From the NCBI RefSeq assembly GCF_001956985.1, contig NZ_CP019082.1:2356001-2420000 (forward strand): a stretch of DNA of 64,000 nucleotides. Reading direction: 5' to 3'. The notes beneath the pieces were generated by a model. It made no database searches and was not told the origin of the DNA. It saw only the letters and a program-made list of their open reading frames with translations. The position numbers and the translations under genes were made by a program. Below, one piece after another: positions 1 through 64,000 of the stretch (the first letter of the stretch is position 1; each line of letters begins with the position of its first letter). The DNA comes from Paludisphaera borealis. GTDB taxonomy: Bacteria > Planctomycetota > Planctomycetia > Isosphaerales > Isosphaeraceae.

Positions 1-777
1 CTCGTCAAGCTGCTTCACGGGACAGAGGCCGTCGTTGACGGGGACGTAACGCTCGGGGTCGCGGCGGAACCGATTGAACGTGACCAGATTGGCGAACTGG
101 TACAACCGGCCTTGATGCGTCACGGTATACTCGGCCTGGCCGTGGATCAACCGCTTGTCGGCGACGAGGCTGACCGGGCAGTAACCCGAGAGCGCCGCTT
201 TGGTCTCCTTCTTGATCGGCCTGGGCGGCCCGTAATCGGCCGCCGCGTCGGCGGGTTTCGACGAGTCGCGGTCCGGGATCTTGGGGCGAGAAGCCAGGAG
301 CGTCGGATTGTTCGCGGGCTTGGGCTCGCGGAGCGAGATCGCGTGGCGAAGGAACCCGTTGAGTTCCTCGGGGCCGAGATACCCCTGGTGGACTTCGAGA
401 ACCTGGCGCGACGGGTCGACGATCACGCTGGCGGGGAGTCCCGAGAGCCCGAAGCCGACCGCCAGCTCCGCGTTGACGTCGGACTGGAGCTTGACCGACA
501 CGAAGCCGGTTCGAGCCTGTTCGCGAATCGTCGGCTGCGTGAACGAGTCTTGCTCCATGCGGGCGCAGTTCGGACACCAGGGGCCGGTGAACTGAATCCA
601 GAGCAGTTGATCGCGTTCCTTGGCTTCCGCCAGGGCCGAGCCGTAGTCGTCGCGCCAGGCGATGGCGTCGTCGGTCGGTTCAGAAGCGGCCGGCGCGCTC
701 GCCAGCAAGCTCAACGCGGCGAGCGCTGCGAATACGCCGGGGACCACCCGGCGCATCCGGCGACGATGGAGCGTCAT
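1..777 (-). CDS. Secreted thioredoxin-fold protein with C-terminal YHS-like domain (3' end beyond window)
   Basis: The open frame starts at ATG 777 behind a GAGGAG ribosome site and runs off the left edge, so at least 259 residues are present and the C-terminus is missing. Residues 10-31 form a hydrophobic signal segment. A thioredoxin-like fold follows, with a WCPNC motif (Cys68 and Cys71) close in type to the DUF255/thioredoxin_7 group of periplasmic disulfide proteins. From about residue 195 a GYCPVSL start and a YQFAN/F.RDPERY pattern resemble a YHS domain, often linked with metal handling. The likely role is an exported redox or metal-associated protein; the substrate is unknown. It lies downstream of the FloA cluster on the same strand, but about 320 bp away, so operon membership is unclear. 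Confidence 0.8.
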   Translation of the reverse strand, partial: MTLHRRRMRRVVPGVFAALAALSLLASAPAASEPTDDAIAWRDDYGSALAEAKERDQLLWIQFTGPWCPNCARMEQDSFTQPTIREQARTGFVSVKLQSDVNAELAVGFGLSGLPASVIVDPSRQVLEVHQGYLGPEELNGFLRHAISLREPKPANNPTLLASRPKIPDRDSSKPADAAADYGPPRPIKKETKAALSGYCPVSLVADKRLIHGQAEYTVTHQGRLYQFANLVTFNRFRRDPERYVPVNDGLCPVKQLDE

Positions 778-1096
778 CGTGCATCTCCTCATCAATCGGG
801 GGTTCGCTTGATGTCGTGATCGAGTGTTCGTCCGAGAATCGGACACACTCCATCCGTGGAGATGCCACCCTGGCGTATCGAGCGGTGCCATGCCATTGGC
901 GTTGAGCTTGGACGATTTCCCGTCCACGCAGGGTATCGACGTCCCCGTGAGCCGACTTCAGGCGATTCGGCCGAAGATCCTCGGTCGGAGACGAGAGGGG
1001 CCGTGAATCGCTCAGACTCGTTGAAGGCGCGCGAATCCCGACGACCGCGAGAACGACGAGAATCGGCCGACGCCGAGTCGTCGCGGCGGTCGCGGC
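778..1096. other. Intergenic region with one hairpin
   Basis: No convincing gene is seen. A hairpin sits at 822-850: outer arms GAGTGT/ACACTC and inner arms TCCGA/TCGGA around a GAA loop. It lacks a T-tract, so it could be a weak terminator for the gene ending at 1097 or a leader structure of the thioredoxin gene starting at 777. Short open frames here are Arg/Ser-rich and look like chance frames in high-GC DNA. Confidence 0.35.
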
Positions 1097-1861
1097 TCAA
1101 CGGCTGCGCAGCCGCCGCCGCACGCTGACCGGCGGCTGGAGGATCTCGGCGAGCACGATGGTTTCGCGCAGTTTAGTCGGAGTGCCGAGCATCTCCTTGA
1201 TATCGCGCGCCTGGAGCAGCGGCCCTGCCGACGAGCGCTCAAGCCCCAGGTCGCGAGCGGGCGCGCTGCTGCTGATCATGGACGCGGACAGGGGCGTCAA
1301 ATTCGACGTCAGCGGCGCGGTGTCGAGCGGTCGGCCGCGGCTCAGCGACATCGACCGGCCCACCTGGTCGGAAAGCGCGCGACGCGTTTCGGGCTCGGCC
1401 TGAGTCGGGCGAGCCGGCGCCGCGGTGCGACGCCCGCGACCGGCCTTCCGCGATTGCGTACCGCGCTGGGGCTTCGGCCCGCCACGGGCGGCGACGGCCG
1501 CGGCCGCCGCGTTGCGAATCGGCGCCGACATGATCCGGCGATTGGTGACCGGATCGACGAAGACGACCTCGTCGTCCATGACGTAGACGTTGGCGTCGTT
1601 GAGGTTCGCCGCGAGTCGCGGCTCGCTTTCCGGAGGAGCGCCCGGCGTCCGGAAGGCCAGATCGCGCGAGGCCGCCCCCTGAAGCGTCCCTTCCGCCAGC
1701 CCTCGTTCGCCCCCCGGCCCCTGTCCTGGGCCGGGCCGGGCACCCGGGCGCACCGGTCGTGGGGGCAAGGGCTGGGTTTCGCGATTCAGCAGCGACGTGA
1801 GCGCCCAGATCGCCAGGAACGTCAGCGGCACGATGAACTGGAACAGGATTTCAAGTCTCAT
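1097..1861 (-). CDS. Membrane-anchored protein of unknown function, FloA neighbour
   Basis: Unrecognised 254-residue protein. Residues 5-22 form a single hydrophobic segment directly after the start, so it is probably an N-terminally anchored protein with its bulk in the periplasm or the cytoplasm. The rest is Pro/Arg/Ala-rich and low in complexity, except for a short ordered stretch near residues 88-112 (NDANVYVMDDEVVFVDP) and another near residues 215-245. It follows floA after 60 bp on the same strand, in what looks like an nfeD-floA-this gene transcription unit, so a role in membrane domain organisation is possible but unproven. Codon use matches the neighbours and a start at the ATG just before the membrane segment is natural. 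Confidence 0.7.
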   Translation of the reverse strand: MRLEILFQFIVPLTFLAIWALTSLLNRETQPLPPRPVRPGARPGPGQGPGGERGLAEGTLQGAASRDLAFRTPGAPPESEPRLAANLNDANVYVMDDEVVFVDPVTNRRIMSAPIRNAAAAAVAARGGPKPQRGTQSRKAGRGRRTAAPARPTQAEPETRRALSDQVGRSMSLSRGRPLDTAPLTSNLTPLSASMISSSAPARDLGLERSSAGPLLQARDIKEMLGTPTKLRETIVLAEILQPPVSVRRRLRSR

Positions 1862-1921
1862 GAGCGTTGATCCCTGGATGCAAGCCGGGGCGAGGCGAGG
1901 CGGTCGGCGGGCCGTCGACGG

Positions 1922-2995
1922 TTACTGCTGGGCGCCGGAGGCCTCGCGGCGGACGTTGCCGGCGTCGGCGATCGAGTTCCGCATCTCCGTGTCCGCCTGG
2001 ATGTTGCGCAGATTGTAATACTCGTTGATCCCGAGGTTGCCCTTCCGGAAGGCCTCGGCGATGGCCAGCGGAATCTCGGCCTCGGCCGCGACGACCTTGG
2101 CCCGGTTCTCTTGCACTGCGGCCATCTGCTCTTGCTCCTGGGCCACCGCGAACGCCCGCCGCTCCTCGGCCTTCGCCCGGGCGACGCGGGTGTCGGCCTC
2201 GGCCTGGAGGGCCTGAAGGTTGGCGCCGATGTTGTCGCCCACGTCGATGTCGGCGATGTCGATCGAGAGGATCTCGTACGCGGTTCCGGCGTCGAGACCC
2301 TTTTCCAGTACGCGCTTGGAGATCGAGTCGGGCTTGCCGAGCACCTGCAGGTGAGTCTCCGCCGAGCCGATGGCGTTGACGATGCCCTCGCCGACGCGGG
2401 CGATGATGGTCTCGTCGGTGGCGCCGCCGACCAACCGGTCGAGGTTGGTCCGCACCGTGACCTTCGCCTTCACCTTCAACTGAATGCCGTTGCGGGCGAC
2501 GCCGTCGATCGTCGGCCGCCCCTGGGCCGGGTCGGGACAGGGAATGACCTTGGGATTGACGCTCGTCTGCACAGCTTCGAGCACGTTACGACCGGCCAGG
2601 TCGATCGCGGCGGCGCGCTTGTACGAGAGCGGGATGTCGGCCCGGTTGGCCGCGATCAACGCCCGGACCACGTTGGGCACGTTGCCGCCGGCCAGATAGT
2701 GCGCTTCGAGCGACCGCGTCGTAAGACCGTCCTTCTCCGAGAGACCCGCCTGGTACGCCATGATCTTCGACCGGACGATGATATTCGGATTTACCTTCCT
2801 GAACGACATCCCCACCAGATCCATGATGCTGACGTTGGCGTGGGTCAGGAACGCCTGAATCCAGAGGTTGAAATATTTGGTTATGAAAATTCCGCCCAGC
2901 AGCGCGATCACGCCGACCGTGATGATCCCCAGCCAGAACAGCGTCGACATCGGAATCTGGGGGGGAGGCGCCTGCGCTATAAGCGTGAAAATCAT
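1922..2995 (-). CDS. floA: Flotillin-like membrane scaffold protein FloA
   Basis: The 357-residue product matches the bacterial FloA (UPF0365) family. These SPFH-type scaffold proteins oligomerise in functional membrane microdomains. A hydrophobic anchor spans about residues 18-40, then comes an SPFH-like core ([18 protein letters not shown], then [20 protein letters not shown]) and a long Ala/Glu-rich coiled-coil region (about 265-325) typical for flotillins. Its length is slightly above the usual 320-335 residues because of a short N-terminal extension. The start ATG overlaps the stop codon of the upstream short nfeD gene (ATGA), indicating translational coupling. Pairing of FloA with an NfeD partner is well known from Bacillus (yqfA/yqeZ-type operons). 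High confidence. Confidence 0.95.
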
Positions 2996-3570
2996 GGAGA
3001 ATCCTCAATGAGAGAAGCGATGTGTTCGGTGGGAGCAGCGGCCGACGCACGCGTCCCGAGCTGGGACGAGTCGACGTCGGCCGGTCGTCGTAAAGCCCGG
3101 ACGACCAGTTGCCCGGAGCGTGATCGCACGACCCGCACCAGCGCGCCTTCCGGGATGAAGCCTTCTTCGGCCAACCCGTCGTAGCGCCGGCCTTCGATCT
3201 CGACGTGTCCGCTCGGGCGCAAGGGCGACAGCGCCCGGCCCTCGCAGCCGACGACGAGCGGAAGGTTCAATTCAGGATGGGAGACGCCGATCTCGTCAGG
3301 CGCGGGGGGCTTGAGAAAGAACTTGCGCGACATCGGCGAGTGCGTCCAGAGCCAGAACGCCAGCATCGCCGTCATCGGGACCGCCGCGCAATCGACGACC
3401 AGGAAGACGGCGCCGAGACGCGTCGAGTACTGGAATGCGTGCCACAGGCTGAGGCCCACGCAGAACAGCGCGCTGAAGCCGATGAAACCGCCCGACGGCA
3501 CGAAAACTTCGACGATCAAGAGCAACAGCCCGATGACGAGGAAGGCGATCGGCCAGAACAACATGGTCAT
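2992..3570 (-). CDS. Short NfeD-family membrane protein, FloA partner
   Basis: A 192-residue protein with three predicted membrane segments (about residues 2-23, 26-46 and 52-75) and a C-terminal OB-fold NfeD domain ([21 protein letters not shown]). It lacks a protease domain, so it belongs to the short NfeD class (NfeD1a-like) that pairs with flotillins. The frame is open 17 codons further upstream, but ATG 3570 is preferred: a GGGAGGGGG ribosome site lies 5-13 bases before it and the membrane segment begins directly after it. The stop overlaps the floA start by four bases. A second, long NfeD protein is encoded at 25958-28153, so this genome carries both types. The 249-bp gap to the plus-strand gene at 3820 holds the divergent promoters. 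Confidence 0.9.
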
Positions 3571-3819
3571 GACGCCCCCTCCCCGCGATCGGCTTGAATC
3601 CGCCGTCGACTCAACCGTCAAAGCTTGCCTCGATGCACCAGATCGCTAGTCTACTCGATCCGAGCCGCCAGTGGCCAATGCTCTTGAAATCGAGGCGATC
3701 GAGCACCGAACGGCCGCGATGTGTTAGGCTTCTCCTTATTCATGGCGGCCGGCTCGGCAGGACGGTATGTTCCGATCGCGAGCGACGGGCGGTCCTTGAA
3801 AGCGGTGAAGGAGAGGGTC

Positions 3820-5061
3820 TTGGCTGATCGGTCGACCGCGGCGAGAGAACCCGAGGCGGCGGCCCCGGGGCGGGGAGGCGTCGCGATCCGGAAGCTGGAA
3901 TTGTTCCGGATCGACGTGCCATTGAAGAAGCCGATCAAGCACGCCTCGTATGAGCGGACGTCGAGCGAGAACCTCGTGGTTCGGGTCGAGCTGACGACCG
4001 GCCAGGCGGGCTACGGCGAAGGCGTTCCGCGGTCGTACGTCACCGGCGAAACGATCGACTCGACGTTCAAGGCGCTCAGCGGCTCGGACTGGGCGCGGAC
4101 GATCGGCAAACCGTCGAGCTTCGCCGAGGTCGTCGGCCGGCTCGAACGGCTCAGCCTGCCCGAGATCGACGCCGACCCGCGCGGGATGGCCGGCAACGCG
4201 GCCCGATGCGCCCTGGAGTTGGCCGTTCTGGACGCCTACGGCCGGACTTTCGGCGAATCGATCGGCCGGGCGGTCGAGCTGGCGGACGTCGACGGCCTGA
4301 GGCGTTTCGACGCCCCGCGCGGGGCTCGCTACAGCGCGGCGATCACGGCCGAATCGCGTCGCAAGGAGATCGTCTCGGCAATCAAGTTTCGCGTATACGG
4401 CTTCCGTGACGTGAAAACGAAGGTGGGCGTCGTCGGCCAGGACGACCCGAAGCGACTCGAAACGCTCCGGCGCATCCTGGGACGGCGGATGGACGTCAGG
4501 CTCGACGCCAACGAGGCCTGGCCGGCGGCCGACTTGCTCGCCAAGGTCGCCCCCCTGCTCCGGTTCCGTCCGTCCGTGCTCGAACAGCCCGTGGCTCACG
4601 CCGAGGTCGACGCGCTGACCGATCTCCGGCCCCGGTTGGGGGTGCCGGTGATGCTCGACGAGTCGCTCTGCGGCTGGCCCGACGCAGTCGCCGCCGTCGA
4701 ACGGAAGACGGCCGACGTGCTCAACGTCCGGCTCTCCAAGTGCGGCGGGATTCTGCCGTCGCTCCGGATCATGGCGTTGGCCCATCGCAGCGGGCTGGGG
4801 GTCCAGCTCGGCTGCCATCCCGGCGAGACCGCGATCTTGTCGGCGGCGGGCCGGCACGTCGCGAGCCGGGTCGACGGCATTTGCTATCTCGAAGGTTCGT
4901 ACGACCGCCACATCCTCCGGGCGAACCTCACGCGCGACGATATCACGTTCGGCTACGGCGGCCGCGCGGGGCCGCTCAAGGGCCCTGGCCTGGGCGTCGA
5001 AGTCGACCCCGAGCTGCTGGCCGCCATGACGCGCGAGAGGCGAGTGATCACGTATGACTGA
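3820..5061 (+). CDS. Enolase-superfamily enzyme (dipeptide epimerase / muconate cycloisomerase type)
   Basis: Mandelate racemase/muconate lactonizing subgroup member of 413 residues. The catalytic set is complete: KxK acid-base lysines (VKTKVG, Lys199 and Lys201), metal ligands Asp229 (DANEAW), Glu255 (EQP) and Asp280 (DES), and the opposite lysine Lys307 (RLSKCGG). The pattern fits L-Ala-D/L-Glu epimerases, but o-succinylbenzoate synthase or a cycloisomerase is not excluded. The start is probably TTG 3820, because AAGGAGAGG lies a few bases upstream and the conserved domain begins about 20 residues in; a longer frame opens with GTG 3721 but has no ribosome site. The stop overlaps the start of the following hydrolase by 8 bp, so the two are probably co-transcribed and may act on related amide or peptide substrates. 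Confidence 0.88.
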   Translation: MADRSTAAREPEAAAPGRGGVAIRKLELFRIDVPLKKPIKHASYERTSSENLVVRVELTTGQAGYGEGVPRSYVTGETIDSTFKALSGSDWARTIGKPSSFAEVVGRLERLSLPEIDADPRGMAGNAARCALELAVLDAYGRTFGESIGRAVELADVDGLRRFDAPRGARYSAAITAESRRKEIVSAIKFRVYGFRDVKTKVGVVGQDDPKRLETLRRILGRRMDVRLDANEAWPAADLLAKVAPLLRFRPSVLEQPVAHAEVDALTDLRPRLGVPVMLDESLCGWPDAVAAVERKTADVLNVRLSKCGGILPSLRIMALAHRSGLGVQLGCHPGETAILSAAGRHVASRVDGICYLEGSYDRHILRANLTRDDITFGYGGRAGPLKGPGLGVEVDPELLAAMTRERRVITYD

Positions 5062-5917
5062 GCTTCCACACGACGACGTTCGCTTCCGAGTGTCCGACGG
5101 TTACGAGCTGCACGTCGCCGTCTGGCGGGCCGTCGGCGAAGTCAAGGGGCAGGTCGTCGTGTTGCACGGCGTCCAGAGCCATTCAGGCTGGTATCACCAA
5201 CTCGGCCAGACGCTCGCCAGGGCCGGATACACCGCCTCGTTCCCCAACCGCCGGGGCTCGGGCCCGAACCAGCAGGATCGCGGCCACGCCCCATCGGGCG
5301 GCCGACTCGTGAACGACATCGCCGAATGGATCGACCGCCTCAAGACCGAGAGCCCTGACCTGCCCGTCGCGCTCGCGGGGATCAGTTGGGGGGGCAAGGT
5401 CGCCGTGCTGACGTCGGTTCGCCGGCCGGAACTGGTCGATGCGCTCGCGCTGGTCTGCCCGGGGCTCGAACCCCAGGTCGGCGTGTCCTTGGCCGTCAAG
5501 CTGCGGATCGCCGGGGCCGCGATCTTCAACCGTCGCAAGACCTTCCCGATCCCACTCGCCGATCCGGCCCTCTTCACTGACAACGTCGAGAAGCAGGAGT
5601 TCATCCGCAACGACCCGCTGAGCCTGCGCGAGGGGACGGCAGGGCTGATGGCGGCGAGCTTCTTTATCGATCGGATGATCAAGCGAGCCCCGCGCCGGCT
5701 TCATCAACCGGCGCTTTTGATGCTGGCCGGTCGGGACCGGATCGTCGACAACGCCCGGACGCTCACCTACTTCAAGAGACTGGCGTCGACCGACCGCCGG
5801 GTCATCGACTACCCCGACGGCTGCCACACCCTGGAATTCGACCCCGACCCGACCCGCTACGCCCGCGACCTGATCACCTGGCTCGATGAGCGAATGAAGC
5901 CGAAGCGTAACACCTGA
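5054..5917 (+). CDS. Alpha/beta hydrolase (monoacylglycerol lipase/lysophospholipase type)
   Basis: A 287-residue cytosolic alpha/beta hydrolase without signal peptide. It has the VLHGVQSHSGWY oxyanion-hole strand, a GISWGG nucleophile elbow (Ser111), an acid in GRDRIVDN and the catalytic His in GCHTLEF. The RRGSG element after the second strand is typical of the serine aminopeptidase S33/Hydrolase_4 group, which includes monoacylglycerol lipases. The gene begins inside the 3' end of the enolase-superfamily gene (8-bp overlap), so the two are translationally linked. It ends 4 bp before the stop of the convergent msrB gene, so the two transcripts must overlap. Substrate unknown. Confidence 0.9.
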   Translation: MTELPHDDVRFRVSDGYELHVAVWRAVGEVKGQVVVLHGVQSHSGWYHQLGQTLARAGYTASFPNRRGSGPNQQDRGHAPSGGRLVNDIAEWIDRLKTESPDLPVALAGISWGGKVAVLTSVRRPELVDALALVCPGLEPQVGVSLAVKLRIAGAAIFNRRKTFPIPLADPALFTDNVEKQEFIRNDPLSLREGTAGLMAASFFIDRMIKRAPRRLHQPALLMLAGRDRIVDNARTLTYFKRLASTDRRVIDYPDGCHTLEFDPDPTRYARDLITWLDERMKPKRNT

Positions 5918-5921
5918 CTCG

Positions 5922-6677
5922 TCAGGAAGCGCCGCCGCCGGACGTGGAGCCCGGCCCGTGCTCGGCGGACGGTTTGGAGTTCTTGGAAGCCGACTTCGTG
6001 GACGGGGTCGTGCGCTTGCGAACGCCTCGCGACGAGGTCTTGTTCGAGGTCGTGGGTTTCACGGGCTCCGAGTCGAGCTTGAGCGAGAGCGAGTTGGTGC
6101 AGTATCGGAGACCGGTCGGCGGCGGGCCGTCTTGAAACACGTGCCCGATATGCGCCCCACAGCGAGCACATGTCACTTCGACCCGGGGCTCGATCTCGCT
6201 CTGGTCCAGGGTCTCGTCGAGCGCCTTGGCCGTGATCGGCCGCCAGAAGCTGGGCCAGCCGGTCCCGGACTCGAACTTGTGGCGGGAGTCGAACAGCTTG
6301 GCCCCGCAGCAGACGCAAAGGAACGTCCCCTTGGGGTGGCCGTGCGCGTACTTGCCCGAGAAGGCCGGCTCGGTCGCCTTCATCCGGGTCACCATGTATT
6401 GCTCATACGTCAGAAGCTTGCGCCATTCCTCGTCGGTCTTGTAAACGTGCTCAGGCTCCGCCTCGGCCGACTCCTTGGCGTCCGACGACTTGGAGTCCGC
6501 TTTCTTGGAGTCGGAACGGCCTTTGTCGTCGTTCGCGGAGGCTTTCGGCTTGTCGGTCGGTTCAGCGTCCTGGGCGACGGCGAGGGCGGGATGGAACCAC
6601 GTCGCGAGCCCGCAGGCGAGGGCGACGAGGGCGAACCTCATGGATCGGGACATGGTCATGTTCAGATTCATGGTCAT
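5922..6677 (-). CDS. msrB: Exported peptide-methionine (R)-S-oxide reductase MsrB
   Basis: MsrB reduces methionine-R-sulfoxide in oxidised proteins. The core (about residues 78-205) has the GTGWPSF substrate loop, the two zinc-binding pairs CVCC and CARC, and the resolving/catalytic segment GLRYCTNS with the nucleophilic Cys. Unlike the cytosolic enzyme (about 145 residues), this one has an N-terminal hydrophobic signal segment, a Lys/Ser/Asp/Glu-rich linker (about residues 40-75) and a 40-residue Ser/Lys-rich tail. It is therefore probably a periplasmic repair enzyme. Several in-frame ATGs lie close together at the start, and no clear ribosome site decides between them. No MsrA is fused or adjacent. 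It converges with the hydrolase gene, with only 4 bp between the stops. Confidence 0.92.
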   Translation of the reverse strand: MTMNLNMTMSRSMRFALVALACGLATWFHPALAVAQDAEPTDKPKASANDDKGRSDSKKADSKSSDAKESAEAEPEHVYKTDEEWRKLLTYEQYMVTRMKATEPAFSGKYAHGHPKGTFLCVCCGAKLFDSRHKFESGTGWPSFWRPITAKALDETLDQSEIEPRVEVTCARCGAHIGHVFQDGPPPTGLRYCTNSLSLKLDSEPVKPTTSNKTSSRGVRKRTTPSTKSASKNSKPSAEHGPGSTSGGGAS

Positions 6678-6727
6678 GGCACCCGTGGCTGGAGGAGGGA
6701 GAGGCTGGAACGCCTCGCGGCCAAGGC

Positions 6728-8236
6728 TTAGCCAGGCCGGGAAGCGTCTTCGAGGGTCGATTCACGAGCCGACGTCTTGGGGGCGTCGCTCGGCTTGATC
6801 TTGCGAGGCGAAGGCTGGATTTCGGTTTTCTTGGCTGCGAAGGCCGCCTCGACCAGCGCGGCCGTGGCGCCGCCGGGGAAACCTTCAACTACGACGACGT
6901 CGGGTCCCCGGCGCTCGACCACGCGGCAAACGTCGTCCACGCACCGCCAGAGCGAGTCGGGGATGCGGCTCGGCTGGAACGAATCCTTACCCATCCGGGC
7001 CGTCTGGTAGCGAACGTACGATTGGGCGAACTCGCGGGCCTCGTCGTCGGCGTCCCAGGTGGTGAACCAGACGAGGCCGAGCTTCTTGCCCGGCCCCTCG
7101 AACACCGCGTAGCGGTCGCCGTCCCAGCCGGCGGCCGCCGCCGAGCCCTTCTGTTTGCGAAGCAGGATCGCTGTTTGCAGCTCGCCAAGCACGTTGCGGC
7201 CCAGCTCCTTCCAGCCGTCGCCAGGCTTGAGCGCGCCCAGGTCGATCTCGGTCGGCAGGTCGGGGTGCTTGCGGAACTTCGAAGGGTGGAGGATCTGCTC
7301 GGTCGACAGCGGCGGGTTCTTGTACGCGTCGTCGATCGCCTCCCAGCCGCCGCTGTTCGCCAGGTGGGCGCAGAAGACCATGCCGCGGAGGTACGGGAAC
7401 ATCATCGATTCGACGATGACCGGAGGAGCGTCGCGGAGCGATTTGCCGCCTCCCAGCATGGGGAGGAACGGGGTCATCATGCTGATCCCGCGATCGAGGC
7501 CGTCGGCCGGCATTTTCACGATCTCGGTGCCGTCCCAGTCGTCCATGCCCACGCCCATCATGGCGAGCGTCGCCTCCCCCTCGATCAAGGCCGAGACGGC
7601 CAGCGACCGGTCGTCGTTGTTCTTGGAGTCGTGATGGAGCCCTTCGAGGTCGAAATGCTGGTCGGCCAGGGCGTGCGTCATCTCGTGGGCGATGACGGTC
7701 TTGTTCTCGTCCTTATCGAACCCCTGGGTCTTGCCGAACAGCCGGTCGAAGAACGTCGGCGGCTCCTTCTTCTTGGCTTCCGGCTCCTCGATCATGTACA
7801 TCGTCTTGGTCCGAGGATCGTAGTACGCGGCGATCTCCTCGGAATAGACCTGAACCAAAAGCGCCTTCAAGTCGACAGCGGGGGCGACCATCCCGAACGC
7901 CTTGAGCGCTTTCTCATTCGCCTCGAACTCGGCGGGAGTCATGTCCTCATCGAAGTCCTTGAGAAGCATCGCCTTCAGGTTCTCGCGCTTGGTGACGTCG
8001 CGCTTGACTTCATGCTTGAACGGGATTCGCCGGAGTCCGGGAAGGATCTTCTCGAAGGCGGTCTTGTACTGAATCTGCGCATCGCCGGCCTTGCCCTCGT
8101 CGGCCAGACGGTCGCCCGTTTTCAACAGTTCGGTCCCCGCCTTGAGTGCGGCCGACGGCTCGTCGGCGACCGCCGAACCCGAAACGATGAGGCCGAGACA
8201 GCCGAGCGAAGCCAGATTTACCAGCAGCGATTTCAT
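6728..8236 (-). CDS. Secreted gluzincin-like zinc metallopeptidase
   Basis: A 502-residue exported protein. The start is placed at ATG 8236 because a clean signal peptide (KSLLVNLASLGCLGLIVSG, then an Ala-rich cleavage region) follows directly; the frame is open further upstream but that part is not protein-like. The zinc motif HEMTH (His184, Glu185, His188) lies in HEMTHALADQHF, and a downstream EGEA about 25-30 residues later would supply the third ligand, as in gluzincins. The surrounding YYDPRTKTMYMIEE pattern is common in planctomycete metallopeptidase-like proteins. Substrate and physiological role are unknown. It is 101 bp downstream of the Pro-rich membrane protein gene on the same strand. 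Confidence 0.8.
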   Translation of the reverse strand: MKSLLVNLASLGCLGLIVSGSAVADEPSAALKAGTELLKTGDRLADEGKAGDAQIQYKTAFEKILPGLRRIPFKHEVKRDVTKRENLKAMLLKDFDEDMTPAEFEANEKALKAFGMVAPAVDLKALLVQVYSEEIAAYYDPRTKTMYMIEEPEAKKKEPPTFFDRLFGKTQGFDKDENKTVIAHEMTHALADQHFDLEGLHHDSKNNDDRSLAVSALIEGEATLAMMGVGMDDWDGTEIVKMPADGLDRGISMMTPFLPMLGGGKSLRDAPPVIVESMMFPYLRGMVFCAHLANSGGWEAIDDAYKNPPLSTEQILHPSKFRKHPDLPTEIDLGALKPGDGWKELGRNVLGELQTAILLRKQKGSAAAAGWDGDRYAVFEGPGKKLGLVWFTTWDADDEAREFAQSYVRYQTARMGKDSFQPSRIPDSLWRCVDDVCRVVERRGPDVVVVEGFPGGATAALVEAAFAAKKTEIQPSPRKIKPSDAPKTSARESTLEDASRPG

Positions 8237-8337
8237 GATTGTTTGTTTCAATCCCCGTCCCCGTGGGAGGACGAACATTAAGAAAGAGCGTCGGACGACT
8301 CGAGTTCGGTAGTTCTTCGCGGTCAATCCAGACAATA

Positions 8338-9615
8338 TTACCGCGCCGGTCGAGAAACCGCGCCGCGAGCGGCCTGCGGCTGGCGGACGCGAGTCGGCGC
8401 GGCCGGCGCACCGACGCCCATAGCGGGATTCGACAGCAGCTTCGTCCGGAGCAACTGCTTGGCGGCGGCGACGCGAACTTCGTCCGGGCTGTGCGGGCCG
8501 TTTCGGGAGTTGATCGACCGGTGGACGTTATTGGCCAGGTAATCGAGGATGCCGGGCTCGGGCATGCCGAGCGACCGCAGCATGCGGACCTCGATGTCGC
8601 GCGAGACCTTGCCGTGATACCGCGACAGAAGACCAAGAACCTGGGCTTTGAGGTCGCTGCTGTACGTGCGGCCGAACTTGTCGCAGAGTTCGTCGATCTC
8701 TTGACCGGCCCCCGAACCTCCGGCGGCGACGATCCGCTTCAGCTCCTCGCGGAACAGCGAGCGCTCGCCCTCGACGCGGTCCTGGGCCTCGTTCTCGACC
8801 TGGATGCGGGCCAGATCCTTGATCTTCGCCTGCTCGTCCCGCTCGATGCGCTTGGCCTCGGCCTCGGCCTCCAACGACCGCTGCATCTCCTCGGGCGTCG
8901 GCGTCGGCGGTGGCGTCTCGACCGGCGCCGCAACGGCGGCGGGCTTCACGTCGTCGGGTTTCACGACGTCTTTCGGCGCGGCGGCCGCCGGTCCCAGGGC
9001 GACTTCCTTGGGCGGCTCGATTTTCGGCACGTCCGGCGGCCTGGTGGCACCGATCGCCAGCGACGGAGCGGTTTCCTTGCGAGGCTCGGTCGCGAGCGAC
9101 GGCGCGACGACGGCGGCGGGAACCTCCGACTTCGCGACCGTCGGTTTCTCCGATTCGGCGTTCAACTGGTCCCAGATCGAAGGCTCCGCCTCGGGGTCGC
9201 CGACGGGTTTGGCGACGACCCGCGTGGCGTCGGCGTCCTTGACGATCGGCGTCGGAAACTGGAAGCCCGGCGGCAACGGCTGGCTGTCCAGCGACAAGGC
9301 CATCAGCGGCGGCTCCGGCGGCTTGATCTCTTCCGCTTCCGTCTTCGTCGCAACCGCCAACGACGCCGCTTGCGCCCGCGCTTGCTCCTGAAGCTCACGC
9401 TGCCGGGGCGCAACGAACAAGTAGTGGTACGCGGCGAACATGCCCAGCGACAGGATCAACGTCGTTGGAAACAACAGAACCGGCGGGATGCCTCGATTCC
9501 GGTACTGGATCATCACGACCGGTGGCACCTGGGCCTGGGCCGACGGTTCGGATTCCAGTTCCTCGTCGGGAACAAGCGGGTCGGTCTCCAGATTGAATAG
9601 CGGATCTTCGGACAT
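8338..9615 (-). CDS. Single-pass membrane protein, Pro/Ala-rich, unknown function
   Basis: No family is recognised. The 425-residue product has an acidic cytoplasmic N-terminus (about 40 residues), one membrane segment at about residues 44-66 (PPVLLFPTTLILSLGMF) and a long periplasmic-type region. Residues 75-240 are Pro/Ala/Glu-rich and low in complexity. Residues 240-290 are charged and probably helical (MQRSLEAEAEAKRIERDEQAK). A more ordered C-terminal part (about 290-400, CDKFGRTYSSDLKAQVLGLLSRYHGKVSRDIEVRMLRSLG broken into several helices) could be a small helical domain. The domain order resembles TonB/TolA-like or SPOR-less envelope linkers, but no homology is claimed. It sits between fumC and the metallopeptidase gene on the same strand. 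Confidence 0.65.
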   Translation of the reverse strand: MSEDPLFNLETDPLVPDEELESEPSAQAQVPPVVMIQYRNRGIPPVLLFPTTLILSLGMFAAYHYLFVAPRQRELQEQARAQAASLAVATKTEAEEIKPPEPPLMALSLDSQPLPPGFQFPTPIVKDADATRVVAKPVGDPEAEPSIWDQLNAESEKPTVAKSEVPAAVVAPSLATEPRKETAPSLAIGATRPPDVPKIEPPKEVALGPAAAAPKDVVKPDDVKPAAVAAPVETPPPTPTPEEMQRSLEAEAEAKRIERDEQAKIKDLARIQVENEAQDRVEGERSLFREELKRIVAAGGSGAGQEIDELCDKFGRTYSSDLKAQVLGLLSRYHGKVSRDIEVRMLRSLGMPEPGILDYLANNVHRSINSRNGPHSPDEVRVAAAKQLLRTKLLSNPAMGVGAPAAPTRVRQPQAARGAVSRPAR

Positions 9616-9711
9616 GCCTTCAAGTCTCCGTCGTTCTCTGGATTGCGCCGTTTATGATTGTCGCTGAAAGTCCGGCTCGCCGAACAGCCAATTCTCGATT
9701 GATTCCGATTT

Positions 9712-11247
9712 TCAACCTCCCGCGCCGCCGACGCCCGAGCCTCGCTCGGTCTGGGCTCGCGGGTCGAGCAGTCGATCGACCTCGGCCTTCGGCGGGACCC
9801 CGCCATGCCGCGCGAGCGTCTCGGCCGACGCGGGAGGCCCCAGCTTTTGCAGAACGGCGTCCACCGCGAGTCCTTCCAGCTCGTGGGCGACCTCGCGGAC
9901 GGTCCGGCCTTCGTGGTAGGCGGTCTTGGCGATCGCCGACGCGTTATCGTAGCCGATTCGCGGGGCAAGCGCCGTGCACATCGCCAGGCTTTGCTCGACG
10001 TGCTCGCGGCAGCGTTCCTCGTCGGCTTCGATGCGGGCGACGCCCTGCGACTTCTGCCCGGAAAGGAAGTCCCTCGCATCGATGCACTTGCGCACGAGGT
10101 GGTCGGCCGCGGCTGTCAAAAGCTCGATCGACTCCAGTAAATTGTAGGCCATCACCGGCATCATGACGTTGAGGTCGAAGTTCGACCCGAGAGCGTTGGC
10201 CCAGGCGATGGTCGCGTCGTTGCCGACCACCTGGGCGGCGACCATCATCACGGCCTCGGGGATGACCGGGTTGACCTTGCCGGGCATGATCGAGCTTCCC
10301 GGTTGCAGCTCCGGGATACGGATCTCGCCGATCCCGCACCGCGGCCCCGAACCAAGCAATCGAAGATTGTTGGCGATCGACGACAGGCTGACGGCCGTCG
10401 ACCGAAGCATCGCCGACGCCTCGACGACGGCGTCGCGGCCGGCCATCGCCTCAAAAAAGTTCGCCGCCACGCGGAGGGGCAACCCGGTCTCGCGGCCGAG
10501 CGCCTCGACCATCCGCGTTGGGAATTCGACGTGCGTGTTTATCCCCGTCCCGAGTGCCGTGCCGCCGATCGGCAGCTCGCCGAGCGCCTCGGCGGCTCCT
10601 TCCAACCGCCGGACGCTGTGCGAAACCTGCGCGGCGTATCCCGAAAACTCCTGTCCCAGCCGGATCGGGACCGCGTCTTGCAGGTGGGTCCGGCCGATCT
10701 TGACGACCGAATCGAACGCCTCGGCGCGCTCGGCGAGGGCCTCGCGAAGCCGTTCGAGGGTGGGGATCAGCCGCGTGCGGATCGCCTCGGAGCCGGCCAG
10801 ATGGATGGCGGTCGGGATCACGTCGTTCGACGACTGGCCCATGTTCACGGCGTCGTTGGGGTGGACCGGCGATCGTCCTCCACGCTGGCCGACGGCCCGC
10901 TCGTTGGCGATGCCGGCGATCACCTCGTTGGCGTTCATGTTCGTCGACGTCCCGCTCCCCGTCTGGAAGATCACGAGCGGAAACTGCTCGTCGCGACGGC
11001 CGTCGGCGACCTCCTGGGCGGCCGATTGGATCAGCTCGCCGAGCTTCGGGTCGAGCAGCCCCAGCTCGACGTTCACCTTCGCGGCGGACTTCTTGATCAG
11101 CCCGAGCGCCCGAAGGAAAGCGCGAGGGAACCGCAGCGTACCGATCTCGAAGTTGCGACGCGCCCGCTCGGTTTGTGCGCCATAGTAGGCTTCGGCCGGC
11201 ACCGGCATCTCGCCCATCGAGTCGCGTTCGATTCGCGTCTGCGTCAT
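9712..11247 (-). CDS. fumC: Class II fumarate hydratase
   Basis: Catalyses reversible hydration of fumarate to L-malate in the TCA cycle (cytosol). The family motifs are complete: TGSGTSTNMNANEV, the THLQDAVPI substrate site, and the signature loop GSSIMPGKVNP with the catalytic Ser. The start at ATG 11247 is clear because a GAGGAGG ribosome site lies 8 bases upstream, although the frame is open for another 112 codons. At 511 residues it is about 45 longer than the usual FumC; the extra part is a Gly/Ala/Arg-rich C-terminal tail after the QKLGPP segment. It follows the metallophosphoesterase gene by 103 bp on the same strand. Confidence 0.95.
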   Translation of the reverse strand: MTQTRIERDSMGEMPVPAEAYYGAQTERARRNFEIGTLRFPRAFLRALGLIKKSAAKVNVELGLLDPKLGELIQSAAQEVADGRRDEQFPLVIFQTGSGTSTNMNANEVIAGIANERAVGQRGGRSPVHPNDAVNMGQSSNDVIPTAIHLAGSEAIRTRLIPTLERLREALAERAEAFDSVVKIGRTHLQDAVPIRLGQEFSGYAAQVSHSVRRLEGAAEALGELPIGGTALGTGINTHVEFPTRMVEALGRETGLPLRVAANFFEAMAGRDAVVEASAMLRSTAVSLSSIANNLRLLGSGPRCGIGEIRIPELQPGSSIMPGKVNPVIPEAVMMVAAQVVGNDATIAWANALGSNFDLNVMMPVMAYNLLESIELLTAAADHLVRKCIDARDFLSGQKSQGVARIEADEERCREHVEQSLAMCTALAPRIGYDNASAIAKTAYHEGRTVREVAHELEGLAVDAVLQKLGPPASAETLARHGGVPPKAEVDRLLDPRAQTERGSGVGGAGG

Positions 11248-11350
11248 CGGGATCCTCCTCGGATGCTTGAGTACGGTCGCCGCGCGCAAGGGTTCGCAAC
11301 GGTCTGCGTCGTCTTTCTCGATTGTAAACGAGAACGCCAACGACCGGCGG

Positions 11351-12157
11351 TCAACCCATGGCGGGAAGCATGGGAGGAAGACGATCGGCGGCCGGCTCAT
11401 GGCGTTCTTCGGCCTCAGGTTCAAGCACGATCGAGGCCAACGGCCAGAATTCGAGCCGGACCTGGGCGCCCTCGACGACGAGGAATGGGCACGGCGGCGC
11501 TTCGGTCCAGGTGCCGGTGTTGATGTAGACGACGCCGTCGTGCTCGGCCGTGAGGGGCAGGTGCGTATGGCCGCAGGTAACATACCGGAAGCCTCGGCCC
11601 CGGGCGTAGTCGGTCGCCCGGTGCTCGATCAACTGGCTGTTGCGCTGGAATTTCTTGGTGAGCCGGCGAATCCATCGCGCGGCGCGGTGGGGCATCCACT
11701 TCTGGATGAAGTAGAACGCATTGCAGGCGAGGTCGGTGAGCCAGGGGTAGTCGGTGATGATCGTGTCAAACTGGTCGCCATGGAGGATCAGGAGCTGGAC
11801 CTTGGCGTTGTCGAACACGAACTCGTCGTGGATGTCGACCCCGACGATGTGGCTGACGATGTCGGCCGGGCCGTCGTGATTGCCGCGCACCCAGACGACC
11901 CGGACGTCGTTGCGATCGCTGTTGCGGCGGATCTCCTTCAGACAGGCGAAATGCCGCTTGCTCAACCGCTTGAAATTGAGGTCGTCGAAGATGTCGCCGT
12001 TGATGACCAGCGTCTGACAGTGATCAAACGCCCAGATCAGGAACTCCTCCAGCAGCCTCGCCTGACAAACCGCGCTGCCGAGATGCAGGTCGCTGATCAC
12101 GATGCAATCGTAGTGCACGGCTTCGGGGCTGGCGGACGGATTCGAGGCGACCGACAT
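11351..12157 (-). CDS. Metallophosphoesterase, UDP-2,3-diacylglucosamine hydrolase-like
   Basis: Calcineurin-like phosphoesterase of 268 residues with all five metal-site blocks: SDLHLG, NGDIFDD, GNHDG, LHGDQFD and CGHTHLP. The arrangement is close to the LpxH/YbbF and LpxI-replacing enzymes that cleave UDP-2,3-diacylglucosamine in lipid A biosynthesis. The insertion between blocks four and five (WLTDLACNAFYFIQKWMPH) is typical of the membrane-proximal helical cap. Planctomycetes do make lipopolysaccharide-like lipids, so that role is plausible, but other nucleotide or phospholipid substrates are possible. The start has a GGGAG site 6 bases upstream. No other lipid A gene lies nearby. Confidence 0.85.
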   Translation of the reverse strand: MSVASNPSASPEAVHYDCIVISDLHLGSAVCQARLLEEFLIWAFDHCQTLVINGDIFDDLNFKRLSKRHFACLKEIRRNSDRNDVRVVWVRGNHDGPADIVSHIVGVDIHDEFVFDNAKVQLLILHGDQFDTIITDYPWLTDLACNAFYFIQKWMPHRAARWIRRLTKKFQRNSQLIEHRATDYARGRGFRYVTCGHTHLPLTAEHDGVVYINTGTWTEAPPCPFLVVEGAQVRLEFWPLASIVLEPEAEERHEPAADRLPPMLPAMG

Positions 12158-12300
12158 AAGAGACTCCCACCGATCGTTCGCTGGCCGCGGACCTGAGCCG
12201 CCGCTGCTACGAGATTACCGGCGATCCTCGCGAATCGTAAAGCAAACCCGCCCGTCTGTCACGGGATACATCGAAACTTCAACCTCGACCACCGACCGGT

Positions 12301-15300
12301 TCAGACGCCGGCCGACGACCACGCGGCGTAATACGTCATCGCCGGATAATCGCGGACGAAGCCCAGTTCCGCGAGCCGGCCGGCGGCGGGGCTGGCGAGG
12401 GTCGGCATGCCGTTGTACGACTCGACCTTGAAAACCCGGCGCTCGGGGGTGACCAGTTCGAGCACCCGGCCGAGCGCCGAGTCGATCTCGTCGGCCGAGG
12501 ATGACGCCAGGCCGGTCAACCGCTTGCCGTTCGCTTCCAGGATCAAGATCGGCCGACCGCCGCGAACGACCAGGTGATTCCCCGAAGCCCGGCTCAATCG
12601 CGCCGTGCCCCCTTCGAGCAGCGGGATGTCGAGCGGGCCCCCCGCGCCGTACAGGTTGGCGGGATCAGCGGCGGAGACGAAGACTTCTTCGTGATCGAGG
12701 TTGGCGGCCGAAGCGAGGGCCGCCAGCCGGCCGGCCGCGTCGTCGGTGGCGTACTGGACGCCCGACAACCCCTCGACGAAATACCCTCGGCGGATCTCGC
12801 CCCGGAGTTCGAGGCGGGCCAGGTGGGGCAAGAGATCGACCCAGGAGGGCGCCCAGGGGTCGAGCGCGACGACTTCGCGGGCGAGGACGCCGTAACGATC
12901 GAACAGGTGGTCGATCCAGGCCATGCGGCGTGCTTCGACGTCCTCGGCGACCGGCTCGATCACCGACCATCGTCCTTCGGGTCGGCCCGGTTGAATCCGT
13001 CGCGACCGCGTGCGGCGAAGACCGGAGCGCGGCGAAGCGGCGGCCTCGTTAAGGGCGTCGAGCACGTCGAACGCGCCGGGTCGAAGCGGGTCGAATCGAT
13101 CGTTGCCGACCGCCCCGCGTCCTAGAAGCGCGCGCAAGGCTCGACGCACCTGGATCGGATCGACGTTCGCCGCGCGGGCCAGGTCGACGGCGAAGCTCGC
13201 CCCCCGGCGCTCGAGCGCTTCAAGAACCTGCCGCCCGGATTCGTCCAGCGGCTCGATCTCGCCAGCCTCGGGCCAGCCCCCGGCGAAGTCGCGGGCGACG
13301 ATCGCCGTCAACGGCTCCTCGCGGCCGGCAAGCGATGCGCGCCAGAACCACGAGCCGCCGGCGAACAACTCGTCGAGCCACGACGGACGATAATCGGCCA
13401 CGCGGCGCGGGAGCATCTCGGCTTCCCAGAATCCGGACGTCGCGGCGAAGCCCTGAAGCTGGTCGAGCGCCTGTTCAAGCCCTTCGGCCCCCTTGAGCCG
13501 TTCGGCTGGGTGGAGATGCTGACGTCGGAGCACGAAGTCGGCGAAGACCTCGGGCCGCACGGCGACGCTCTCGCGGCGGCGGTTGGCCACGGCGAGGCGG
13601 TGGATCTCCGTCAGGTTCTCGCGCTCGGCCCAGCGCGGGCCGTCCTCGCCCTCGTCGACCCGGACGACCTCGCGCGACTCCACCCAGCGTTCGAGCAACT
13701 CGCGGGCGACCTCGGGGGCGATCGGGTATCGGCCGAGCACGTCGGGCAGGCCGACCAGCGCGTGCGTCCGGAGGAAGCGCCGGACGATCGTCTCGACGCC
13801 CTCGAAATCAGGCTCGGCTCGCGCCGGGAAGGCGGTTTCGTAGAGGGTTCGCTCCTCGGCCGAGATCCAACGGCCCGGTTGGTCGGCTCCTGCCAGCTCG
13901 ATCCAATCCGCCCTGCCTTGCTCGCGCAACTCGTTGGCGAATTGCTCCATGGGGCCGGACAGCTCGGCGGCCGACAGATCGCCGAGCACGCGGAGGGCCT
14001 CGCTCATCTCCTCGACCGTCCGGGGCGGAAGCCCGCGCTGGCGGAGCCGGGCTTCGACCCGGCCGACCGCCTGGACGTCGAGCCCGCGACCGGCGTCGAG
14101 ACTGTGCAACAGGCCGTCCAGCAAGTCTTCGTCGACTGAGGCCAGGGCCGGTTGCGCGGCGTTTCGCCGAGGTTCGTCCCACTCGTAGAGATACGCGGCG
14201 GTGAACTGAAAGACCAGCTCCGAGGCGAACGGCGACGGCGTTTCGCCGCTCCGCTTCTCGACCCGGATCGAACCATCCGCGACCGAATCGAGGAATTCGC
14301 GGAGCCTGGGCATTTCGAGGTCGTCGTTCAGGCACTCGCGGAACGTCTCGACGACGATCGGGAAGTCGGGGAACTTGCCGACGACCTGGAGCAGATCCTT
14401 CGCCCGCAGCCGCTGGAGCCAGAGCGGCGTCCGCTTGGCGGGGTCGGGGCGCGGCATCAGCAAGGCCCGGCCGGCGTTCTGGCGGAACCGCAAGCCGAAG
14501 AGCGCCGTGTCGGGCAAGACCCGACGCACCAGACGCTCGGCCTCGGCCCCGTTGAGGCCGTCGAGGAGGTCGAGCGGCGGCTCGTCCGTCTGAGGCAGGC
14601 GGAACAGCAGGCCGTCGTCGCCGTGGAGGCACGAGGCCGTCACGCCGTACCGCTCCTGGATCACCCCCAAAAGCGCGAGTTTCAGCCCCTGATGCATCCG
14701 GCCGAACGGCGAGAGTACGGCCAACGCCAGCTCGCCCGCCGGGTCGCGAAAGCTCTCGACGAGCACCGTGCGATCGTCGGGAACGACGCCCGCGAGTCGC
14801 TTCTGCCGCTCGACGTGGCGGATCAAGAACCGAGCCGCTGGAGGCTCCAGCCGACATTCGGCTTCGAGCCAGGCGGGCAATGACGGGTCGTCGAGCCGCG
14901 CGACGATCTCCCGCGTGAGCTTGCCGACGGCCCCGCCGAGTTGCAACGAACGCGGGCTGGTCTCCCCGCGCCAGAACGGCATGACGGCCTGCTGGCCCTG
15001 GGCGGGGCTGACGATCATCCGGTGGACGTCGATCGAGTCGATCCGCCACGTGCTGTTGCCCAGCATGAAGCTCTCGCCGACCCGTCGCTCGAAAACGAAC
15101 TCCTCGTCCAGCTCGCCGAGTCGCGGCCCTCCCTCGCCCAGATAGACCGGGTAATGCCCGAGGTCGGGGATCGTGCCGCCGCCGACGAGGGCCAATCGCG
15201 CCGAGCCCGGCAGCGAGGCCAGGCGGTTGTGGACGCGGTCCCAGACGATCCGGGCGCGGAGGTCGCGCAACGAGCCGGTCGGATACCGCCCCGAGACCAG

Positions 15301-16734
15301 CAGCAGCACCCGCTCAAAGGCGTCGGCCGAGAGGTCGCTGAAGGGATAGGCCCGACGGATCAGGTCGAAGAGCGCGGGGGCGTCCCAGGCGTCCATCGCC
15401 ACGCAGGCGACGACTTGCTGAGCCAAAACGTCGAGGCAGTTGCGTGGAACGTGCAGCGGCTCGATGTCGCCGGCGAGCATCGCTCGGGCCAGCGCGGCGG
15501 TCTCCAGCAGGTCAGCGGGCGTCTTGGCAATGAACCGCCCCTTGCTCGTCCCTCCCACCAGGTGGCCGGAACGTCCCACCCGCTGGAGCCCGCGCGCGAC
15601 GTTTCCCGGCGATTCCACCTGGCAGACGAGGTCAACCTCGCCCATGTCGATGCCCAGCTCCAGCGACGCCGTGGTGACGACCGCCCGGAGGTCGGCGTTC
15701 TTGAGCATCTCCTCGGTCGCCCGCCGCTCGTCGAGGCTGAGGCTGCCATGGTGCGCCCGAAACGCGGCGGCCGGCGGCTCGTCGGCGACCGCGCTCTCGA
15801 TGTTCCGCTCGACCAGCTCGTTGAGCTTGGCCGTCAGTTTCTCGACCGTCCGCCGGCTGTTGGCGAAGACGATCGTCGAGCGATGACTCTCGACCAGCCC
15901 CAGGATGCGGTCCTCGATCGCCGGCCAGATCGTGCCCGGGCCGCCGAGCACCGGCGCTGGCCCGCCGCTCGGCCAGATCACTTGCAAGTCGATCGCTTTC
16001 CGGCCGCTGGCGTCGATGATCGTCACGGGCCGATCGCCGCCGAGGTAGCGGGCGACCTCGTCGAGCGGCTTCTGCGTCGCCGACAGGCCGATCCGCACGA
16101 ACGGGCGCGCGCCGAGGGCTTCGAGGCGTTCGAGAAGCAACGCCAGAAAGACCCCCCGCTTGTTGCCGCAGACCGCGTGGATCTCGTCGACGATGACGTG
16201 CGAGACGTTCCGAAGCACCTCGCGCGCCCGGCACGTGAGCATCAGGTGAAGCGATTCGGGCGTGGTGATGAGGATCTCGGGAGGTTTGCGCGCGATCCGC
16301 GCCCGCTCGGCCGCCGGAGTGTCGCCGCTGCGGACCGCCACCGAGAGCGGGCGCAAGGGCTCGTCCACCTCCTCGGACTCGGCGAGGATGCCGTCGAGCG
16401 GCGTCCGGAGGTTGCGACGGACGTCCTCGTTGAGCGCCTTGAGCGGCGAGATGTAGAGGATCTGCACGCCGGCGGTGCGGTGAGGCGAACGCCAGAGCAA
16501 GTCGAGACCCGCGAGGAAGGCCGCGAGCGTCTTGCCCGACCCCGTCGGAGCGACGATCAGCGTGTTCTCACCCGCCTCGATCGCCGGCCACCCAAGCTGC
16601 TGCGGAAGCGTCGGCGCGCCCAGCCGAGAGCGGAACCAGCTTGCGACCGGAGGTAAGAAGAGGTCGAGCGCGTCAACTCCCGGCACGTCGGACGACCGGA
16701 CGTTCTTCCCCCCGGTTGTACGACCCTTCGGCAT
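12301..16734 (-). CDS. lhr: Lhr-family ATP-dependent DNA helicase (large form)
   Basis: At 1477 residues this is the longest gene of the window and has the length of the full Lhr (large helicase-related) proteins. These are 3'-5' superfamily 2 helicases linked to DNA repair. The N-terminal motor shows APTGSGKT (Walker A), SPLKAL, DEIH (Walker B), VFANSRRT, TASLELGIDMGEVDLV and motif VI QRVGRSGH. A winged-helix and Lhr-core domain follow, and the long C-terminal part, which carries an HTH-like region and an SRGNHLVVRGG-type ending, corresponds to the Lhr-CTD. No ribosome site is visible upstream of ATG 16734, so the exact start is uncertain by a few codons. No clear operon partner lies next to it. 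Confidence 0.93.
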   Translation of the reverse strand: MPKGRTTGGKNVRSSDVPGVDALDLFLPPVASWFRSRLGAPTLPQQLGWPAIEAGENTLIVAPTGSGKTLAAFLAGLDLLWRSPHRTAGVQILYISPLKALNEDVRRNLRTPLDGILAESEEVDEPLRPLSVAVRSGDTPAAERARIARKPPEILITTPESLHLMLTCRAREVLRNVSHVIVDEIHAVCGNKRGVFLALLLERLEALGARPFVRIGLSATQKPLDEVARYLGGDRPVTIIDASGRKAIDLQVIWPSGGPAPVLGGPGTIWPAIEDRILGLVESHRSTIVFANSRRTVEKLTAKLNELVERNIESAVADEPPAAAFRAHHGSLSLDERRATEEMLKNADLRAVVTTASLELGIDMGEVDLVCQVESPGNVARGLQRVGRSGHLVGGTSKGRFIAKTPADLLETAALARAMLAGDIEPLHVPRNCLDVLAQQVVACVAMDAWDAPALFDLIRRAYPFSDLSADAFERVLLLVSGRYPTGSLRDLRARIVWDRVHNRLASLPGSARLALVGGGTIPDLGHYPVYLGEGGPRLGELDEEFVFERRVGESFMLGNSTWRIDSIDVHRMIVSPAQGQQAVMPFWRGETSPRSLQLGGAVGKLTREIVARLDDPSLPAWLEAECRLEPPAARFLIRHVERQKRLAGVVPDDRTVLVESFRDPAGELALAVLSPFGRMHQGLKLALLGVIQERYGVTASCLHGDDGLLFRLPQTDEPPLDLLDGLNGAEAERLVRRVLPDTALFGLRFRQNAGRALLMPRPDPAKRTPLWLQRLRAKDLLQVVGKFPDFPIVVETFRECLNDDLEMPRLREFLDSVADGSIRVEKRSGETPSPFASELVFQFTAAYLYEWDEPRRNAAQPALASVDEDLLDGLLHSLDAGRGLDVQAVGRVEARLRQRGLPPRTVEEMSEALRVLGDLSAAELSGPMEQFANELREQGRADWIELAGADQPGRWISAEERTLYETAFPARAEPDFEGVETIVRRFLRTHALVGLPDVLGRYPIAPEVARELLERWVESREVVRVDEGEDGPRWAERENLTEIHRLAVANRRRESVAVRPEVFADFVLRRQHLHPAERLKGAEGLEQALDQLQGFAATSGFWEAEMLPRRVADYRPSWLDELFAGGSWFWRASLAGREEPLTAIVARDFAGGWPEAGEIEPLDESGRQVLEALERRGASFAVDLARAANVDPIQVRRALRALLGRGAVGNDRFDPLRPGAFDVLDALNEAAASPRSGLRRTRSRRIQPGRPEGRWSVIEPVAEDVEARRMAWIDHLFDRYGVLAREVVALDPWAPSWVDLLPHLARLELRGEIRRGYFVEGLSGVQYATDDAAGRLAALASAANLDHEEVFVSAADPANLYGAGGPLDIPLLEGGTARLSRASGNHLVVRGGRPILILEANGKRLTGLASSSADEIDSALGRVLELVTPERRVFKVESYNGMPTLASPAAGRLAELGFVRDYPAMTYYAAWSSAGV

Positions 16735-16950
16735 CGTGCGAGGTTCCGTATTTCCTCGTGATCGCCCCTGCCGGCCCGCCGCCTTTTCCGCCGACGATGT
16801 GGCCGTCGGTGGGATTTACTCGCGAGCGCTTCGAGCTTGTAGGAGACGGAGTCGTCCGCCATCGTCGATTGTCGATGCGCGCCCGCGAAAGAGCAAGGCC
16901 GAGTTGTACGGAAGTTCACGCCGCCAACGAATGAGGCCCCCCGCTACAAC

Positions 16951-18315
16951 TCAGGAGTTGAGGAACACGGCGATGGCGAGGATGGCGACGAGGCCGACGG
17001 CCAGCGCGATGAGCGAAAAGTGGATTAGCCAGCGCGAGTCGCCGGCGGGCGTCGGGGCGAGTGCCTGGCGCGGCAGGAGCTTGAGCTTCGCGGCGAGCGG
17101 GGGCGGGGGAGACCGGTGGAGCGGGGCCGCCGAGGGCTCGGCGTCGCCCAGGTCGCGGAGCGAGAGCAAGCTGGGGCCGGAGTCGGAATCGGGGCCGAGA
17201 AGCCGGAGGTCGTCCTCGGCGAGGATCGGCGGCGGAGGATGGAACGAGTGGGCCGAGTCCGCGTCGGCGCCGAGGATCGCCCGGACGCGCTGGGGGTCGG
17301 TCCAGGGCACGAGGTCGCCTTGCAGCTCGGTGCAATTCGCGTAGCGCTCCGCCGGGTTCTTGGCCATCAGCTTGCGGATGATCGCTCCGAACGCGGCGGG
17401 GACGCCGCGGGCGACGCGCTCGATCGGCTCGGGGTCTTCCATCCGCTGCTTGTAGATCTTGTTGATGGCGTCGCCGCCTTCGAACGGCGGCTTGCCGGCG
17501 AGCACGAAATAGAGCGTGCAGCCGACGCTGTAGAGGTCGCTGCGGACGTCGGCGCGCGAGGCGTCGCTGAGCTGCTCGGGGCTGGCGTAGTCGAGCGTGC
17601 CGAGCACGGCGTTGGCGCGGGTCAGACCCCCTTCCTCGCCAAGCGCCTTGGCCAGGCCGAGGTCGAGCACCTTGGCGTCGCCGTCGGGCGTGATCATGAT
17701 GTTCGAGGGCTTGATGTCGCGATGGATCAGCCCGGCCCGGTGGGCCGCTCCCAGCCCGCTGAGGACCTTCAGGAACAACCGCGCCGCGGTCGCGACCCGG
17801 AGCGGGCCGTACTGCTCGCTCTTGACCATGTCGAACAGGCTCATGCCCGGAATGTATTCGAGGACCATGAAGTAGACGTCGCCGTCGTTGCCCACCGACA
17901 GCGTCCGCGCCACGTTCGGGTGGTTGCAGCGCATCGACAGCTCCATCTCGCGACGGAACCGATGGAGGCTGTTGGCCTCCTCCTGCGCCCGCTTGGGAGG
18001 CAGCACCTTGATGGCGACCTTCTGGTCGTCGCCCTCGTGGGCGGCGAGGTAGACCTTGCCCATCCCCCCCTCGCCGAGCGGCCGGAGGATGCGATATCCC
18101 CCCAGGAAGAATCCGCGCGTCGCCCCCGCCAGCAGCTTGCGCGCCTGGTACTGGGTGAGTAATCCCTGCTGAACGAGCTGGCGGGCGACCCGGGGGGCGA
18201 GATCGGAGTCGGAGGGCGAGGTCGGAACGGTCCGCGCGCGGAACGGGTTCAGGTCTTCACGCGAGACCAACCCCGATCGATCGACGCACGCGAGGAAGTC
18301 GTCCAGCCCGATCAT
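16951..18315 (-). CDS. Transmembrane Ser/Thr protein kinase (Hanks type)
   Basis: A 454-residue kinase. An N-terminal helical segment (about 1-70, ending in LLTQYQARKLLAG) is common in planctomycete kinases and precedes the catalytic domain. The domain has GEGGMGKV (81-88), the ATP lysine in VAIKVL (Lys103), HRDIKPSN and DLGLAK, where Leu replaces the Phe of DFG; the catalytic Asp residues are kept, so activity is expected. A Pro/Ser-rich linker and a C-terminal membrane helix (about 430-451, SLIALAVGLVAILAIAVF) follow. The start is set at ATG 18315 because the upstream open frame looks non-coding. It lies 145 bp downstream of a PP2C phosphatase gene on the same strand, giving a kinase-phosphatase pair. 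Confidence 0.92.
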   Translation of the reverse strand: MIGLDDFLACVDRSGLVSREDLNPFRARTVPTSPSDSDLAPRVARQLVQQGLLTQYQARKLLAGATRGFFLGGYRILRPLGEGGMGKVYLAAHEGDDQKVAIKVLPPKRAQEEANSLHRFRREMELSMRCNHPNVARTLSVGNDGDVYFMVLEYIPGMSLFDMVKSEQYGPLRVATAARLFLKVLSGLGAAHRAGLIHRDIKPSNIMITPDGDAKVLDLGLAKALGEEGGLTRANAVLGTLDYASPEQLSDASRADVRSDLYSVGCTLYFVLAGKPPFEGGDAINKIYKQRMEDPEPIERVARGVPAAFGAIIRKLMAKNPAERYANCTELQGDLVPWTDPQRVRAILGADADSAHSFHPPPPILAEDDLRLLGPDSDSGPSLLSLRDLGDAEPSAAPLHRSPPPPLAAKLKLLPRQALAPTPAGDSRWLIHFSLIALAVGLVAILAIAVFLNS

Positions 18316-18460
18316 CACCGGCCCTTGGAGAAACGTCCGAGGAAGCGGCGCGAGCCGAGACGGCGCGGGCTGCTTCAGCGGATCGGAACGAATACATGGG
18401 ACGGTCGCGACGGCCGAACGCCTCACCTGGACCGGACGACCGGCGATGTTCACTGTACGC

Positions 18461-19438
18461 TCAGGATTTCCCCGCGGGGAGTCCGTCGGACACCACGTGA
18501 ACGATCAGGCAGGTGATATTGTCCTTGGAATCGTTGTCGAGGGCCAGATTCTTGAGCTGGACAGCCGCCTGGTGCGGGTCGTCGACGGAGCCGAGGATCT
18601 TGGCGATGTCGTCGTCCGTCACCACGCCAGTCAAGCCGTCGCTGGCCATCAGGAAACGATCGCCCACATGGACGTCCATGACCCGGAAGTCCTCCGGCCC
18701 GCTCCGCGCGTCCTTGCTGCCGAGATAGAGGTAGAGGACGTTCTTGAACTTGTGGGTCGGCAGTTCTTCGCGGGTGATGGTGCCGGCTTCGACCAGGGCG
18801 TCGGCCAGCGAGTGGTCCTTGGTGAGCTGTTCGAGCCGGCCTTCGCGGAGCCGGTACGCCCGCGAGTCGCCGATGCCGGCGACGTAGACCTTGTCGGGGC
18901 GGAACTGGGCGAGAACCACCGTGGTCCCCATGTTCGAGAACTCGGTGATCGTGCCCGAACTGCCGAGGATCTCCTGGTTGACCTCGGCGACCGCTTCGCG
19001 AATCGCCTCCTGGACGCGCCGGGGCTCGCTCTGATCGGGGGGGAGCCGCTTGGCCAGCTCGCGCGGAATCAATTCCACGGCCATCAAGCTGGCTTGCTCG
19101 CCGGCCTGCTGCCCCCCCATGCCGTCGGCCACGATGAACAAGTTCGAGGGGTCAAGCGTCATCGCGCCCCCCTCGCCCTCGCCGAAACCGCCGCCGCCGA
19201 TGTCGCCGAAGCTGTCGTGACGGACCGACCGCTTGCCCGGAACATAGAAATTGTCTTCGTTATGCTCGCGATAATTGCCGCGCACCGAAACGACCCCCAC
19301 CCGGAGTCGAAGCCGTCCGGGAAGGAGCGTGAGCGACGACAGAGTGGCGAACTCGTCGGTCGCTTCCGGATCGTGGCGGGGACCGGCCGTCGCGGTCAGC
19401 CCTTTCCACCATCTACTCAATCTCGATAACACGGACAC
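18461..19438 (-). CDS. PP2C-family Ser/Thr protein phosphatase
   Basis: PPM/PP2C metal-dependent phosphatase of 325 residues that probably reverses the action of the adjacent kinase. Visible motifs are RGNYREHNEDNF at the start of the fold, VADGMGGQQAGEQAS with the metal Asp, GIGDSRAYRL, ASDGLTGVV and DSKDNITCLIV. An acidic/glycine loop (GDIGGGGFGEGEGG) is inserted early in the domain, somewhat unusual for the family. The start is probably GTG 19438, preceded by AAAGGCGG. The frame is open 30 codons further upstream (ATG 19528), but that part is Arg/Pro-rich. The phosphatase is the upstream gene of the pair. Confidence 0.9.
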   Translation of the reverse strand: MSVLSRLSRWWKGLTATAGPRHDPEATDEFATLSSLTLLPGRLRLRVGVVSVRGNYREHNEDNFYVPGKRSVRHDSFGDIGGGGFGEGEGGAMTLDPSNLFIVADGMGGQQAGEQASLMAVELIPRELAKRLPPDQSEPRRVQEAIREAVAEVNQEILGSSGTITEFSNMGTTVVLAQFRPDKVYVAGIGDSRAYRLREGRLEQLTKDHSLADALVEAGTITREELPTHKFKNVLYLYLGSKDARSGPEDFRVMDVHVGDRFLMASDGLTGVVTDDDIAKILGSVDDPHQAAVQLKNLALDNDSKDNITCLIVHVVSDGLPAGKS

Positions 19439-19610
19439 GTCTACCGCCTTTGCGTTCCGCAAGCCTGGGGGAAGTCGTCGCCCTCGCCCCGTTCCAGGGC
19501 CTGGAGTCGGTCGCGATCCGCGATGCAAGCAACACTTGATTGTGAGGGATGCCCCCTTACGTAATCAAGACGTTGTTTTGGTTTTGGAACGGACTTTCTC
19601 AGGAACCCGC

Positions 19611-20357
19611 TCAAGTTCGGGCGTGAGTCGGACTCGCCCACCGCATCAGGTCGTCTACTCCGACGGAACGATACGTCAAAAAAAGCTCGCCGGCTTCAAA
19701 CCCCGCCGTCAATCCATGATAGCGATTCATGGTCTCCACGGCGCTGTAGATGCCGATCTTATTCGCGGGAAACTGCGTCTGATAACACCTGACGGCTTGC
19801 AGCTTGACGTCCAGGGTGCTGCTCATGTCAGCAATGACGTAGCCGGACGCCTCAGGTAAGTCTAACCCATGAAGCGCGATTGGAAAACTGAGTTGGTTGG
19901 TGATTGTGTGCGGCGGCAGGCCGTCGAAATGCTCGTCCCACTTGGTCAGTCGGCTGTAGAAGACGGCGGCGTCGGTGATGAGCATCGCCTGGTAGTGGTC
20001 GGGCGACGCCAGGACGGTCTTGCCGCCGAACCCGAGCACGACCTTGGGCCGATGGCGACGGAAGACCCGGGCCAGGGCGACGCGTTCCTCGAAGCCGTCG
20101 AAGAGCCGACGGTTGGGCAGATTGAGATTGATCCGCATCTGAACGCCGAGCACCTCGGCGGCCTTGCGCGCCTCTTCGAGGCGGACGTCCGGACCGGGCG
20201 AGTTCGGCGTCGGCTCGCCGTCGGTCAGGTCGACGATCCCGACCGCGTACCCCTTCCGCGCGAGCCGCGCGAGGGTCCCTCCGCAGGCGATCTCCACATC
20301 GTCGGGATGAGCGCCCACGGCGATCAGGTCCAGCTCCATATCACCGTCGGCAGACAT
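19611..20357 (-). CDS. PIG-L/LmbE-family deacetylase, BshB1-like
   Basis: Zinc-dependent N-acetylglucosamine deacetylase family, 248 residues. The zinc motif AHPDDVE (His17, Asp20) and a later SPDHYQAM with the third ligand are present. Overall length and the DLTDGEPTPNSP and NLPNRRLFD segments resemble BshB1, which deacetylates GlcNAc-malate in bacillithiol biosynthesis. Bacillithiol synthesis outside Firmicutes, including some Bacteroidetes and related groups, is known. Whether this organism makes bacillithiol cannot be judged here, because bshA and bshC are not in the window; a sugar deacetylase for lipid or glycan metabolism is the alternative. A GAAGGAAG ribosome site supports ATG 20357. 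The upstream gene is cobL (99 bp). Confidence 0.85.
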   Translation of the reverse strand: MSADGDMELDLIAVGAHPDDVEIACGGTLARLARKGYAVGIVDLTDGEPTPNSPGPDVRLEEARKAAEVLGVQMRINLNLPNRRLFDGFEERVALARVFRRHRPKVVLGFGGKTVLASPDHYQAMLITDAAVFYSRLTKWDEHFDGLPPHTITNQLSFPIALHGLDLPEASGYVIADMSSTLDVKLQAVRCYQTQFPANKIGIYSAVETMNRYHGLTAGFEAGELFLTYRSVGVDDLMRWASPTHART

Positions 20358-20456
20358 ACGTTGGTTCTTCCTTCGAAAAGTCGTGGCGGGGAAAATCGAT
20401 CGCCGACGCGCGCCTAGATCGTCCGTCCGGCCGACGGAGCCGGCGCGTCTCTCCGG

Positions 20457-21725
20457 TCACCGGCCCGTCTGGGCCTGCTTCGTGACCGCCAGCAAGAACG
20501 TCGGCGCGATGGCGTCGAACCGGAGGGTGTCCATCTGCTCGATGCCGCGCGCGATCGAGACGTTCCAGACCCGCACGGGGGCCGCGAGCGTTTTGAGCGT
20601 CTGATACGCGGAGTACAGGCCCTCGATCGTCGCCACGTTGACGACCAGGTTGCCTCCAGGATGCAGTCGTTTGTAAACCTCGCCGAGCAGCAGGTCGAAT
20701 TGCCGGCCCAGGCCCCCCAGGAACACCGCGTCGGGGTCGGGAAGGCCCGCCAGAACCTCGGGGGCGCGGCCCGCGACCGCCTTGACGTTGGGTACGCCGA
20801 ACGCCTCGGCGTTGGCCTGGATCAACGCGAAGTCGGCCGGCTCCGGCTCGATCGCGTAGACCATTCCCAGACTGGCGAGCTGCGCCGCCTCGATCGCCAG
20901 CGAGCCCGAACCGGCGCCGACGTCCCAAACCGTGCTGGACGGCCGGATGTCGAGCTGGGCCAACGCCATCGCTCGAACCTCGGCCTGGGTGATCAGCCCG
21001 CTCGACGGCAGACTCTGGGCGAAGGCGTCGTCGGGGTTGCCGAACAGCCGTCGTCCTCCGTGCCGGCTGGCCTGATTGGGGCGGTTCGGCTTGCGGACGA
21101 GGATCAGCACGTTCAACGGCGAGAAATCCATCCCGATCAGTTCGGACAGCTCGGCCTGGGTGACCCGCTCGTCGGGCGAGCCCAGGTTTTCGCAGACGTA
21201 GGCCCGGAAGTAATCGATTCCGCGATCGAGCAGCGCGCGCGCCAGCCGGGAAGGCGTGTGGTCGTCGCCGGAGAACAGGCCGACCTTCTCAGCGGTGCGG
21301 ATACGGTCGACGACCGCCTCGATCGGCCGTCCCGCCAGGCTGGTGAGATACGCCTCTTCCCAGCTCTCCTTCACGCGAGCGAACGCCAACTGCATGCTGC
21401 TGACGTGGGGGACGACCGTGAAGCTGTCCTTGCCCAGTCGGTCGCAAAGGTAGCGGGCGACGCCGTAAAACAACGGATCGCCGCCGCAGACCAGAACGGG
21501 GCTTTGAGCCTTGAGCGCCTCGCGCACCTGCGCCAGCGCGCCGGGCATCTCCGCTTCCAGGACGACCTTCCGCCCCGGCGCATCGTCGAACTGTTCGAGC
21601 ACCGACGGCGCGCCCAGGAGCACGTCGGCCCCGGCCAGCAAACGTCGGGCGGCCTCCGTCAGGCCCGCGAGCCCGTCGTCACCGATTCCTAGAATCACCA
21701 ACTTCGGTCGCGCCTCGTCACTCAT
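20457..21725 (-). CDS. cobL: Precorrin-6Y C5,15-methyltransferase (decarboxylating), CobL / CbiET fusion
   Basis: A 422-residue two-domain corrin-ring enzyme. Residues 1-210 are the CbiE-type tetrapyrrole methylase (GIGDDGLAGLT start, VLVCGGDPLFYGVA, VPHVSSMQLA). Residues 235-415 are the CbiT-type SAM methyltransferase/decarboxylase (VWDVGAGSGSLAIEAA). Together they methylate C5 and C15 and remove the acetate side chain of precorrin-6B in aerobic-type cobalamin synthesis. No other cobalamin gene is in the window, so it is an orphan here, a frequent situation when the pathway is scattered. No clear ribosome site precedes ATG 21725. Confidence 0.94.
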   Translation of the reverse strand: MSDEARPKLVILGIGDDGLAGLTEAARRLLAGADVLLGAPSVLEQFDDAPGRKVVLEAEMPGALAQVREALKAQSPVLVCGGDPLFYGVARYLCDRLGKDSFTVVPHVSSMQLAFARVKESWEEAYLTSLAGRPIEAVVDRIRTAEKVGLFSGDDHTPSRLARALLDRGIDYFRAYVCENLGSPDERVTQAELSELIGMDFSPLNVLILVRKPNRPNQASRHGGRRLFGNPDDAFAQSLPSSGLITQAEVRAMALAQLDIRPSSTVWDVGAGSGSLAIEAAQLASLGMVYAIEPEPADFALIQANAEAFGVPNVKAVAGRAPEVLAGLPDPDAVFLGGLGRQFDLLLGEVYKRLHPGGNLVVNVATIEGLYSAYQTLKTLAAPVRVWNVSIARGIEQMDTLRFDAIAPTFLLAVTKQAQTGR

Positions 21726-21770
21726 CTAGGATCTCGAAGGACTAGAATGGCTCGTCGTGTCATACGAGGC

Positions 21771-22718
21771 TTATTGTAATGCGTGACCGCCTTGGGAACC
21801 AGCGCAGGGGGACTTGGCCTGCGCGCCAGGACACGACGGCCCCGCCGACGCGCAGTCCGGCGCCCCTTCGGCCGCATCGTGAGGGCAGCCCTCCGGAGCG
21901 CAAGGGAGCAGCCAATCGCCGATCAGCCGGGCGAACGGGTCGACGTGCGTCATGTGCGGAATATGTCCCACCGTCGGCATGACGGCCGCCTCGACGCGTG
22001 GCAGCCCGGCGCGGAGGACCTCAAGATGGGCGAGCGGCACAACCCGATCCTCGCGACCGTGGATCAGCAACAGGTCGCTGGAGATCGTCGGCAGGATCGG
22101 TCGTAAGTCGAGGCGCGTCAGAAGCGTCGAGCGATGCGCCAGAGCGTGGATCGGCGTCAGGCCGTGCTGTTCGAGATGAAAATCCCAGCGATCGGCGATC
22201 AAGGACGGGAAGTCGCCCCGGCAGTTGTAACTGAGGATCTTTTCGTGCAGCGGCAGCCGACCCAGATTCCCCGAGAACCTTCGCCCGAAGAACAGAGCCG
22301 ATCGTTCGGCGATCGTGAAATTCCGATGGGCGAAGCCCCCCTGAACCACCGCGCGGGGAAATCGCCGAGGCTCGCGGGCGAGGGCCTTCAGGACGACCGT
22401 CGAGCCGAACGAGAGGCCCGTCAGGAACACGCGGCCGAGGTTCAGGTGGTCGATCAGGCCGAACAGGTCGTCGACGAGGTGGTCGTGGCTGATCCGACCC
22501 AGCTTCGCGCCGTCGTCGGGCTCGTCGCCGGGGTAGGAATACTGGATCGTCTGGAACCGCTCCGCCAGCAGGTTGAGGGCCATCGCGTACCCGCGGTGGG
22601 TCGTCGCGATCCCGGGGACCCAGATCAGCGGCGGTCCCTTGCCGAGCACCCGGTAGGTCATCCGGTAGCGCGGTCCGTTCCAGGTTCCCACTTCGGCCGC
22701 CTGGTCGTACCTGGCCAC
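21771..22718 (-). CDS. Alpha/beta hydrolase with Cys-containing C-terminal tail
   Basis: About 315 residues. The fold is clear: LIWVPGIATTHRGY oxyanion strand, TGLSFGS nucleophile elbow, an acid in HGREDRVVP and the catalytic His in VGHIPHMTHVDP. The family is close to proline-iminopeptidase/haloperoxidase-like hydrolases; substrate unknown. The last 40 residues (CAPEGCPHDAAEG onward) hold six Cys and many Ala/Gly/Pro and are not part of the fold. The N-terminus is uncertain: no ATG lies in frame before the fold and the frame runs far upstream antisense-like through the MEMO gene. GTG 22718 is taken as start, with AAGG about 14 bases upstream. It follows the MEMO-family gene on the same strand. 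Confidence 0.78.
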   Translation of the reverse strand: MARYDQAAEVGTWNGPRYRMTYRVLGKGPPLIWVPGIATTHRGYAMALNLLAERFQTIQYSYPGDEPDDGAKLGRISHDHLVDDLFGLIDHLNLGRVFLTGLSFGSTVVLKALAREPRRFPRAVVQGGFAHRNFTIAERSALFFGRRFSGNLGRLPLHEKILSYNCRGDFPSLIADRWDFHLEQHGLTPIHALAHRSTLLTRLDLRPILPTISSDLLLIHGREDRVVPLAHLEVLRAGLPRVEAAVMPTVGHIPHMTHVDPFARLIGDWLLPCAPEGCPHDAAEGAPDCASAGPSCPGAQAKSPCAGSQGGHALQ

Positions 22719-22827
22719 CTCGGCGCGAACCTTCGCGGGGGGCGGCAGGTAGGAGGGGGCTCGGCCGACAAGTCGGCGACAGAGGGAGCCAGGTCGGACG
22801 CGGGCGATGGGAGAGTCATCGGCGAAG

Positions 22828-24105
22828 TCACTCGACAGCGGCGGCGACGGAGTGGAAGACCATGCTCGCGAAGCTGACGCAACAGGTCTTGCGGTCGTCG
22901 ACCGCCTGGTTGTACTTGAGCAGCTCGCCGCGCGACGGGCCGAGCACGTGGAGCATCGTGTAAGCAGCCGCGAGCCCGCAGACCCGCCAGCGGTCGCCGA
23001 CGTCGGACGCGGTCCGGAACCAGCCGACCGGGTCGACGGCCTCGGCCCGGGCCAGCATCTCGTGGTCGAACGCGCGAATCCGATTCTGAAGCGCGGCGTC
23101 GACCAGCTCGGGATCGCCGAACTCGGGGCCGACGTGGCAGAGGTCGATCCCGCCGATGTACGCGACCTTCCGCCCGCTGGCAAGCTCGGTCCGCCGCAAC
23201 GCGCGAATGAACCGCTCGACCTCGGGATCGGTGATCGGGTCGGCCTTCCGCTTCATCAGGTCGTGGAACGAGCCGACCAAAATCGGCACGATCGTGAACG
23301 GCCGGTCGCCCAGGACGTGCTTCAGGAAGACGGCCTGGAACTCGATGGAATGCTCCGAGCGATGCGTCAGCTCGTCGTCGAACAGGTGCGCGCCGGCCGC
23401 TTCGGCCAGCCGATCGACGTATTCCCGATCGGTGGACACGACGCCCAGCGGAGTCGCGAAGTCCTTCCTGGTGAGCACGAACCGACGCCGGCAGTGCTGG
23501 TGGGCGACGCCGAGAATCACGAAGACATCGGCGTCGCTCCGCTCGACCAGCGTCTTGTACGCCCAGGTGTAAACCGGCCCGCCGCGCGGGAAATCGATAT
23601 GAGGGCTGACGATCGCCCGCAACCGAGGCTTCGCGGACCGATCGTCGTCGCCGTTCCGGGCGGCCGGGGGGGGCAGTGCGAGAACTCCCGCGCCGTCGCG
23701 GGCTTTGAAGAACCGGTCAAGGTCGCTCCGCAGCCGCTTGGGCTCCGAGGCATACGACAAGCCCGCCAGCGCCGCCGGCCGCTCGGTCGCGTCGAGGAAC
23801 GATCGGACCGCCACGGCGTAGGCCGGACTCTCCAGCGCGAGCGCCTGGTCAAGCTGATCGACGAGCTGCCGGATCGCCCCCATTTCGAGGTATTGCGAGG
23901 TCGATTCGAGCACCAGCGTCTGGACGTCCCGCAAGCTGTTCCGCCCGTTGAAATGGCGGACGACCTCGTTGAAGACGTCGAGCGCCAGCACGACCGGATT
24001 CGGGCAAAGCCTCAGCGGGTCTTCGAGGACGACGAACGACTGCCCCATGTGTTCGAGTCGCCGAGCCGCGAGCAGGCGGAGCTTGGGGCGGTCGAGAGGA
24101 GCCAT
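22828..24105 (-). CDS. MEMO1-family protein (AmmeMemoRadiSam system protein B)
   Basis: A 425-residue protein. The C-terminal 290 residues are the MEMO fold, a non-haem-iron dioxygenase-like domain: SPHIDFPRGGPVYTWAY, GVAHQH, THRSEHSIEFQ, GGIDLCHVGPEFG and a Cys near the end (CCVSFAS). These supply the His/Cys/Asp cluster of the metal site. In bacteria MEMO often occurs with AMMECR1 and a radical SAM protein as the AmmeMemoRadiSam set; neither partner is seen here. An N-terminal extension of about 120 residues (FVVLEDPLRLCPNPVVLALDVF broken by a short linker) has a PqqD-like helical character, which is an inference. Biochemical function unknown. Confidence 0.85.
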   Translation of the reverse strand: MAPLDRPKLRLLAARRLEHMGQSFVVLEDPLRLCPNPVVLALDVFNEVVRHFNGRNSLRDVQTLVLESTSQYLEMGAIRQLVDQLDQALALESPAYAVAVRSFLDATERPAALAGLSYASEPKRLRSDLDRFFKARDGAGVLALPPPAARNGDDDRSAKPRLRAIVSPHIDFPRGGPVYTWAYKTLVERSDADVFVILGVAHQHCRRRFVLTRKDFATPLGVVSTDREYVDRLAEAAGAHLFDDELTHRSEHSIEFQAVFLKHVLGDRPFTIVPILVGSFHDLMKRKADPITDPEVERFIRALRRTELASGRKVAYIGGIDLCHVGPEFGDPELVDAALQNRIRAFDHEMLARAEAVDPVGWFRTASDVGDRWRVCGLAAAYTMLHVLGPSRGELLKYNQAVDDRKTCCVSFASMVFHSVAAAVE

Positions 24106-24192
24106 GTGCCATCCGTTGAGGTTTTCAAGGCCGCGAGCGGGACAGGGATGGGTTCCAGTATCGGCTCATTGTCGACGACCCGCCGGGGTTCG

Positions 24193-24285
24193 TCAAGCAG
24201 CCTGGCGCGGCCCCCTCGGCTCGATCGCGATCAACGGCAAGGGCCAGGCCGGCGGCGCCATCTCCTGGATCGGTGTGGGACGCAT
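24193..24285 (-). CDS. Candidate 30-residue small protein
   Basis: A 30-codon frame that begins at ATG 24285 with a very strong ribosome site (AAGGAAGGAG, spacing about 6), one of the best in the window. The peptide is Pro-rich (MRPTPIQEMAPPAWPLPLIA start, then EPRGPRQAA). It lies 87 bp upstream of the MEMO gene on the same strand and could be a small protein or a leader peptide for that gene. The strong ribosome site is the main support. No relatives are known to me, so this is a candidate only. Confidence 0.45.
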   Translation of the reverse strand: MRPTPIQEMAPPAWPLPLIAIEPRGPRQAA

Positions 24286-24718
24286 GCGAATCTCCTTCCT
24301 TGACCGAAGCTCAATCTGACGGAAACGCCGGATCGGTTCAGAATTCGGAATCACGACTCGACCGACACGACTCTGAATTGCAAAGACCGTGCCGCGCGAA
24401 GGGCAATTCCGTTAACTCTCGATATAACCAAGGTTAACGTCCAGAACTCGCCCCCTGCTCCACGACCGTCTGATGATAATTCGCTCGAAGTTCAAGCTCT
24501 TTTGATAAAAAGTGCGACATCGCCGCGAAGTCGACCGCCTTCTTCTCTTCAGCCACGCGATTACGAGTCGGGGGTTCGCCACGGATGCTCTGGTGGGAAT
24601 TCTGCGTCTCTGGTAGGTTTCGGCTCAAGGAAGGGAGGGCGCAGGCCGACATCGGTCCGGCGTCCCGGGTTCGACGGAGCCGCGAGGCTCGGGCGACAGG
24701 CATGGAGGACGACGAGTC
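24286..24718. other. Divergent intergenic region
   Basis: Contains the upstream region of the LolA-like gene (plus) and of the MEMO side (minus). Two copies of the palindrome GTTAAC lie at 24411-24416 and 24433-24438, 22 bp apart, with a TATAAC hexamer between them (24423-24428) that could act as a -10 element; no matching -35 was found. No gene-like frame with a ribosome site was seen. Confidence 0.35.
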
Positions 24719-25630
24719 ATGGGACGAGGAGCGACGATCCGAGCGGGTTTCCTGGCGGCTGTTTGCACGGCCGGCGCGCCGACCGCATTCGGCCAGGCCC
24801 CCAAGGCGGCCCCCGCCGCGCCGAAGCAAGCTCAGCCCGCCGCCGCACAGGCCAAGGCGGCCCCCGCCGACCCCGCCAAGATGGAGCGGCTGCTGGTGCT
24901 CTGGGAAAAGCAAAGCTCGCTCCTGAAAACCCTCGACGCCAAGATCTTCCGCCGCGACTACATCGTCGCCTGGGAAGAGTACGAATACTTCGAAGGCCGC
25001 GCGATCTTCAAAAATCCCAACCTCGCCTACATCGACTTCCGCAAAATCCAGCAGGACAAGGACAAGAAGCCGGTCAAGGACCCGAAGACCAACGCCTGGG
25101 TCAGCGCGCCCAAGGAACGGATCATCTGCACGGGGAACGAAGTCTGGCAGTACGACAGCGACACCAAGCAGATCATCATCTATCCTCTCGACAAGGACCA
25201 GGCGGCCAAGGCGCTCGAGGAAGGCCCGCTACCGTTCCTGTTCAACATGAAGGCCGACGACGCCAAGCGGCGCTATAACATGACGCTGATCAGCGAGGAC
25301 GAGAAGACCTACGGCATCAGCGTCCGGCCGAAGCTCGAAGTCGACCAGGAGAGCTTCAGCCAGGCGTTCGTCCAGCTCGATCGTAAGTACCTGTTGCCGG
25401 TGCGGATCATCCTCCATTCGCCCGACGGCAAGAGCCAGAAAGACTTCCAGCTCAGCGGGATCAAGCCGAACGCCAAGATCGAAGACGATACGTTCCAGGG
25501 AAAGACCGACGCCTCCTGGAAGGTGGTCCGCAATCCCGACGGCGACGAGCGCCCCCGCGCCGGCGTGGCGGGAGGGCAACGACGCCCCGCGCCGGCCGCC
25601 GCTCGCAACCAGGCCGCGCCGAAGCGGTGA
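24719..25630 (+). CDS. Secreted LolA-like protein of the planctomycete TIGR03009 type
   Basis: A 303-residue exported protein: short signal segment (IRAGFLAAVCTAG), an Ala/Pro/Lys/Gln-rich linker to about residue 55, then the conserved domain. The phrases LDAKIFRRDYIVAW, ERIICTGNEVWQYDS, ALEEGPLPFLFNMKADDAK and VRIILHSPDGKS match my memory of TIGR03009, a planctomycete-specific family with a LolA-like half-barrel, possibly a lipid or lipoprotein carrier. The C-terminus is Arg/Ala/Pro-rich. The start ATG has GGAGG 9 bases upstream. A strong terminator follows the stop codon, so the gene is probably monocistronic. Confidence 0.85.
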   Translation: MGRGATIRAGFLAAVCTAGAPTAFGQAPKAAPAAPKQAQPAAAQAKAAPADPAKMERLLVLWEKQSSLLKTLDAKIFRRDYIVAWEEYEYFEGRAIFKNPNLAYIDFRKIQQDKDKKPVKDPKTNAWVSAPKERIICTGNEVWQYDSDTKQIIIYPLDKDQAAKALEEGPLPFLFNMKADDAKRRYNMTLISEDEKTYGISVRPKLEVDQESFSQAFVQLDRKYLLPVRIILHSPDGKSQKDFQLSGIKPNAKIEDDTFQGKTDASWKVVRNPDGDERPRAGVAGGQRRPAPAAARNQAAPKR

Positions 25631-25757
25631 TTTCCCGGGGGCGGTTCCCCGGAAACGCCGTCGATGGGGTCGCCAGCCCTCCTTTCGGAGGGCTTTCCCA
25701 TGCGCCCGAACGGGTGTCGCGGGGAGGGCTTGTCGCAACCGCCCTGGACTCGTACGT
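25631..25757 (+). other. Gene-free 3' flank of the LolA-like gene
   Basis: Starts with an imperfect GC-rich hairpin directly after the stop codon (arms around 25632-25655), followed by the terminator listed separately. Together with the promoter at 25758-25786 and its leader it makes up the 327-bp gap between the two plus-strand genes. No gene is seen. Confidence 0.5.
25675..25696 (+). terminator. Rho-independent-type terminator
   Basis: Perfect 8-bp stem AGCCCTCC (25675-25682) and GGAGGGCT (25687-25694) with loop TTTC and a short T run. It ends the LolA-like transcript 45 bp after its stop codon and insulates the nfeD promoter downstream. Confidence 0.7.
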
Positions 25758-25786
25758 TTGACGGTGATTTTCGGGGGGCATATAAT
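25758..25786 (+). promoter_or_regulatory. Near-consensus sigma70-type promoter for the long nfeD gene
   Basis: TTGACG (25758-25763), exactly 17 bases, then TATAAT (25781-25786): only one mismatch to the housekeeping consensus. The predicted start near 25793 leaves a leader of about 165 bases before the nfeD start. This is the best promoter match found in the window. Confidence 0.7.
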
Positions 25787-25957
25787 CAGCGCGGTAGGAG
25801 CTTTGAAGGCGCATCCGGCGTTTTCCGCGATGGTCATCGACCGCTCAGGACGTCCTCCGAGGCCGATTCCGACCTCGCCCGCCGACCCGATTCTCGCAGC
25901 GATCGGTCAGGTGAAAGACGCTGAGCGCCGAAATGGACCTGCGGAGGGAGTCCGACC

Positions 25958-28153
25958 GTGATGATCCGCCCCGTTGTCGCACGTCATGGGCTGGCTTTCT
26001 TGGTGTCGATCGTCGCGTGCGTCGTCTCGATGGAAGCGGCGTCGGCCGAGCCGCCCGCCAAGTTCGAGTCGACTCCCGGACAGTTCTTCACGATCACCGA
26101 GCCGATCACCAACGAGACGATCTCGAGGATTCGAGCGGCGACCCGTAACCTCGTCGACAAGAACGCGGCCGACGCCAAGGGCAAGAGTCCGATCCTGATC
26201 TTCCAGTTCCTCCCCGGCGAGACCGCGCCCGGCGGCAGCGACTTCGGCGCCTCGTACGACCTGGCGAGCGTGATCTCCAAGGAGCTGGGCGGTGCCAAGT
26301 TGACCGTCGCCTACGTGCCGCAGCCGCTCAAGGGCTTCGCCGTTCTGCCGGCGGTCGCCTGCACCGAGCTGGTGATGGGCTCGAACGCGACCCTCGGGCC
26401 GATCACGCCCGAGAACCAGAGTTTCGACCCCGCGTACCGCGATCCCGTGCGGTTCCTTGCCGTCCGCAAGACCCGCGAGCCCGACCTGCTGCTCGGCATG
26501 CTCGACCGGGACGCTGACCTGCGGCTGGTGCGATCGACCGACAGGTCGCTCCATTACGTGCTCGCCGAGAACCTGCAGGAATTCCGCAAGACGAGCGACG
26601 TGGCCGAGGAACGCCCCGCCTGGGAAGACGGCCGTCGCGGCGTGCTGACGGCCGAGCGGGCCCGCGAAGAAGGGTTCTGCAAGCGCGTGGCGGAAACTCC
26701 CGCCGAAGTGGCGCAGATCTACCAGATCAGCGGCCAGTCGTCGATCGACGACCCGACGCTCGGCCAGGTCGTCCGGCCGGTCTGGATCAAGATCGAAGGT
26801 TCGGTCGAAGAGTCGAAGGTCTCCTACCTCGGCCGTCGCATCGAACAGGCCCGCCGAGAACGGGCGAATCTGCTGTTCTTCCAGATCGACAGCCCCGGCG
26901 GCCTCGTCGCGTCGGCCGACGCCCTGGCCGACATGATCGCCGGGATCACCGATATGAAGACCGTGGCCTACGTCGACGAGCGCGCGACCGGCGTTGCGGC
27001 GCTCATCCCCCTGGCCTGCCGCGACATCGTCTTCAAGCAACGCGGCCGGATGGGCGACGTCCGGCAGATCATCACCGGTCGCGGCCGCGTCGAGGCGCTC
27101 ACCGATGGCCAGATCGCCAGCTTGAGCAAGAAGGCCGGATTTCTGGCGGCGAAGATGGGACACCCCGAGGCCGTCGCGCAGGCGATGGTCGATCCCGAGG
27201 TCGAAGTCGTCGAGGTCCACGATCAGGAGACCGGCGCGTCGCGGCTGCTGCTCCGCGATGAAGCCGAAGCCAACCCGGGCCGGTTCCAGAACATCCAGAC
27301 CCGCAAGGAAGCCGGCCGCCAGTTGACCCTGACCGGCGACGACGCCGCGGCCCTCGGCGTGGGCCAGGTGGTTCGCAACGAGGAAGAGCTGAAAGCCCTC
27401 TACGGGCTCCAGGGCCAGCAGATCCGCGTCGAAGGGCCCGGCTGGGTCGATTCGCTCGTGACCGTGCTGACCGACCCCTACGTGAGCTGGCTCTTGCTGT
27501 TCGTCGGCCTGTTCATGCTGGTCATCGAGCTCAAGCTCCCCGGCATCGGACTCCCGGCCATCACGTCGGCCCTGGCCTTCATGCTGTTCTTCTGGAGCCA
27601 CTACCTCAGCGGCACGGCCGACCAGCTCGAAATCATCCTCTTCCTGCTCGGCCTGGTGTCGCTGGCGCTTGAGCTGTTCGTCTTCCCCGGTTTCGGCGTT
27701 TTCGGGATGGCCGGCATCGTGTTGATGCTCTCCAGCATCGTCATGGCCAGCCACTCGTTCTCGTGGCCCACGCAGGAGTATGAATACCGGGAAATGGGCT
27801 ACACCCTGTTCCAGGTGACCATCGCGCTGCTGGGCGTCACCGCCGGGGCCGTGGTGCTGGCCCGCTACTTCCCGGCGATCCCCATCTTCAACCGGCTGAT
27901 CCTCAAGCCCGAGCCGTGGACCGTGGTCGAGTCCGACCCGACGGCCAAGCCGTCGATGGACGGCTACGACTCGCTCGCGTTCCTGATCGGCGAGTCCGGC
28001 CGCACGACCTCGCCGCTCCGACCCACCGGCAAGGCGCGGTTCGGCAACATGCTGATCGACGTCACCGCCGACAACTTCTTCGTCGAGACCGACTGCCTCG
28101 TCGAAGTCGTCGACGTCCAGGGGAGCCGGGTGATCGTCAAGAAGATGGGATGA
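25958..28153 (+). CDS. Long NfeD-family protein with two degenerate ClpP-like modules
   Basis: A 731-residue envelope protein. A signal peptide (to about residue 30) is followed by two tandem Clp/crotonase-like modules (about 75-150 and 275-370), a multi-helix membrane region (about 490-650) and a C-terminal OB-fold NfeD domain (about 665-731). Module 2 has the IDSPGG strand of the membrane serine protease, but the segment that normally reads like ASAGA with the nucleophilic Ser reads ERATGVAAL here. Module 1 reads LKGFAVLPAVAC at the same place. Both therefore seem to lack the catalytic Ser. Start is GTG 25958 or ATG 25961 behind GGAGGGAG. The stop overlaps the next gene (ATGA). Confidence 0.9.
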   Translation: MMIRPVVARHGLAFLVSIVACVVSMEAASAEPPAKFESTPGQFFTITEPITNETISRIRAATRNLVDKNAADAKGKSPILIFQFLPGETAPGGSDFGASYDLASVISKELGGAKLTVAYVPQPLKGFAVLPAVACTELVMGSNATLGPITPENQSFDPAYRDPVRFLAVRKTREPDLLLGMLDRDADLRLVRSTDRSLHYVLAENLQEFRKTSDVAEERPAWEDGRRGVLTAERAREEGFCKRVAETPAEVAQIYQISGQSSIDDPTLGQVVRPVWIKIEGSVEESKVSYLGRRIEQARRERANLLFFQIDSPGGLVASADALADMIAGITDMKTVAYVDERATGVAALIPLACRDIVFKQRGRMGDVRQIITGRGRVEALTDGQIASLSKKAGFLAAKMGHPEAVAQAMVDPEVEVVEVHDQETGASRLLLRDEAEANPGRFQNIQTRKEAGRQLTLTGDDAAALGVGQVVRNEEELKALYGLQGQQIRVEGPGWVDSLVTVLTDPYVSWLLLFVGLFMLVIELKLPGIGLPAITSALAFMLFFWSHYLSGTADQLEIILFLLGLVSLALELFVFPGFGVFGMAGIVLMLSSIVMASHSFSWPTQEYEYREMGYTLFQVTIALLGVTAGAVVLARYFPAIPIFNRLILKPEPWTVVESDPTAKPSMDGYDSLAFLIGESGRTTSPLRPTGKARFGNMLIDVTADNFFVETDCLVEVVDVQGSRVIVKKMG

Positions 28154-28974
28154 TGTTCCCCGATGCCTCGCCCGGCGACCAAATCATGCGAACTTTCACG
28201 AGATCGACCCGCAGGGAGACGATCAACAGCGTTGGATTCGCTTTCTGGCTGGTGCTCGCGGTCGTGACGTTCACGGCCGCGGGCTGGCTGACCTGGGCCG
28301 CGGGTCAGGCGAGGGAGGCGGCCCGATCCGCACAGTGCGTCGGCAACTTCAAGCAGGTCGGACTCGCTCTGCTAAATTACGAATCAACCTACGGCAGCCT
28401 TCCGCCCGCTTACGTCGCCGACGCTCAGGGCAAGCCGCTGCATAGCTGGAGGGTGCTGTTGCTTCCGTTCCTCGGCCAGGACTCCCTCTACGCGAAGATT
28501 CGGTTCGACGAACCATGGGACAGCCCGAACAACCGTGAACTCCACGCGATGCGGCCGTCAACATTCTTCTGCCCGAGCGGTCCCGAGGCCGCCGAGCACG
28601 GTTTCACGAGCATCCTCGCGGTCGTCGGCCCGAGGACGCTCTTCCCTGGCAGCGGTGTGCCGGGGCGGCTGACCGACATCCGGGACGATCCCGAATCGAC
28701 GCTGATGCTCGTCGAGTCCGACAACGCCGCGATCCACTGGATGGAGCCGAGGGACCTCGTCTGGGGTGACATGAGCTTCCGGGTAAATGACCGGAGCCGG
28801 CCGAACATTTCGAGCAAGCACGCTCTGGGAGAACATCGCGGTGCCCACGTCGCCACCGCGGCCGACGGCATGGCCTCACTGCCCGACGATCGGCCTCCGG
28901 GCGACATCAAAGCGATGCTCCTGATCGACGACGGCACGAAAGTCGATCTTCCGCTCGGCATACGGCGAGACTGA
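28150..28974 (+). CDS. DUF1559 prepilin-like protein
   Basis: A 274-residue member of the DUF1559 family that is vastly expanded in Planctomycetota. An N-terminal hydrophobic helix (FAFWLVLAVVTFTAAGWLTW) is followed by the type IV pilin-like stem QCVGNFKQVGLALLNYESTYGSLPPAYV and the family block HSWRVLLLPFLGQ. Next comes FFCPSG and the STLMLVESDNAAIHWMEPRDL segment. The usual GFTLIELLV prepilin cleavage motif is absent, so processing by prepilin peptidase is unlikely. The start at ATG 28150 overlaps the nfeD stop (ATGA), giving coupling; ATG 28186 is an alternative. It converges on the response regulator gene 12 bp away. Confidence 0.88.
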   Translation: MMFPDASPGDQIMRTFTRSTRRETINSVGFAFWLVLAVVTFTAAGWLTWAAGQAREAARSAQCVGNFKQVGLALLNYESTYGSLPPAYVADAQGKPLHSWRVLLLPFLGQDSLYAKIRFDEPWDSPNNRELHAMRPSTFFCPSGPEAAEHGFTSILAVVGPRTLFPGSGVPGRLTDIRDDPESTLMLVESDNAAIHWMEPRDLVWGDMSFRVNDRSRPNISSKHALGEHRGAHVATAADGMASLPDDRPPGDIKAMLLIDDGTKVDLPLGIRRD

Positions 28975-28986
28975 AGCGCCACGCCG

Positions 28987-29373
28987 TCAGTTATAAAACT
29001 TCTGCAACGCCTTGTGGACGACGTGGACGATCACGTGCCGGCTGATGGGTTTGGCGAGGACGGTGAAGGCGTGCTCGGAGAGAGCCCGACGCATCAAGCT
29101 GTCGTCGCAGTCGCCCGAGATCAAGATTGCGGGCAGAGCGCCGCGCATCTGGCGGAAGATCGCCAGGGTTTCGAGACCCGAGAGCCTCGGCAGGTGCATA
29201 TCGAGCAAGGCGATATGCACGTGGTTGTCGCGGACGATGTCAATCGCCTCTTCCCCGCTCTCGGCGAGGAACGTGCGATAGCCCTGCGGCGCAAAGATCT
29301 CGCGAAGCGTCTCGCGAGAAGCCGCATCATCGTCCGTGATGAGGATGGAGTAGTCCTGGATTGCTGACATCAT
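28987..29373 (-). CDS. Single-domain response regulator (CheY-like receiver)
   Basis: A 128-residue stand-alone receiver domain. The acidic pocket Asp14/Asp15, phospho-acceptor Asp58 (LLDMHLP), Ser86 and Lys108 (LAKP) are all in place, so it should be phosphorylated. There is no output domain, so it acts by protein contacts or as a phosphate relay. No histidine kinase gene is adjacent. The upstream 200 bp carry the terminator of the DUF1571 gene, so this gene has its own promoter. Confidence 0.92.
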   Translation of the reverse strand: MMSAIQDYSILITDDDAASRETLREIFAPQGYRTFLAESGEEAIDIVRDNHVHIALLDMHLPRLSGLETLAIFRQMRGALPAILISGDCDDSLMRRALSEHAFTVLAKPISRHVIVHVVHKALQKFYN

Positions 29374-29502
29374 GTACCGGACTCACGCTTGATCCGTCGT
29401 CGAGGATTCAATACGGGAGTGAGCTAAGCAATCCATGCGCCAAACGCACTGAACTGCTTCTCTCCATCAGAATCGATAGTAGCAAGTCAATGCAAGGCCG
29501 AT

Positions 29503-29552
29503 CTTTAAAAATTATCGGAGAGTCGCCGAAAAGCCTCGGTCGGCGCTCTCCG
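29503..29552 (-). terminator. Rho-independent terminator after the DUF1571 gene
   Basis: Read on the minus strand, CGGAGAG plus GCCGA pair with TCGGC plus CTCTCCG (29546-29552/29516-29522 and 29540-29544/29525-29529), followed by ATAATTTTT. It is the clearest stem plus T-tract of the window and ends the minus-strand block that starts at the acyl-chain genes, 28 bp after the DUF1571 stop. Confidence 0.8.
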
Positions 29553-29579
29553 AAGGCACCCTGCTGGTCATTTTGGCAG

Positions 29580-30890
29580 TCAGCGCGTCTTGGTCGGGCT
29601 GCCGCCCTGAGCGTCGCCGGCCGCCTTGGCGAGTCGGGAGAAGAGGCCCTTCGCCTCGCCCCAGCGTTTGTCGGGATCGAAGGCGTCGGCCGAGGCGAGC
29701 TGTTCGGGGTTGGGCTGGAGCTGGGTATAGGTGTAGCACTCAAGCAGCTCGCCGTCCTCCTGGTGCGCGGTGACGACGACGGGCATCAGCGACTTGGTGT
29801 CGAGATAGACCTTCCAGACCTCCTTGGTCGGCGTCGTGCGCTGGATCAGGTGGCAGGTCTGGTCGATCTCCTTGGGCTTTTCGAGGCCCTTGTAGACGAG
29901 CTTGCCGCCGGGAGTCGGGGCGCCGGCGGGAACCAGTTGCTTGAAGAGGTTGTCGAAAATCGTGTCGAAGCCGGCCTCGCCGATCGTGTGACGGCTGCTC
30001 CGCATGGCGAGCGGGCTGTCGATCGGGATCGACATCCGGGGGATCGGCAGCGCCGAGTCGGCCATGTTCACATACATCGTCCGGTCGTTGATCGCCGTCG
30101 AGTAGATGACCTCGCGCCCCTTGCTCGATCCGGTCGGCCACTCCAGCCGGACGGCCTTCGGCTTGCGACGGACGCTGAGCAAGACCGCTTCCTGGGGCTG
30201 AAGCTGACTGCCGACGCGCTCGGCGCGGGTGATGTTGACCTGATAGGTGGACATCTCTTCGAGCCGCTGCTTGGCCTCGTCGAGGATCGTCCGCAGCTTC
30301 TGATCGGGGTCTTTCGGCTTCTTCGCGCGGGGCGGGGCGGCGGCAAGCGCCATCGACTCGTTTTCCTTCGTCTCAGCCGCGGACGCGGCCTCCTCGCGCG
30401 GCTTCGAGGGCGCGAACGTCGGTCGTGGCGTGTCGGCCGCCGCCAACTCGGCGGGCGCGCCTTCCTTCAAAACCGGCAGGCTCTCGGGACGTCCCAGGGT
30501 GATCCGCACGCTCTCGTCGGTTCGGGCTTTGCGCGGACGGGTCGAGGCGGGCTCGGCGGCGGCGACGGGCTCGGCGTCCTCGGCGGTCTTCGCCTCGTCC
30601 GCCTCGGGGGCCGTCGAATCGCTCTTCGCCTTCGAGGCGTCGTTCGAGGCGACCATCGGCGTGGCGGGCGCGGGACCACGCGCGCCGGCCATGTTCTGGG
30701 CGTAGAGATCGTACGTGGGCTCGGTTCGAGGCCGATCCCAGATTGAGCCGGCCAGCGCGCTGGCGCTGGCTCGCATGGCGGCCGTGCTGGCGCATCCGGT
30801 CTCGAACAAGGCCGAAGCCAGCGCGACGAAAATCAGAATCCTGCTGGGAGCGAAGAGCGCCGCCCGTGCGTTGTCGATCGCTCGATTCAT
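29580..30890 (-). CDS. DUF1571 lipoprotein
   Basis: A 436-residue exported lipoprotein. ATG 30890 is taken as start (GAGAGGGAAACG just upstream); about 70 codons of open frame before it are not protein-like. The signal segment ends in ALFETGC, a lipobox-like site. Residues 60-210 are a Pro/Ala/Glu-rich spacer. The C-terminal half (from RTILDEAKQRLEEMSTYQV, through KPKAVRLEWPTGSSKGREV to LMPVVVTAHQEDGE) is the DUF1571 domain, a planctomycete family with a LolA/LolB-like beta structure. It is the last gene before a strong terminator and may belong to the acyl-chain transcription unit, with a 225-bp gap to the GH3 gene. A lipid-carrier role is only an inference. Confidence 0.85.
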   Translation of the reverse strand: MNRAIDNARAALFAPSRILIFVALASALFETGCASTAAMRASASALAGSIWDRPRTEPTYDLYAQNMAGARGPAPATPMVASNDASKAKSDSTAPEADEAKTAEDAEPVAAAEPASTRPRKARTDESVRITLGRPESLPVLKEGAPAELAAADTPRPTFAPSKPREEAASAAETKENESMALAAAPPRAKKPKDPDQKLRTILDEAKQRLEEMSTYQVNITRAERVGSQLQPQEAVLLSVRRKPKAVRLEWPTGSSKGREVIYSTAINDRTMYVNMADSALPIPRMSIPIDSPLAMRSSRHTIGEAGFDTIFDNLFKQLVPAGAPTPGGKLVYKGLEKPKEIDQTCHLIQRTTPTKEVWKVYLDTKSLMPVVVTAHQEDGELLECYTYTQLQPNPEQLASADAFDPDKRWGEAKGLFSRLAKAAGDAQGGSPTKTR

Positions 30891-31115
30891 CGTTTCCCTC
30901 TCCCCCGCCCTGGGGAATCCGCCCGTGGTCGCGATGACCGGGCGGCGGCCCTTGAGCCCTTGGCCTTGAATCGCCCCCACGCTTACCACAACCACGGCCG
31001 CGGGGCAACCCGAACCTGCTCGTCCAACGGGGTTGTAGCTCTTCCTTGAACCGTCGAGCAATACGCCTGGGGCCCTTCGGCCCGCGGGAGATCGCTCCAT
31101 CGAACCCCTCGAATT

Positions 31116-32810
31116 TCAGGGGGCGACCGAATCCAGAACCGAGAAGGAGTTGATCTCGTTGGTATCGGGGATCAGGTGCGGTTGCTTGTATTGTTCGACG
31201 GTTCCCCCGCTCCGGGCCAGACGTCGTTTCTGGAATTCGCCCCAGGCGCCGTTGGGGAGGCGGATCGTGCGGACCGGGCCAAGTCTAAGGGTGTCGCGCT
31301 TGCAGGCGTACTCGACGTTGAGCGCGCGGAGCTGCTCCTCGACGGCGGCGGTGAAGCGGTCGGCGCCCTGGGTCTCGGGAAGGTCCGAGGTCTCGACGAG
31401 CAGGCCGTACGACGGCGGTTCTCCCCAGATGGGAAGGAGCAGATACGACCGGAGCCTGATCCCCACGGCCCGCTGCGCCGCCTCGACCGCGGCGACCACC
31501 TGATGCTCGGAGAGCTTCTCGCCGGTCAGGCTGGAGAAGTGGGCACCCTTGTTCAGGAACTCGACGACCGGCGCCTTGCCGTGAAATCCCACGCACCGGA
31601 CGAGGTCGAAGATGTTGTAGCGATACAAGCCGCCGGCGGTCGTCAGGATGATGAAGTAGTTGCGGCCTTCGATGAGGTCGACGGCCTCGACCGTGTCGGG
31701 CTCGGCAAGGTCGCCCTGCTCCTCGGGGATGAACTCGAAGTAGTGATGGCGAATGTCCAGCACGCCCGCCGCCGTGCCGTCCTCGATCGGGATCGTCATC
31801 CGACCCTCGGACGCGATCAGGCCGACGTCGCGCACCGGCTTGTCGCCGAAAAACTCGGGATACCCGCGCAGGTAGGCGCGCATGGTTCCTCCCATCCAGT
31901 TGGAGAGGAACTCAAGGTTCGGCCAGTAGTCGCGAGGCAGCAGTCGGCCGGTCTCCTCGACGATCGCTTCGAGCCGCTTGGCGGTCGCCTTGCGACGGAT
32001 GCGGGTGCGGAACCGGAGCTGCTTGCGGATGTCGTCGGGGATCGACCACTTGGCGTCGATCGTGCCGTCGTGGAGGTCGCGGATCAGGGTCTCACGCTCG
32101 CGATCTCCCAGGCGGAACATGCCCAGGATCGTACTCGGGTTGGCGGCGATCACGGTGCCGAGGTCGCGGGCGATCGAGAACCGCAGCGCGACGTAGTATT
32201 TCGACTCGACGTCCTTGATCCGCGACGCGCAGGCCGGCATGCAGTAGGTGGTTCGAACCAGGGGGTTCTGCATCGAAGCCGTCAGCCCGGTGATCGCGCC
32301 GCAGGGGATGCCGGCGGCGGTCTGGCTCTCTCGCCAGTCGCTGGCGATCTGGAGGATCGGCCGCAAGCCGTGGTCGATCATGTTGGGGTGGCCGTCGAAC
32401 GCCAGGATGCCCCAGATGGTCCAGCCCTCGCGATAGTCCTTGAGCGCTTCGCGGGTGACGGGAATCGTCTTGGGCCGGTTGGTGGTCCCGGAGGTCATGG
32501 CGAACATGAGCACGTCGGTCCCGGCCCCGAAGAGGGCCGAGACGTCGCCGCGACGAACCCGGTCGATGTACGGCTCGTGGCGGTTGTAGTCGCCGATCGG
32601 CACCCGCTTGCGGAAGTCGGCCGGCGTGCGGATCTCGTGGAAATGGTGGTCACGGCCGAACTGGCTGTCGGCGTTGCGGGCGATCCGGGACAACAGGAGA
32701 TCGCGCTGAACGTCCCCCGCGCGGTTCGTCTGATCGAGAAACTCGGCGGCGAGCCGTCGGGCGCGATTGGCGATCGGCCGGCCCGCGAGCCGCTTGATGA
32801 AGTTGAGCAT
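31116..32810 (-). CDS. GH3-family acyl-adenylating enzyme (acyl-acid amido synthetase-like)
   Basis: A 564-residue member of the GH3 family of ANL-like adenylating enzymes, known in plants for joining amino acids to jasmonate or auxin and scattered in bacteria with unknown substrates. The ATP-binding TSGTTNRPKTIPVT and the later LTTAGGLYRYNIFDLVR plus FSSLTGEKLSE motifs of the family are present. Complete length. The gene follows a membrane hydrolase by 31 bp in the same direction as a ketosynthase/ACP/dehydratase set, which suggests that it activates or conjugates the acyl product of those genes. Acceptor unknown. Confidence 0.9.
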   Translation of the reverse strand: MLNFIKRLAGRPIANRARRLAAEFLDQTNRAGDVQRDLLLSRIARNADSQFGRDHHFHEIRTPADFRKRVPIGDYNRHEPYIDRVRRGDVSALFGAGTDVLMFAMTSGTTNRPKTIPVTREALKDYREGWTIWGILAFDGHPNMIDHGLRPILQIASDWRESQTAAGIPCGAITGLTASMQNPLVRTTYCMPACASRIKDVESKYYVALRFSIARDLGTVIAANPSTILGMFRLGDRERETLIRDLHDGTIDAKWSIPDDIRKQLRFRTRIRRKATAKRLEAIVEETGRLLPRDYWPNLEFLSNWMGGTMRAYLRGYPEFFGDKPVRDVGLIASEGRMTIPIEDGTAAGVLDIRHHYFEFIPEEQGDLAEPDTVEAVDLIEGRNYFIILTTAGGLYRYNIFDLVRCVGFHGKAPVVEFLNKGAHFSSLTGEKLSEHQVVAAVEAAQRAVGIRLRSYLLLPIWGEPPSYGLLVETSDLPETQGADRFTAAVEEQLRALNVEYACKRDTLRLGPVRTIRLPNGAWGEFQKRRLARSGGTVEQYKQPHLIPDTNEINSFSVLDSVAP

Positions 32811-32841
32811 GAGGGAGAGGACCCCCGTCGGATTGTTCGGT

Positions 32842-33951
32842 TCAACGGGTCATGGTCGACGCGACGTTCGTGATCAGCTCGGCCGACGGAACGCGGACGC
32901 CAGTGACGTTGTAGTCGCTGTACCGCGCCTCGGAGGCCTGGAAGGACGGCAGGCCGGCCAGGGGCCGCCGCGGGGCGTACCGATCGACGAACGCGGCGAG
33001 CTTGCGGGCGTAGGCTTCGGGCTCAAGCTCGCGGCAGCGGTTGTGCTTGGCGTCGGCCACCAGCCATTGTTCCTTGGGCTCACGGGCGCAGGCGAACAGG
33101 GCCTGGGCGATGTCGGTCCCGATGTAGGCGTCGCGCTCGCCGTGGATCTGGAACCAGGGGCGCGGCGCGAGCCGGGCCACGGCTCGCTCGACGCTCGGGA
33201 AGACGCAATTGAGCTGGCGCTGCGACTGCCTGCGGGCGACGTCGCCCAGGAACGAGTAGACGAACCGGGGGAGAATCGCCAGGAACAAGGCGTTGCGAAC
33301 GTAGATCTCGGCCCAACGGTCGATGTAGGCCGTCATCGTGCCGCGGGTCGGGAACGCGCCGTCGGTCACGACGCCCCAGACGTCGGCTTCGACTGCCCCG
33401 ACCAACAACGCCGTGGTGCCGCCTCGACTGACGCCGAAAAGCCCGAAGCCGGCCGGGTCGTGGTCCGGGCGCGACCGCAGATAGGCGAGTGCGCCGCGGA
33501 GATCGCCGACCTCGCGGTCGGTCGCGTACTGGATGGGCTCGTACGATGGCTCGACGGGGCTCTCGCCGTGGTTCCGAAAGTCAAAACTGAAGACGTCGAA
33601 CCCCTTGTCGCGTAGGCCGTCGATATAGGGGGCGAAGCTCCAACGATCGCTCAGGAACTCATGGCAGTAGACGAGCACGCCGGTTCGCGACGGGGTCCGG
33701 GCCTTGAAGTAGCTACCCGACAGCGCGAGGCCGTCCTCGGCCGCGAACGAAACCGGTTCGCCCAGGTCGTCAGGGGTCAGTCTCAGAGGCAGGAGGACCG
33801 GCCGTTCCACGAAAATCCGGGTGATGACCGGGCAGTAGCGGAAGACCGCGAAGATCAGGAAGCCCACCAAGCCGACCACCGGAAGCAGCGCGACGACGGC
33901 GAGGAAGTAAAGAAGGCTTGCTGCGCCAACCACGGATGGGCTCCAATTCAC
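32842..33951 (-). CDS. Membrane-anchored alpha/beta hydrolase
   Basis: A 369-residue protein with an N-terminal membrane segment (about residues 9-40, LLYFLAVVALLPVVGLVGFL) and a serine hydrolase domain. It has VLVYCHEFLSDRWS at the oxyanion hole, FDFRNHGES, GVSRGG with the nucleophilic Ser, an acid in HGERDAYIG and the likely catalytic His in AKHNRCRE. The fold resembles esterase/thioesterase-like S9/S33 hydrolases. Between the ketosynthases and the GH3 enzyme it could release or remodel the acyl chain, for example as thioesterase or transacylase; this is an inference from position. The C-terminal 40 residues are outside the fold. Confidence 0.87.
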   Translation of the reverse strand: MNWSPSVVGAASLLYFLAVVALLPVVGLVGFLIFAVFRYCPVITRIFVERPVLLPLRLTPDDLGEPVSFAAEDGLALSGSYFKARTPSRTGVLVYCHEFLSDRWSFAPYIDGLRDKGFDVFSFDFRNHGESPVEPSYEPIQYATDREVGDLRGALAYLRSRPDHDPAGFGLFGVSRGGTTALLVGAVEADVWGVVTDGAFPTRGTMTAYIDRWAEIYVRNALFLAILPRFVYSFLGDVARRQSQRQLNCVFPSVERAVARLAPRPWFQIHGERDAYIGTDIAQALFACAREPKEQWLVADAKHNRCRELEPEAYARKLAAFVDRYAPRRPLAGLPSFQASEARYSDYNVTGVRVPSAELITNVASTMTR

Positions 33952-34038
33952 AAGGCCCGAACCGTGGAACCAGGGGGCTCGGATGCGGCCCGCTCATGCG
34001 GTCCGCGGCCCCCAGGGTCGGCCGGGCGTGGTAGTACG

Positions 34039-35325
34039 TCAATCGGTGTAGCGTTTCAGGATGAGCGTGATATTCTGGCCGCCGAATCCAAAGCTGTTGG
34101 AAAGCGCGACGTCCACCTTCTTGCTCCGGGCTTCGTGCGGGACGTAGTCGAGGTCGCACTCGGGGTCCGGATTATCGAGGTTGATCGTGGGCGGAAGCAG
34201 GCCGTCGCGGATCGTCAAAAGGCAGACGATGGCCTCGACGCTGCCGGCGGCGGCGATCAAGTGGCCCATCATGCTCTTGGTGCTGGAGATCGGCACGGTG
34301 TACGCGGCGTCGCCGAACGTCTTCTTGATCGCCAGGGTCTCGACCGAGTCGTTCACGGACGTGCTGGTCCCGTGGGCGTTGACGTAGTCGATCTCCTCGG
34401 GCCGCAGGTTCGCTCCTTCGAGCGCCTCTTTGAGGCAGGCGATGGCGCCGCGGCCTTCCTCGTGGCTGTCGGTGATCCGGAAGGCGTCGGCCGTCGACCC
34501 GTAGCCGACGATCTCGCCGTGAATCCGGGCGCCCCGCGCCTTGGCGTGCTCAAGCTCTTCGAGCACGAGCATGCCGGCCCCCTCGCCGATGATGAAACCG
34601 TCGCGGTCGCGGTCGAACGGCCGGCTGGCCTGCGTCGGCTCATCGTTGCGAGTGGAGAGCGCGGTCAGGAGGATGAAGCCGGTCACGCCGAACGGATGGA
34701 TCATGCTGTGCGTGCCGCCCGAGAGCATGACGTCGGCGCAGTCGTGCCGGATCATCTCGTAGGCCTCGCCGATCGCCTGCGAGCTCGCCGCACACGCCGT
34801 GAGGCAGTTCGAGTTCGCCCCCCGGGCGCCGAAGACGCTCGCCAGATGCGCCGCGGGGGTGCCTGGCTCTTGCTCGGCTTCGCGAACCGCGTGCAGATCG
34901 GTGACCCCGTGGCGCGAGAACTCCTCGGTCAGCACCTTGCTGTTGCGACTGGTCTTGTAGACCAATTTGACGAACCGCGAGAAATCTTGCTGCCCCTCGC
35001 CGGCGCCCAGGTAGACGCCGAACCGGGTAGGGTCGAACCCCTCGGCCGCGACGTCCAGGGCCGAGTCGTCCATCGCCATCTTGCCGGCCGCCAGGGCGAA
35101 CCGGGTGTTCCGCGAATACTCGGTCCACCGCGACGCCTGGTCGAGGTAGTCGTCGAGATCGAACCCCTTGACCTCGGCAGCGATCCGCGTTGGAAACGTG
35201 CGGGCGTCGAACAGCGAGATCGGACCGACGCCGCTCTTGCCCGCGAGCAGCGCGGACCAGCTCGATTCGACGTCCCGACCCACCGGGGTGACCATGCCCA
35301 TGCCTGTAACCACGACTCGCCGCAT
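34039..35325 (-). CDS. Beta-ketoacyl-ACP synthase II type, catalytically complete (KS-alpha)
   Basis: A 428-residue FabF-like condensing enzyme that extends ACP-bound acyl chains with malonyl-ACP. The catalytic set is intact: Cys178 in LTACAAS, His318 in VNAHGTS, Lys350 and His355 in STKSMMGH, and the C-terminal SNSFGFGGQN. ATG 35325 has AGGAAG 8 bases upstream; the 44 extra codons before it are not conserved-looking. It lies 76 bp downstream of a second, degenerate ketosynthase. The pair plus ACP and two dehydratases differs from the housekeeping fab operon (no fabD, fabG or fabH), so a specialised pathway is likely. Confidence 0.94.
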   Translation of the reverse strand: MRRVVVTGMGMVTPVGRDVESSWSALLAGKSGVGPISLFDARTFPTRIAAEVKGFDLDDYLDQASRWTEYSRNTRFALAAGKMAMDDSALDVAAEGFDPTRFGVYLGAGEGQQDFSRFVKLVYKTSRNSKVLTEEFSRHGVTDLHAVREAEQEPGTPAAHLASVFGARGANSNCLTACAASSQAIGEAYEMIRHDCADVMLSGGTHSMIHPFGVTGFILLTALSTRNDEPTQASRPFDRDRDGFIIGEGAGMLVLEELEHAKARGARIHGEIVGYGSTADAFRITDSHEEGRGAIACLKEALEGANLRPEEIDYVNAHGTSTSVNDSVETLAIKKTFGDAAYTVPISSTKSMMGHLIAAAGSVEAIVCLLTIRDGLLPPTINLDNPDPECDLDYVPHEARSKKVDVALSNSFGFGGQNITLILKRYTD

Positions 35326-35401
35326 GAACGAACTTCCTGTAGCTGAAATCGACCCGAGCCGGCCCCGTGACCGCGTCACGCCGCCGCGACTCGATCGGCG
35401 C

Positions 35402-36724
35402 TCAGTCCGCGACGTGCGGGGCCTCGCCCCGCACCACGACCGCGGCGGCCTGTCCATTGACGGTTAAGTTGGTGTTCACGAAAATCGGATTGTCGGTCGG
35501 CCGAGGCGAACCGGTCACCACGTCGAGGGCGCACTCGGGGTCGGGATCGTCGCAGTTGAGCGTCGGCGGGATGAGCCCGCGATTGACGCCGACCAGGCTG
35601 GCGATCAGCTCGACGGCTCCGGCCCCGGACGCCATGTTGCCCATGAAGCCCTTAAGTCCCGTCACCGGCGGCGGCGAGCCGCCGAAGACCCGGTGGAAGG
35701 CCCGCGCCTCGGCGCGGTCGCCGATCTTCAAGCCCGAGCCGTGGGCGTTGACGTGTCCGATCGCATCGGGGTCGAGCCGGGCCTCGCGGAGGGCCGCCTT
35801 GATGGCGGTCGCCGTGCCGCTGCCGTCTGGGTCCATGCCGCCGGTCGCCATCGCGTCGCAGCCCGAGCCCGAGCCCAGAATCTCGCCGTGGATCTTCGCC
35901 CCGCGCCGCAGCGCGTGCTCGCGTTCCTCCAGGATCAAGATCCCCGCCCCCTCGCCGGGCACGGAGCCGTCGCGACGGCTGTCGAACGGACGGCAGGCGC
36001 CCGAGGGCTCGCCTTCCCACCGCGACATGTTGCCGTAGAGCGCCATGCGGGTGAGGCTCAGGGGGTGGATCTTGGAGTCGGCGCCTCCGGTGATCATCAC
36101 GTCGGCCTTGCCCCGCGCGATGATCCGCGACGCCTCGGCGATCGCCAGATTCGACGATGCGTCGGCCTCGGTGATCGTGTTGCTCGGCCCCTGACAGTCC
36201 ATCAGGATCGAGATGTGGCAGGCCAGCATGTTCGGCAGATACTTGAGCAGCCAGATCGGCTCGATCACGCCGATCGCCTCGCGGCCCCACGCCGGGAAGT
36301 CGAAGCTTCCCGTCCCGGCCGACGCCATCGTGATCGCCGGCGCGAGCTCGTCGAGCTCGGTCGAGATCAGGCCGGCGCCGAGGTCGATGCCGATCCGCGA
36401 CGGCTCGACGCCGCCGTCGACGAGGCCCGCGTCGTTGATCGCGAGCTGGGCGGCGGCCACGGCGAGCAGGATGTCGCGAGCCATGTACTTCCGGCTCTTC
36501 CGCAACGCGTTGCGGAACTTCGGAAGGGCGTAGCCCTTGAGAAAATCAAAGTCGCGGATCTCCGCGACGACGTCGGATGGCAATCCCGCGACCGGGAACG
36601 CCTCAACCCGGCGCAGGGCACCCTGCCCCGCGGCGAGTCGTTCCCAGATTCGATCCGGGGAATCGCCGAGGGGAGTGACAAACCCCAGACCGGTAATGAC
36701 CACGCGGCGTTCGGAACCAAGCAT
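35402..36724 (-). CDS. Degenerate beta-ketoacyl synthase paralogue (KS-beta / chain-length-factor-like)
   Basis: A 440-residue KAS II fold with a complete frame and full length. Where active enzymes have the TAC nucleophile, this protein reads TEADASS, so Asp188 replaces Cys (codon 36161-36163). The second active-site His is Asn363 (LKGFMGN instead of STKSMTGH), while His328 (VNAHGSG) and Lys358 remain. It cannot condense chains by the standard mechanism. By analogy with type II polyketide KS-beta proteins it probably forms a heterodimer with the adjacent active synthase and sets chain length or supports decarboxylation. Start ATG 36724; no strong ribosome site. The upstream neighbour is a dehydratase. 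Confidence 0.9.
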   Translation of the reverse strand: MLGSERRVVITGLGFVTPLGDSPDRIWERLAAGQGALRRVEAFPVAGLPSDVVAEIRDFDFLKGYALPKFRNALRKSRKYMARDILLAVAAAQLAINDAGLVDGGVEPSRIGIDLGAGLISTELDELAPAITMASAGTGSFDFPAWGREAIGVIEPIWLLKYLPNMLACHISILMDCQGPSNTITEADASSNLAIAEASRIIARGKADVMITGGADSKIHPLSLTRMALYGNMSRWEGEPSGACRPFDSRRDGSVPGEGAGILILEEREHALRRGAKIHGEILGSGSGCDAMATGGMDPDGSGTATAIKAALREARLDPDAIGHVNAHGSGLKIGDRAEARAFHRVFGGSPPPVTGLKGFMGNMASGAGAVELIASLVGVNRGLIPPTLNCDDPDPECALDVVTGSPRPTDNPIFVNTNLTVNGQAAAVVVRGEAPHVAD

Positions 36725-36903
36725 GTAAGACCCGTCGAACTCCCCGGTGTTGGCCTCGAACCCGATCCCAGCTTGCGGCTCGCCCCGCGATCCGCTCGGG
36801 CAATTATGCAGTCCAGGAATCCTTAGACTCGACCTATCCCGTAAAAATATGGGGATTTTCCGAAATTGACAAGCCCTGCGGCTTGAGAAGGGGCGCGGAC
36901 GGC

Positions 36904-37449
36904 TCAGGGGAGAGTCGGCGTGCCGTGCGGTTGACCATTGGACTCAAGGTCGTGCGTGGTTGCATCCTGCTCGCGAGCCCGCTGTTGGGCCTTGGCGAGG
37001 TCGAGCACCCCCAGCAGTTGCTGGGTGAAGACGAAGTTCTTGGGTCCGAAGATCTGGTTGGCTCGGGTGTTGTCCAGATGGGCGAAGACGATTTCCACCT
37101 CCGCCAGCAGTTCACCGTCGAGGAACGCCTTGGCGTCGACCACGGCCCCCTCAGCCCGCAGGTCGGTCAACGTCACCTCGTAGATGAGCTGATCGCCGGC
37201 GCAGGCCACGCCGAAGAACTCGGCGCGGGGAATCTTGGCGAGCACCACCTTCTCGGCGAACCCCCCGGCCTCTCCCACCAGAATCCCCCCCGTCTGGGCG
37301 AGACCCTCGATGATCAGCGAGGCCGGCATCACCGGGTAGCCGGGGAAATGATCGTGGAGATGCTCTTCAGCCAGGGTCAGGTTCTTGATCGCTCGCGCGA
37401 ACTGACCGCTTCGGAACTCCAGGAACTTGTCGATCCAGATCCATCGCAT
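36904..37449 (-). CDS. FabZ-like 3-hydroxyacyl-ACP dehydratase, copy 1
   Basis: Single hot-dog domain of 181 residues. The catalytic His34 lies in HDHFPGYPVMP and Glu48 in IEGLAQTGG, the standard FabZ pair, so it should dehydrate 3-hydroxyacyl-ACP to the enoyl form. The usual MPG is MPA here. The C-terminal tail after residue 145 (AKAQQRAREQDATTHD) is polar and longer than in FabZ (about 145-150 residues). Start at ATG 37449 is chosen because the family begins there; the frame stays open for 113 codons upstream. It lies between the ACP and the KS-beta genes. Confidence 0.9.
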   Translation of the reverse strand: MRWIWIDKFLEFRSGQFARAIKNLTLAEEHLHDHFPGYPVMPASLIIEGLAQTGGILVGEAGGFAEKVVLAKIPRAEFFGVACAGDQLIYEVTLTDLRAEGAVVDAKAFLDGELLAEVEIVFAHLDNTRANQIFGPKNFVFTQQLLGVLDLAKAQQRAREQDATTHDLESNGQPHGTPTLP

Positions 37450-37619
37450 GGTCGAGGAAACCGCCGGATTAGGATTGGGGGAGAGGTTGATCCGCCATGG
37501 ACGCGCGTAACGTCCAGGCCCGCGGACCGAGCGGGACGGCGGATGCTCGTCCCGCCGAATTGCGGTCCCCGCCCGGGTTCGTGCTTCGATCCGCCATCCG
37601 ACGCGATCGACGGCCGAGA

Positions 37620-38006
37620 TCAGGCGGCGAGCTTGCTCTGGACGTAATTGACCAGCATGTCGACCGTGTACAGGTCGCCCATCTTCTCGACGTCCGGATC
37701 GGCCTCGAATTTCGACAGATCGGCGAACGGCAGGCGGCCCTTCAGCTCGCTCAACCCCTTCGACGTCAGTCGGCCGTCGGTGATCCATTCGGGATCGGCG
37801 ATCAGGTTTTCGGGGAACAGCTCGCCCCGGGGAATCTTGATGCCGAAGTTCCGCTCGAGCCGGAAGACGATGTCGAGAAAGTCGATCGACTCGGCTCCCA
37901 GGTCGCCTTGCAAGGTGGACTCACGCGTGACGTCCTCCTCATCCACCCCCAGTGCGTCGACCAGAGTGGATTGGACCTTCTCGAAGATTTCTTCGTATGC
38001 GGGCAT
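37620..38006 (-). CDS. Acyl carrier protein with extended C-terminus
   Basis: A 128-residue carrier protein. Helix I (YEEIFEKVQSTLVDALGV) is followed by the phosphopantetheine site LGAESIDFLDIVF, where Ser40 would carry the cofactor; Asp of the usual DSL is Glu here. The four-helix ACP core normally needs about 80 residues. This one has about 45 extra residues inserted after FPENLIADPEW and before the final helix (DLYTVDMLVNYVQSKLAA), also seen in carriers dedicated to special acyl chains. The start has GAGG 5 bases upstream. It is the likely shuttle of the surrounding ketosynthase and dehydratases. Confidence 0.92.
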   Translation of the reverse strand: MPAYEEIFEKVQSTLVDALGVDEEDVTRESTLQGDLGAESIDFLDIVFRLERNFGIKIPRGELFPENLIADPEWITDGRLTSKGLSELKGRLPFADLSKFEADPDVEKMGDLYTVDMLVNYVQSKLAA

Positions 38007-38387
38007 GACATCCTCAGGAAAAGGGGGGGAACACTTTCTCGTGCTCGATCCGCTGCTCATCAGTCCGCAGGGAAGCCTATGATCAAGTCGGCTCACTTAA
38101 TCGTCGGCGGGATCGAGCAAAGAACTTCAAAGGGGCAGGATCGAAGTCGGAATCTCGACTGTTGATGAGGGAAGATCCTGGACCTTCGGCCGGGTTCAGG
38201 ATCTCGCTCGACTATTGTCGTGAAAATCGGGAAAACGTGCAACCTCATCCACAGTTAACCAATAATACGCTGAAGCTGCGTAGGCCTGATGGACTTTTTC
38301 GCCTGAACCCTTTGCGCCGATCCGGCGAATACGGAATAATCGGTCCAGACGCGGCGGATTCGGCCGCGAACAGCGGCCAGCGGCGGC
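38007..38387. other. Intergenic region between ACP and second dehydratase genes
   Basis: A 381-bp stretch without a convincing gene. It has a possible promoter for the ACP gene (separate entry) and a GGCCGC/GCGGCC hairpin at 38362-38378 just after the second dehydratase gene. The gap may split the cluster into two transcription units. Confidence 0.45.
38214..38242 (-). promoter_or_regulatory. Possible sigma70-type promoter for the ACP-fabZ-KS unit
   Basis: On the minus strand TTGCAC (38237-38242), 17 bases, then GACAAT (38214-38219). The -35 is good, the -10 has four of six consensus bases. It would give a leader of about 200 bases before the ACP start. Confidence 0.35.
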
Positions 38388-38915
38388 TCAGAGCAGCTTC
38401 ACGCCGGCGGGCTCGGGCGTTCGCGACATGGCGCGGGCCCCCACCGATCCCTTTCGCAGGGTCGAGTAGAGGTCGCGAAGGCCGGCGACGATCTGGGCGT
38501 CGGTCGCGTGCAGGAGAGGGTTGCGATCGCGAAGGTTGTAGCGGGTCAGGACGATTCGGCCCTTGACCATCTCCTGGCCGTCGATGACCCCGACCCCTTT
38601 GAACGTCGCGTTCGGAGAGTCGTCGGAGACGAGGTCGACCTTCAATTCAAGCTGGCGGCCGGGCTCGACGAAACTGCCGTACTTGATCGTCTTGGCCTGC
38701 TTCAACACGATGATGCTGTGCGCGAAATCTTCCATATCGCGGATCAGCCAGGCGGCCGCCTGCGTCAGCGCCTCGAGCATCAAGACCCCCGGCATCACGG
38801 GAAAGCCCGGAAAGTGGTCGCTCAGATACTCCTCCGCCAGCGACAGGTTCTTCACGGCGTGGAGGGAGCAACCGGGTTTGACCTCGAGAATTCGATCGAT
38901 CAGGACGAAACGCAT
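38388..38915 (-). CDS. FabZ/FabA-type 3-hydroxyacyl-ACP dehydratase, copy 2
   Basis: A 175-residue hot-dog protein with His34 in SDHFPGFPVMPG and Glu48 in LEALTQAAAW. It is clearly paralogous to the copy at 36904-37449 (same start pattern, same spacing of the catalytic pair) but keeps the classical MPG. Two dehydratases in one set could act on different chain lengths, or one could isomerise like FabA. Start ATG 38915 has GGGAG close upstream. It is the first gene of the minus-strand block, 381 bp from the ACP gene. Confidence 0.9.
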   Translation of the reverse strand: MRFVLIDRILEVKPGCSLHAVKNLSLAEEYLSDHFPGFPVMPGVLMLEALTQAAAWLIRDMEDFAHSIIVLKQAKTIKYGSFVEPGRQLELKVDLVSDDSPNATFKGVGVIDGQEMVKGRIVLTRYNLRDRNPLLHATDAQIVAGLRDLYSTLRKGSVGARAMSRTPEPAGVKLL

Positions 38916-39383
38916 GGAAGCTCCCGAAAGTAGAAGGCGAGACTCAATGGGGCTCGAATCTCGAGCCGTCCAGGATTCGGACGCCGGTCGAGAGAGTAGA
39001 GAGTGCGAAGGAGGCAGATCGGCATCTTATGCACCGGGGCGACCGATTTTCAAGGTCCCGCTCGATATTCAACGTCGCGGTCTCTAGACGTAACTCGTTT
39101 GGATGTAACATACAACTTTCCGACGCGCGGTCAAACCGCCCCATCGGGATTTCCTCCGTGGAAGCCCCCCGTCGGTCGCTCGGCCGGATCCTCCACGACC
39201 TGGACGGAAACAGCCATGCGCCCCAAAGGGATCGGACCGCGCGGTTCTCAAGGCTCGTTTTCCGCTAGGAAGACGGCTCCCGCCGCCCTATACTGAACAA
39301 GGGCGTACCCTTGATCGGTCGCCGGAAGTCGGGACGTCGGTCCGGGCTCCCTAGACGTCGCGTCTCGGCGGGGACCCTCTCTC
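38916..39383. other. Divergent intergenic region, 468 bp
   Basis: Separates the acyl-chain block (minus) from the propeller protein gene (plus). The octamer CTAGACGT occurs twice (near 39086 and 39352), and a TATACT hexamer (39289-39294) could be a -10 element for the plus-strand gene, without a good -35. Short frames here lack ribosome sites and look like chance. Confidence 0.4.
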
Positions 39384-41513
39384 ATGCTATCCAGCCTCAT
39401 CGGCCTGTCACGCGTGTTGGCCTCCTCGCTGCTGGCGACCTCGTTCGCCGCACCGCTGGAATGGTCGCCGAACGGACAATGGTTGGCCTTCACGATCACC
39501 GACCTCGAATCGACGTCGATACTTCGCGACGGTTGGTTGCTTCCGCAAGTCGAGTTGGTGTCCTCCGCTCCGGCCGCCGCCGCGGCACCGTCGCGAGTCG
39601 GGGCGAAGCACCGGGTCTGGGCGTCGAAGTTCGGGGCCAACGAGTCGGTCTTGATCGAGGAGTCGCGGTGGCCGCTCTCCTCGCCGACGTGGGGGGTGGA
39701 CGGCCGCTCGCTCATCTTCGGCCGGTTCGTTCCGGTTTCCGACGACGCCGACCAGACGCTCGTCCGCGGCCGTTACGAGGTCGTCGTCCAGTCGGGTCTG
39801 GATCAAAAGAAGGTGATCGTCGTCCTCCCCGAGCTGGACCTTGAAGCTGAGCAGCTCGCGGCGATCATCGGCTTGAAGCCGGAGATCAGCCCCGACGGCC
39901 GCTACCTGGCGCTGCCGCGTCCAGGGAAGTCGGCCGGCGTCGTGATGGTCCGGCTCGATCAGGGGGCGGTGGTCAAGACGATCGACGGCGCGCGGCATCC
40001 CTCATGGGCCCCCAACGGGCTCCGTCTCCTGTTCGTTCAGGAGCTGGAAGGACGGACCGGCGAATCCGCTCGGGTGGTGAACATCCTCAACCGCGATCTG
40101 GGCTCGGCGCGTCCGTTGAAGACCAACGTCGCCTTGCTCGACGCCCCGCCGATCTGGAGCCTCGACGGTCAATCGATCCTGGCGGTCGCCCAGACGACGC
40201 GGGCCGGGATGCACCACACGCAGGTCGACCTGGTCCGGATCGGCCTCGACTCCGGCCCGATCCTTCCCGTGATGAACTTCGAAGGGCCCCCGATGGGGGG
40301 CCCACGCAACCGCAACGCCCGCTTGCCGATGCGTCGCCCCGGTGCCGGTCCTGGGTTCGGCCAGGCCATCCCCCCCGGTCCGGCCCTCGCCGCCGACTTG
40401 GTCGTGGCCAAAAGCACCTTGAGCCTCGACCGCGAACAGGAGCAGTGCGTCGCGATGATCGAGATCGACGGCCAGGAACAGTCGATGCGGTGGTGCAATA
40501 TCCGCACCCAGAGATCGGCGAAGCTTTTCCACCCCCTCGATCTGACCCTTAAAATCGGGGCGCCCTCGATCTCTCCCGACGGCCAGACGGTTGCGTTCCG
40601 GGTCGAAGCCCCGGGCATGCTCGGGCTGCCGGCCTACTGCGACATGGCGACCGAGGCGGTCACGCTGATCGCCCCCGACGGTCCGACCCAGCGCGTCTGG
40701 CTGGAGCTGCTCGCTTCGTGCTCGGCCGACATCCTCAAGACCTGGAGCCCGCAGGCCCTGGGCGTCAAGTCCGTGGCCCGCGCGACGATCCTGCCGTCAC
40801 CCGTCGAGATCGCCGGCAACAATCCCCGCCAGATCCGACTCCGTCGCCTGGCGAAGATCGCCAACGGCCTGCTCAACCAGCCGGCCCCGGCCGACGCCCA
40901 CGATGAGCCGACCTCACAGGCCGAGCTTCGGCTGTTCTTCGACTACCTGCGAGGCGACTACTCGGCCGCCGACGCGCGTCTGGCGGCGGTCGAGGCGCGG
41001 GCCATCGATCCGGAAACCCGCCTTCGCTGGCTTTGCCTCCGCGCCCAGATCCTTATCGGGCAAGGCGAACTCGAACGGGCGCGGGGGCTCGTCGACTACA
41101 TCGCCCGCGCGACGCGGCCCCAGTCGTACGAGATCGAGGACACGCCGCTCGGACCGGTGATGGCGACCATCCCCAACCCCGCAAGCGACTGGTCGAACGA
41201 CCTGGCCCAAACGCTCCACGACGGGGCGCTCCGGCGCTCGCGCAGCCAACTCGTCGGGGGCATGGCCGACGGCGAGGGGATCGAGAACTTCACTCCCCCC
41301 GGCGTCTGGGAGGGCCTCGACGGCCGGGTGCTCGACGCCCGCCCTCAGTTCCCGTTCGTCCCCAACGAACAGGGCGACGCCGGCGAGGGATTCGACGCGG
41401 CCCGGTTCGGCGGCCGGATGCTCGTCACGCCTCCCCGGCCGCGGTTCACGGAGCCGCCGATGCCCAACGAGCCCCCCGTCCAACCGACCGCCCCCCCCGC
41501 GCCCCGGCTCTGA
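39384..41513 (+). CDS. TolB-like beta-propeller protein with TPR-like region
   Basis: A 709-residue, probably exported protein. After a weak signal segment, residues 25-420 hold WD40-like (PD40) blades with repeated phrases EWSPNGQWLAFTI, EISPDGRYLAL, SWAPNGLRLLFV, IWSLDGQSILAVAQ and SISPDGQTVAFRV, the pattern of TolB-type propellers. Residues 500-580 (RLFFDYLRGDYSAADARLA) look like helical TPR pairs. The C-terminal 90 residues are Pro-rich. Probably a periplasmic binding or monitoring protein; partner unknown. No clear ribosome site is seen before ATG 39384. It converges with the M28 peptidase gene with a 13-bp gap. Confidence 0.8.
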   Translation: MLSSLIGLSRVLASSLLATSFAAPLEWSPNGQWLAFTITDLESTSILRDGWLLPQVELVSSAPAAAAAPSRVGAKHRVWASKFGANESVLIEESRWPLSSPTWGVDGRSLIFGRFVPVSDDADQTLVRGRYEVVVQSGLDQKKVIVVLPELDLEAEQLAAIIGLKPEISPDGRYLALPRPGKSAGVVMVRLDQGAVVKTIDGARHPSWAPNGLRLLFVQELEGRTGESARVVNILNRDLGSARPLKTNVALLDAPPIWSLDGQSILAVAQTTRAGMHHTQVDLVRIGLDSGPILPVMNFEGPPMGGPRNRNARLPMRRPGAGPGFGQAIPPGPALAADLVVAKSTLSLDREQEQCVAMIEIDGQEQSMRWCNIRTQRSAKLFHPLDLTLKIGAPSISPDGQTVAFRVEAPGMLGLPAYCDMATEAVTLIAPDGPTQRVWLELLASCSADILKTWSPQALGVKSVARATILPSPVEIAGNNPRQIRLRRLAKIANGLLNQPAPADAHDEPTSQAELRLFFDYLRGDYSAADARLAAVEARAIDPETRLRWLCLRAQILIGQGELERARGLVDYIARATRPQSYEIEDTPLGPVMATIPNPASDWSNDLAQTLHDGALRRSRSQLVGGMADGEGIENFTPPGVWEGLDGRVLDARPQFPFVPNEQGDAGEGFDAARFGGRMLVTPPRPRFTEPPMPNEPPVQPTAPPAPRL

Positions 41514-41526
41514 GCGGGCGTATCGC

Positions 41527-42762
41527 TTAAAATGCGGTCATGATGATGATCCGTGCCGAATGGAGCATGCTCGCGCGTTCCGACGGAGTGATTCGACCGC
41601 GCGCGATCACGCCGTCGAGCGTCCGCAGCGTGCCGTCGATCAGGTAGATCTGGGCCGCGTTGATTTGCAGGGTCTCGCGATTGTCGCGGAGGATCTTGAG
41701 GACGTCGCGAATGGCGACGGCCTCGTCGAGCGGATGATCCGTCGCGTCGTTCCACGACGGCGGCGACGTCTCGTCGGCCACCCGCGCGGCGACTTCGTGG
41801 ATCACCTGGCTGATCTCGGTCAGCTTGGCGTAGTTCAGGGTCTCGGGCTTGTCCTCGCTGGAATGATAGCGCGGGTTCTCGCCGGTGGAGAAGAACAGGA
41901 ACGGGACCTTGAGCGACCGGAACGGCCCGTAATCGCTGCGGTTGAGCAGCAAGAGGTCGGCGCCGAGCAGCCCCACGGTCAACGGCCGGTCGCGGGCGGC
42001 CTCGGCGATCCAGGGGCGCACGGCCGGGATGTGCTCGGTCCCCATCACGAAGACGTACGGATCGCAGACGCCGCCGAGCGAACGCGCGATCATGTCGGCG
42101 GTGATGAAGAGGGTGATCTTGTCGACCGGGAACGGCGGGTGCGCGACGTAATAGCGCGAGCCGTAGAGCCCCGCTTCTTCGAGGTCGAAGCCGATGAAGG
42201 CGATCGACCGCTTGGGCCGTTCGGCGGCCGTCACCAGGCAGCGGGCGGTTTCCATCATCATGGCCACGCCCGACGCGTTGTCGTCGGCGCCGGGGTACAA
42301 CACGCCGTTGCGAACGCCCAGGTGGTCGTAATGGGCCGACACGACGATGTACTGGTCGCGCAGGACCGGGTCGGCCCCTCGAAGGACCGCGCCGACGTTT
42401 CGACCCGGGACGTTCGCCGGTGGAGTCGACGGCACGGTCTGGATGTACTGCTCCTGAAACAGCGGTTCGAGCTTGAGCCGGCGAAACTCCTCAACGAGCA
42501 GAGCGGCCGTCTTCCGCCCCCCTTCCCAGCGCCGGCCTTCGAACTCCGGCGACGCCAGCGTCTTGACCCAGCTTTCGAGCCGCGCGCGCTCGGGCTTCGA
42601 AGGGTCGGCGGCGCCGAGCGCCGTCAGTAGGCAGAGGCACGGCAAGATCGTCCGGGCGAGCCATGGCGTTGCGACCGTTGCGACGTGGGGAAAGCGGGCG
42701 ATCGGCCGAGAGGTCGTTCCCGTCGGCGCGTGCGTTGTCGAATCGAGCGGCGCGTCATGCAT
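41527..42762 (-). CDS. M28-family zinc aminopeptidase
   Basis: A 411-residue M28 (peptidase family of aminopeptidases like Streptomyces griseus AP) with hydrophobic N-terminal segment (residues 30-50, probably an export signal). The di-zinc site is present: HYDHLG, PGADDNASG, FDLEEAGLYGS with the Glu pair, the Asp in ITADMIAR and the late His in YHSSEDKPET. Start is ATG 42762 with GAGGATGGG upstream; an extra 11 codons are open before it. Likely releases N-terminal amino acids from peptides in the periplasm. The final 70 residues form a helical extension. Confidence 0.88.
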   Translation of the reverse strand: MHDAPLDSTTHAPTGTTSRPIARFPHVATVATPWLARTILPCLCLLTALGAADPSKPERARLESWVKTLASPEFEGRRWEGGRKTAALLVEEFRRLKLEPLFQEQYIQTVPSTPPANVPGRNVGAVLRGADPVLRDQYIVVSAHYDHLGVRNGVLYPGADDNASGVAMMMETARCLVTAAERPKRSIAFIGFDLEEAGLYGSRYYVAHPPFPVDKITLFITADMIARSLGGVCDPYVFVMGTEHIPAVRPWIAEAARDRPLTVGLLGADLLLLNRSDYGPFRSLKVPFLFFSTGENPRYHSSEDKPETLNYAKLTEISQVIHEVAARVADETSPPSWNDATDHPLDEAVAIRDVLKILRDNRETLQINAAQIYLIDGTLRTLDGVIARGRITPSERASMLHSARIIIMTAF

Positions 42763-42870
42763 AACCCATCCTCGGGGCCTCGAAACCGTCCGCATTTTTG
42801 TCGCGCGGGCGGATTTCGTGTGGCATGTTTAGTCTCGGTTTGGGAACAGTTCCCTACACGGAGGTGGAAC

Positions 42871-43212
42871 GTGTCGCGATGCTCATGGATTAAGGCGTTC
42901 GCGCTCGCCCTGGCGTTTTGGGGCTTGAGCGGGCTCAACTCGGCGAAGGCCCAGGACTGGAACGACTACTTGCACTGGCCGTACGTGCCGCCGCAGGTTC
43001 CAGGCAACGGCTTCGAGTACAACGGACTTTACGACGGCTGGTACAAATACCCCCGCGAGCAGCGCATCGTGCCCCAGATTCAGGGGCCGTACTACCGCAA
43101 TTTCTACGGCGGCAAGCGCGTGTTCGGCATCTTCCGGCATCCCAACGGCTGGCACGACTGGAACAAGAAGCGGTTCTACGAAGGCAACCACTTCACGCTC
43201 GACGTCTTTTGA
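42871..43212 (+). CDS. Small secreted aromatic-rich protein of unknown function
   Basis: A 113-residue protein starting at GTG 42871 with GGAGG 6 bases upstream, which decides against the longer open frame. A signal peptide (IKAFALALAFWGLSGLN, cleavage after AKA) is followed by about 85 residues very rich in Tyr, Trp, Phe and Pro (WNDYLHWPYVPPQVPG, YDGWYKYPREQR, GPYYRNFYGGKRVFG, KRFYEGNHFTLDVF). No family is recognised. The aromatic content suggests a structural or surface protein, but this is a guess. It stands alone between a divergent peptidase gene and a terminator. Confidence 0.75.
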   Translation: MSRCSWIKAFALALAFWGLSGLNSAKAQDWNDYLHWPYVPPQVPGNGFEYNGLYDGWYKYPREQRIVPQIQGPYYRNFYGGKRVFGIFRHPNGWHDWNKKRFYEGNHFTLDVF

Positions 43213-43293
43213 TCGTGATCGCCTGATCGCGATGAACGCCGTGCTGGAATGCCGGGCGCCCCTCGAATCTCGTCCAGGGTGCTCCCTGTGAGT

Positions 43294-43338
43294 CGCCCCG
43301 CGCCGCTCCTTTTCCCGAAGGAGCGAGTCCGCGGGGCG
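43294..43338. terminator. Bidirectional terminator hairpin
   Basis: Stem CGCCCCGCG (43294-43302) with CGCGGGGCG (43330-43338), and an inner stem GCTCCTT (43305-43311) with AAGGAGC (43318-43324). It lies between two convergent genes, and the T-rich loop side can serve both directions. Confidence 0.7.
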
Positions 43339-43364
43339 GTTCCGTTTCGATCCCGGAGGCCGGC

Positions 43365-44513
43365 TCATCCCAGGGCGCAGGCGATCCGGTAATACGCCTC
43401 GGCCGCCTGATGGACCTGGTCCAGTTCGACCCACTCGTCGCGGGTGTGGGCTTGGGCGATGTCGCCGGGTCCGAAAACGACGCCGGGAATGCCGGCCGCG
43501 CCCAGTGGGCCGGCGTCGGTGCCGAAGGGGACGCCGATCAGCTCCGGCGCCCGTCCGGTCGCACCCTGCACGGCCTCGGAGAGCGGTCCCACCCAATCGC
43601 CGAGCTGGGTGTCGAGCGCGGGCATGCGGACCCACGGAGGATCGAACTCCACGCCGTCCAGGTTTCCCAGCCGACCGACGAGGAACTTCCGAACCTGTTC
43701 GATGCAGCCGGAAGGGGTCTCGCCGGGGATCATCCGACGGTCGATCTCGATCGTGCAGGCGTCGGGGACGATGTTGACGCTCAGCCCCCCCTCGATCCGG
43801 CCGACCGAGAGGCTGGGAGGCCCGAGGATCGGGTGCGGCGGCGTCCGGCTCAGATCGCGGGCGAGGTCGGCGAGGGCCGCGACGACGTGCGCCATGCGAT
43901 AGATCGCGTTCACTCCGCGATCCGGAGTCGAGCTGTGGCAGGCCACGCCGCGGGCGCGGATCTTCCAGCGGGTCGCCCCCTTGTGGCAGTGGACGACGTT
44001 GAGCTGGGTGGGCTCGGCGACGACCGCCAGGTCGATTCCCGACTGGGTTTCCGCCAGCTTCGACGACCCCAGGTGGGTGAACTCCTCGTCGACCGTGCAC
44101 GCCAGGACGACCGACGCCGAACCTTGGGGCCGCTCGCGGCAGAGCCGTTCGAAGGCCAGAAGCATGGCGGCCATGCTCGCCTTCACGTCGCAGGCTCCCC
44201 GGCCGTAGAGCTTTCCGACCTCGACCCGGGGCTCGAACGGAGGGATCGTCATTCCGTCGGTCGGCACCGTGTCTTGATGAACGTCGAACAGCACGGTCCG
44301 CCGCGCGTCGGGCGCATCGTACCGAGCCAGCAGGTTGTCGCGGCCCGGCGCGACCGGCTGTCTCTGGACGTGAAGCCCCCGGTCGCGGAACCACGATTCG
44401 AGGTAAGCGCTGAGCCGGGTTTCGAGCAGTTCGGGCCCGCTCAGCGCGCGTCCCATCGGGTTGACGCTCGGGATGGAGACGAGTTCGGACAGGAGACGAG
44501 TCAGCTCATCCAC
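43365..44513 (-). CDS. M20-family deacylase (ArgE/DapE type)
   Basis: A 382-residue metallo-deacylase similar to acetylornithine deacetylase and succinyl-diaminopimelate desuccinylase. The di-zinc site is complete: FDVHQDTVP (His and Asp), GRGACDVKASMAAML, VDEEFTHLGS with the catalytic Glu pair, AEPT, and the C-terminal His in DIAQAHTRDEWV. The dimerisation domain lies at about 180-290. The exact substrate (N-acetylornithine, succinyl-DAP or another N-acyl amino acid) cannot be set from sequence alone. It lies 101 bp after the EF-P gene on the same strand. Confidence 0.9.
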   Translation of the reverse strand: MDELTRLLSELVSIPSVNPMGRALSGPELLETRLSAYLESWFRDRGLHVQRQPVAPGRDNLLARYDAPDARRTVLFDVHQDTVPTDGMTIPPFEPRVEVGKLYGRGACDVKASMAAMLLAFERLCRERPQGSASVVLACTVDEEFTHLGSSKLAETQSGIDLAVVAEPTQLNVVHCHKGATRWKIRARGVACHSSTPDRGVNAIYRMAHVVAALADLARDLSRTPPHPILGPPSLSVGRIEGGLSVNIVPDACTIEIDRRMIPGETPSGCIEQVRKFLVGRLGNLDGVEFDPPWVRMPALDTQLGDWVGPLSEAVQGATGRAPELIGVPFGTDAGPLGAAGIPGVVFGPGDIAQAHTRDEWVELDQVHQAAEAYYRIACALG

Positions 44514-44614
44514 GTGCCGCGCCCTTTCAACTCAACGCAACTCAACCACATCGGGAAAACGAGAGCCGCCTCGGCGTCGAGGCCCCATGAGCCGGCGACG
44601 CCGCGACGCGGACG

Positions 44615-45178
44615 TTACTTCACGCGCTCGATGTACTCGCTGGTGCGGGTGTCGATGCGAATCCGCTCGCCGGGCTTGATGAACGGCGGCACCTGAACCT
44701 TCAGGCCCGTCTCCATCGTCGCTTCCTTGTACTGGTTGGTGGCCGTCGCTCCGGCGAGGGCCGGCGGAGTGTCGGACACGGTCAGGTCGACCGAGTCGGG
44801 GATCTCGATCGAGACCGGCTTGTCGTTGATGTACTTGACCAGCACCCTACTGTTGGGCAGCAGGTACTGCATCGACGTCCCGATGATTTCGGGGGAGAAA
44901 TGGAGCTGGTCGTAGGTCTCGGTGTCCATGAACACATGCTCGTCGCCGGCCGAGTACAGGTATTCGTATTCCTTGGTCTCGACGTACGGGACTTCGATCT
45001 GGTCGACCGACCGCAGGCGCTTGTCGATCAGCGATCCGGAGTTCATGTTGCGAAGCTTGGTCTGCACCATCGCTCGCAGGTTGCCAGGCGTGTGGTGGGC
45101 GAAATCGACGACGACATAGTTCACGCCTTCCATCGTGATCACCATGCCACGGCGGACGTCGGTTGCTTTGATCATCAT
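44615..45178 (-). CDS. efp: Elongation factor P with Asn at the modification site
   Basis: EF-P relieves ribosome stalling at polyproline stretches. The protein (about 187 residues) has the three beta domains: KATDVRRGMVITMEGVNYVVVDF at the start, the domain 2 block SLIDKRLRSVDQIEVPYVE and the C-terminal EIPDSVDLTVSDTPPAL and FIKPGERIRIDTRTSEYIERVK. At the tip of domain I the loop reads TPGNL where E. coli has PGK; the residue equivalent to Lys34 is Asn (codon 45080-45082). Thus neither lysylation (EpmA) nor rhamnosylation (Arg32) is possible. Start is one of two adjacent ATGs (45178 or 45175). Confidence 0.95.
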   Translation of the reverse strand: MMIKATDVRRGMVITMEGVNYVVVDFAHHTPGNLRAMVQTKLRNMNSGSLIDKRLRSVDQIEVPYVETKEYEYLYSAGDEHVFMDTETYDQLHFSPEIIGTSMQYLLPNSRVLVKYINDKPVSIEIPDSVDLTVSDTPPALAGATATNQYKEATMETGLKVQVPPFIKPGERIRIDTRTSEYIERVK

Positions 45179-45268
45179 GGCTGTTTGCGTCTCTCTGTAC
45201 GTCATCCGGAAGTCGTCGGCGAATCCATGCAACCGAGACCGTCCAGCGCTTGGCGAAAAACCGAACCC

Positions 45269-45284
45269 GCGTGTTCTGACACGC
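45269..45284. promoter_or_regulatory. Palindrome in the efp / MFS divergent intergenic region
   Basis: GCGTGT-TCTG-ACACGC, perfect 6-bp arms. It may be an operator shared by the divergent genes or a small hairpin in the efp leader. Confidence 0.3.
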
Positions 45285-45474
45285 AGCCCAAATTTACTGG
45301 TCTCACGCCGTTTTGCCTAGCCCGCGTTCCACTTCCGTCGGCGATCCGACCACCCCGCCCCGCCGCGGGCCGATCGCATCTGACCTCGCCGCGAGGCTTC
45401 CCACCAGGCTCGTCGACCTTGTCCGAGAACCGCGATACTCGAAGAGTCCGAATTCCCACGTACCGAGGCTTTTG

Positions 45475-46779
45475 GTGACCGAAGCAAGCCAGGCCCACGA
45501 CGGATCGGCCCTCGACCCCGAGCCTCCGCCCGCCCGACACGACCCTTATCAGGTGCTCCGCGACGGCAATTTCGCGCGGTTCCTCACCGCCGCGCTGCTG
45601 CTCCGGATCGGCGCCCAGATGCAGTCTATCGCGGTCGGCTGGGAAATCTACGAGCGGACGCGGTCGGCCCTGGCCCTCGGCATGGTCGGTCTGGCTCAGG
45701 TGACGCCGATCCTGCTTCTGGCGATCCCCTCGGGTCATCTCTCCGACCGTCACGACCGCAAGATGTTGTTCGTCGCCTCGAACGTCTTGATGCTCATCGC
45801 GGCGGTCGGCCTCGCGGTCGTTTCGGCGTACGAGGCGCCCGTCGATTGGATCTACGTCTTCCTGATGATCACGGGGATCGGCCAGGCGCTCAACCGTCCC
45901 ATGCAGTGGGCGATCCAGCCGATGCTCGTGCCCCGCGAACTGCTGCTCTCGGCCATCACCTGGAGTTCGAGCGTCGGCCAGATCGCCTCGGTGGGAGGTC
46001 CGGCGCTTGGCGGGTTCGTCATCGCCGCGACCGCGAAGGCGACCGCGTGCTACAGCCTCAACGCGGTGTTCCTGGTCTTCGCCGTCGCGCTCAACGCGTC
46101 GCTGAGGATTCGCCCCACGGTCCGCGACGCCAGCCCGGTCACGCTCCAGACGCTGCTCGCGGGGCTCCGGTTCGTCCTCAAGACCGACCTGCTGCTGGCG
46201 ACGATGACGCTCGACATGGTGGCCGTCCTCCTGGGAGGCGCGACCGCGCTCTTGCCGATTTACGCCCGCGACATCCTCAAGGTCGGGCCCGAGGGCCTGG
46301 GATGGCTCCGCGCCGCCCCTTCGGTCGGCTCGTTCGCGACCGCCCTGGCGCTTGCGCATCGCAAGCCGATCCAGCGCGCCGGTCCGGTCATCTTGTGGTC
46401 GGTCGCGGGCTTCGGCGTCGCCACGATCGTCTTCGGCCTCTCCAGAAACTTCCACGTCTCGTTGGCGGCGCTCGTGTTCTTGGGCGCCTGCGACAACGTC
46501 AGCGTCGTCGTCCGCCAGACGCTCTCCCAGATGCTCTCGCCCGACGACATGCGCGGCCGCGTCTCGGCGATCAACACGATCTTCGTCTCATCGTCGAACG
46601 AACTCGGCGAATTCGAATCAGGCGTCGTCGCGCGGCTCGTCGGCACGGTGGGCGCGGTCGTCCTCGGCGGGGTCGGAACGCTCGTCACCGTCGTCGGCAT
46701 CGCCTTGATCTGGCCCAATTTACGCAAACTCGGCTCACTCCAGGACGTCGCACCCGCGAACCCCGAATCAACCGCTTGA
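45475..46779 (+). CDS. MFS transporter, EntS-like exporter group
   Basis: A 434-residue major facilitator with about 12 membrane helices. The cytoplasmic loop motif GHLSDRHDRKMLF between helices 2 and 3 is the MFS signature, and a related pattern follows in the second half. The family is closest to the enterobactin-exporter/multidrug type (MFS_3). The start at GTG 45475 is favoured by GAGG 8 bases upstream; the frame is open from 45313 but that part is Arg/Pro-rich. A TetR regulator follows 61 bp later on the same strand and may control it, but the regulator's own neighbours downstream are an RND pump. Confidence 0.9.
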   Translation: MTEASQAHDGSALDPEPPPARHDPYQVLRDGNFARFLTAALLLRIGAQMQSIAVGWEIYERTRSALALGMVGLAQVTPILLLAIPSGHLSDRHDRKMLFVASNVLMLIAAVGLAVVSAYEAPVDWIYVFLMITGIGQALNRPMQWAIQPMLVPRELLLSAITWSSSVGQIASVGGPALGGFVIAATAKATACYSLNAVFLVFAVALNASLRIRPTVRDASPVTLQTLLAGLRFVLKTDLLLATMTLDMVAVLLGGATALLPIYARDILKVGPEGLGWLRAAPSVGSFATALALAHRKPIQRAGPVILWSVAGFGVATIVFGLSRNFHVSLAALVFLGACDNVSVVVRQTLSQMLSPDDMRGRVSAINTIFVSSSNELGEFESGVVARLVGTVGAVVLGGVGTLVTVVGIALIWPNLRKLGSLQDVAPANPESTA

Positions 46780-46804
46780 CCCACTCGAATACGAATTCGA
46801 CGAC

Positions 46805-46833
46805 TTGACGAATTTTGACGATCCGTCAATAAT
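46805..46833 (+). promoter_or_regulatory. Promoter with embedded operator of the TetR gene
   Basis: TTGACG (46805-46810), 17 bases, AATAAT (46828-46833). The spacer holds the perfect palindrome TTGACG-ATC-CGTCAA at 46815-46829, and the -35 box is a third copy of the same half-site. The expected transcription start (46840-46841) falls on the ATG, so the mRNA would be leaderless and a TetR dimer bound to the palindrome would block its own promoter. Confidence 0.65.
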
Positions 46834-46840
46834 CCCCTCC

Positions 46841-47575
46841 ATGGGCACTTTGACGAGAAAACAGCGGGAGATCCAGCAGCGCGAGTCGCTATTGCTCGAC
46901 GTGGCCCGGACGATGCTCATGGAGCAAGGGTTCGCGGGTTTGAGCATGGACCGGCTGGCGGAGGCGACCGAGTATTCCAAGGGGACGATCTACCAGCATT
47001 TCTCGACCAAGGAGGACCTGGTCGCGGCCCTGGCGATTCAGAGCCTGACGTATCGGTCCGATTTGTTCGACCGGGCGAGCGAGTATCCGGGGCGGCCTCG
47101 CGAGCGGATGTTCGCGATCGGGGTGGCCGACGAGTTGTTCGCCCGGCTGCATCCCCAGTATTACAAAGCCGAGATGGTGATCCGGATGGCCGCCTTGCAG
47201 ACTCGCGCCGACGCCGAGCGGTGCAAGCATCTCTGCGGCCAGGACCAGACCTGCATGAACCGAGTTCGCGACATCGTCGCTTCCGCGGTCGCCGCGGGAG
47301 ACCTCGCGCTCGAGCGTCCTCGGACAGCGGAACAGGTCTCCTTCGCCGTGTACTCGATCGCCCTTGGCACGCACCTCGGCATGCACAATTACGGGTCCAT
47401 GTTCGACGCGGCCGAACTCGGCCCTCCCGAAAGCCTAGCCCGTGACGGCGTCCAGATCTTGCTCGACGGCTTCGGATGGCGACCGCTCACCACCGAGTGG
47501 GACTACTGCAAGACCTACCACAGGCTGATCAAAGACGTCTTCGCCGACGAGTATCGGCGTCTCGAAACCCTCTGA
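46841..47575 (+). CDS. TetR/AcrR-family transcriptional regulator
   Basis: A 244-residue repressor. The helix-turn-helix domain is at about residues 15-60 (FAGLSMDRLAEATEYSKGTIYQHFSTKEDL). The ligand-binding domain has three Cys in a short stretch (CKHLCGQDQTC, a Cx3Cx5C pattern), which could sense redox state or bind a metal. Start is ATG 46841, as no ribosome site exists for it and the promoter predicts a leaderless transcript; the frame is open upstream to 46805 only within the promoter. It lies 104 bp before a membrane-fusion/RND pair, the usual target of such regulators. Confidence 0.92.
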   Translation: MGTLTRKQREIQQRESLLLDVARTMLMEQGFAGLSMDRLAEATEYSKGTIYQHFSTKEDLVAALAIQSLTYRSDLFDRASEYPGRPRERMFAIGVADELFARLHPQYYKAEMVIRMAALQTRADAERCKHLCGQDQTCMNRVRDIVASAVAAGDLALERPRTAEQVSFAVYSIALGTHLGMHNYGSMFDAAELGPPESLARDGVQILLDGFGWRPLTTEWDYCKTYHRLIKDVFADEYRRLETL

Positions 47576-47679
47576 ACCCGCGCGGCCCCTGGGCTGTCGT
47601 CTTGGTGGGATTTCGCGAACAGGACCGAATCGCCCTTCCATTCCCCGACCGGAGAACGCCCTTGAGGGGTCTCGACAAC

Positions 47680-49161
47680 ATGCGAACGTATTTCGGGTTG
47701 AGCACGATGAACGGGCGGTTCGCGGCGGGTCTCGTCGCCGTCTTGGCTGGGGCCTCCTTCTCGGGATGCCAGAAGCCCCCCGCGCCGGCGGCGCCTCCTC
47801 CTCCACGGGTCGGCGTCGTCGATTCGAGGAAGATGGACGTGCCGGTCCTGGCGACGCCGAACGGCACGACGCGGGCGGCCGAGGTCGTCACCTTGCGGGC
47901 CCGGGTCCGTGGATTTCTCACGGAGCGTCATTTCGAGGAAGGCGCGACCGTCAAGAAGGGCCAGCTCCTGCTCGTGATCGAGGAGGAGCCGTACAAGATC
48001 GCCCTGGACTCGGCCCGCGCGAAGCAGGAGGAGTCGGAGGCCGCCGTCCGCAAGGCCGAGCAGTCGAAGGCGCGCGAGGTGGCCGCGTCGAAGGTCGCGC
48101 TCGACATGGCGCAGCTCAACCTCAAGCAGATCGAGGAGCAGCGGAGCCGGAAGTTGCTGGCCCGCAACGCCGGGTCGCAGGAGGAGCTTGACCGGGCCGA
48201 GGCCGACCGCAAGCAGTTCGAGGCCCAGGTCCAGGCGGACCGCGCCAACCACGACCAGGCGGTGGCCGACTACGACGTCGCCATCCTCGCGGCGAAAGCC
48301 CAACTCCAGGCGGCCAAGGCCGGGGTCCGCGACGCCGAGCTGAACCTCGGCTACTGCCGGATGACCTCACCGATCGACGGCCGCATCGGCGAGGCGCGGG
48401 TCAAGGTCGGCAACCTCGTCGGCCCGGGACAGGAAGGGGGAAGCTACACCGAGTTGGGCACCATCCAGCAGCTCGACCCGATCACCGTCGACATCCAGGT
48501 CAGCTCTCGCTATCTCGACAAGGCGTCGCGGCTCGTCCAGCAGGGCCTTCCGGCCAAGCTGACGCGTCCCGGCGTCGAGGGCGAGGAAGTCCACCCCTAC
48601 ATCGGCGAGTGCTACTTCATCGACAACTACATCGACGAGACCACCTCCACGTTCCTCTCGAAAGCCCGGATTCCCAATCCGCACGGGACGCTGCTGCCCG
48701 GCGAGTACGTCAAGCTCGAGATGAAAGTCGACGATCTCAAGGACGCGATCGTCGTCCCGGCCTCGGCAGTGATGGAGACCGAGGCCGGCCCGGTCGTCTA
48801 CATCGTCGACAAGGACGGCAAGGTCGCGGTCCAGCGGGTCGAGGCCGGGCTGACGATGTACCAGGGGCTGCGGGTCCTGACCAAGGGGCTCGACGCGGGG
48901 GTGCCCGTGATCGTCGAGGGACTTCAGATGATCCGCCCGGGCATGCCCGTCAAGGCCGAGCCCGCGGTTCTCGCGCGGCCCGTTGAAAAAGAGGCGGTCG
49001 CCATCCTCGGCGACGAGAAGCCGATCGTCGGGGCCGCGACGGACGAGGCCTCCAAGGAAGTCGCGCCCAAGCGTCACGAGCCCTCGTCGGAGCCCGCGCC
49101 AGGCTGGCCGCGATCCACCGCGAAAAAGCCCGCCGAGGGCGCCGAGAGCCAACCCAAGTAA
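47680..49161 (+). CDS. RND-type periplasmic membrane-fusion lipoprotein
   Basis: A 493-residue HlyD/AcrA-family adaptor that bridges the pump with the outer membrane. A lipobox-like AGASFSGC follows the signal segment, so it is a lipoprotein. Next come a Pro linker, the lipoyl half (VVTLRARVRGFLTERHFEEG), a long coiled-coil hairpin (about 115-200), the second lipoyl half (LGYCRMTSPIDGRIGEARV) and the beta-barrel region. The C-terminus is extended and rich in Ala/Glu/Lys/Pro. ATG 47680 is used; TTG 47662 with GGAG upstream is an alternative. The RND pump gene follows 58 bp downstream. Confidence 0.93.
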   Translation: MRTYFGLSTMNGRFAAGLVAVLAGASFSGCQKPPAPAAPPPPRVGVVDSRKMDVPVLATPNGTTRAAEVVTLRARVRGFLTERHFEEGATVKKGQLLLVIEEEPYKIALDSARAKQEESEAAVRKAEQSKAREVAASKVALDMAQLNLKQIEEQRSRKLLARNAGSQEELDRAEADRKQFEAQVQADRANHDQAVADYDVAILAAKAQLQAAKAGVRDAELNLGYCRMTSPIDGRIGEARVKVGNLVGPGQEGGSYTELGTIQQLDPITVDIQVSSRYLDKASRLVQQGLPAKLTRPGVEGEEVHPYIGECYFIDNYIDETTSTFLSKARIPNPHGTLLPGEYVKLEMKVDDLKDAIVVPASAVMETEAGPVVYIVDKDGKVAVQRVEAGLTMYQGLRVLTKGLDAGVPVIVEGLQMIRPGMPVKAEPAVLARPVEKEAVAILGDEKPIVGAATDEASKEVAPKRHEPSSEPAPGWPRSTAKKPAEGAESQPK

Positions 49162-49219
49162 GCGACCGCCGCATTCTTCGTCCTGGGTCCGAACCCAACC
49201 GAGAGAGTCTCCATCCACC

Positions 49220-52200
49220 ATGGTCAATTTCTTCATCAGCCGGCCGATCTTCGCCACCGTGCTGGCCCTACTGATGGTGATCATCGGCGGCATCTGCGCG
49301 TTCCTGCTGCCGATCGCCCAGTACCCGCCGATCGTGCCGCCTCAGGTGCAGGTCACCACGACCTATACCGGGGCCGACGCGCTCAGCGTCGCCCGCACGG
49401 TCACCACGCCGATCGAGCAGCAAATCAACGGCACCAAGGGGCTGATCTATTTCAGCTCCGACAGCACGAGCAACGGCGTCTCGAACATCGTGGCGACGTT
49501 CGACGTCGGCTACAACCAGGACATGGCGGCCGTCGACATCCAGAACAAGGTCCAGACGGCCCAGCCCCAGCTTCCTCCCGAAGTGAAGCAGTACGGCGTG
49601 ACGATCAAGAAGACGTCGACCGACATGGTCTGCGTCGTCAACCTGATCTCGCCCGACGGCCGTTACGACGCGAATTTCCTCGACAACTACGGCCAGATCT
49701 ACGTCTGCGACGTGCTCAAGCGCATCCCCGGCGTCAGCGACGTCATGACGTTCGGCCGCAAGTACGCGATGCGGATCTGGATCGACCCCGACCGCCTCGC
49801 CAACATGCGGATCGGCCCCTCGGAAATCATCATGGCGGTCCAGCAGGAGAACCTCCAGGCCGCCGCCGGCAAGATCGGCGGCCAGCCGGTCCCCACCGGC
49901 CAGGTCTTCGAGTTCCCGATCACCGTCAAGGGGCGGCTCTCCAAGGCCGCCGAGTTCGAGGAGATCATCGTCCGCCGCAACGACGACGGTTCGATCGTCC
50001 GCCTCAAGGACGTCGCCCGGGTCGAGCTGTCGTCAGAGAACTACGAGACCTCGGGCTACCTCGACGGCAAGCCCGCCGGCGCCATGCCGGTCTTCCAGTA
50101 CGCCGACGCCAACGCCCTGAACATCGTCGAGCAGGTCCGCCACGAGATGGAGCGGCTCAAGGGGACGTTCCCCGAGGGCCTCGATTTCGCGATGGCCTAC
50201 GACACGACCAAGTTCGTCGAAGAGAACATCGAGGAAGTCGAGCACACGCTGCTCGAAGCCTTCGGCCTGGTCATGATCGTCGTCTTCGTCTTCCTTCAGG
50301 GCTTCCGCGCCACGATCATCCCGATGCTGTCGATCCCGGTGTCGTTGATCGCCACGTTCGCGGCGATGGCGGCCTTCGGGTTCTCGATCAATTCGCTGAC
50401 GCTCTGCGGCCTGGTGCTGGCCATCGGGCTGGTCGTCGACGACGCGATCATCGTCGTCGAGAACGTCGAGAAGTTCCTCCACCGCGGCTACCCGCCGCTC
50501 CAGGCCACGCGGGCCGCCATGGCCGAGATCACCACGCCGATCGTCACGATCACGCTGGTGCTGGCCGCGGTGTTCGTTCCGGTCGCCTTCATGCCCGGCA
50601 TGACCGGCAAACTGTACAACCAGTTCGCCATGACGATCGTCTTCTCGTTCGTCTTCTCGGCCATCAACTCGCTGACCCTCAGCCCTGCCATGGCGCGGCT
50701 GTTCCTCAGGGAAAAACAGGGCGAGACCAAATTCTTCCTCTTCCGTTGGTTCAACGCCGTTCTGAGCTGGATCGAGAACTCGTACGACTCGGTCCTAGAA
50801 TTCACCGCGCACCACTGGTGGACCATCGTCGTCCCCTCGGTCCTCTTGCTGGCCCTCACGAGCTGGATGCTGGTCGTGCGGCCCAAGGCGTTCATCCCCA
50901 CCGAAGACCAGGGCTACCTGATCGTCGTCGTCCAGACGCCGGACGGAACGAGCCGCGAGGTCACCTCGAAGGTCGTCAAGCGGGTCGAGGCGATCGCCAC
51001 GGAACTCGAAGGCGTTCAGCACGTCGTGACCCTCGACGGCATGAACGTCATGAACTCGACCAATCAGAGCAACGCCGGCGTCGTCTTCATGCCGCTCAAG
51101 CCGTGGTCCGAGCGCACCAAGCCGGAGCTTCGTGCCGGAGCCCTGGCCGGCAAGCTCCAGGGCATGCTTTTCGGTTCGATCCACGACGCCCTGGCCCTGG
51201 TGATGCAGCCCCCGCCGATTCGCGGCCTGAGTCAGACCGGCGGCCATGAAATGGTCATCGAGGACCGCGCGGCGAAGGGGCCTGAAGCCCTTCAGTTGGT
51301 CGTCGACCGGTTCCAGGATGAGGCTCGCAAGCGCCCCGAGCTGGCGGGCATCTTCACGACCTACTCGGCGCGCGTCCCCCAACTGCGGTTCGAGCTCGAC
51401 CGCACCAAGGCGCGACGGCTCGACGTTCCGGTCTCCGACGTCTTCGCCGCGCTCCAGGTCAATCTCGGCGCCTTCTACATCAACGACTTCGACCTCTACG
51501 GCAAGGTCTGGAAGGTGATGATGCAGGCCGAGGGAGCGGTCCGGACCAAGGCCAGCGACATCGAAAACCTCTACGTCCTCAACCGCCAGGGCGAGCGCGT
51601 GCCGTTCAGCAGCCTGGGCGAGGTCCATTACGCGCTGGGACCAATCGACGTCCCCCACTACAACCTCTACGCCTCGGCCAAGATCAACGGCGGCCCCGCG
51701 CCGGGCTTCAGCTCGGGGCAGGCGCTCCTGGTCATGCAGGAGGTGGCCGACAAGGTCTTGCCCGAGGGATTCGGCTACGAGTGGACCGGCACCACGCTTC
51801 AGGAACAGAAGACCGGCAATCAGGCGATGTTCATCTTCGCCCTGTCGATCGTCTGCGTTTTCTTGTTCATGGCCGCGCTCTACGAGAGCTGGATCCGGCC
51901 GATGGTCATCATCCTGACCGTCCCGCTGGCCATGTTCGGCGCGATCGTCGGCCTCTGGATCTACGACATGCCGCTCGACGTCTACGGTCAGATCGGCCTC
52001 GTTATGCTGATCGGCCTTGAGACCAAGAACGCGATCCTCCTCGTCGAGTTCGCCGTCGAGCAGCGAGCCAAGCACGGCAAGAGCATCATCGAGGCCGCCA
52101 AGATCTCGTCGCGCGAGCGGCTCCGGCCGATCTTGATGACTTCGTTCGCCTTCGTCATGGGCGTGCTGCCAATGGCCCGAGCCACCGGCGCGGGCGCCTA

Positions 52201-52453
52201 CAGCCGCAACTCGCTGGGCATCGTCATCGCCTTCGGCATCGCCGTCAGCACGGTGCTCGGCCGGTTCGTGATTCCGATCTACTACGTCCTCGGCGAACGC
52301 ATCGGCGACTACCTCGCCGAGCTTCGCGGCGTCGAGCGCGAGCCCGACGCGTCGTCCCAAGACGGCGACGAAGACGTCGACGACGAACTCGATCCCTCGC
52401 CCAACGGCCAACCGGGCCACCGCACGAACTTCCCATCGCCCGAGGTGATCTGA
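49220..52453 (+). CDS. RND multidrug efflux permease (AcrB/HAE1 type)
   Basis: A 1077-residue inner-membrane proton-driven pump. N-terminal helix SRPIFATVLALLMVIIGG, porter domain, and the proton relay in AIGLVVDDAIIVVENV with the two adjacent Asp residues are typical of the HAE1 group. The second half repeats the arrangement (QIGLVMLIGLETKNAILLV). The length is that of AcrB with a short acidic C-terminal tail. An outer-membrane channel (TolC-like) gene is absent from the locus, so an unlinked one must serve. The frame is open to 48983, overlapping the adaptor gene, but the natural start is ATG 49220. Confidence 0.95.
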   Translation: MVNFFISRPIFATVLALLMVIIGGICAFLLPIAQYPPIVPPQVQVTTTYTGADALSVARTVTTPIEQQINGTKGLIYFSSDSTSNGVSNIVATFDVGYNQDMAAVDIQNKVQTAQPQLPPEVKQYGVTIKKTSTDMVCVVNLISPDGRYDANFLDNYGQIYVCDVLKRIPGVSDVMTFGRKYAMRIWIDPDRLANMRIGPSEIIMAVQQENLQAAAGKIGGQPVPTGQVFEFPITVKGRLSKAAEFEEIIVRRNDDGSIVRLKDVARVELSSENYETSGYLDGKPAGAMPVFQYADANALNIVEQVRHEMERLKGTFPEGLDFAMAYDTTKFVEENIEEVEHTLLEAFGLVMIVVFVFLQGFRATIIPMLSIPVSLIATFAAMAAFGFSINSLTLCGLVLAIGLVVDDAIIVVENVEKFLHRGYPPLQATRAAMAEITTPIVTITLVLAAVFVPVAFMPGMTGKLYNQFAMTIVFSFVFSAINSLTLSPAMARLFLREKQGETKFFLFRWFNAVLSWIENSYDSVLEFTAHHWWTIVVPSVLLLALTSWMLVVRPKAFIPTEDQGYLIVVVQTPDGTSREVTSKVVKRVEAIATELEGVQHVVTLDGMNVMNSTNQSNAGVVFMPLKPWSERTKPELRAGALAGKLQGMLFGSIHDALALVMQPPPIRGLSQTGGHEMVIEDRAAKGPEALQLVVDRFQDEARKRPELAGIFTTYSARVPQLRFELDRTKARRLDVPVSDVFAALQVNLGAFYINDFDLYGKVWKVMMQAEGAVRTKASDIENLYVLNRQGERVPFSSLGEVHYALGPIDVPHYNLYASAKINGGPAPGFSSGQALLVMQEVADKVLPEGFGYEWTGTTLQEQKTGNQAMFIFALSIVCVFLFMAALYESWIRPMVIILTVPLAMFGAIVGLWIYDMPLDVYGQIGLVMLIGLETKNAILLVEFAVEQRAKHGKSIIEAAKISSRERLRPILMTSFAFVMGVLPMARATGAGAYSRNSLGIVIAFGIAVSTVLGRFVIPIYYVLGERIGDYLAELRGVEREPDASSQDGDEDVDDELDPSPNGQPGHRTNFPSPEVI

Positions 52454-52464
52454 TTGCGAGCGGG

Positions 52465-52923
52465 TCAGCGTCCGGAGGCGACGGGCGAAGCCGTCGCCTC
52501 CAGTTCCTCCAACTCCGCCAGGGCGAGTCTGTAAAAGCTGTGCTTGGGGCCTCCGCCGTCCTTGATCCAGCGGAGGTTCATCTTCGCCTCGTCGATCCAG
52601 CCGGCGATGAGCTGATCGAGGGCGAGATCGAAGCGGACGTCGGCCATCATGCCCGGGCCGGTCGCCCGCTCGTGGAGCGCCTTCTCGTCGATCTCACGCC
52701 GCGGGAAGCTCACGACCGGGTACGGCCAATGCGTCTTATCGGCCTGCCAGTCGGCGGCGTCGAGTAGCACTTTCGCCGCGTCGTCCTGCTTCAGGCGACG
52801 CGCGCCCAGGCTCGCGGCGAGGACCGCCCGCATGGAGACGTCTCCCTTCCATCCCACCAACTCGATCGCCAGAGCCTGGGCAGCGAGTCGGGGCTTGCCA
52901 TGCTCATTCGGTTGGAGAGGTGC
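52465..52923 (-). pseudogene. 3' remnant of a TPR-type protein gene
   Basis: Only the C-terminal part of a protein. The frame runs without a good start up to the stop codon of the HxlR gene (52924-52926), and the first visible residues (NEHGKPRLAAQALAIEL) already read like the inside of a helical repeat. The end (KDGGGPKHSFYRLALAELEELE) resembles the C-terminus of NlpI/TPR proteins that are common in this group. ATG 52860 could restart a 131-residue fragment. The 5' part is not found elsewhere in the window. Probably cut off when the HxlR/DsbA/monooxygenase cassette arrived. The RND gene ends 11 bp away in convergent direction. Confidence 0.6.
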
Positions 52924-53295
52924 TCACTTCCGCCGATGTGCCTTTAGGCGATTCGCCTGGACGGCGTCAAGGTCATTCGAGTGCTGGGTGGCCCAGCGAC
53001 ACAATGCTGTGACTGGTTCCAGATAGATCCGCCCCAATGCAGTCAAGTCGTACTCGACTTTGGGCGGTACTTCAGCGTACACAGTCCGCAGGAGGAGTCC
53101 GCCTTCCTCCAAAGCGCGGAGCGTCTGCGTCAGCATTTTCTTCGAGATGTCCGGCAGATGACGCTGTATTTCCCCGTACCGTCTCGTGCCCTGACCGAGG
53201 ATGTAGAGGACGATGGGCGTCCACTTGTCCCCGATCAGGTCGAACAGGCGGCGAGACGGATAGTCCTCGTTGTAAACGGTCGTTTGGTCCATCAT
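52924..53295 (-). CDS. HxlR-family transcriptional regulator
   Basis: A 123-residue winged-helix regulator. Core: FDLIGDKWTPIVLYILGQGTRRYGEIQRHLPDISKKM with the family-typical DKW, then the wing LLLRTVYAEVPPKVEYDLTALG. HxlR proteins often respond to aldehydes, quinones or thiol stress. It is divergent from a DsbA-type oxidoreductase and FAD monooxygenase, which it probably controls via the palindrome at 53315-53330. GGAAG sits just upstream of two adjacent ATGs (53295, 53292), the second having better spacing. Its stop lies in the same frame as the TPR remnant behind it, marking the cassette border. Confidence 0.92.
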   Translation of the reverse strand: MMDQTTVYNEDYPSRRLFDLIGDKWTPIVLYILGQGTRRYGEIQRHLPDISKKMLTQTLRALEEGGLLLRTVYAEVPPKVEYDLTALGRIYLEPVTALCRWATQHSNDLDAVQANRLKAHRRK

Positions 53296-53314
53296 GGCTT
53301 CCAGTGGCGACTAG

Positions 53315-53330
53315 GGAACCAATAGGTTCC
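53315..53330. promoter_or_regulatory. Candidate HxlR operator
   Basis: GGAACC-AATA-GGTTCC, a perfect 6-bp palindrome in the 86-bp gap between hxlR and the dsbA-like gene. A second inverted repeat TGCTGCT (53335-53341) / AGCAGCA (53351-53357) follows in the leader of the plus-strand gene. Confidence 0.5.
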
Positions 53331-53381
53331 TACTTGCTGCTCAGTGCCTTAGCAGCAGATCATACTCCAAGGAGAAAAACC

Positions 53382-54077
53382 ATGACCTTGACCGTTGACG
53401 TGACCTCCGACGTGATCTGTCCGTGGTGCTATGTCGGCAAGCGGCGGCTGGAGAAGGCCGTCGCCGCACTCGCCGGGCGTGGGGATGTGCGGGTGCGCTG
53501 GCATCCGTTCGAACTCAACCCCCGGATGCCCAAGGAGGGTATGAATCGCAGGGAGTACCGCACCGCCAAGTTCGGAAGCTGGGCGCGGTCGTTGGCGCTC
53601 GACTCTCAAGTAGCGGCAGTAGGCCGGACCGAGGGTATCCTGTTCGCCTTCGACAAGATCGAGCGCACGCCCAACACCTTCGACGCTCACCGCCTCATCT
53701 GGCTGGCCGACCAAGAAGGCGTGCAGGACGCCGTCGTGGAGGCGTTGTTCCGGGCGTATTTCACCGAGGGCCGGGACATCAGCCACCCCCCAACGCTGCT
53801 CGAAGTGGTCGCCGGGGCCGGCCTAGACCGGGGCCGAGCCGAAGCGATGCTGAAAGATGACGACGGGATCGAGGCTATTCGGAAAGCCGAAGAGCATGCA
53901 CGGTCGTCAGGAGTGCAGGGCGTGCCGTATTTTCTCGTCAACAACAAGTTCGCGCTCCCAGGTGCGCAAGACGCATCGGCGTTCCTCGCGGCCTTCGACC
54001 GGACCGGGGCCAAGTCGCCGACCGCCGATGAGGGGAGCGTCTGCAAGATCGGCGAGGGAGGGATGCCGTCATGTTGA
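53382..54077 (+). CDS. DsbA/FrnE-family oxidoreductase
   Basis: A 231-residue cytosolic thioredoxin-fold protein of the FrnE type. The active-site CPWC lies in DVICPWCYVGKRRLE at the end of the first strand, and the cis-Pro region is SSGVQGVPYFLVNNKFALPG. No signal peptide. FrnE-like proteins act in disulfide/isomerase chemistry, in polyketide tailoring and in stress defence. ATG 53382 is clear because of AAGGAGAAAAACC directly upstream. The end overlaps the start of the monooxygenase gene by 7 bp, so the two are one operon. Divergent from the HxlR gene. Confidence 0.92.
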   Translation: MTLTVDVTSDVICPWCYVGKRRLEKAVAALAGRGDVRVRWHPFELNPRMPKEGMNRREYRTAKFGSWARSLALDSQVAAVGRTEGILFAFDKIERTPNTFDAHRLIWLADQEGVQDAVVEALFRAYFTEGRDISHPPTLLEVVAGAGLDRGRAEAMLKDDDGIEAIRKAEEHARSSGVQGVPYFLVNNKFALPGAQDASAFLAAFDRTGAKSPTADEGSVCKIGEGGMPSC

Positions 54078-55222
54078 AGAGGAACGGACCGGCCTTGAAG
54101 GTGGTCGTGGCGGGCGGCTCGCTCGGCGGTTTATTCAACGCCATTGCCTTGCGTTCGCTCGGCTGCGAGGTCGAGGTTTTCGAGAAATCGTCTGGGCTGA
54201 TGAAGGATCGGGGCGCGGGAATCGTATTCCAGCAGGAGGTCGCCGAGTTTCTGACCCGGTACGAAGTCGCCCCGCTGGAAGCCGTCGTCGTGCCCGTCCG
54301 CGCGCGCCGCTACCTAGCCGCAGACGATTCGGTGGCGCAAGAAGGGCCTATGCCCCAGGCGATGACTTCTTGGGACGTGCTCTACCGGAAACTCCGTGCC
54401 GCCTTCAGCAACGACCACTATCACGTCGGCGTCCCACTGACCGGGTTCGAGCCGGTCAATGACAAAGTGAATGTTCGGTTCGACGACGGGCGGGAAGTCA
54501 CTTGCGACCTGTTAGTGGGTGCGGATGGCCCCAGTTCGACGGTACGGCGACAACTCTTGCCGGGCTTGCGGTCGGAGTATGCCGGCTACGTCGCATGGCG
54601 AGGTGTTGTGTTGGAACACCAGGCCCCCGATCTCGCCGCCGAATTCGTCGACCACTTTACCTTTTTCCAGGCCCCACACACGCACATTCTCTGTTACCTC
54701 ATTCCTGGCCCGGACGGGTCACTCACGCCAGGGCGTCGGCGGCTCAATTGGGTCTGGTACTTGAACGCCGCCCTCGGCGAGGAGCTCGACCGCGTGTTGA
54801 CCGACAAAGACGGGCGGCGGCGGGAGTTTTCGGTGCCGCAGGGGTTCGTCGCCCCCGACATGCTCGACTGGCTGCACCACCAGGCCCACCACACCCTGCC
54901 TCAGACCTTCCTTCGGCTGGTCAAGGCGACCGGCGATCCGTTCGTCCAAACGATCCACGACCTCGCCGTGCCGAACATGGCCTTTGGGCGGACGTGCCTG
55001 ACCGGAGATGCCGCATTCGTCCCCAGGCCCCACACGGCGGCGAGTACGGCCAAGGCCGCAGCCAACACCCTCGCCCTCGCGGACTGCTTGACCGCTGCCA
55101 AAGGCGACGTGGTTGAGGCGCTGAGGCGATGGGAACCGGCCCAACTCGATCTGGGAAGACGACTCAGGCAGCTCGGTCAACGTCTTGGTGATCGGTCGCA
55201 GTTCGGAAAGGAACAGTCATGA
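54071..55222 (+). CDS. FAD-dependent monooxygenase (aromatic hydroxylase class)
   Basis: A 383-residue group A flavin monooxygenase. The dinucleotide fold VVVAGGSLGGLFNAIAL, the FAD/NAD(P)H motif LLVGADGPSSTVRR and the second FAD site CLTGDAAFVPRPHTAAST are present. The sequence is close in kind to 2,6-dihydroxypyridine hydroxylase and related enzymes, so an aromatic or heteroaromatic substrate is likely. The gene overlaps the DsbA-type gene by 7 bp. Its stop overlaps the ATG of a third, cut-off frame. The pairing with HxlR regulation fits defence against, or catabolism of, an aromatic compound. Confidence 0.9.
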   Translation: MLKRNGPALKVVVAGGSLGGLFNAIALRSLGCEVEVFEKSSGLMKDRGAGIVFQQEVAEFLTRYEVAPLEAVVVPVRARRYLAADDSVAQEGPMPQAMTSWDVLYRKLRAAFSNDHYHVGVPLTGFEPVNDKVNVRFDDGREVTCDLLVGADGPSSTVRRQLLPGLRSEYAGYVAWRGVVLEHQAPDLAAEFVDHFTFFQAPHTHILCYLIPGPDGSLTPGRRRLNWVWYLNAALGEELDRVLTDKDGRRREFSVPQGFVAPDMLDWLHHQAHHTLPQTFLRLVKATGDPFVQTIHDLAVPNMAFGRTCLTGDAAFVPRPHTAASTAKAAANTLALADCLTAAKGDVVEALRRWEPAQLDLGRRLRQLGQRLGDRSQFGKEQS

Positions 55223-55251
55223 CCTTCAAGAAAGGTCGCCCCACCCCATGA
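55219..55251 (+). pseudogene. 5' stub of a truncated third operon gene
   Basis: ATG 55219 overlaps the monooxygenase stop (ATGA) and has AAAGGAAC as ribosome site. It encodes only MTFKKGRPTP before a stop that lies within a CCATGAAAATGG repeat. The operon-like start, then sudden change to repeat DNA, suggests that the body of the gene was lost. A chance frame is possible. Confidence 0.4.
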
Positions 55252-55516
55252 AAATGGAGGTTCGGGGTGGCGCGGGTGGCCTCCGAATGGAAACCCTCAT
55301 GACGCCGTGACGACCCCCCCGGCCTCATGAAAATCGGGGGCTTTTCGCCTGGCGTCACGACCGGGTCCGGTAGGGGCGCCCCTTGTGGGTGCCCGGTTCG
55401 TTTCACGTCGAGCGCTCACGCTCGGCGATCGGGCGGGCACCCACAAGGGGCGCCCCTACGGCAAACCACGGACCGGAATTTTCAGAGCAAGAGGACACCC
55501 AGCCTCATGAAAATGG
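55246..55516 (+). repeat. Three copies of a CATGAAAAT(G/C)G hairpin motif
   Basis: Copies at 55246-55257, 55326-55335 and 55506-55516, each with C-rich sequence before and G-rich sequence after, so that CCCCAT/ATGG-type stems close on a GAAA tetraloop. A fourth, best-paired copy is at 58035-58061. The repeated unit is probably a REP-like or mobile-element-derived hairpin family. Confidence 0.6.
55370..55459. repeat. Long inverted repeat (26-bp perfect arms), REP/MITE-like
   Basis: Left arm 55370-55395 (GTAGGGGCGCCCCTTGTGGG start) and right arm 55434-55459 are perfect reverse complements. The 38-base loop holds its own CGAGCG-CTCA-CGCTCG hairpin (55409-55424). No frame. Such GTAGGGGCGCCCC hairpins occur repeatedly in intergenic DNA of several phyla and are probably non-autonomous elements. 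Confidence 0.85.
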
Positions 55517-55679
55517 GGCATCGCGGCGGCCGGGTTCGTAATGGGGCGTGCCCTCGGCGCTCAAAGCCTATTTTCAGATCAAGCAAGCCGCCGTTCTCCA
55601 CATCCGAATCCAAATCCGACTCGAACGCTCCGGCGACTTTTCTTCTTGCAAATCCCTGAGCGGGAGTTGGAGATCGCTT

Positions 55680-55792
55680 AGAGTCTGTCTCGCAACGGGA
55701 GGGCGAGGCTCCCGCCGAGCCGGAATTCACCGCCGCGCCCGGCTCGGCGGGAGCCTCGCCCTCCCGTTATACGCGCATGTGGGACAGACTCT
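55680..55792. repeat. MITE-like element with terminal and internal inverted repeats
   Basis: Terminal arms AGAGTCTGTC (55680-55689) and GACAGACTCT (55783-55792), inner perfect 30-bp arms 55694-55723 and 55739-55768 around a 15-base centre. The terminal similarity continues outward (CTTAGAGTCTGTCTC and, read from the other end, CTGAGAGTCTGTCCC). Its last base is the first base of the glycosyltransferase stop codon, so it can also serve as that gene's terminator. Confidence 0.85.
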
Positions 55793-57006
55793 CAGACCGA
55801 CGACTCGGCCCGTTCGCGAGCCCGGAAGGCCGGCGAGGCGATGGCCAGAAGCTTTTCGAGAGTGCGGGCCCAGCTCCGCTCCTCGTCGTAAAGCTGGGCG
55901 CGGTGTTCGTCGCCCGCATTGACCGTCGCCTCGTAAAATTCGGGGTCGTCTGCCAACCTTGCGATCGCCGCGGCGTAGGCCGAGGCGTCTTCCGGAGGGA
56001 CCACGACGACGCCGTCGCCGAAGTACTCCACCGCGGGGCAGACCGACGAGGTGATCACCGGCTTCCACGCCAGGACCCCTTCGGCGACCACCTTGTTGAA
56101 ACCCTCGGCGAACTCTCTGCGCGTGGGCACGATCAAGGCGAAGGCCGAGCGAAAAATCGATCCCAACTCCGGCTGCGTGACGTAGCCATGGAACCGAAAG
56201 TCGTCGGCGAGGCCGACCATCTCGCACTTCGCCTTCATATCCTCGAGCGCCCCACCGTCGCCGCACACCTCGAACAGGAGATCGTTCCTCCCCTGCTCGC
56301 GGAGTTGCCTGGCGATTTCGATCAGGTCGAACGCCCCCTTGTCGACCTCGATCCGGCCGACGAACAGAATCCGTCTCCGCTCGCCCTCGCGCGGAGCTTG
56401 CCGCGACTCGGAGTTCTCGAAGGTGCCGGGAAGGTACGTCGGCAGGAACACGCCGATGGGAAGGGCGTCGCCCGCGATCGACCGCACCTGCCGCGCGATC
56501 TCGTCGGAGACGCACATGACCCCGACGGTGCAGCGCCGGAAGAACCAGCCGTTGAGCTTCAGCGCCATCCGATGACGGAGCCCGGGCGGACGGTCGCTCG
56601 CCCACAACGTGCAATGAATCGACGGAATGACCTTCACCCCGAGGAACGCGGCCGGGAACAGGAGATACCAGGCGCCGTCGTCGGAGAGCACCATCGCCTT
56701 CGCCCGCGAGCGAAGCACCGCCAGACTCAGCCGGAGGTGATACCACAAGTTCCCGAGCCGATAGCGAATCCCGCCAGAATTCAGCCAACTCCTCGGCCAG
56801 TTCTCGATCTCAACCCGTCCCGCGGCGAACGAGCCCTCCTCCCGAAAGACCGTGACCACCGTCGCGTCGAGATCCAGCTTGCGACACACGTCGAAGAACT
56901 GGCCGGAGTACGTCATCGAGATCTGGCTCGGGTCTTGCTCGCCCCGAAGATAATGTCGATACGTCCCTATGACATTCCCCGGTCCGGCTGCATAGAAGAT
57001 CCTCAT
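55792..57006 (-). CDS. Family 4 glycosyltransferase
   Basis: A 404-residue GT-B glycosyltransferase (GT4). The C-terminal nucleotide-sugar domain has RRILFVGRIEVDKGAFDLIE and the EGFNKVVAEGVLAWKPVI segment, where the usual Glu-x7-Glu motif is found. The N-terminal acceptor domain starts with MRIFYAAGPGNVIGTYRHY, which supports ATG 57006 over ATG 57108. Probable role in exopolysaccharide or glycan synthesis; sugar and acceptor unknown. It is isolated between repeats, with no polysaccharide gene nearby. Its stop touches the MITE-like element. Confidence 0.9.
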   Translation of the reverse strand: MRIFYAAGPGNVIGTYRHYLRGEQDPSQISMTYSGQFFDVCRKLDLDATVVTVFREEGSFAAGRVEIENWPRSWLNSGGIRYRLGNLWYHLRLSLAVLRSRAKAMVLSDDGAWYLLFPAAFLGVKVIPSIHCTLWASDRPPGLRHRMALKLNGWFFRRCTVGVMCVSDEIARQVRSIAGDALPIGVFLPTYLPGTFENSESRQAPREGERRRILFVGRIEVDKGAFDLIEIARQLREQGRNDLLFEVCGDGGALEDMKAKCEMVGLADDFRFHGYVTQPELGSIFRSAFALIVPTRREFAEGFNKVVAEGVLAWKPVITSSVCPAVEYFGDGVVVVPPEDASAYAAAIARLADDPEFYEATVNAGDEHRAQLYDEERSWARTLEKLLAIASPAFRARERAESSV

Positions 57007-58034
57007 CGCGACGCGACTCCTGAACGATCCCGTCTCAAGATCCCGTACCTCGTTCCAAACCAAACGACCCGGCGATTCATCGGCGCGCTCCCAGCGAAGC
57101 CCAATCATAGACCTTGCCGTGAATTCGATAAATTAAAAACCATCAACATTCTCGACTTATTCAACCCGAACGGCCGAGACACGACGACGATCGACCATTG
57201 CCTCACGCACGACGGCAGAACGTCATCCACTTCGAACGAGAGAACGCATCGACTGCTTCGGACGAGCGTCGAATTCAGACCTAACCGATTTTATGGCAAA
57301 GTTTTACAGATGAAGGACCGCGATCGTCCCAAGCGAAGTCGAAGGGACGAGCCGGCGATCCGTTCGCATAAATGGTCGTTGCTGACTATCGCAACGATCC
57401 GAAGATCATACTACGAATTAATGTCTACGGACAACCGATGAGGCGTCGACGCCACTGCGCGTCGCGCGCCCCCGACTCCGCTCCCGGTCCGACGCGGCAA
57501 GGGCTGTTCGCCGAAGCATGGCTTCATGGGCGACTGCACCTTGCAAGACCATCCAGCCAGGCGGTGGCGATATCGTCCTGACGGGTTTCCATGTCGATCG
57601 GATTCCGGTGGTCCGTGCGCGATCAGCTCGTTGAACTGGGTGTTTCTGTCGTAAATTCAAAGGAGGGAGGCTCGCGCCCCAGCGCAGCCCTTCGCTCTTT
57701 CCCAATCCGGATGCGGCCCCCACGCGGGGACAGCCGTACAAATTCGCGCGAACGAACCCAATTTCCGAGGCGCGTCTCCCCCTGGAAGCCGACGCCGACC
57801 GAGGCGGATTCCAGGCTGGGGCTGGTCGCGTGCGAAAGCCTGGGAGGCTCGCGGAATCGACGATACTCCGCCAAACGAAGCCAACTCCCCGCGACTGCAA
57901 GACCATGGGTAATCAGACTTTACATTCGTTTCCCAGCAACCTGATACGCCGAACGAAGCCAACGCCCCGTCGGGCCTCGCCCTTGCGGAATCCTCCGTTT
58001 CTGAGCGATCGAACTGTCATGAGCCTTTGGCTCA
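57007..58034. other. Gene-poor, repeat-bearing region upstream of the IS110 element
   Basis: Left part (57100-57430) is unusually AT-rich for the window and probably carries the glycosyltransferase promoter; it has a small hairpin TCGTTGC/GCAACGA at 57376-57397. The right part returns to high GC and holds three copies of the CGAACGAAGCCAA-type motif. Frames of up to 160 codons (for example 57418-57906 minus) lack ribosome sites and are Arg/Ser/Pro-rich, so they are not called. Confidence 0.5.
57749..57962 (+). repeat. Dispersed C(G/A)AACGAA(G/C)CCAA motif
   Basis: Copies at 57749-57761 (CGAACGAACCCAA), 57872-57884 (CAAACGAAGCCAA) and 57950-57962 (CGAACGAAGCCAA). An exact copy of the last one is at 59535-59547, on the other side of the IS110 transposase. 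The motif could be part of a dispersed repeat that the element uses as target. Confidence 0.55.
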
Positions 58035-58061
58035 CCCCGACCCATGAAAATGGGTTCGGGG
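58035..58061 (+). repeat. GAAA-tetraloop hairpin, best-paired copy
   Basis: CCCCGA plus CCCAT pair with ATGGG and TTCGGGG around a GAAA loop, with one bulged T. Same CCATGAAAATGG core as the copies at 55246-55516. Confidence 0.65.
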
Positions 58062-58288
58062 TTGGTTATGCTGTGGGGGTCCGGCCCTGGGCGAGAGGCC
58101 GTCATTGGCTTTGGTGTCGCGAACCCGCGATCGAACTTGGTCCCGGCCTCGGCTCGACTTCATGTCGAACCCCGTCCTGTCGCCCCCCGGAAGCGGGGAA
58201 GCACGTAGAAGAAACTGCTTTACGCCCCGAGGTCGTCCCACCGGCTCGGACTGCTTCGTTTCCGACCACTCGAGTTGGAGGGGACGTC
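58035..58288 (+). ncRNA. Candidate bridge RNA region of the IS110 element
   Basis: IS110-group elements are known to encode a guide (bridge) RNA in the non-coding DNA before the recombinase gene. Here 254 bp without a gene contain a row of hairpins: 58035-58061 (GAAA loop), TCGCG-AACC-CGCGA (58117-58130), TCGAC-TTCAT-GTCGA (58154-58168) and CCCC/GGGG near 58184-58198. Position and structure fit; target- and donor-binding loops were not matched to flanks. Confidence 0.35.
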
Positions 58289-59437
58289 ATGGACATCGTT
58301 CACGATCGCTGCGCCGGGCTCGACGTCCACAAGAAGACCGTCGTCGCCTGCGTCCGCCACATCAACCCCGACGGCTCGGTCGCCTCGGTGGTCCACACCT
58401 TCGGCACGATGACCGCGGACTTGCTGGCCCTGGCCGACTGGCTCGACGCCCACGGCGTCCGCGAGGTCGCCATGGAGAGTACGGGCGTCTACTGGAAGCC
58501 GATCTTCCACATCCTGGAAGGGCGATTCGACGTGATGCTGGTCAACGCCGGGCGGCTCAAGCAGGTCCCCGGCCGCAAGACCGACGTCAAGGACGCCGAG
58601 TGGATCGCCCAGTTGCTCCAGCACGGCCTGCTGTCGCCCAGCTTCATCCCCAAGCCGGAGATCCGCGAGCTTCGCGACCTGACCCGGCAGCGCACCGAGT
58701 TGGTCCGCGACCGCGCCGCGGTGGCCAATCGCCTCCAGAAGACGCTGGAGGACGCCAACGTCAAGCTGGGGTCGGTGGCCAGCGACGTCCTGGGGGCCTC
58801 GGGGCGCGCCATGATCCGGGCGATCATCGACGGCCAGGACGACCCGGAGAAGCTGGCCGATCTGGCCAAGCAGCGGCTCCGGGGCAAGATCCCCGAGCTG
58901 AGGCGGGCGCTGTTGGGCCGGGTCACCGACCACCACCGCTTCGTGCTCCGGCTGCTGACGGATCAGATCGACGCGTTGGAACGCCTGATCGAGCGGCTGG
59001 ACGAGCGGATCGACGAGGCCATGAGGCCGTTCGACGAGGCGGCGGGCCGGCTCCAGGGGATCCCCGGAGTGGGGGATCGGGCGGCGGAGGTGATCGTGGG
59101 GGAGATCGGGCCGGACGTGGAGTCGTTCCCGACCGCGGGCCACCTCTGCTCCTGGGCGGGGCTGTGCCCGGGCAACGACCAAAGCGCCGGCAAACGCCGC
59201 AGCGGCAAGACGACCAAGGGGAGTCCGTGGCTGCGTTCGCTCCTGGTGCAGTCGGCGTGGTCGGCCAGCCACGCCAAGAACACCGCCTTCAGCATCTGCT
59301 ACCGTCGATGGGTCCCACGACTCGGGAAAAAGAAGGCTCTGATCGCCGTGGCGCACAAGATCCTGGTGGTGATCTGGCACCTGCTCAAGAACGGGGCCGA
59401 CTACCGCGAACGCCAACTACCAGCCCCTGCAGCCTGA
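58289..59437 (+). CDS. IS110-family transposase (bridge-RNA-guided type recombinase)
   Basis: A 382-residue protein with the RuvC-like DEDD domain first: Asp12 in AGLDVHKKTVVACV, Glu63 in AMESTGVYWKP, Asp99 and Asp102 in GRKTDVKDAEWIA. The transposase_20 domain (GIPGVGDRAAEVIVGEIG, then CSWAGLCPGNDQSAGKRRSGK with the candidate catalytic Ser) follows. GGAGGGG precedes ATG 58289. The end after HLLKNGADYRERQ is shorter than in relatives known to me, which usually run about 30-40 residues further, so the C-terminus may be clipped or frameshifted. Otherwise the gene looks functional. Confidence 0.93.
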   Translation: MDIVHDRCAGLDVHKKTVVACVRHINPDGSVASVVHTFGTMTADLLALADWLDAHGVREVAMESTGVYWKPIFHILEGRFDVMLVNAGRLKQVPGRKTDVKDAEWIAQLLQHGLLSPSFIPKPEIRELRDLTRQRTELVRDRAAVANRLQKTLEDANVKLGSVASDVLGASGRAMIRAIIDGQDDPEKLADLAKQRLRGKIPELRRALLGRVTDHHRFVLRLLTDQIDALERLIERLDERIDEAMRPFDEAAGRLQGIPGVGDRAAEVIVGEIGPDVESFPTAGHLCSWAGLCPGNDQSAGKRRSGKTTKGSPWLRSLLVQSAWSASHAKNTAFSICYRRWVPRLGKKKALIAVAHKILVVIWHLLKNGADYRERQLPAPAA

Positions 59438-59534
59438 CACATGGCCCGGAAGATTTTCAGAAGAAGCCAATAACCGGGGGCGTTCAAGGGACGGCCGGCC
59501 AAGGATCGAAGGCGATGGAAGGGTGGTTCCTGGT

Positions 59535-59547
59535 CGAACGAAGCCAA
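59535..59547 (+). repeat. Right-hand copy of CGAACGAAGCCAA
   Basis: Exact 13-bp match to 57950-57962 in direct orientation, 98 bp after the transposase stop. Confidence 0.55.
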
Positions 59548-59572
59548 ACGGAATCCGCCCGGGTCGGGGTTC

Positions 59573-62500
59573 TTACTCGGGTCCGGAGGCGGGCTGCGGA
59601 GCCGGGTCGTCGGTCGTTGAGACGAGGCATTCGAACTGCCAGCCGGCCTGGCCCGGCTGGGTCGTCACCAGGAACCGGTTGACGCCACGGACCAGGGAAA
59701 CCGTGAAGTGGTCGCGGGAGACCACCTCGGCGTCGATCGGAACGCCATTAATGAAGATATCGCATAGGCCGGTTGAGCGAATCAAGACGATGGCGCGGCG
59801 CGAATCGGCCGAGGTCAGCTCGGCGTAAGCCGTCGCGGCCGGGGATGACGGTTGTCGGGAAAGCGTCGGTTGGGGCGATTCCCCCAGAAGGGGGAGCAGA
59901 TCGATGCGGCCGGATTCGTCCTTGGACTCGAACGGCTTCCAGGCGACGGGCGTTCCGCCCGCCCCGGGATGGCTCCGGGCGGCGTCGATCGAGCCGTCGC
60001 GGGCGAGCAGGCCGACCGCCGGACGCGGCAGCGGACCGAGCACGCGCCAGGCGCGGATCGGCTCAAACCGGCCGAGGACGCGGTCGAGAGCCAGGGCGGC
60101 GGCGGGGGTTGGGCCGGCCTGGCGGGCCTTGCGGATCTCGGCCTCGGCCTGGTTCCGGATCGCCAGCAGGGCGCGGACCCCGGCCCGGTTCAGCGACGGG
60201 TCGGGGTCGTCGAGAGCGGCCAGGTAGAAGCTTAGGGCGAGGGGGTCGGGCAAGGCGCAAAGGGCATGGAGCACACTCGGGCGATCCTCGGCCTGGGCGG
60301 TCTTCGCCTTCTCGATGAGCTTCGGAACGGCCTCCTGGAGCCGGAGCGGACCGGCGGCCAGGAACGCGGCCCGGCGGACGTCGGCGTCGGCGTCGTCGAG
60401 TCGGGCCAGGACGACCTCCTTCACCTCGGGGGGCAACGGCCGCGAGGGGTTGAAGCTCATCACGGCCGCGGCGCGGACCAGGGGCGACTTGTTCTCCAGA
60501 AAGCCGGCCAGGTCGTTCGCCGGCAAGAACCCGTCGCGGGCCAGGGCAGGCAACGCCCGGGCGACGAGGGCGTCCGGGGCTTTCTCATCATAGAGGACGG
60601 TCAACCGGGCCCGGACGACGTCGCGACCCCGAAGCCGATTCAAGGAGTCGAGAGCTGACGCCCGAACCGCCTCAGGACGCTCGGGGTCGACGACGACCGG
60701 CAGCAAAAGCCGGGTCGACGCCGCGTCGTTCAGGGCCCCGAGGGCCTCGACCAGCGCGACCTGGTTGTCGTCGTCCCGCTCGGCCGGAAGGGCGTCGCGA
60801 AGCAAGGGAGCGGCCGGAGCGCCCACCGCCTGAAGCCCGAGGATCGCCTGGTAGCGGACGGAAGCGTCGGCGTCTTTGAGACCGATCCCCAGGCCGCGAA
60901 CGACGGCCGCCATCCCCTCGGGCGTCCACGACTCGGTCTTCTTGGGCAAGGGGCCGGCCAGCGGATCGGGGCCGAACCAGGCGCCCGACCACTCGGGATA
61001 GCGGCGGAATTGACCGGCGAGACAGGTCAGCATGCGCCCGCGCACGGCTGGCTCGGGGGTCTTGGCGAGGGCTTCAACGAGGGCGGACACAATGGAGACC
61101 GACCAGGATTCATCGGCCAGGAGCAAGCCCGCTTCGCGCCTTCGGGGGTCGAGGAAGGCGGCGACGAGGCCTTTCTGGTCGTCGACGCCGACCGCGAGCA
61201 GGGCCTGCCGGATCGTCCAGGCCGCGAGCCGGTCGGCATCGCCGAGCGCGGCCAGCAGCGCCGGGGCGGTCGAGCGGTCGCCGAGCCGGCCGAGGCTGAC
61301 GGCCGCCTCGCGACGGACGGCGGGATCGCGATCGTGGACCAACCCGGCCAGCGCCTCGCCGGCCTCGCGATCGCGCCGGAGTCCGCAGCTTCGGGCGGCC
61401 TGGAGTCGGACCGGAGCGGACGCATCCACCAAGACCGATCGGATCGCCGCGCGGGCCTCGGGCGTCCCGATCCGGTCGAGCGTCCAGAGGGCGTGAATCC
61501 GACCGGCCGCCGGCTCGGGCCCGTTCAGCCGGGCCGTCAGCGGCGGAACCGCAGCCGCGTCTGAGGCCACGAGGTCGTCTTCCGCGTCGAGCCGAACAGA
61601 GAGTGCGGGATGGTCGAGAGCCTTGACCCGGTCGGCGAACCCCCCCTTGCCGGGAGGCGGTGTCGTCGGCCTACGGTCGGGTCCCTGGTAGGTCAGCCGG
61701 TAAAGGCGGCCGGTCGACGACGGCCGGACCGGGTCGCGGCTCATCGCCTGATCGACGAGCCAGAAGCCCGCCTGGCCGGCCTGGGTCGCCAGCGCGTACG
61801 GGTGGAAGTCGGCGAGGCTCCCCTTGGTCACGAGCGGGGTCCGCTTCGCGAGGGCGAACGAACCGCCGGCCTTGCGGATTTCGAGCCGGTAGACGGTCTG
61901 GGCGTCGGGGTCGCAAAGGATCAGGTTCCCTTGGTACGACTCGGGCAGCCCCTCCTCGTTGGTGCAGATCCCCTGCCCCGCCCGGCCGTCGCCGAGCTTC
62001 GCCAGGACCGGCAGCGCGCGGAAGGGGGCGGTGAGGAACTGGTAAGGGTAGCCGTAACGCCCGGAAGAGACGTGATGAACCAGGCTCTTGGCCCATCGCT
62101 TGCGGTCGTCGCCCCCGCCGAAGGTGAAGACGTCGTCGGCCGCCGAGAGGAGCAGTCCGGTGGTTCGGTTGTCGCCGGTGGAGACGACTTCGAGCCCAGT
62201 TCCGTCGGGGCGAACCCGGACGACTCCCCCGGACTGCATCCGGATGGTCGCGCCGTCCTTACCGGTTCCTCGGGGAATGCCCCGGTCGCCGACCGCTATA
62301 TAGAGGAAGCCGTCGACGCCTCGACGAATCCCACCGCCGGAATGGTCGTCGATCGGCTCGCCGACGGCCGGGGCGCCCAGGCCCGAGAACAGGTCGATGC
62401 GGCTCTCGGCCCGGCCATCGCCGTCGGCGTCGCGAACGGCCGAGACGAATGGAGGATGAACCACGTAGAGGGTCTCGCCGATCCGCTCCAGGCCGTTCAC

Positions 62501-62797
62501 GGATTCCAGATGATCGGCGAAGACGCGCCAGGCACCCTTGTCGAGCACGAACACCGAGGCGCTGGGTTCAGCGGTCGGCGGGGACGGATTCCGGCCGAGG
62601 AAGAGCGAGCCATCGCGTCTGGAGACCACGGCGGACGGCGAGCCGAATCGCGAAGGTAGGGCGACGTGCTCGACTTTCCAACCTTCCGCCGCCGCCGGCC
62701 GACCGGCTTCGATTTCGGCCCCGTCCTCGACGCCGGCCGCAATCGTGGCTGGAAGGGTGGCGATCCACAGGAATGCAAGACGGATGGGAATTCGCAT
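59573..62797 (-). CDS. Secreted beta-propeller dehydrogenase-like protein with HEAT repeats
   Basis: A 1074-residue exported protein of the PVC-type membrane-bound dehydrogenase class (TIGR02604-like). After the signal peptide, residues 45-390 form a sugar-dehydrogenase-like propeller (PSAVVSRRDGSLFLGRN, SGGGIRRGVDGFLYIAVGDRG, GICTNEEGLPESYQGNL). Residues 430-930 are HEAT repeats (PAVRREAAVSLGRLGD, ADVRRAAFLAAGPLR). A C-terminal jelly-roll-like part follows. Many relatives end in a cytochrome c CxxCH motif; none is seen here. The start is ATG 62797 with GGAGGGG upstream. It may oxidise sugars or bind them; function unproven. Confidence 0.85.
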   Translation of the reverse strand: MRIPIRLAFLWIATLPATIAAGVEDGAEIEAGRPAAAEGWKVEHVALPSRFGSPSAVVSRRDGSLFLGRNPSPPTAEPSASVFVLDKGAWRVFADHLESVNGLERIGETLYVVHPPFVSAVRDADGDGRAESRIDLFSGLGAPAVGEPIDDHSGGGIRRGVDGFLYIAVGDRGIPRGTGKDGATIRMQSGGVVRVRPDGTGLEVVSTGDNRTTGLLLSAADDVFTFGGGDDRKRWAKSLVHHVSSGRYGYPYQFLTAPFRALPVLAKLGDGRAGQGICTNEEGLPESYQGNLILCDPDAQTVYRLEIRKAGGSFALAKRTPLVTKGSLADFHPYALATQAGQAGFWLVDQAMSRDPVRPSSTGRLYRLTYQGPDRRPTTPPPGKGGFADRVKALDHPALSVRLDAEDDLVASDAAAVPPLTARLNGPEPAAGRIHALWTLDRIGTPEARAAIRSVLVDASAPVRLQAARSCGLRRDREAGEALAGLVHDRDPAVRREAAVSLGRLGDRSTAPALLAALGDADRLAAWTIRQALLAVGVDDQKGLVAAFLDPRRREAGLLLADESWSVSIVSALVEALAKTPEPAVRGRMLTCLAGQFRRYPEWSGAWFGPDPLAGPLPKKTESWTPEGMAAVVRGLGIGLKDADASVRYQAILGLQAVGAPAAPLLRDALPAERDDDNQVALVEALGALNDAASTRLLLPVVVDPERPEAVRASALDSLNRLRGRDVVRARLTVLYDEKAPDALVARALPALARDGFLPANDLAGFLENKSPLVRAAAVMSFNPSRPLPPEVKEVVLARLDDADADVRRAAFLAAGPLRLQEAVPKLIEKAKTAQAEDRPSVLHALCALPDPLALSFYLAALDDPDPSLNRAGVRALLAIRNQAEAEIRKARQAGPTPAAALALDRVLGRFEPIRAWRVLGPLPRPAVGLLARDGSIDAARSHPGAGGTPVAWKPFESKDESGRIDLLPLLGESPQPTLSRQPSSPAATAYAELTSADSRRAIVLIRSTGLCDIFINGVPIDAEVVSRDHFTVSLVRGVNRFLVTTQPGQAGWQFECLVSTTDDPAPQPASGPE

Positions 62798-63018
62798 CGT
62801 GATCACCCCTCCATGGTCTCGGCGACGAGCAGGCCGGCTGGCGGTCGGGCTCCGAGTGGTCTGGTCAGAGAACGCCTGGTCGACCACAATAGAGGCTCGG
62901 GGCCGCGGCGGAATCGTACCGCCTTTGCCGATTCACCTCAATGTAAACCGGTTCGGGCTCGCCTCGGGGGACGTCTCCAGGGCTGGTTCCGGAACTCGCC
63001 CGGTGAGGAGTTTTTCCC

Positions 63019-63405
63019 GTGTCTTCGAGTCCCGCGATCAATCCGTCCCGTCCTGACGGCTCTGAACTCGCCCAGCCGACTTCGGCCCGATGGTTCAAGA
63101 ATCCGAGCTATCCGGAACGGACCCACCAGGCCGACCGCGCCGGGCTCGCGACCACCCTCAAGTCGTGTGACGAGAAGATCACGGCCGTCCGCAAGAAGCT
63201 GGGGCTGCTGGCGAACCACCCGCGTCGCGCGGAGTACGAGAAGATCTTCCACCAGCTTCAGGGCGGCCGCGACCAGATCGCCGACGCGGCGTCGCGGATG
63301 CCCCGCGAAGCGGGCGAGCTTTACCACGAAGACGCCGAGCGGCTCGAATTCGCAAAGCAGGCGTTTGCCCGGTTCATGGCGCGTTGGGACGCGGTCGCTT
63401 CCTGA
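63019..63405 (+). CDS. Small helical protein of unknown function
   Basis: A 128-residue protein starting at GTG 63019 with GAGGAG 8 bases upstream. The first 35 residues are polar and disordered. The rest is helical and charged (HQADRAGLATTLKSCDEKIT, RRAEYEKIFHQLQGGRDQIAD, EDAERLEFAKQAFARFMARW), probably two antiparallel helices. No family known to me. Divergent from the propeller/HEAT gene and followed by a terminator. Confidence 0.65.
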   Translation: MSSSPAINPSRPDGSELAQPTSARWFKNPSYPERTHQADRAGLATTLKSCDEKITAVRKKLGLLANHPRRAEYEKIFHQLQGGRDQIADAASRMPREAGELYHEDAERLEFAKQAFARFMARWDAVAS

Positions 63406-63444
63406 AAACTCGGCTGCCGAGCATCCCAAAGCGAATCGAGCCCT

Positions 63445-63466
63445 CCCGCTCAGCAGTCTGAGCGGG
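63445..63466. terminator. Bidirectional terminator hairpin
   Basis: CCCGCTCAG (63445-63453) and CTGAGCGGG (63458-63466), loop CAGT, between two convergent genes. No clear T-tract. Confidence 0.6.
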
Positions 63467-63505
63467 GGGTCTCGAATCCTTCTGACGTCCCATCACGATC
63501 GCGGC

Positions 63506-64000
63506 TCAGCCGAAGAAAAGACCGCTGACCGAGGCGTTGCTTCCCGCGATCTTGGTGAAGCGGATTTTCACGTGACCACTGACGTTCCACGTCAGGTAGG
63601 CGCCGTTCTGGAACGACGAGAGGGTCTGACTGTCGAGGACCGCCCCGGAGTTCGGATCGATCACGTCGATCCGCTCGGTGCGGGCGGAGCCGTCGCGGTC
63701 GTAGGCGTAGATGCTCAGCTTGTGCATGAGATTGTCGGTGAAAGCCACGTCGATCGTGATCTGGGCGCCGTACCAGTAGGAATTCAACCGGTCGTCGACC
63801 AAGGGGTTGGCCTTCAGAAGGGGCACCATGTCGGTGCTCGTCCAGTACCCATTGCGCAGCGTCTGCCCGCTCATGGTGACCGAGTTCACGTACGCGGGGT
63901 AGTTGAACCCGCTGTTGGCGATGTTGTAGCCCTGCGACCCGTAGACGCCTCTCCAGGTGCCTTGGGTGGTCGTATCCTTGCCGACGAAGGCGGCCGAGGG
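63506..64000 (-). CDS. C-terminal part of a secreted repeat-module protein (5' end beyond window)
   Basis: At least 164 residues, open to the right edge. The visible module starts with GKDTTTQGTWRGVYGSQGYN, continues with a Trp/Tyr-rich beta domain (NSYWYGAQITIDVAFTD, LSIYAYDRDGSARTERIDV) and ends in GHVKIRFTKIAGSNASVSGLFFG. This pattern is familiar from large planctomycete exoproteins that carry it as a C-terminal carbohydrate-binding-like domain, often next to beta-propellers or fibronectin domains. No enzyme part is visible. The GTG at 63889 is internal, not a start. Confidence 0.75.
   Translation of the reverse strand, partial: PSAAFVGKDTTTQGTWRGVYGSQGYNIANSGFNYPAYVNSVTMSGQTLRNGYWTSTDMVPLLKANPLVDDRLNSYWYGAQITIDVAFTDNLMHKLSIYAYDRDGSARTERIDVIDPNSGAVLDSQTLSSFQNGAYLTWNVSGHVKIRFTKIAGSNASVSGLFFG

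What the first reader, a model, noticed from the sequence alone, without database searches (positions are those of the whole stretch)
58035..58288. Possible bridge RNA upstream of an IS110 transposase
A gene-free 254-bp stretch with at least four hairpins lies directly before a complete-looking DEDD/Ser recombinase. IS110-group elements keep the guide RNA there. A planctomycete bridge RNA with a GNRA-loop first hairpin would widen the known diversity.
Basis: partly seen in the sequence, partly recalled or inferred. Interest (0 to 1): 0.6.

Follow-up and report, generated by a model that had tools for sequence, protein, structure and literature searches.

The report
Planctomycete IS110 element with reversed-order guide RNA
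The stretch in front of this jumping gene encodes the guide RNA that tells it where to insert, and in this branch of the family the RNA's guide segments run in the opposite order to the best-studied relatives, which breaks a published rule linking that order to the RNA's position.

Summary
Window 58012-59465 is a complete IS110-family element, present in 17 copies (98.8-100% identical) in this genome. The gene-free stretch is its left end and encodes a bridge RNA. A covariance model shared with about 80 relatives from many phyla was tested on 24 pairs, 20 with compensatory changes (0/500 shuffles). Ends, core (AA) and target (CGAAGG-AA-[G/C]CCAAT) follow from the 17 copies and from an exact empty site (242 bp, 98%, no gap). 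Three of the four expected guide-DNA pairings are met in the window and are significant across relatives; the fourth (right donor) is not shown. [quoted passage not shown] This is the published IS1111 order, but with the RNA upstream of the gene as in IS110. The clade therefore separates guide order from RNA location. RNA expression and recombination were not shown. I file it as a new variant of a known kind.

The parts
58012..59465 (+). complete IS110-family insertion sequence, including the core dinucleotide AA at each end
   Evidence: 17 copies, 98.8-100% identical, alignment ends here; empty site joins CGAAGG-AA-SCCAAT
58005..58013 (+). left target half (GCGATCG) plus core AA; target-derived flank
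   Evidence: identical to 58127-58135 in the RNA
58012..58013 (.). core dinucleotide AA, left copy
   Evidence: GAA is shared by both junctions and occurs once in empty sites; AG in 60 of 67 relatives
58021..58033 (+). terminal hairpin GAGCC-UUU-GGCUC
58035..58061 (+). 5' stem-loop with GAAA tetraloop
   Evidence: z = -4.3, 0/200; C58035-G58061 in two copies is A-U in the other 15
58090..58247 (+). bridge RNA core (target loop and donor loop) by covariance model R1
   Evidence: 84.1 bits, E 4e-21 (the window is one of the 26 training sequences); 20 of 24 tested pairs with compensatory changes across the clade
58097..58142 (+). target-binding loop, stem GGCC/GGUC, inner hairpin 58112-58127
58104..58111 (+). 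5' target guide AUUGGCUU; pairs with top strand AAGCCAAT (core + right target) at 59464-59471
   Evidence: exact 8-nt complement; clade-wide z = 11.2
58127..58137 (+). 3' target guide GCGAUCGAACU; identical to the left junction 58005-58015 (left target, core, 2-nt handshake)
   Evidence: exact 11-nt match; clade-wide 7.76 vs null 4.93 sd 0.11; left target alone z = 11.0
58145..58234 (+). donor-binding loop, outer stem GGCCUCG/CGAGGUC, inner hairpin 58182-58202; extra local hairpin 58154-58168
58207..58213 (+). 3' donor guide AGAAGAA; identical to the element's right end plus core, 59459-59465
   Evidence: exact; own 7/7 match in 70% of relatives vs 3.4% permuted
58289..59437 (+). IS110 DEDD/Ser recombinase ORF, 382 aa and stop
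59454..59463 (+). right end: conserved TTTTC motif and left-donor half TTTTCAGAAG
59464..59471 (+). right core AA plus right target GCCAAT (flank)

Best explanation
58012-59465 is a recently active IS110-family element whose left end encodes a bridge RNA (about 58034-58245). The RNA has a 5' stem-loop, a target-binding loop and a donor-binding loop. Inferred mechanism, by analogy with IS621: recombinase and RNA form a complex; the target loop reads the 14-bp site CGAAGG-AA-SCCAAT, the donor loop reads the joined ends of the circular element, and strands are exchanged at the core AA. Shown here: the ends, the core region, the target, the RNA structure and three guide-DNA matches. In this clade the guides are mirror-imaged relative to IS621. 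[quoted passage not shown] the 3' target guide copies the left target, core and about two handshake bases; the 3' donor guide copies the right end of the element. Equivalently, the recombination sites are inverted relative to the RNA-recombinase cassette, and the usual core AG reads CT on the other strand, as in IS621. Not shown: RNA expression, RNA ends, recombination, and the right-donor pairing.
For: 17 near-identical copies with identical ends and a 14-bp conserved target. Gap-free empty site, 242 bp at 98%. 24 predicted targets in this genome vs 0 for the reversed pattern. Structure: 93.6% of cells paired vs 77.5% in shuffles, 108 double-change cells vs 34, 0/500. The RNA lies upstream of the ORF in nearly all relatives, including relatives at 31-37% protein identity. 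Guide tests with permutation controls: 3' target guide vs left target z = 11.0; 5' target guide vs right target z = 11.2; right end vs 3' donor guide 70% vs 3.4%; handshake z = 5.5; the IS621-order alternatives give z = 1.4 and -1.0. IS621 read directly as orientation control: its 5' guide matches the flank beside the left end. Natural co-change: the window copy has TC in its left target where 15 copies have AG, and TC at 58131-58132 of its RNA where all other copies have AG.
Against: The donor 5' guide shows only weak covariation with the right donor (z about 2). One copy (L011) has the TC target but an AG guide, so guide and target are not perfectly linked within the genome. No sigma-70-like promoter was found near the left end. 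No expression data. Relatives' ends are inferred, and the right-end calls partly use the donor guide.
Confidence: 0.92

Rival explanations
1. A bridge RNA with the standard IS621/ISEc21 guide order; the reversed order is a misreading of the ends.
For: Published IS110 members with an upstream RNA have the bottom-strand match first (PMC11187229; IS621 verified).
Against: Tests of the standard order across relatives are null (z = 1.4 and -1.0) while the reversed order scores z = 6 to 11. All three pairings found are reversed consistently. Ends are fixed by empty sites.
Confidence: 0.04
2. The structured left end is an mRNA leader or attenuator controlling the recombinase, and the matches to the flanks reflect end recognition by the protein.
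For: It sits directly before the ORF; a terminal hairpin is present.
Against: Guide segments change with the target flanks across relatives, which a leader would not need.
Confidence: 0.02
3. The conserved AUGAAAAU in the 5' hairpin is mainly a DNA element (-35 box or recombinase site), so the RNA starts downstream of it, from an internal promoter. This concerns the RNA's 5' end only and is compatible with the best explanation.
For: ATGAAA is strongly conserved; TATAAT-like hexamers peak at 15 and 17 nt spacing in relatives; it is the reverse complement of the right-end motif ATTTTCA.
Against: Compensatory change in the window hairpin stem; the promoter signal is weak (mean 2.4 of 6) and the window shows no promoter hit.
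Confidence: 0.3

Closest known systems
IS621 bridge RNA (IS110 family; PMC11208160, PMC11208158; structure 8wt6)
   Same: RNA in the left end; 5' stem-loop, target loop, donor loop; 14-bp target; dinucleotide core; handshake bases after the 3' target guide; DEDD + Ser catalytic residues
   Different: Guide order reversed in both loops; core AG/AA (CT/TT on the other strand); the RNA model does not hit IS621; recombinase 382 vs 326 aa, phmmer E 3.4e-10 only
ISEc21 seekRNA (IS110 family, PMC11187229)
   Same: Non-coding region upstream of the recombinase gene; target matched on both strands
   Different: Published order is bottom-strand match first; here the top-strand match is first. The ISEc21 sequence itself was not examined here
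IS1111 seekRNAs (ISEc11, ISPa11, ISKpn4; PMC11187229)
   Same: Same order: top-strand match 5' of bottom-strand match
   Different: IS1111 RNA lies downstream of the gene, with 11-13 bp subterminal inverted repeats; here it lies upstream and no such repeats were seen

Membership tests
IS110 family (broad) | DEDD RuvC domain plus Tnp (PF02371) domain with catalytic Ser | tested here: met
IS110 family (broad) | non-coding bridge RNA with target and donor loops in the long end | tested here: met
   sequence and covariation only, expression not tested
IS110 family (broad) | loops complementary to target and donor, meeting at a shared core | tested here: met
   three of four pairings; right-donor pairing inconclusive
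IS110 family (broad) | circular intermediate and RNA-dependent recombination | not testable with these tools
   needs PCR or an in vitro assay
IS110 group as published (ISEc21/IS621 type) | long non-coding region upstream of the recombinase gene | tested here: met
   277 bp on the left, 28 bp on the right
IS110 group as published (ISEc21/IS621 type) | bottom-strand (left target) guide 5' of top-strand guide | tested here: not met
   reversed in the window and in the clade; standard order confirmed in IS621
IS1111 group | top-strand guide 5' of bottom-strand guide | tested here: met
IS1111 group | non-coding region downstream of the gene | tested here: not met
   only 28 bp after the stop codon
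IS1111 group | 11-13 bp subterminal inverted repeats with 7/3 bp extensions | tested here: not met
   inspection of both ends: only ATGAAAAT / ATTTTCA at unequal distances

The most novel reading that the evidence does not exclude
A third arrangement of RNA-guided bridge recombinases: RNA in the left end as in IS110, but with the recombination sites inverted relative to the RNA-recombinase cassette as in IS1111. It would mean guide order and RNA position evolve independently, and that the large ~400-aa clade, possibly including IS110 itself, departs from the published rule.
Probability: 0.75. Interest if true: 0.65.

Novelty: new variant of a known kind. Interest (0 to 1): 0.56.

Why it matters
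Published work ties guide order to family and RNA position. A wide clade that breaks this tie shows they are separate characters, constrains how the RNA moved between ends during evolution, and warns that guides in this clade would be mis-assigned, and tools mis-programmed, under IS621 rules. It also supplies a ready system: 17 copies, a defined 14-bp target, empty sites, and a natural two-base change in guide and target.

Tried and rejected
Rfam gave nothing at gathering thresholds. Single-sequence folding gave a misleading target-loop fold. A first core guess (GA, further left) was dropped after the relatives' AG core and the G/C variation right after AA. One flank search against same-genus genomes (L024) hit many coding repeats and gave no clean empty site; within-genome repeats solved it. 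Donor 5' guide vs right donor: no clean signal. Internal promoter: suggestive only.

Full report
WHAT IS THERE. The gene-free stretch is the left end of a complete insertion sequence. A search of the window's own genome found 17 copies, 98.8-100% identical over 1,461 aligned bases. The 382-aa ORF at 58289-59434 carries PF01548 and PF02371, is called 'IS110 family RNA-guided transposase' by NCBIfam NF033542 at 299 bits against a cut-off of 140, and aligns D12, E63, D99, D102 and S299 with the catalytic residues of IS621. The same five residues are invariant in the first relatives aligned.

ENDS, CORE AND TARGET. The 17 copies share CGAAGG-AA-C[G/T]GTCATGAG on the left (CGATCG in two copies, a single-base variant in two others) and TTTTCAGAAG-AA-[G/C]CCAAT on the right. 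Positions -6 to +7 of the joined flank are conserved and the bases outside are not. Copy L017 has an exact empty counterpart in the same genome (L201): its joined flanks align over 242 bp at 98% without a gap across the junction. Both junctions share GAA, which the empty site holds once. I place the core at AA because the G/C variation starts right after it and because the relatives' core, AG in 60 of 67, aligns there. The motif CGAAGGAASCCAAT occurs 24 times in this genome and 0 times when the pattern is read backwards; it also occurs in same-genus genomes in which no copy of the element was found. It resembles one arm of a genus-wide family of REP-like palindromes.

THE RNA. Eighty loci with relatives at about 48-59% protein identity were fetched from many phyla, besides nearer ones up to 63-64%. 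Their left ends are homologous to the window's. An alignment of 26 gives a target loop and a donor loop, each with an inner hairpin. In a count of 24 pairs, 93.6% of cells are paired (77.5% in shuffles), 20 pairs have compensatory changes, 108 cells are double changes (34 in shuffles), all at 0/500; sliding the partners destroys the signal. The structure was derived from this same alignment, which favours it over slid versions. The covariance model finds the RNA directly upstream of the ORF in 85 loci, in the window at 84 bits (a training sequence), and in relatives at only 31-37% identity. It does not find IS621 or four other distant IS110-type loci (L166, L167, L220, L223).

GUIDES. In the window: 58104-58111 AUUGGCUU is the exact complement of AAGCCAAT (core plus right target); 58127-58137 GCGAUCGAACU is identical to the left junction 58005-58015; 58207-58213 AGAAGAA is identical to the right end plus core. 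Across relatives, against permuted pairings: 3' target guide and left junction 7.76 vs 4.93 (sd 0.11); left target alone, by an anchor that does not use the guide, z = 11.0; 5' target guide complementary to right target z = 11.2 over 67 elements; own right end matched 7/7 by the 3' donor guide in 70% vs 3.4%; handshake bases z = 5.5. The pairings expected from the IS621 order are null (z = 1.4, -1.0). Some loci are close relatives, so the z values should be read as strong rather than exact. The fourth pairing, donor 5' guide with right donor, is not shown (z about 2).

ORDER REVERSED. I read an annotated IS621 copy as an orientation control. Its left flank is ATCAGGC-CT and its right flank CT-ACGCAG; its 5' target guide ATCGGGCCT copies the left flank. 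The Nature Communications seekRNA paper states that IS110-type ISEc21 has the bottom-strand match first, and IS1111 members, whose RNA lies downstream of the gene, have the top-strand match first (PMC11187229). The present clade has its RNA upstream but the top-strand match first. More distant relatives (446-460 aa) appear to share this by eye: L216 sits in an IS3-type gene with ATCCTAAAA-AA-GGCGACCG, and its 3' guide holds TTAAAAAAC. In a tree the loci with this RNA form one supported group (95/99) apart from IS621 and the other distant rows, though those rows are on long branches. The protein lengths, 382-460 aa, fit the subgroup said to include IS110 itself (395-455 aa, PMC11187229), but I did not examine IS110.

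WITHIN-GENOME EVIDENCE. The window copy has GATCG in its left target where 15 copies have GAAGG or GGAGG, and the same two bases (TC for AG) in its guide at 58131-58132, where all other copies have AG. A second copy (L011) has the GATCG target and the window copy's first 78 bases, but the common guide, so it was probably inserted in trans or later converted. The 5' stem shows one full compensatory change (C-G to A-U) between these two copies and the rest.

LIMITS. No RNA or recombination data exist. Figures of the bridge RNA papers could not be viewed, so I cannot exclude that one of the six 'diverse' elements drawn there already shows the reversed order; my literature search covered only open PMC papers.

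Noticed in passing
L103:1342-1700: An element without ORF, reduced to left end, bridge RNA and right end, whose own 3' donor guide matches its own right end, with a second, complete element inserted exactly at that right end: a non-autonomous derivative.
   Followed up: partly
L124, L131 (Thermoanaerobacter wiegelii) left flank: Left flank GTTTCAATTCCTTATAG looks like a CRISPR repeat, suggesting that this relative targets CRISPR repeats; the 5' guide fits the expected right half (the repeat was recalled, not checked).
   Followed up: partly
57749-57761, 57872-57884, 57950-57962, 59535-59547: Copies of CGAACGAA[G/C]CCAA (one mismatch allowed) cluster around the element; two of the same-genus genomes hold tens of REP-like palindromes ATTGGSTTC...GAASCCAA with none in the backwards control.
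   Followed up: partly
58044-58051 and 59453-59459: The conserved left-end motif ATGAAAAT is the reverse complement of the conserved right-end motif ATTTTCA, at unequal distances from the core; meaning unknown.
   Followed up: partly
59402-59437: The recombinase lacks the roughly 30-residue C-terminal tail seen in its relatives (382 vs 405-415 aa), yet the element has spread to 17 copies.
   Followed up: no
L016 (G000:C1:5205490-5209550): Two copies 138 bp apart with the same left flank, consistent with a duplicated target.
   Followed up: no
L029, L045 (G047): Two relatives carry recombinase frames with in-frame TAG codons, probably decaying copies.
   Followed up: no
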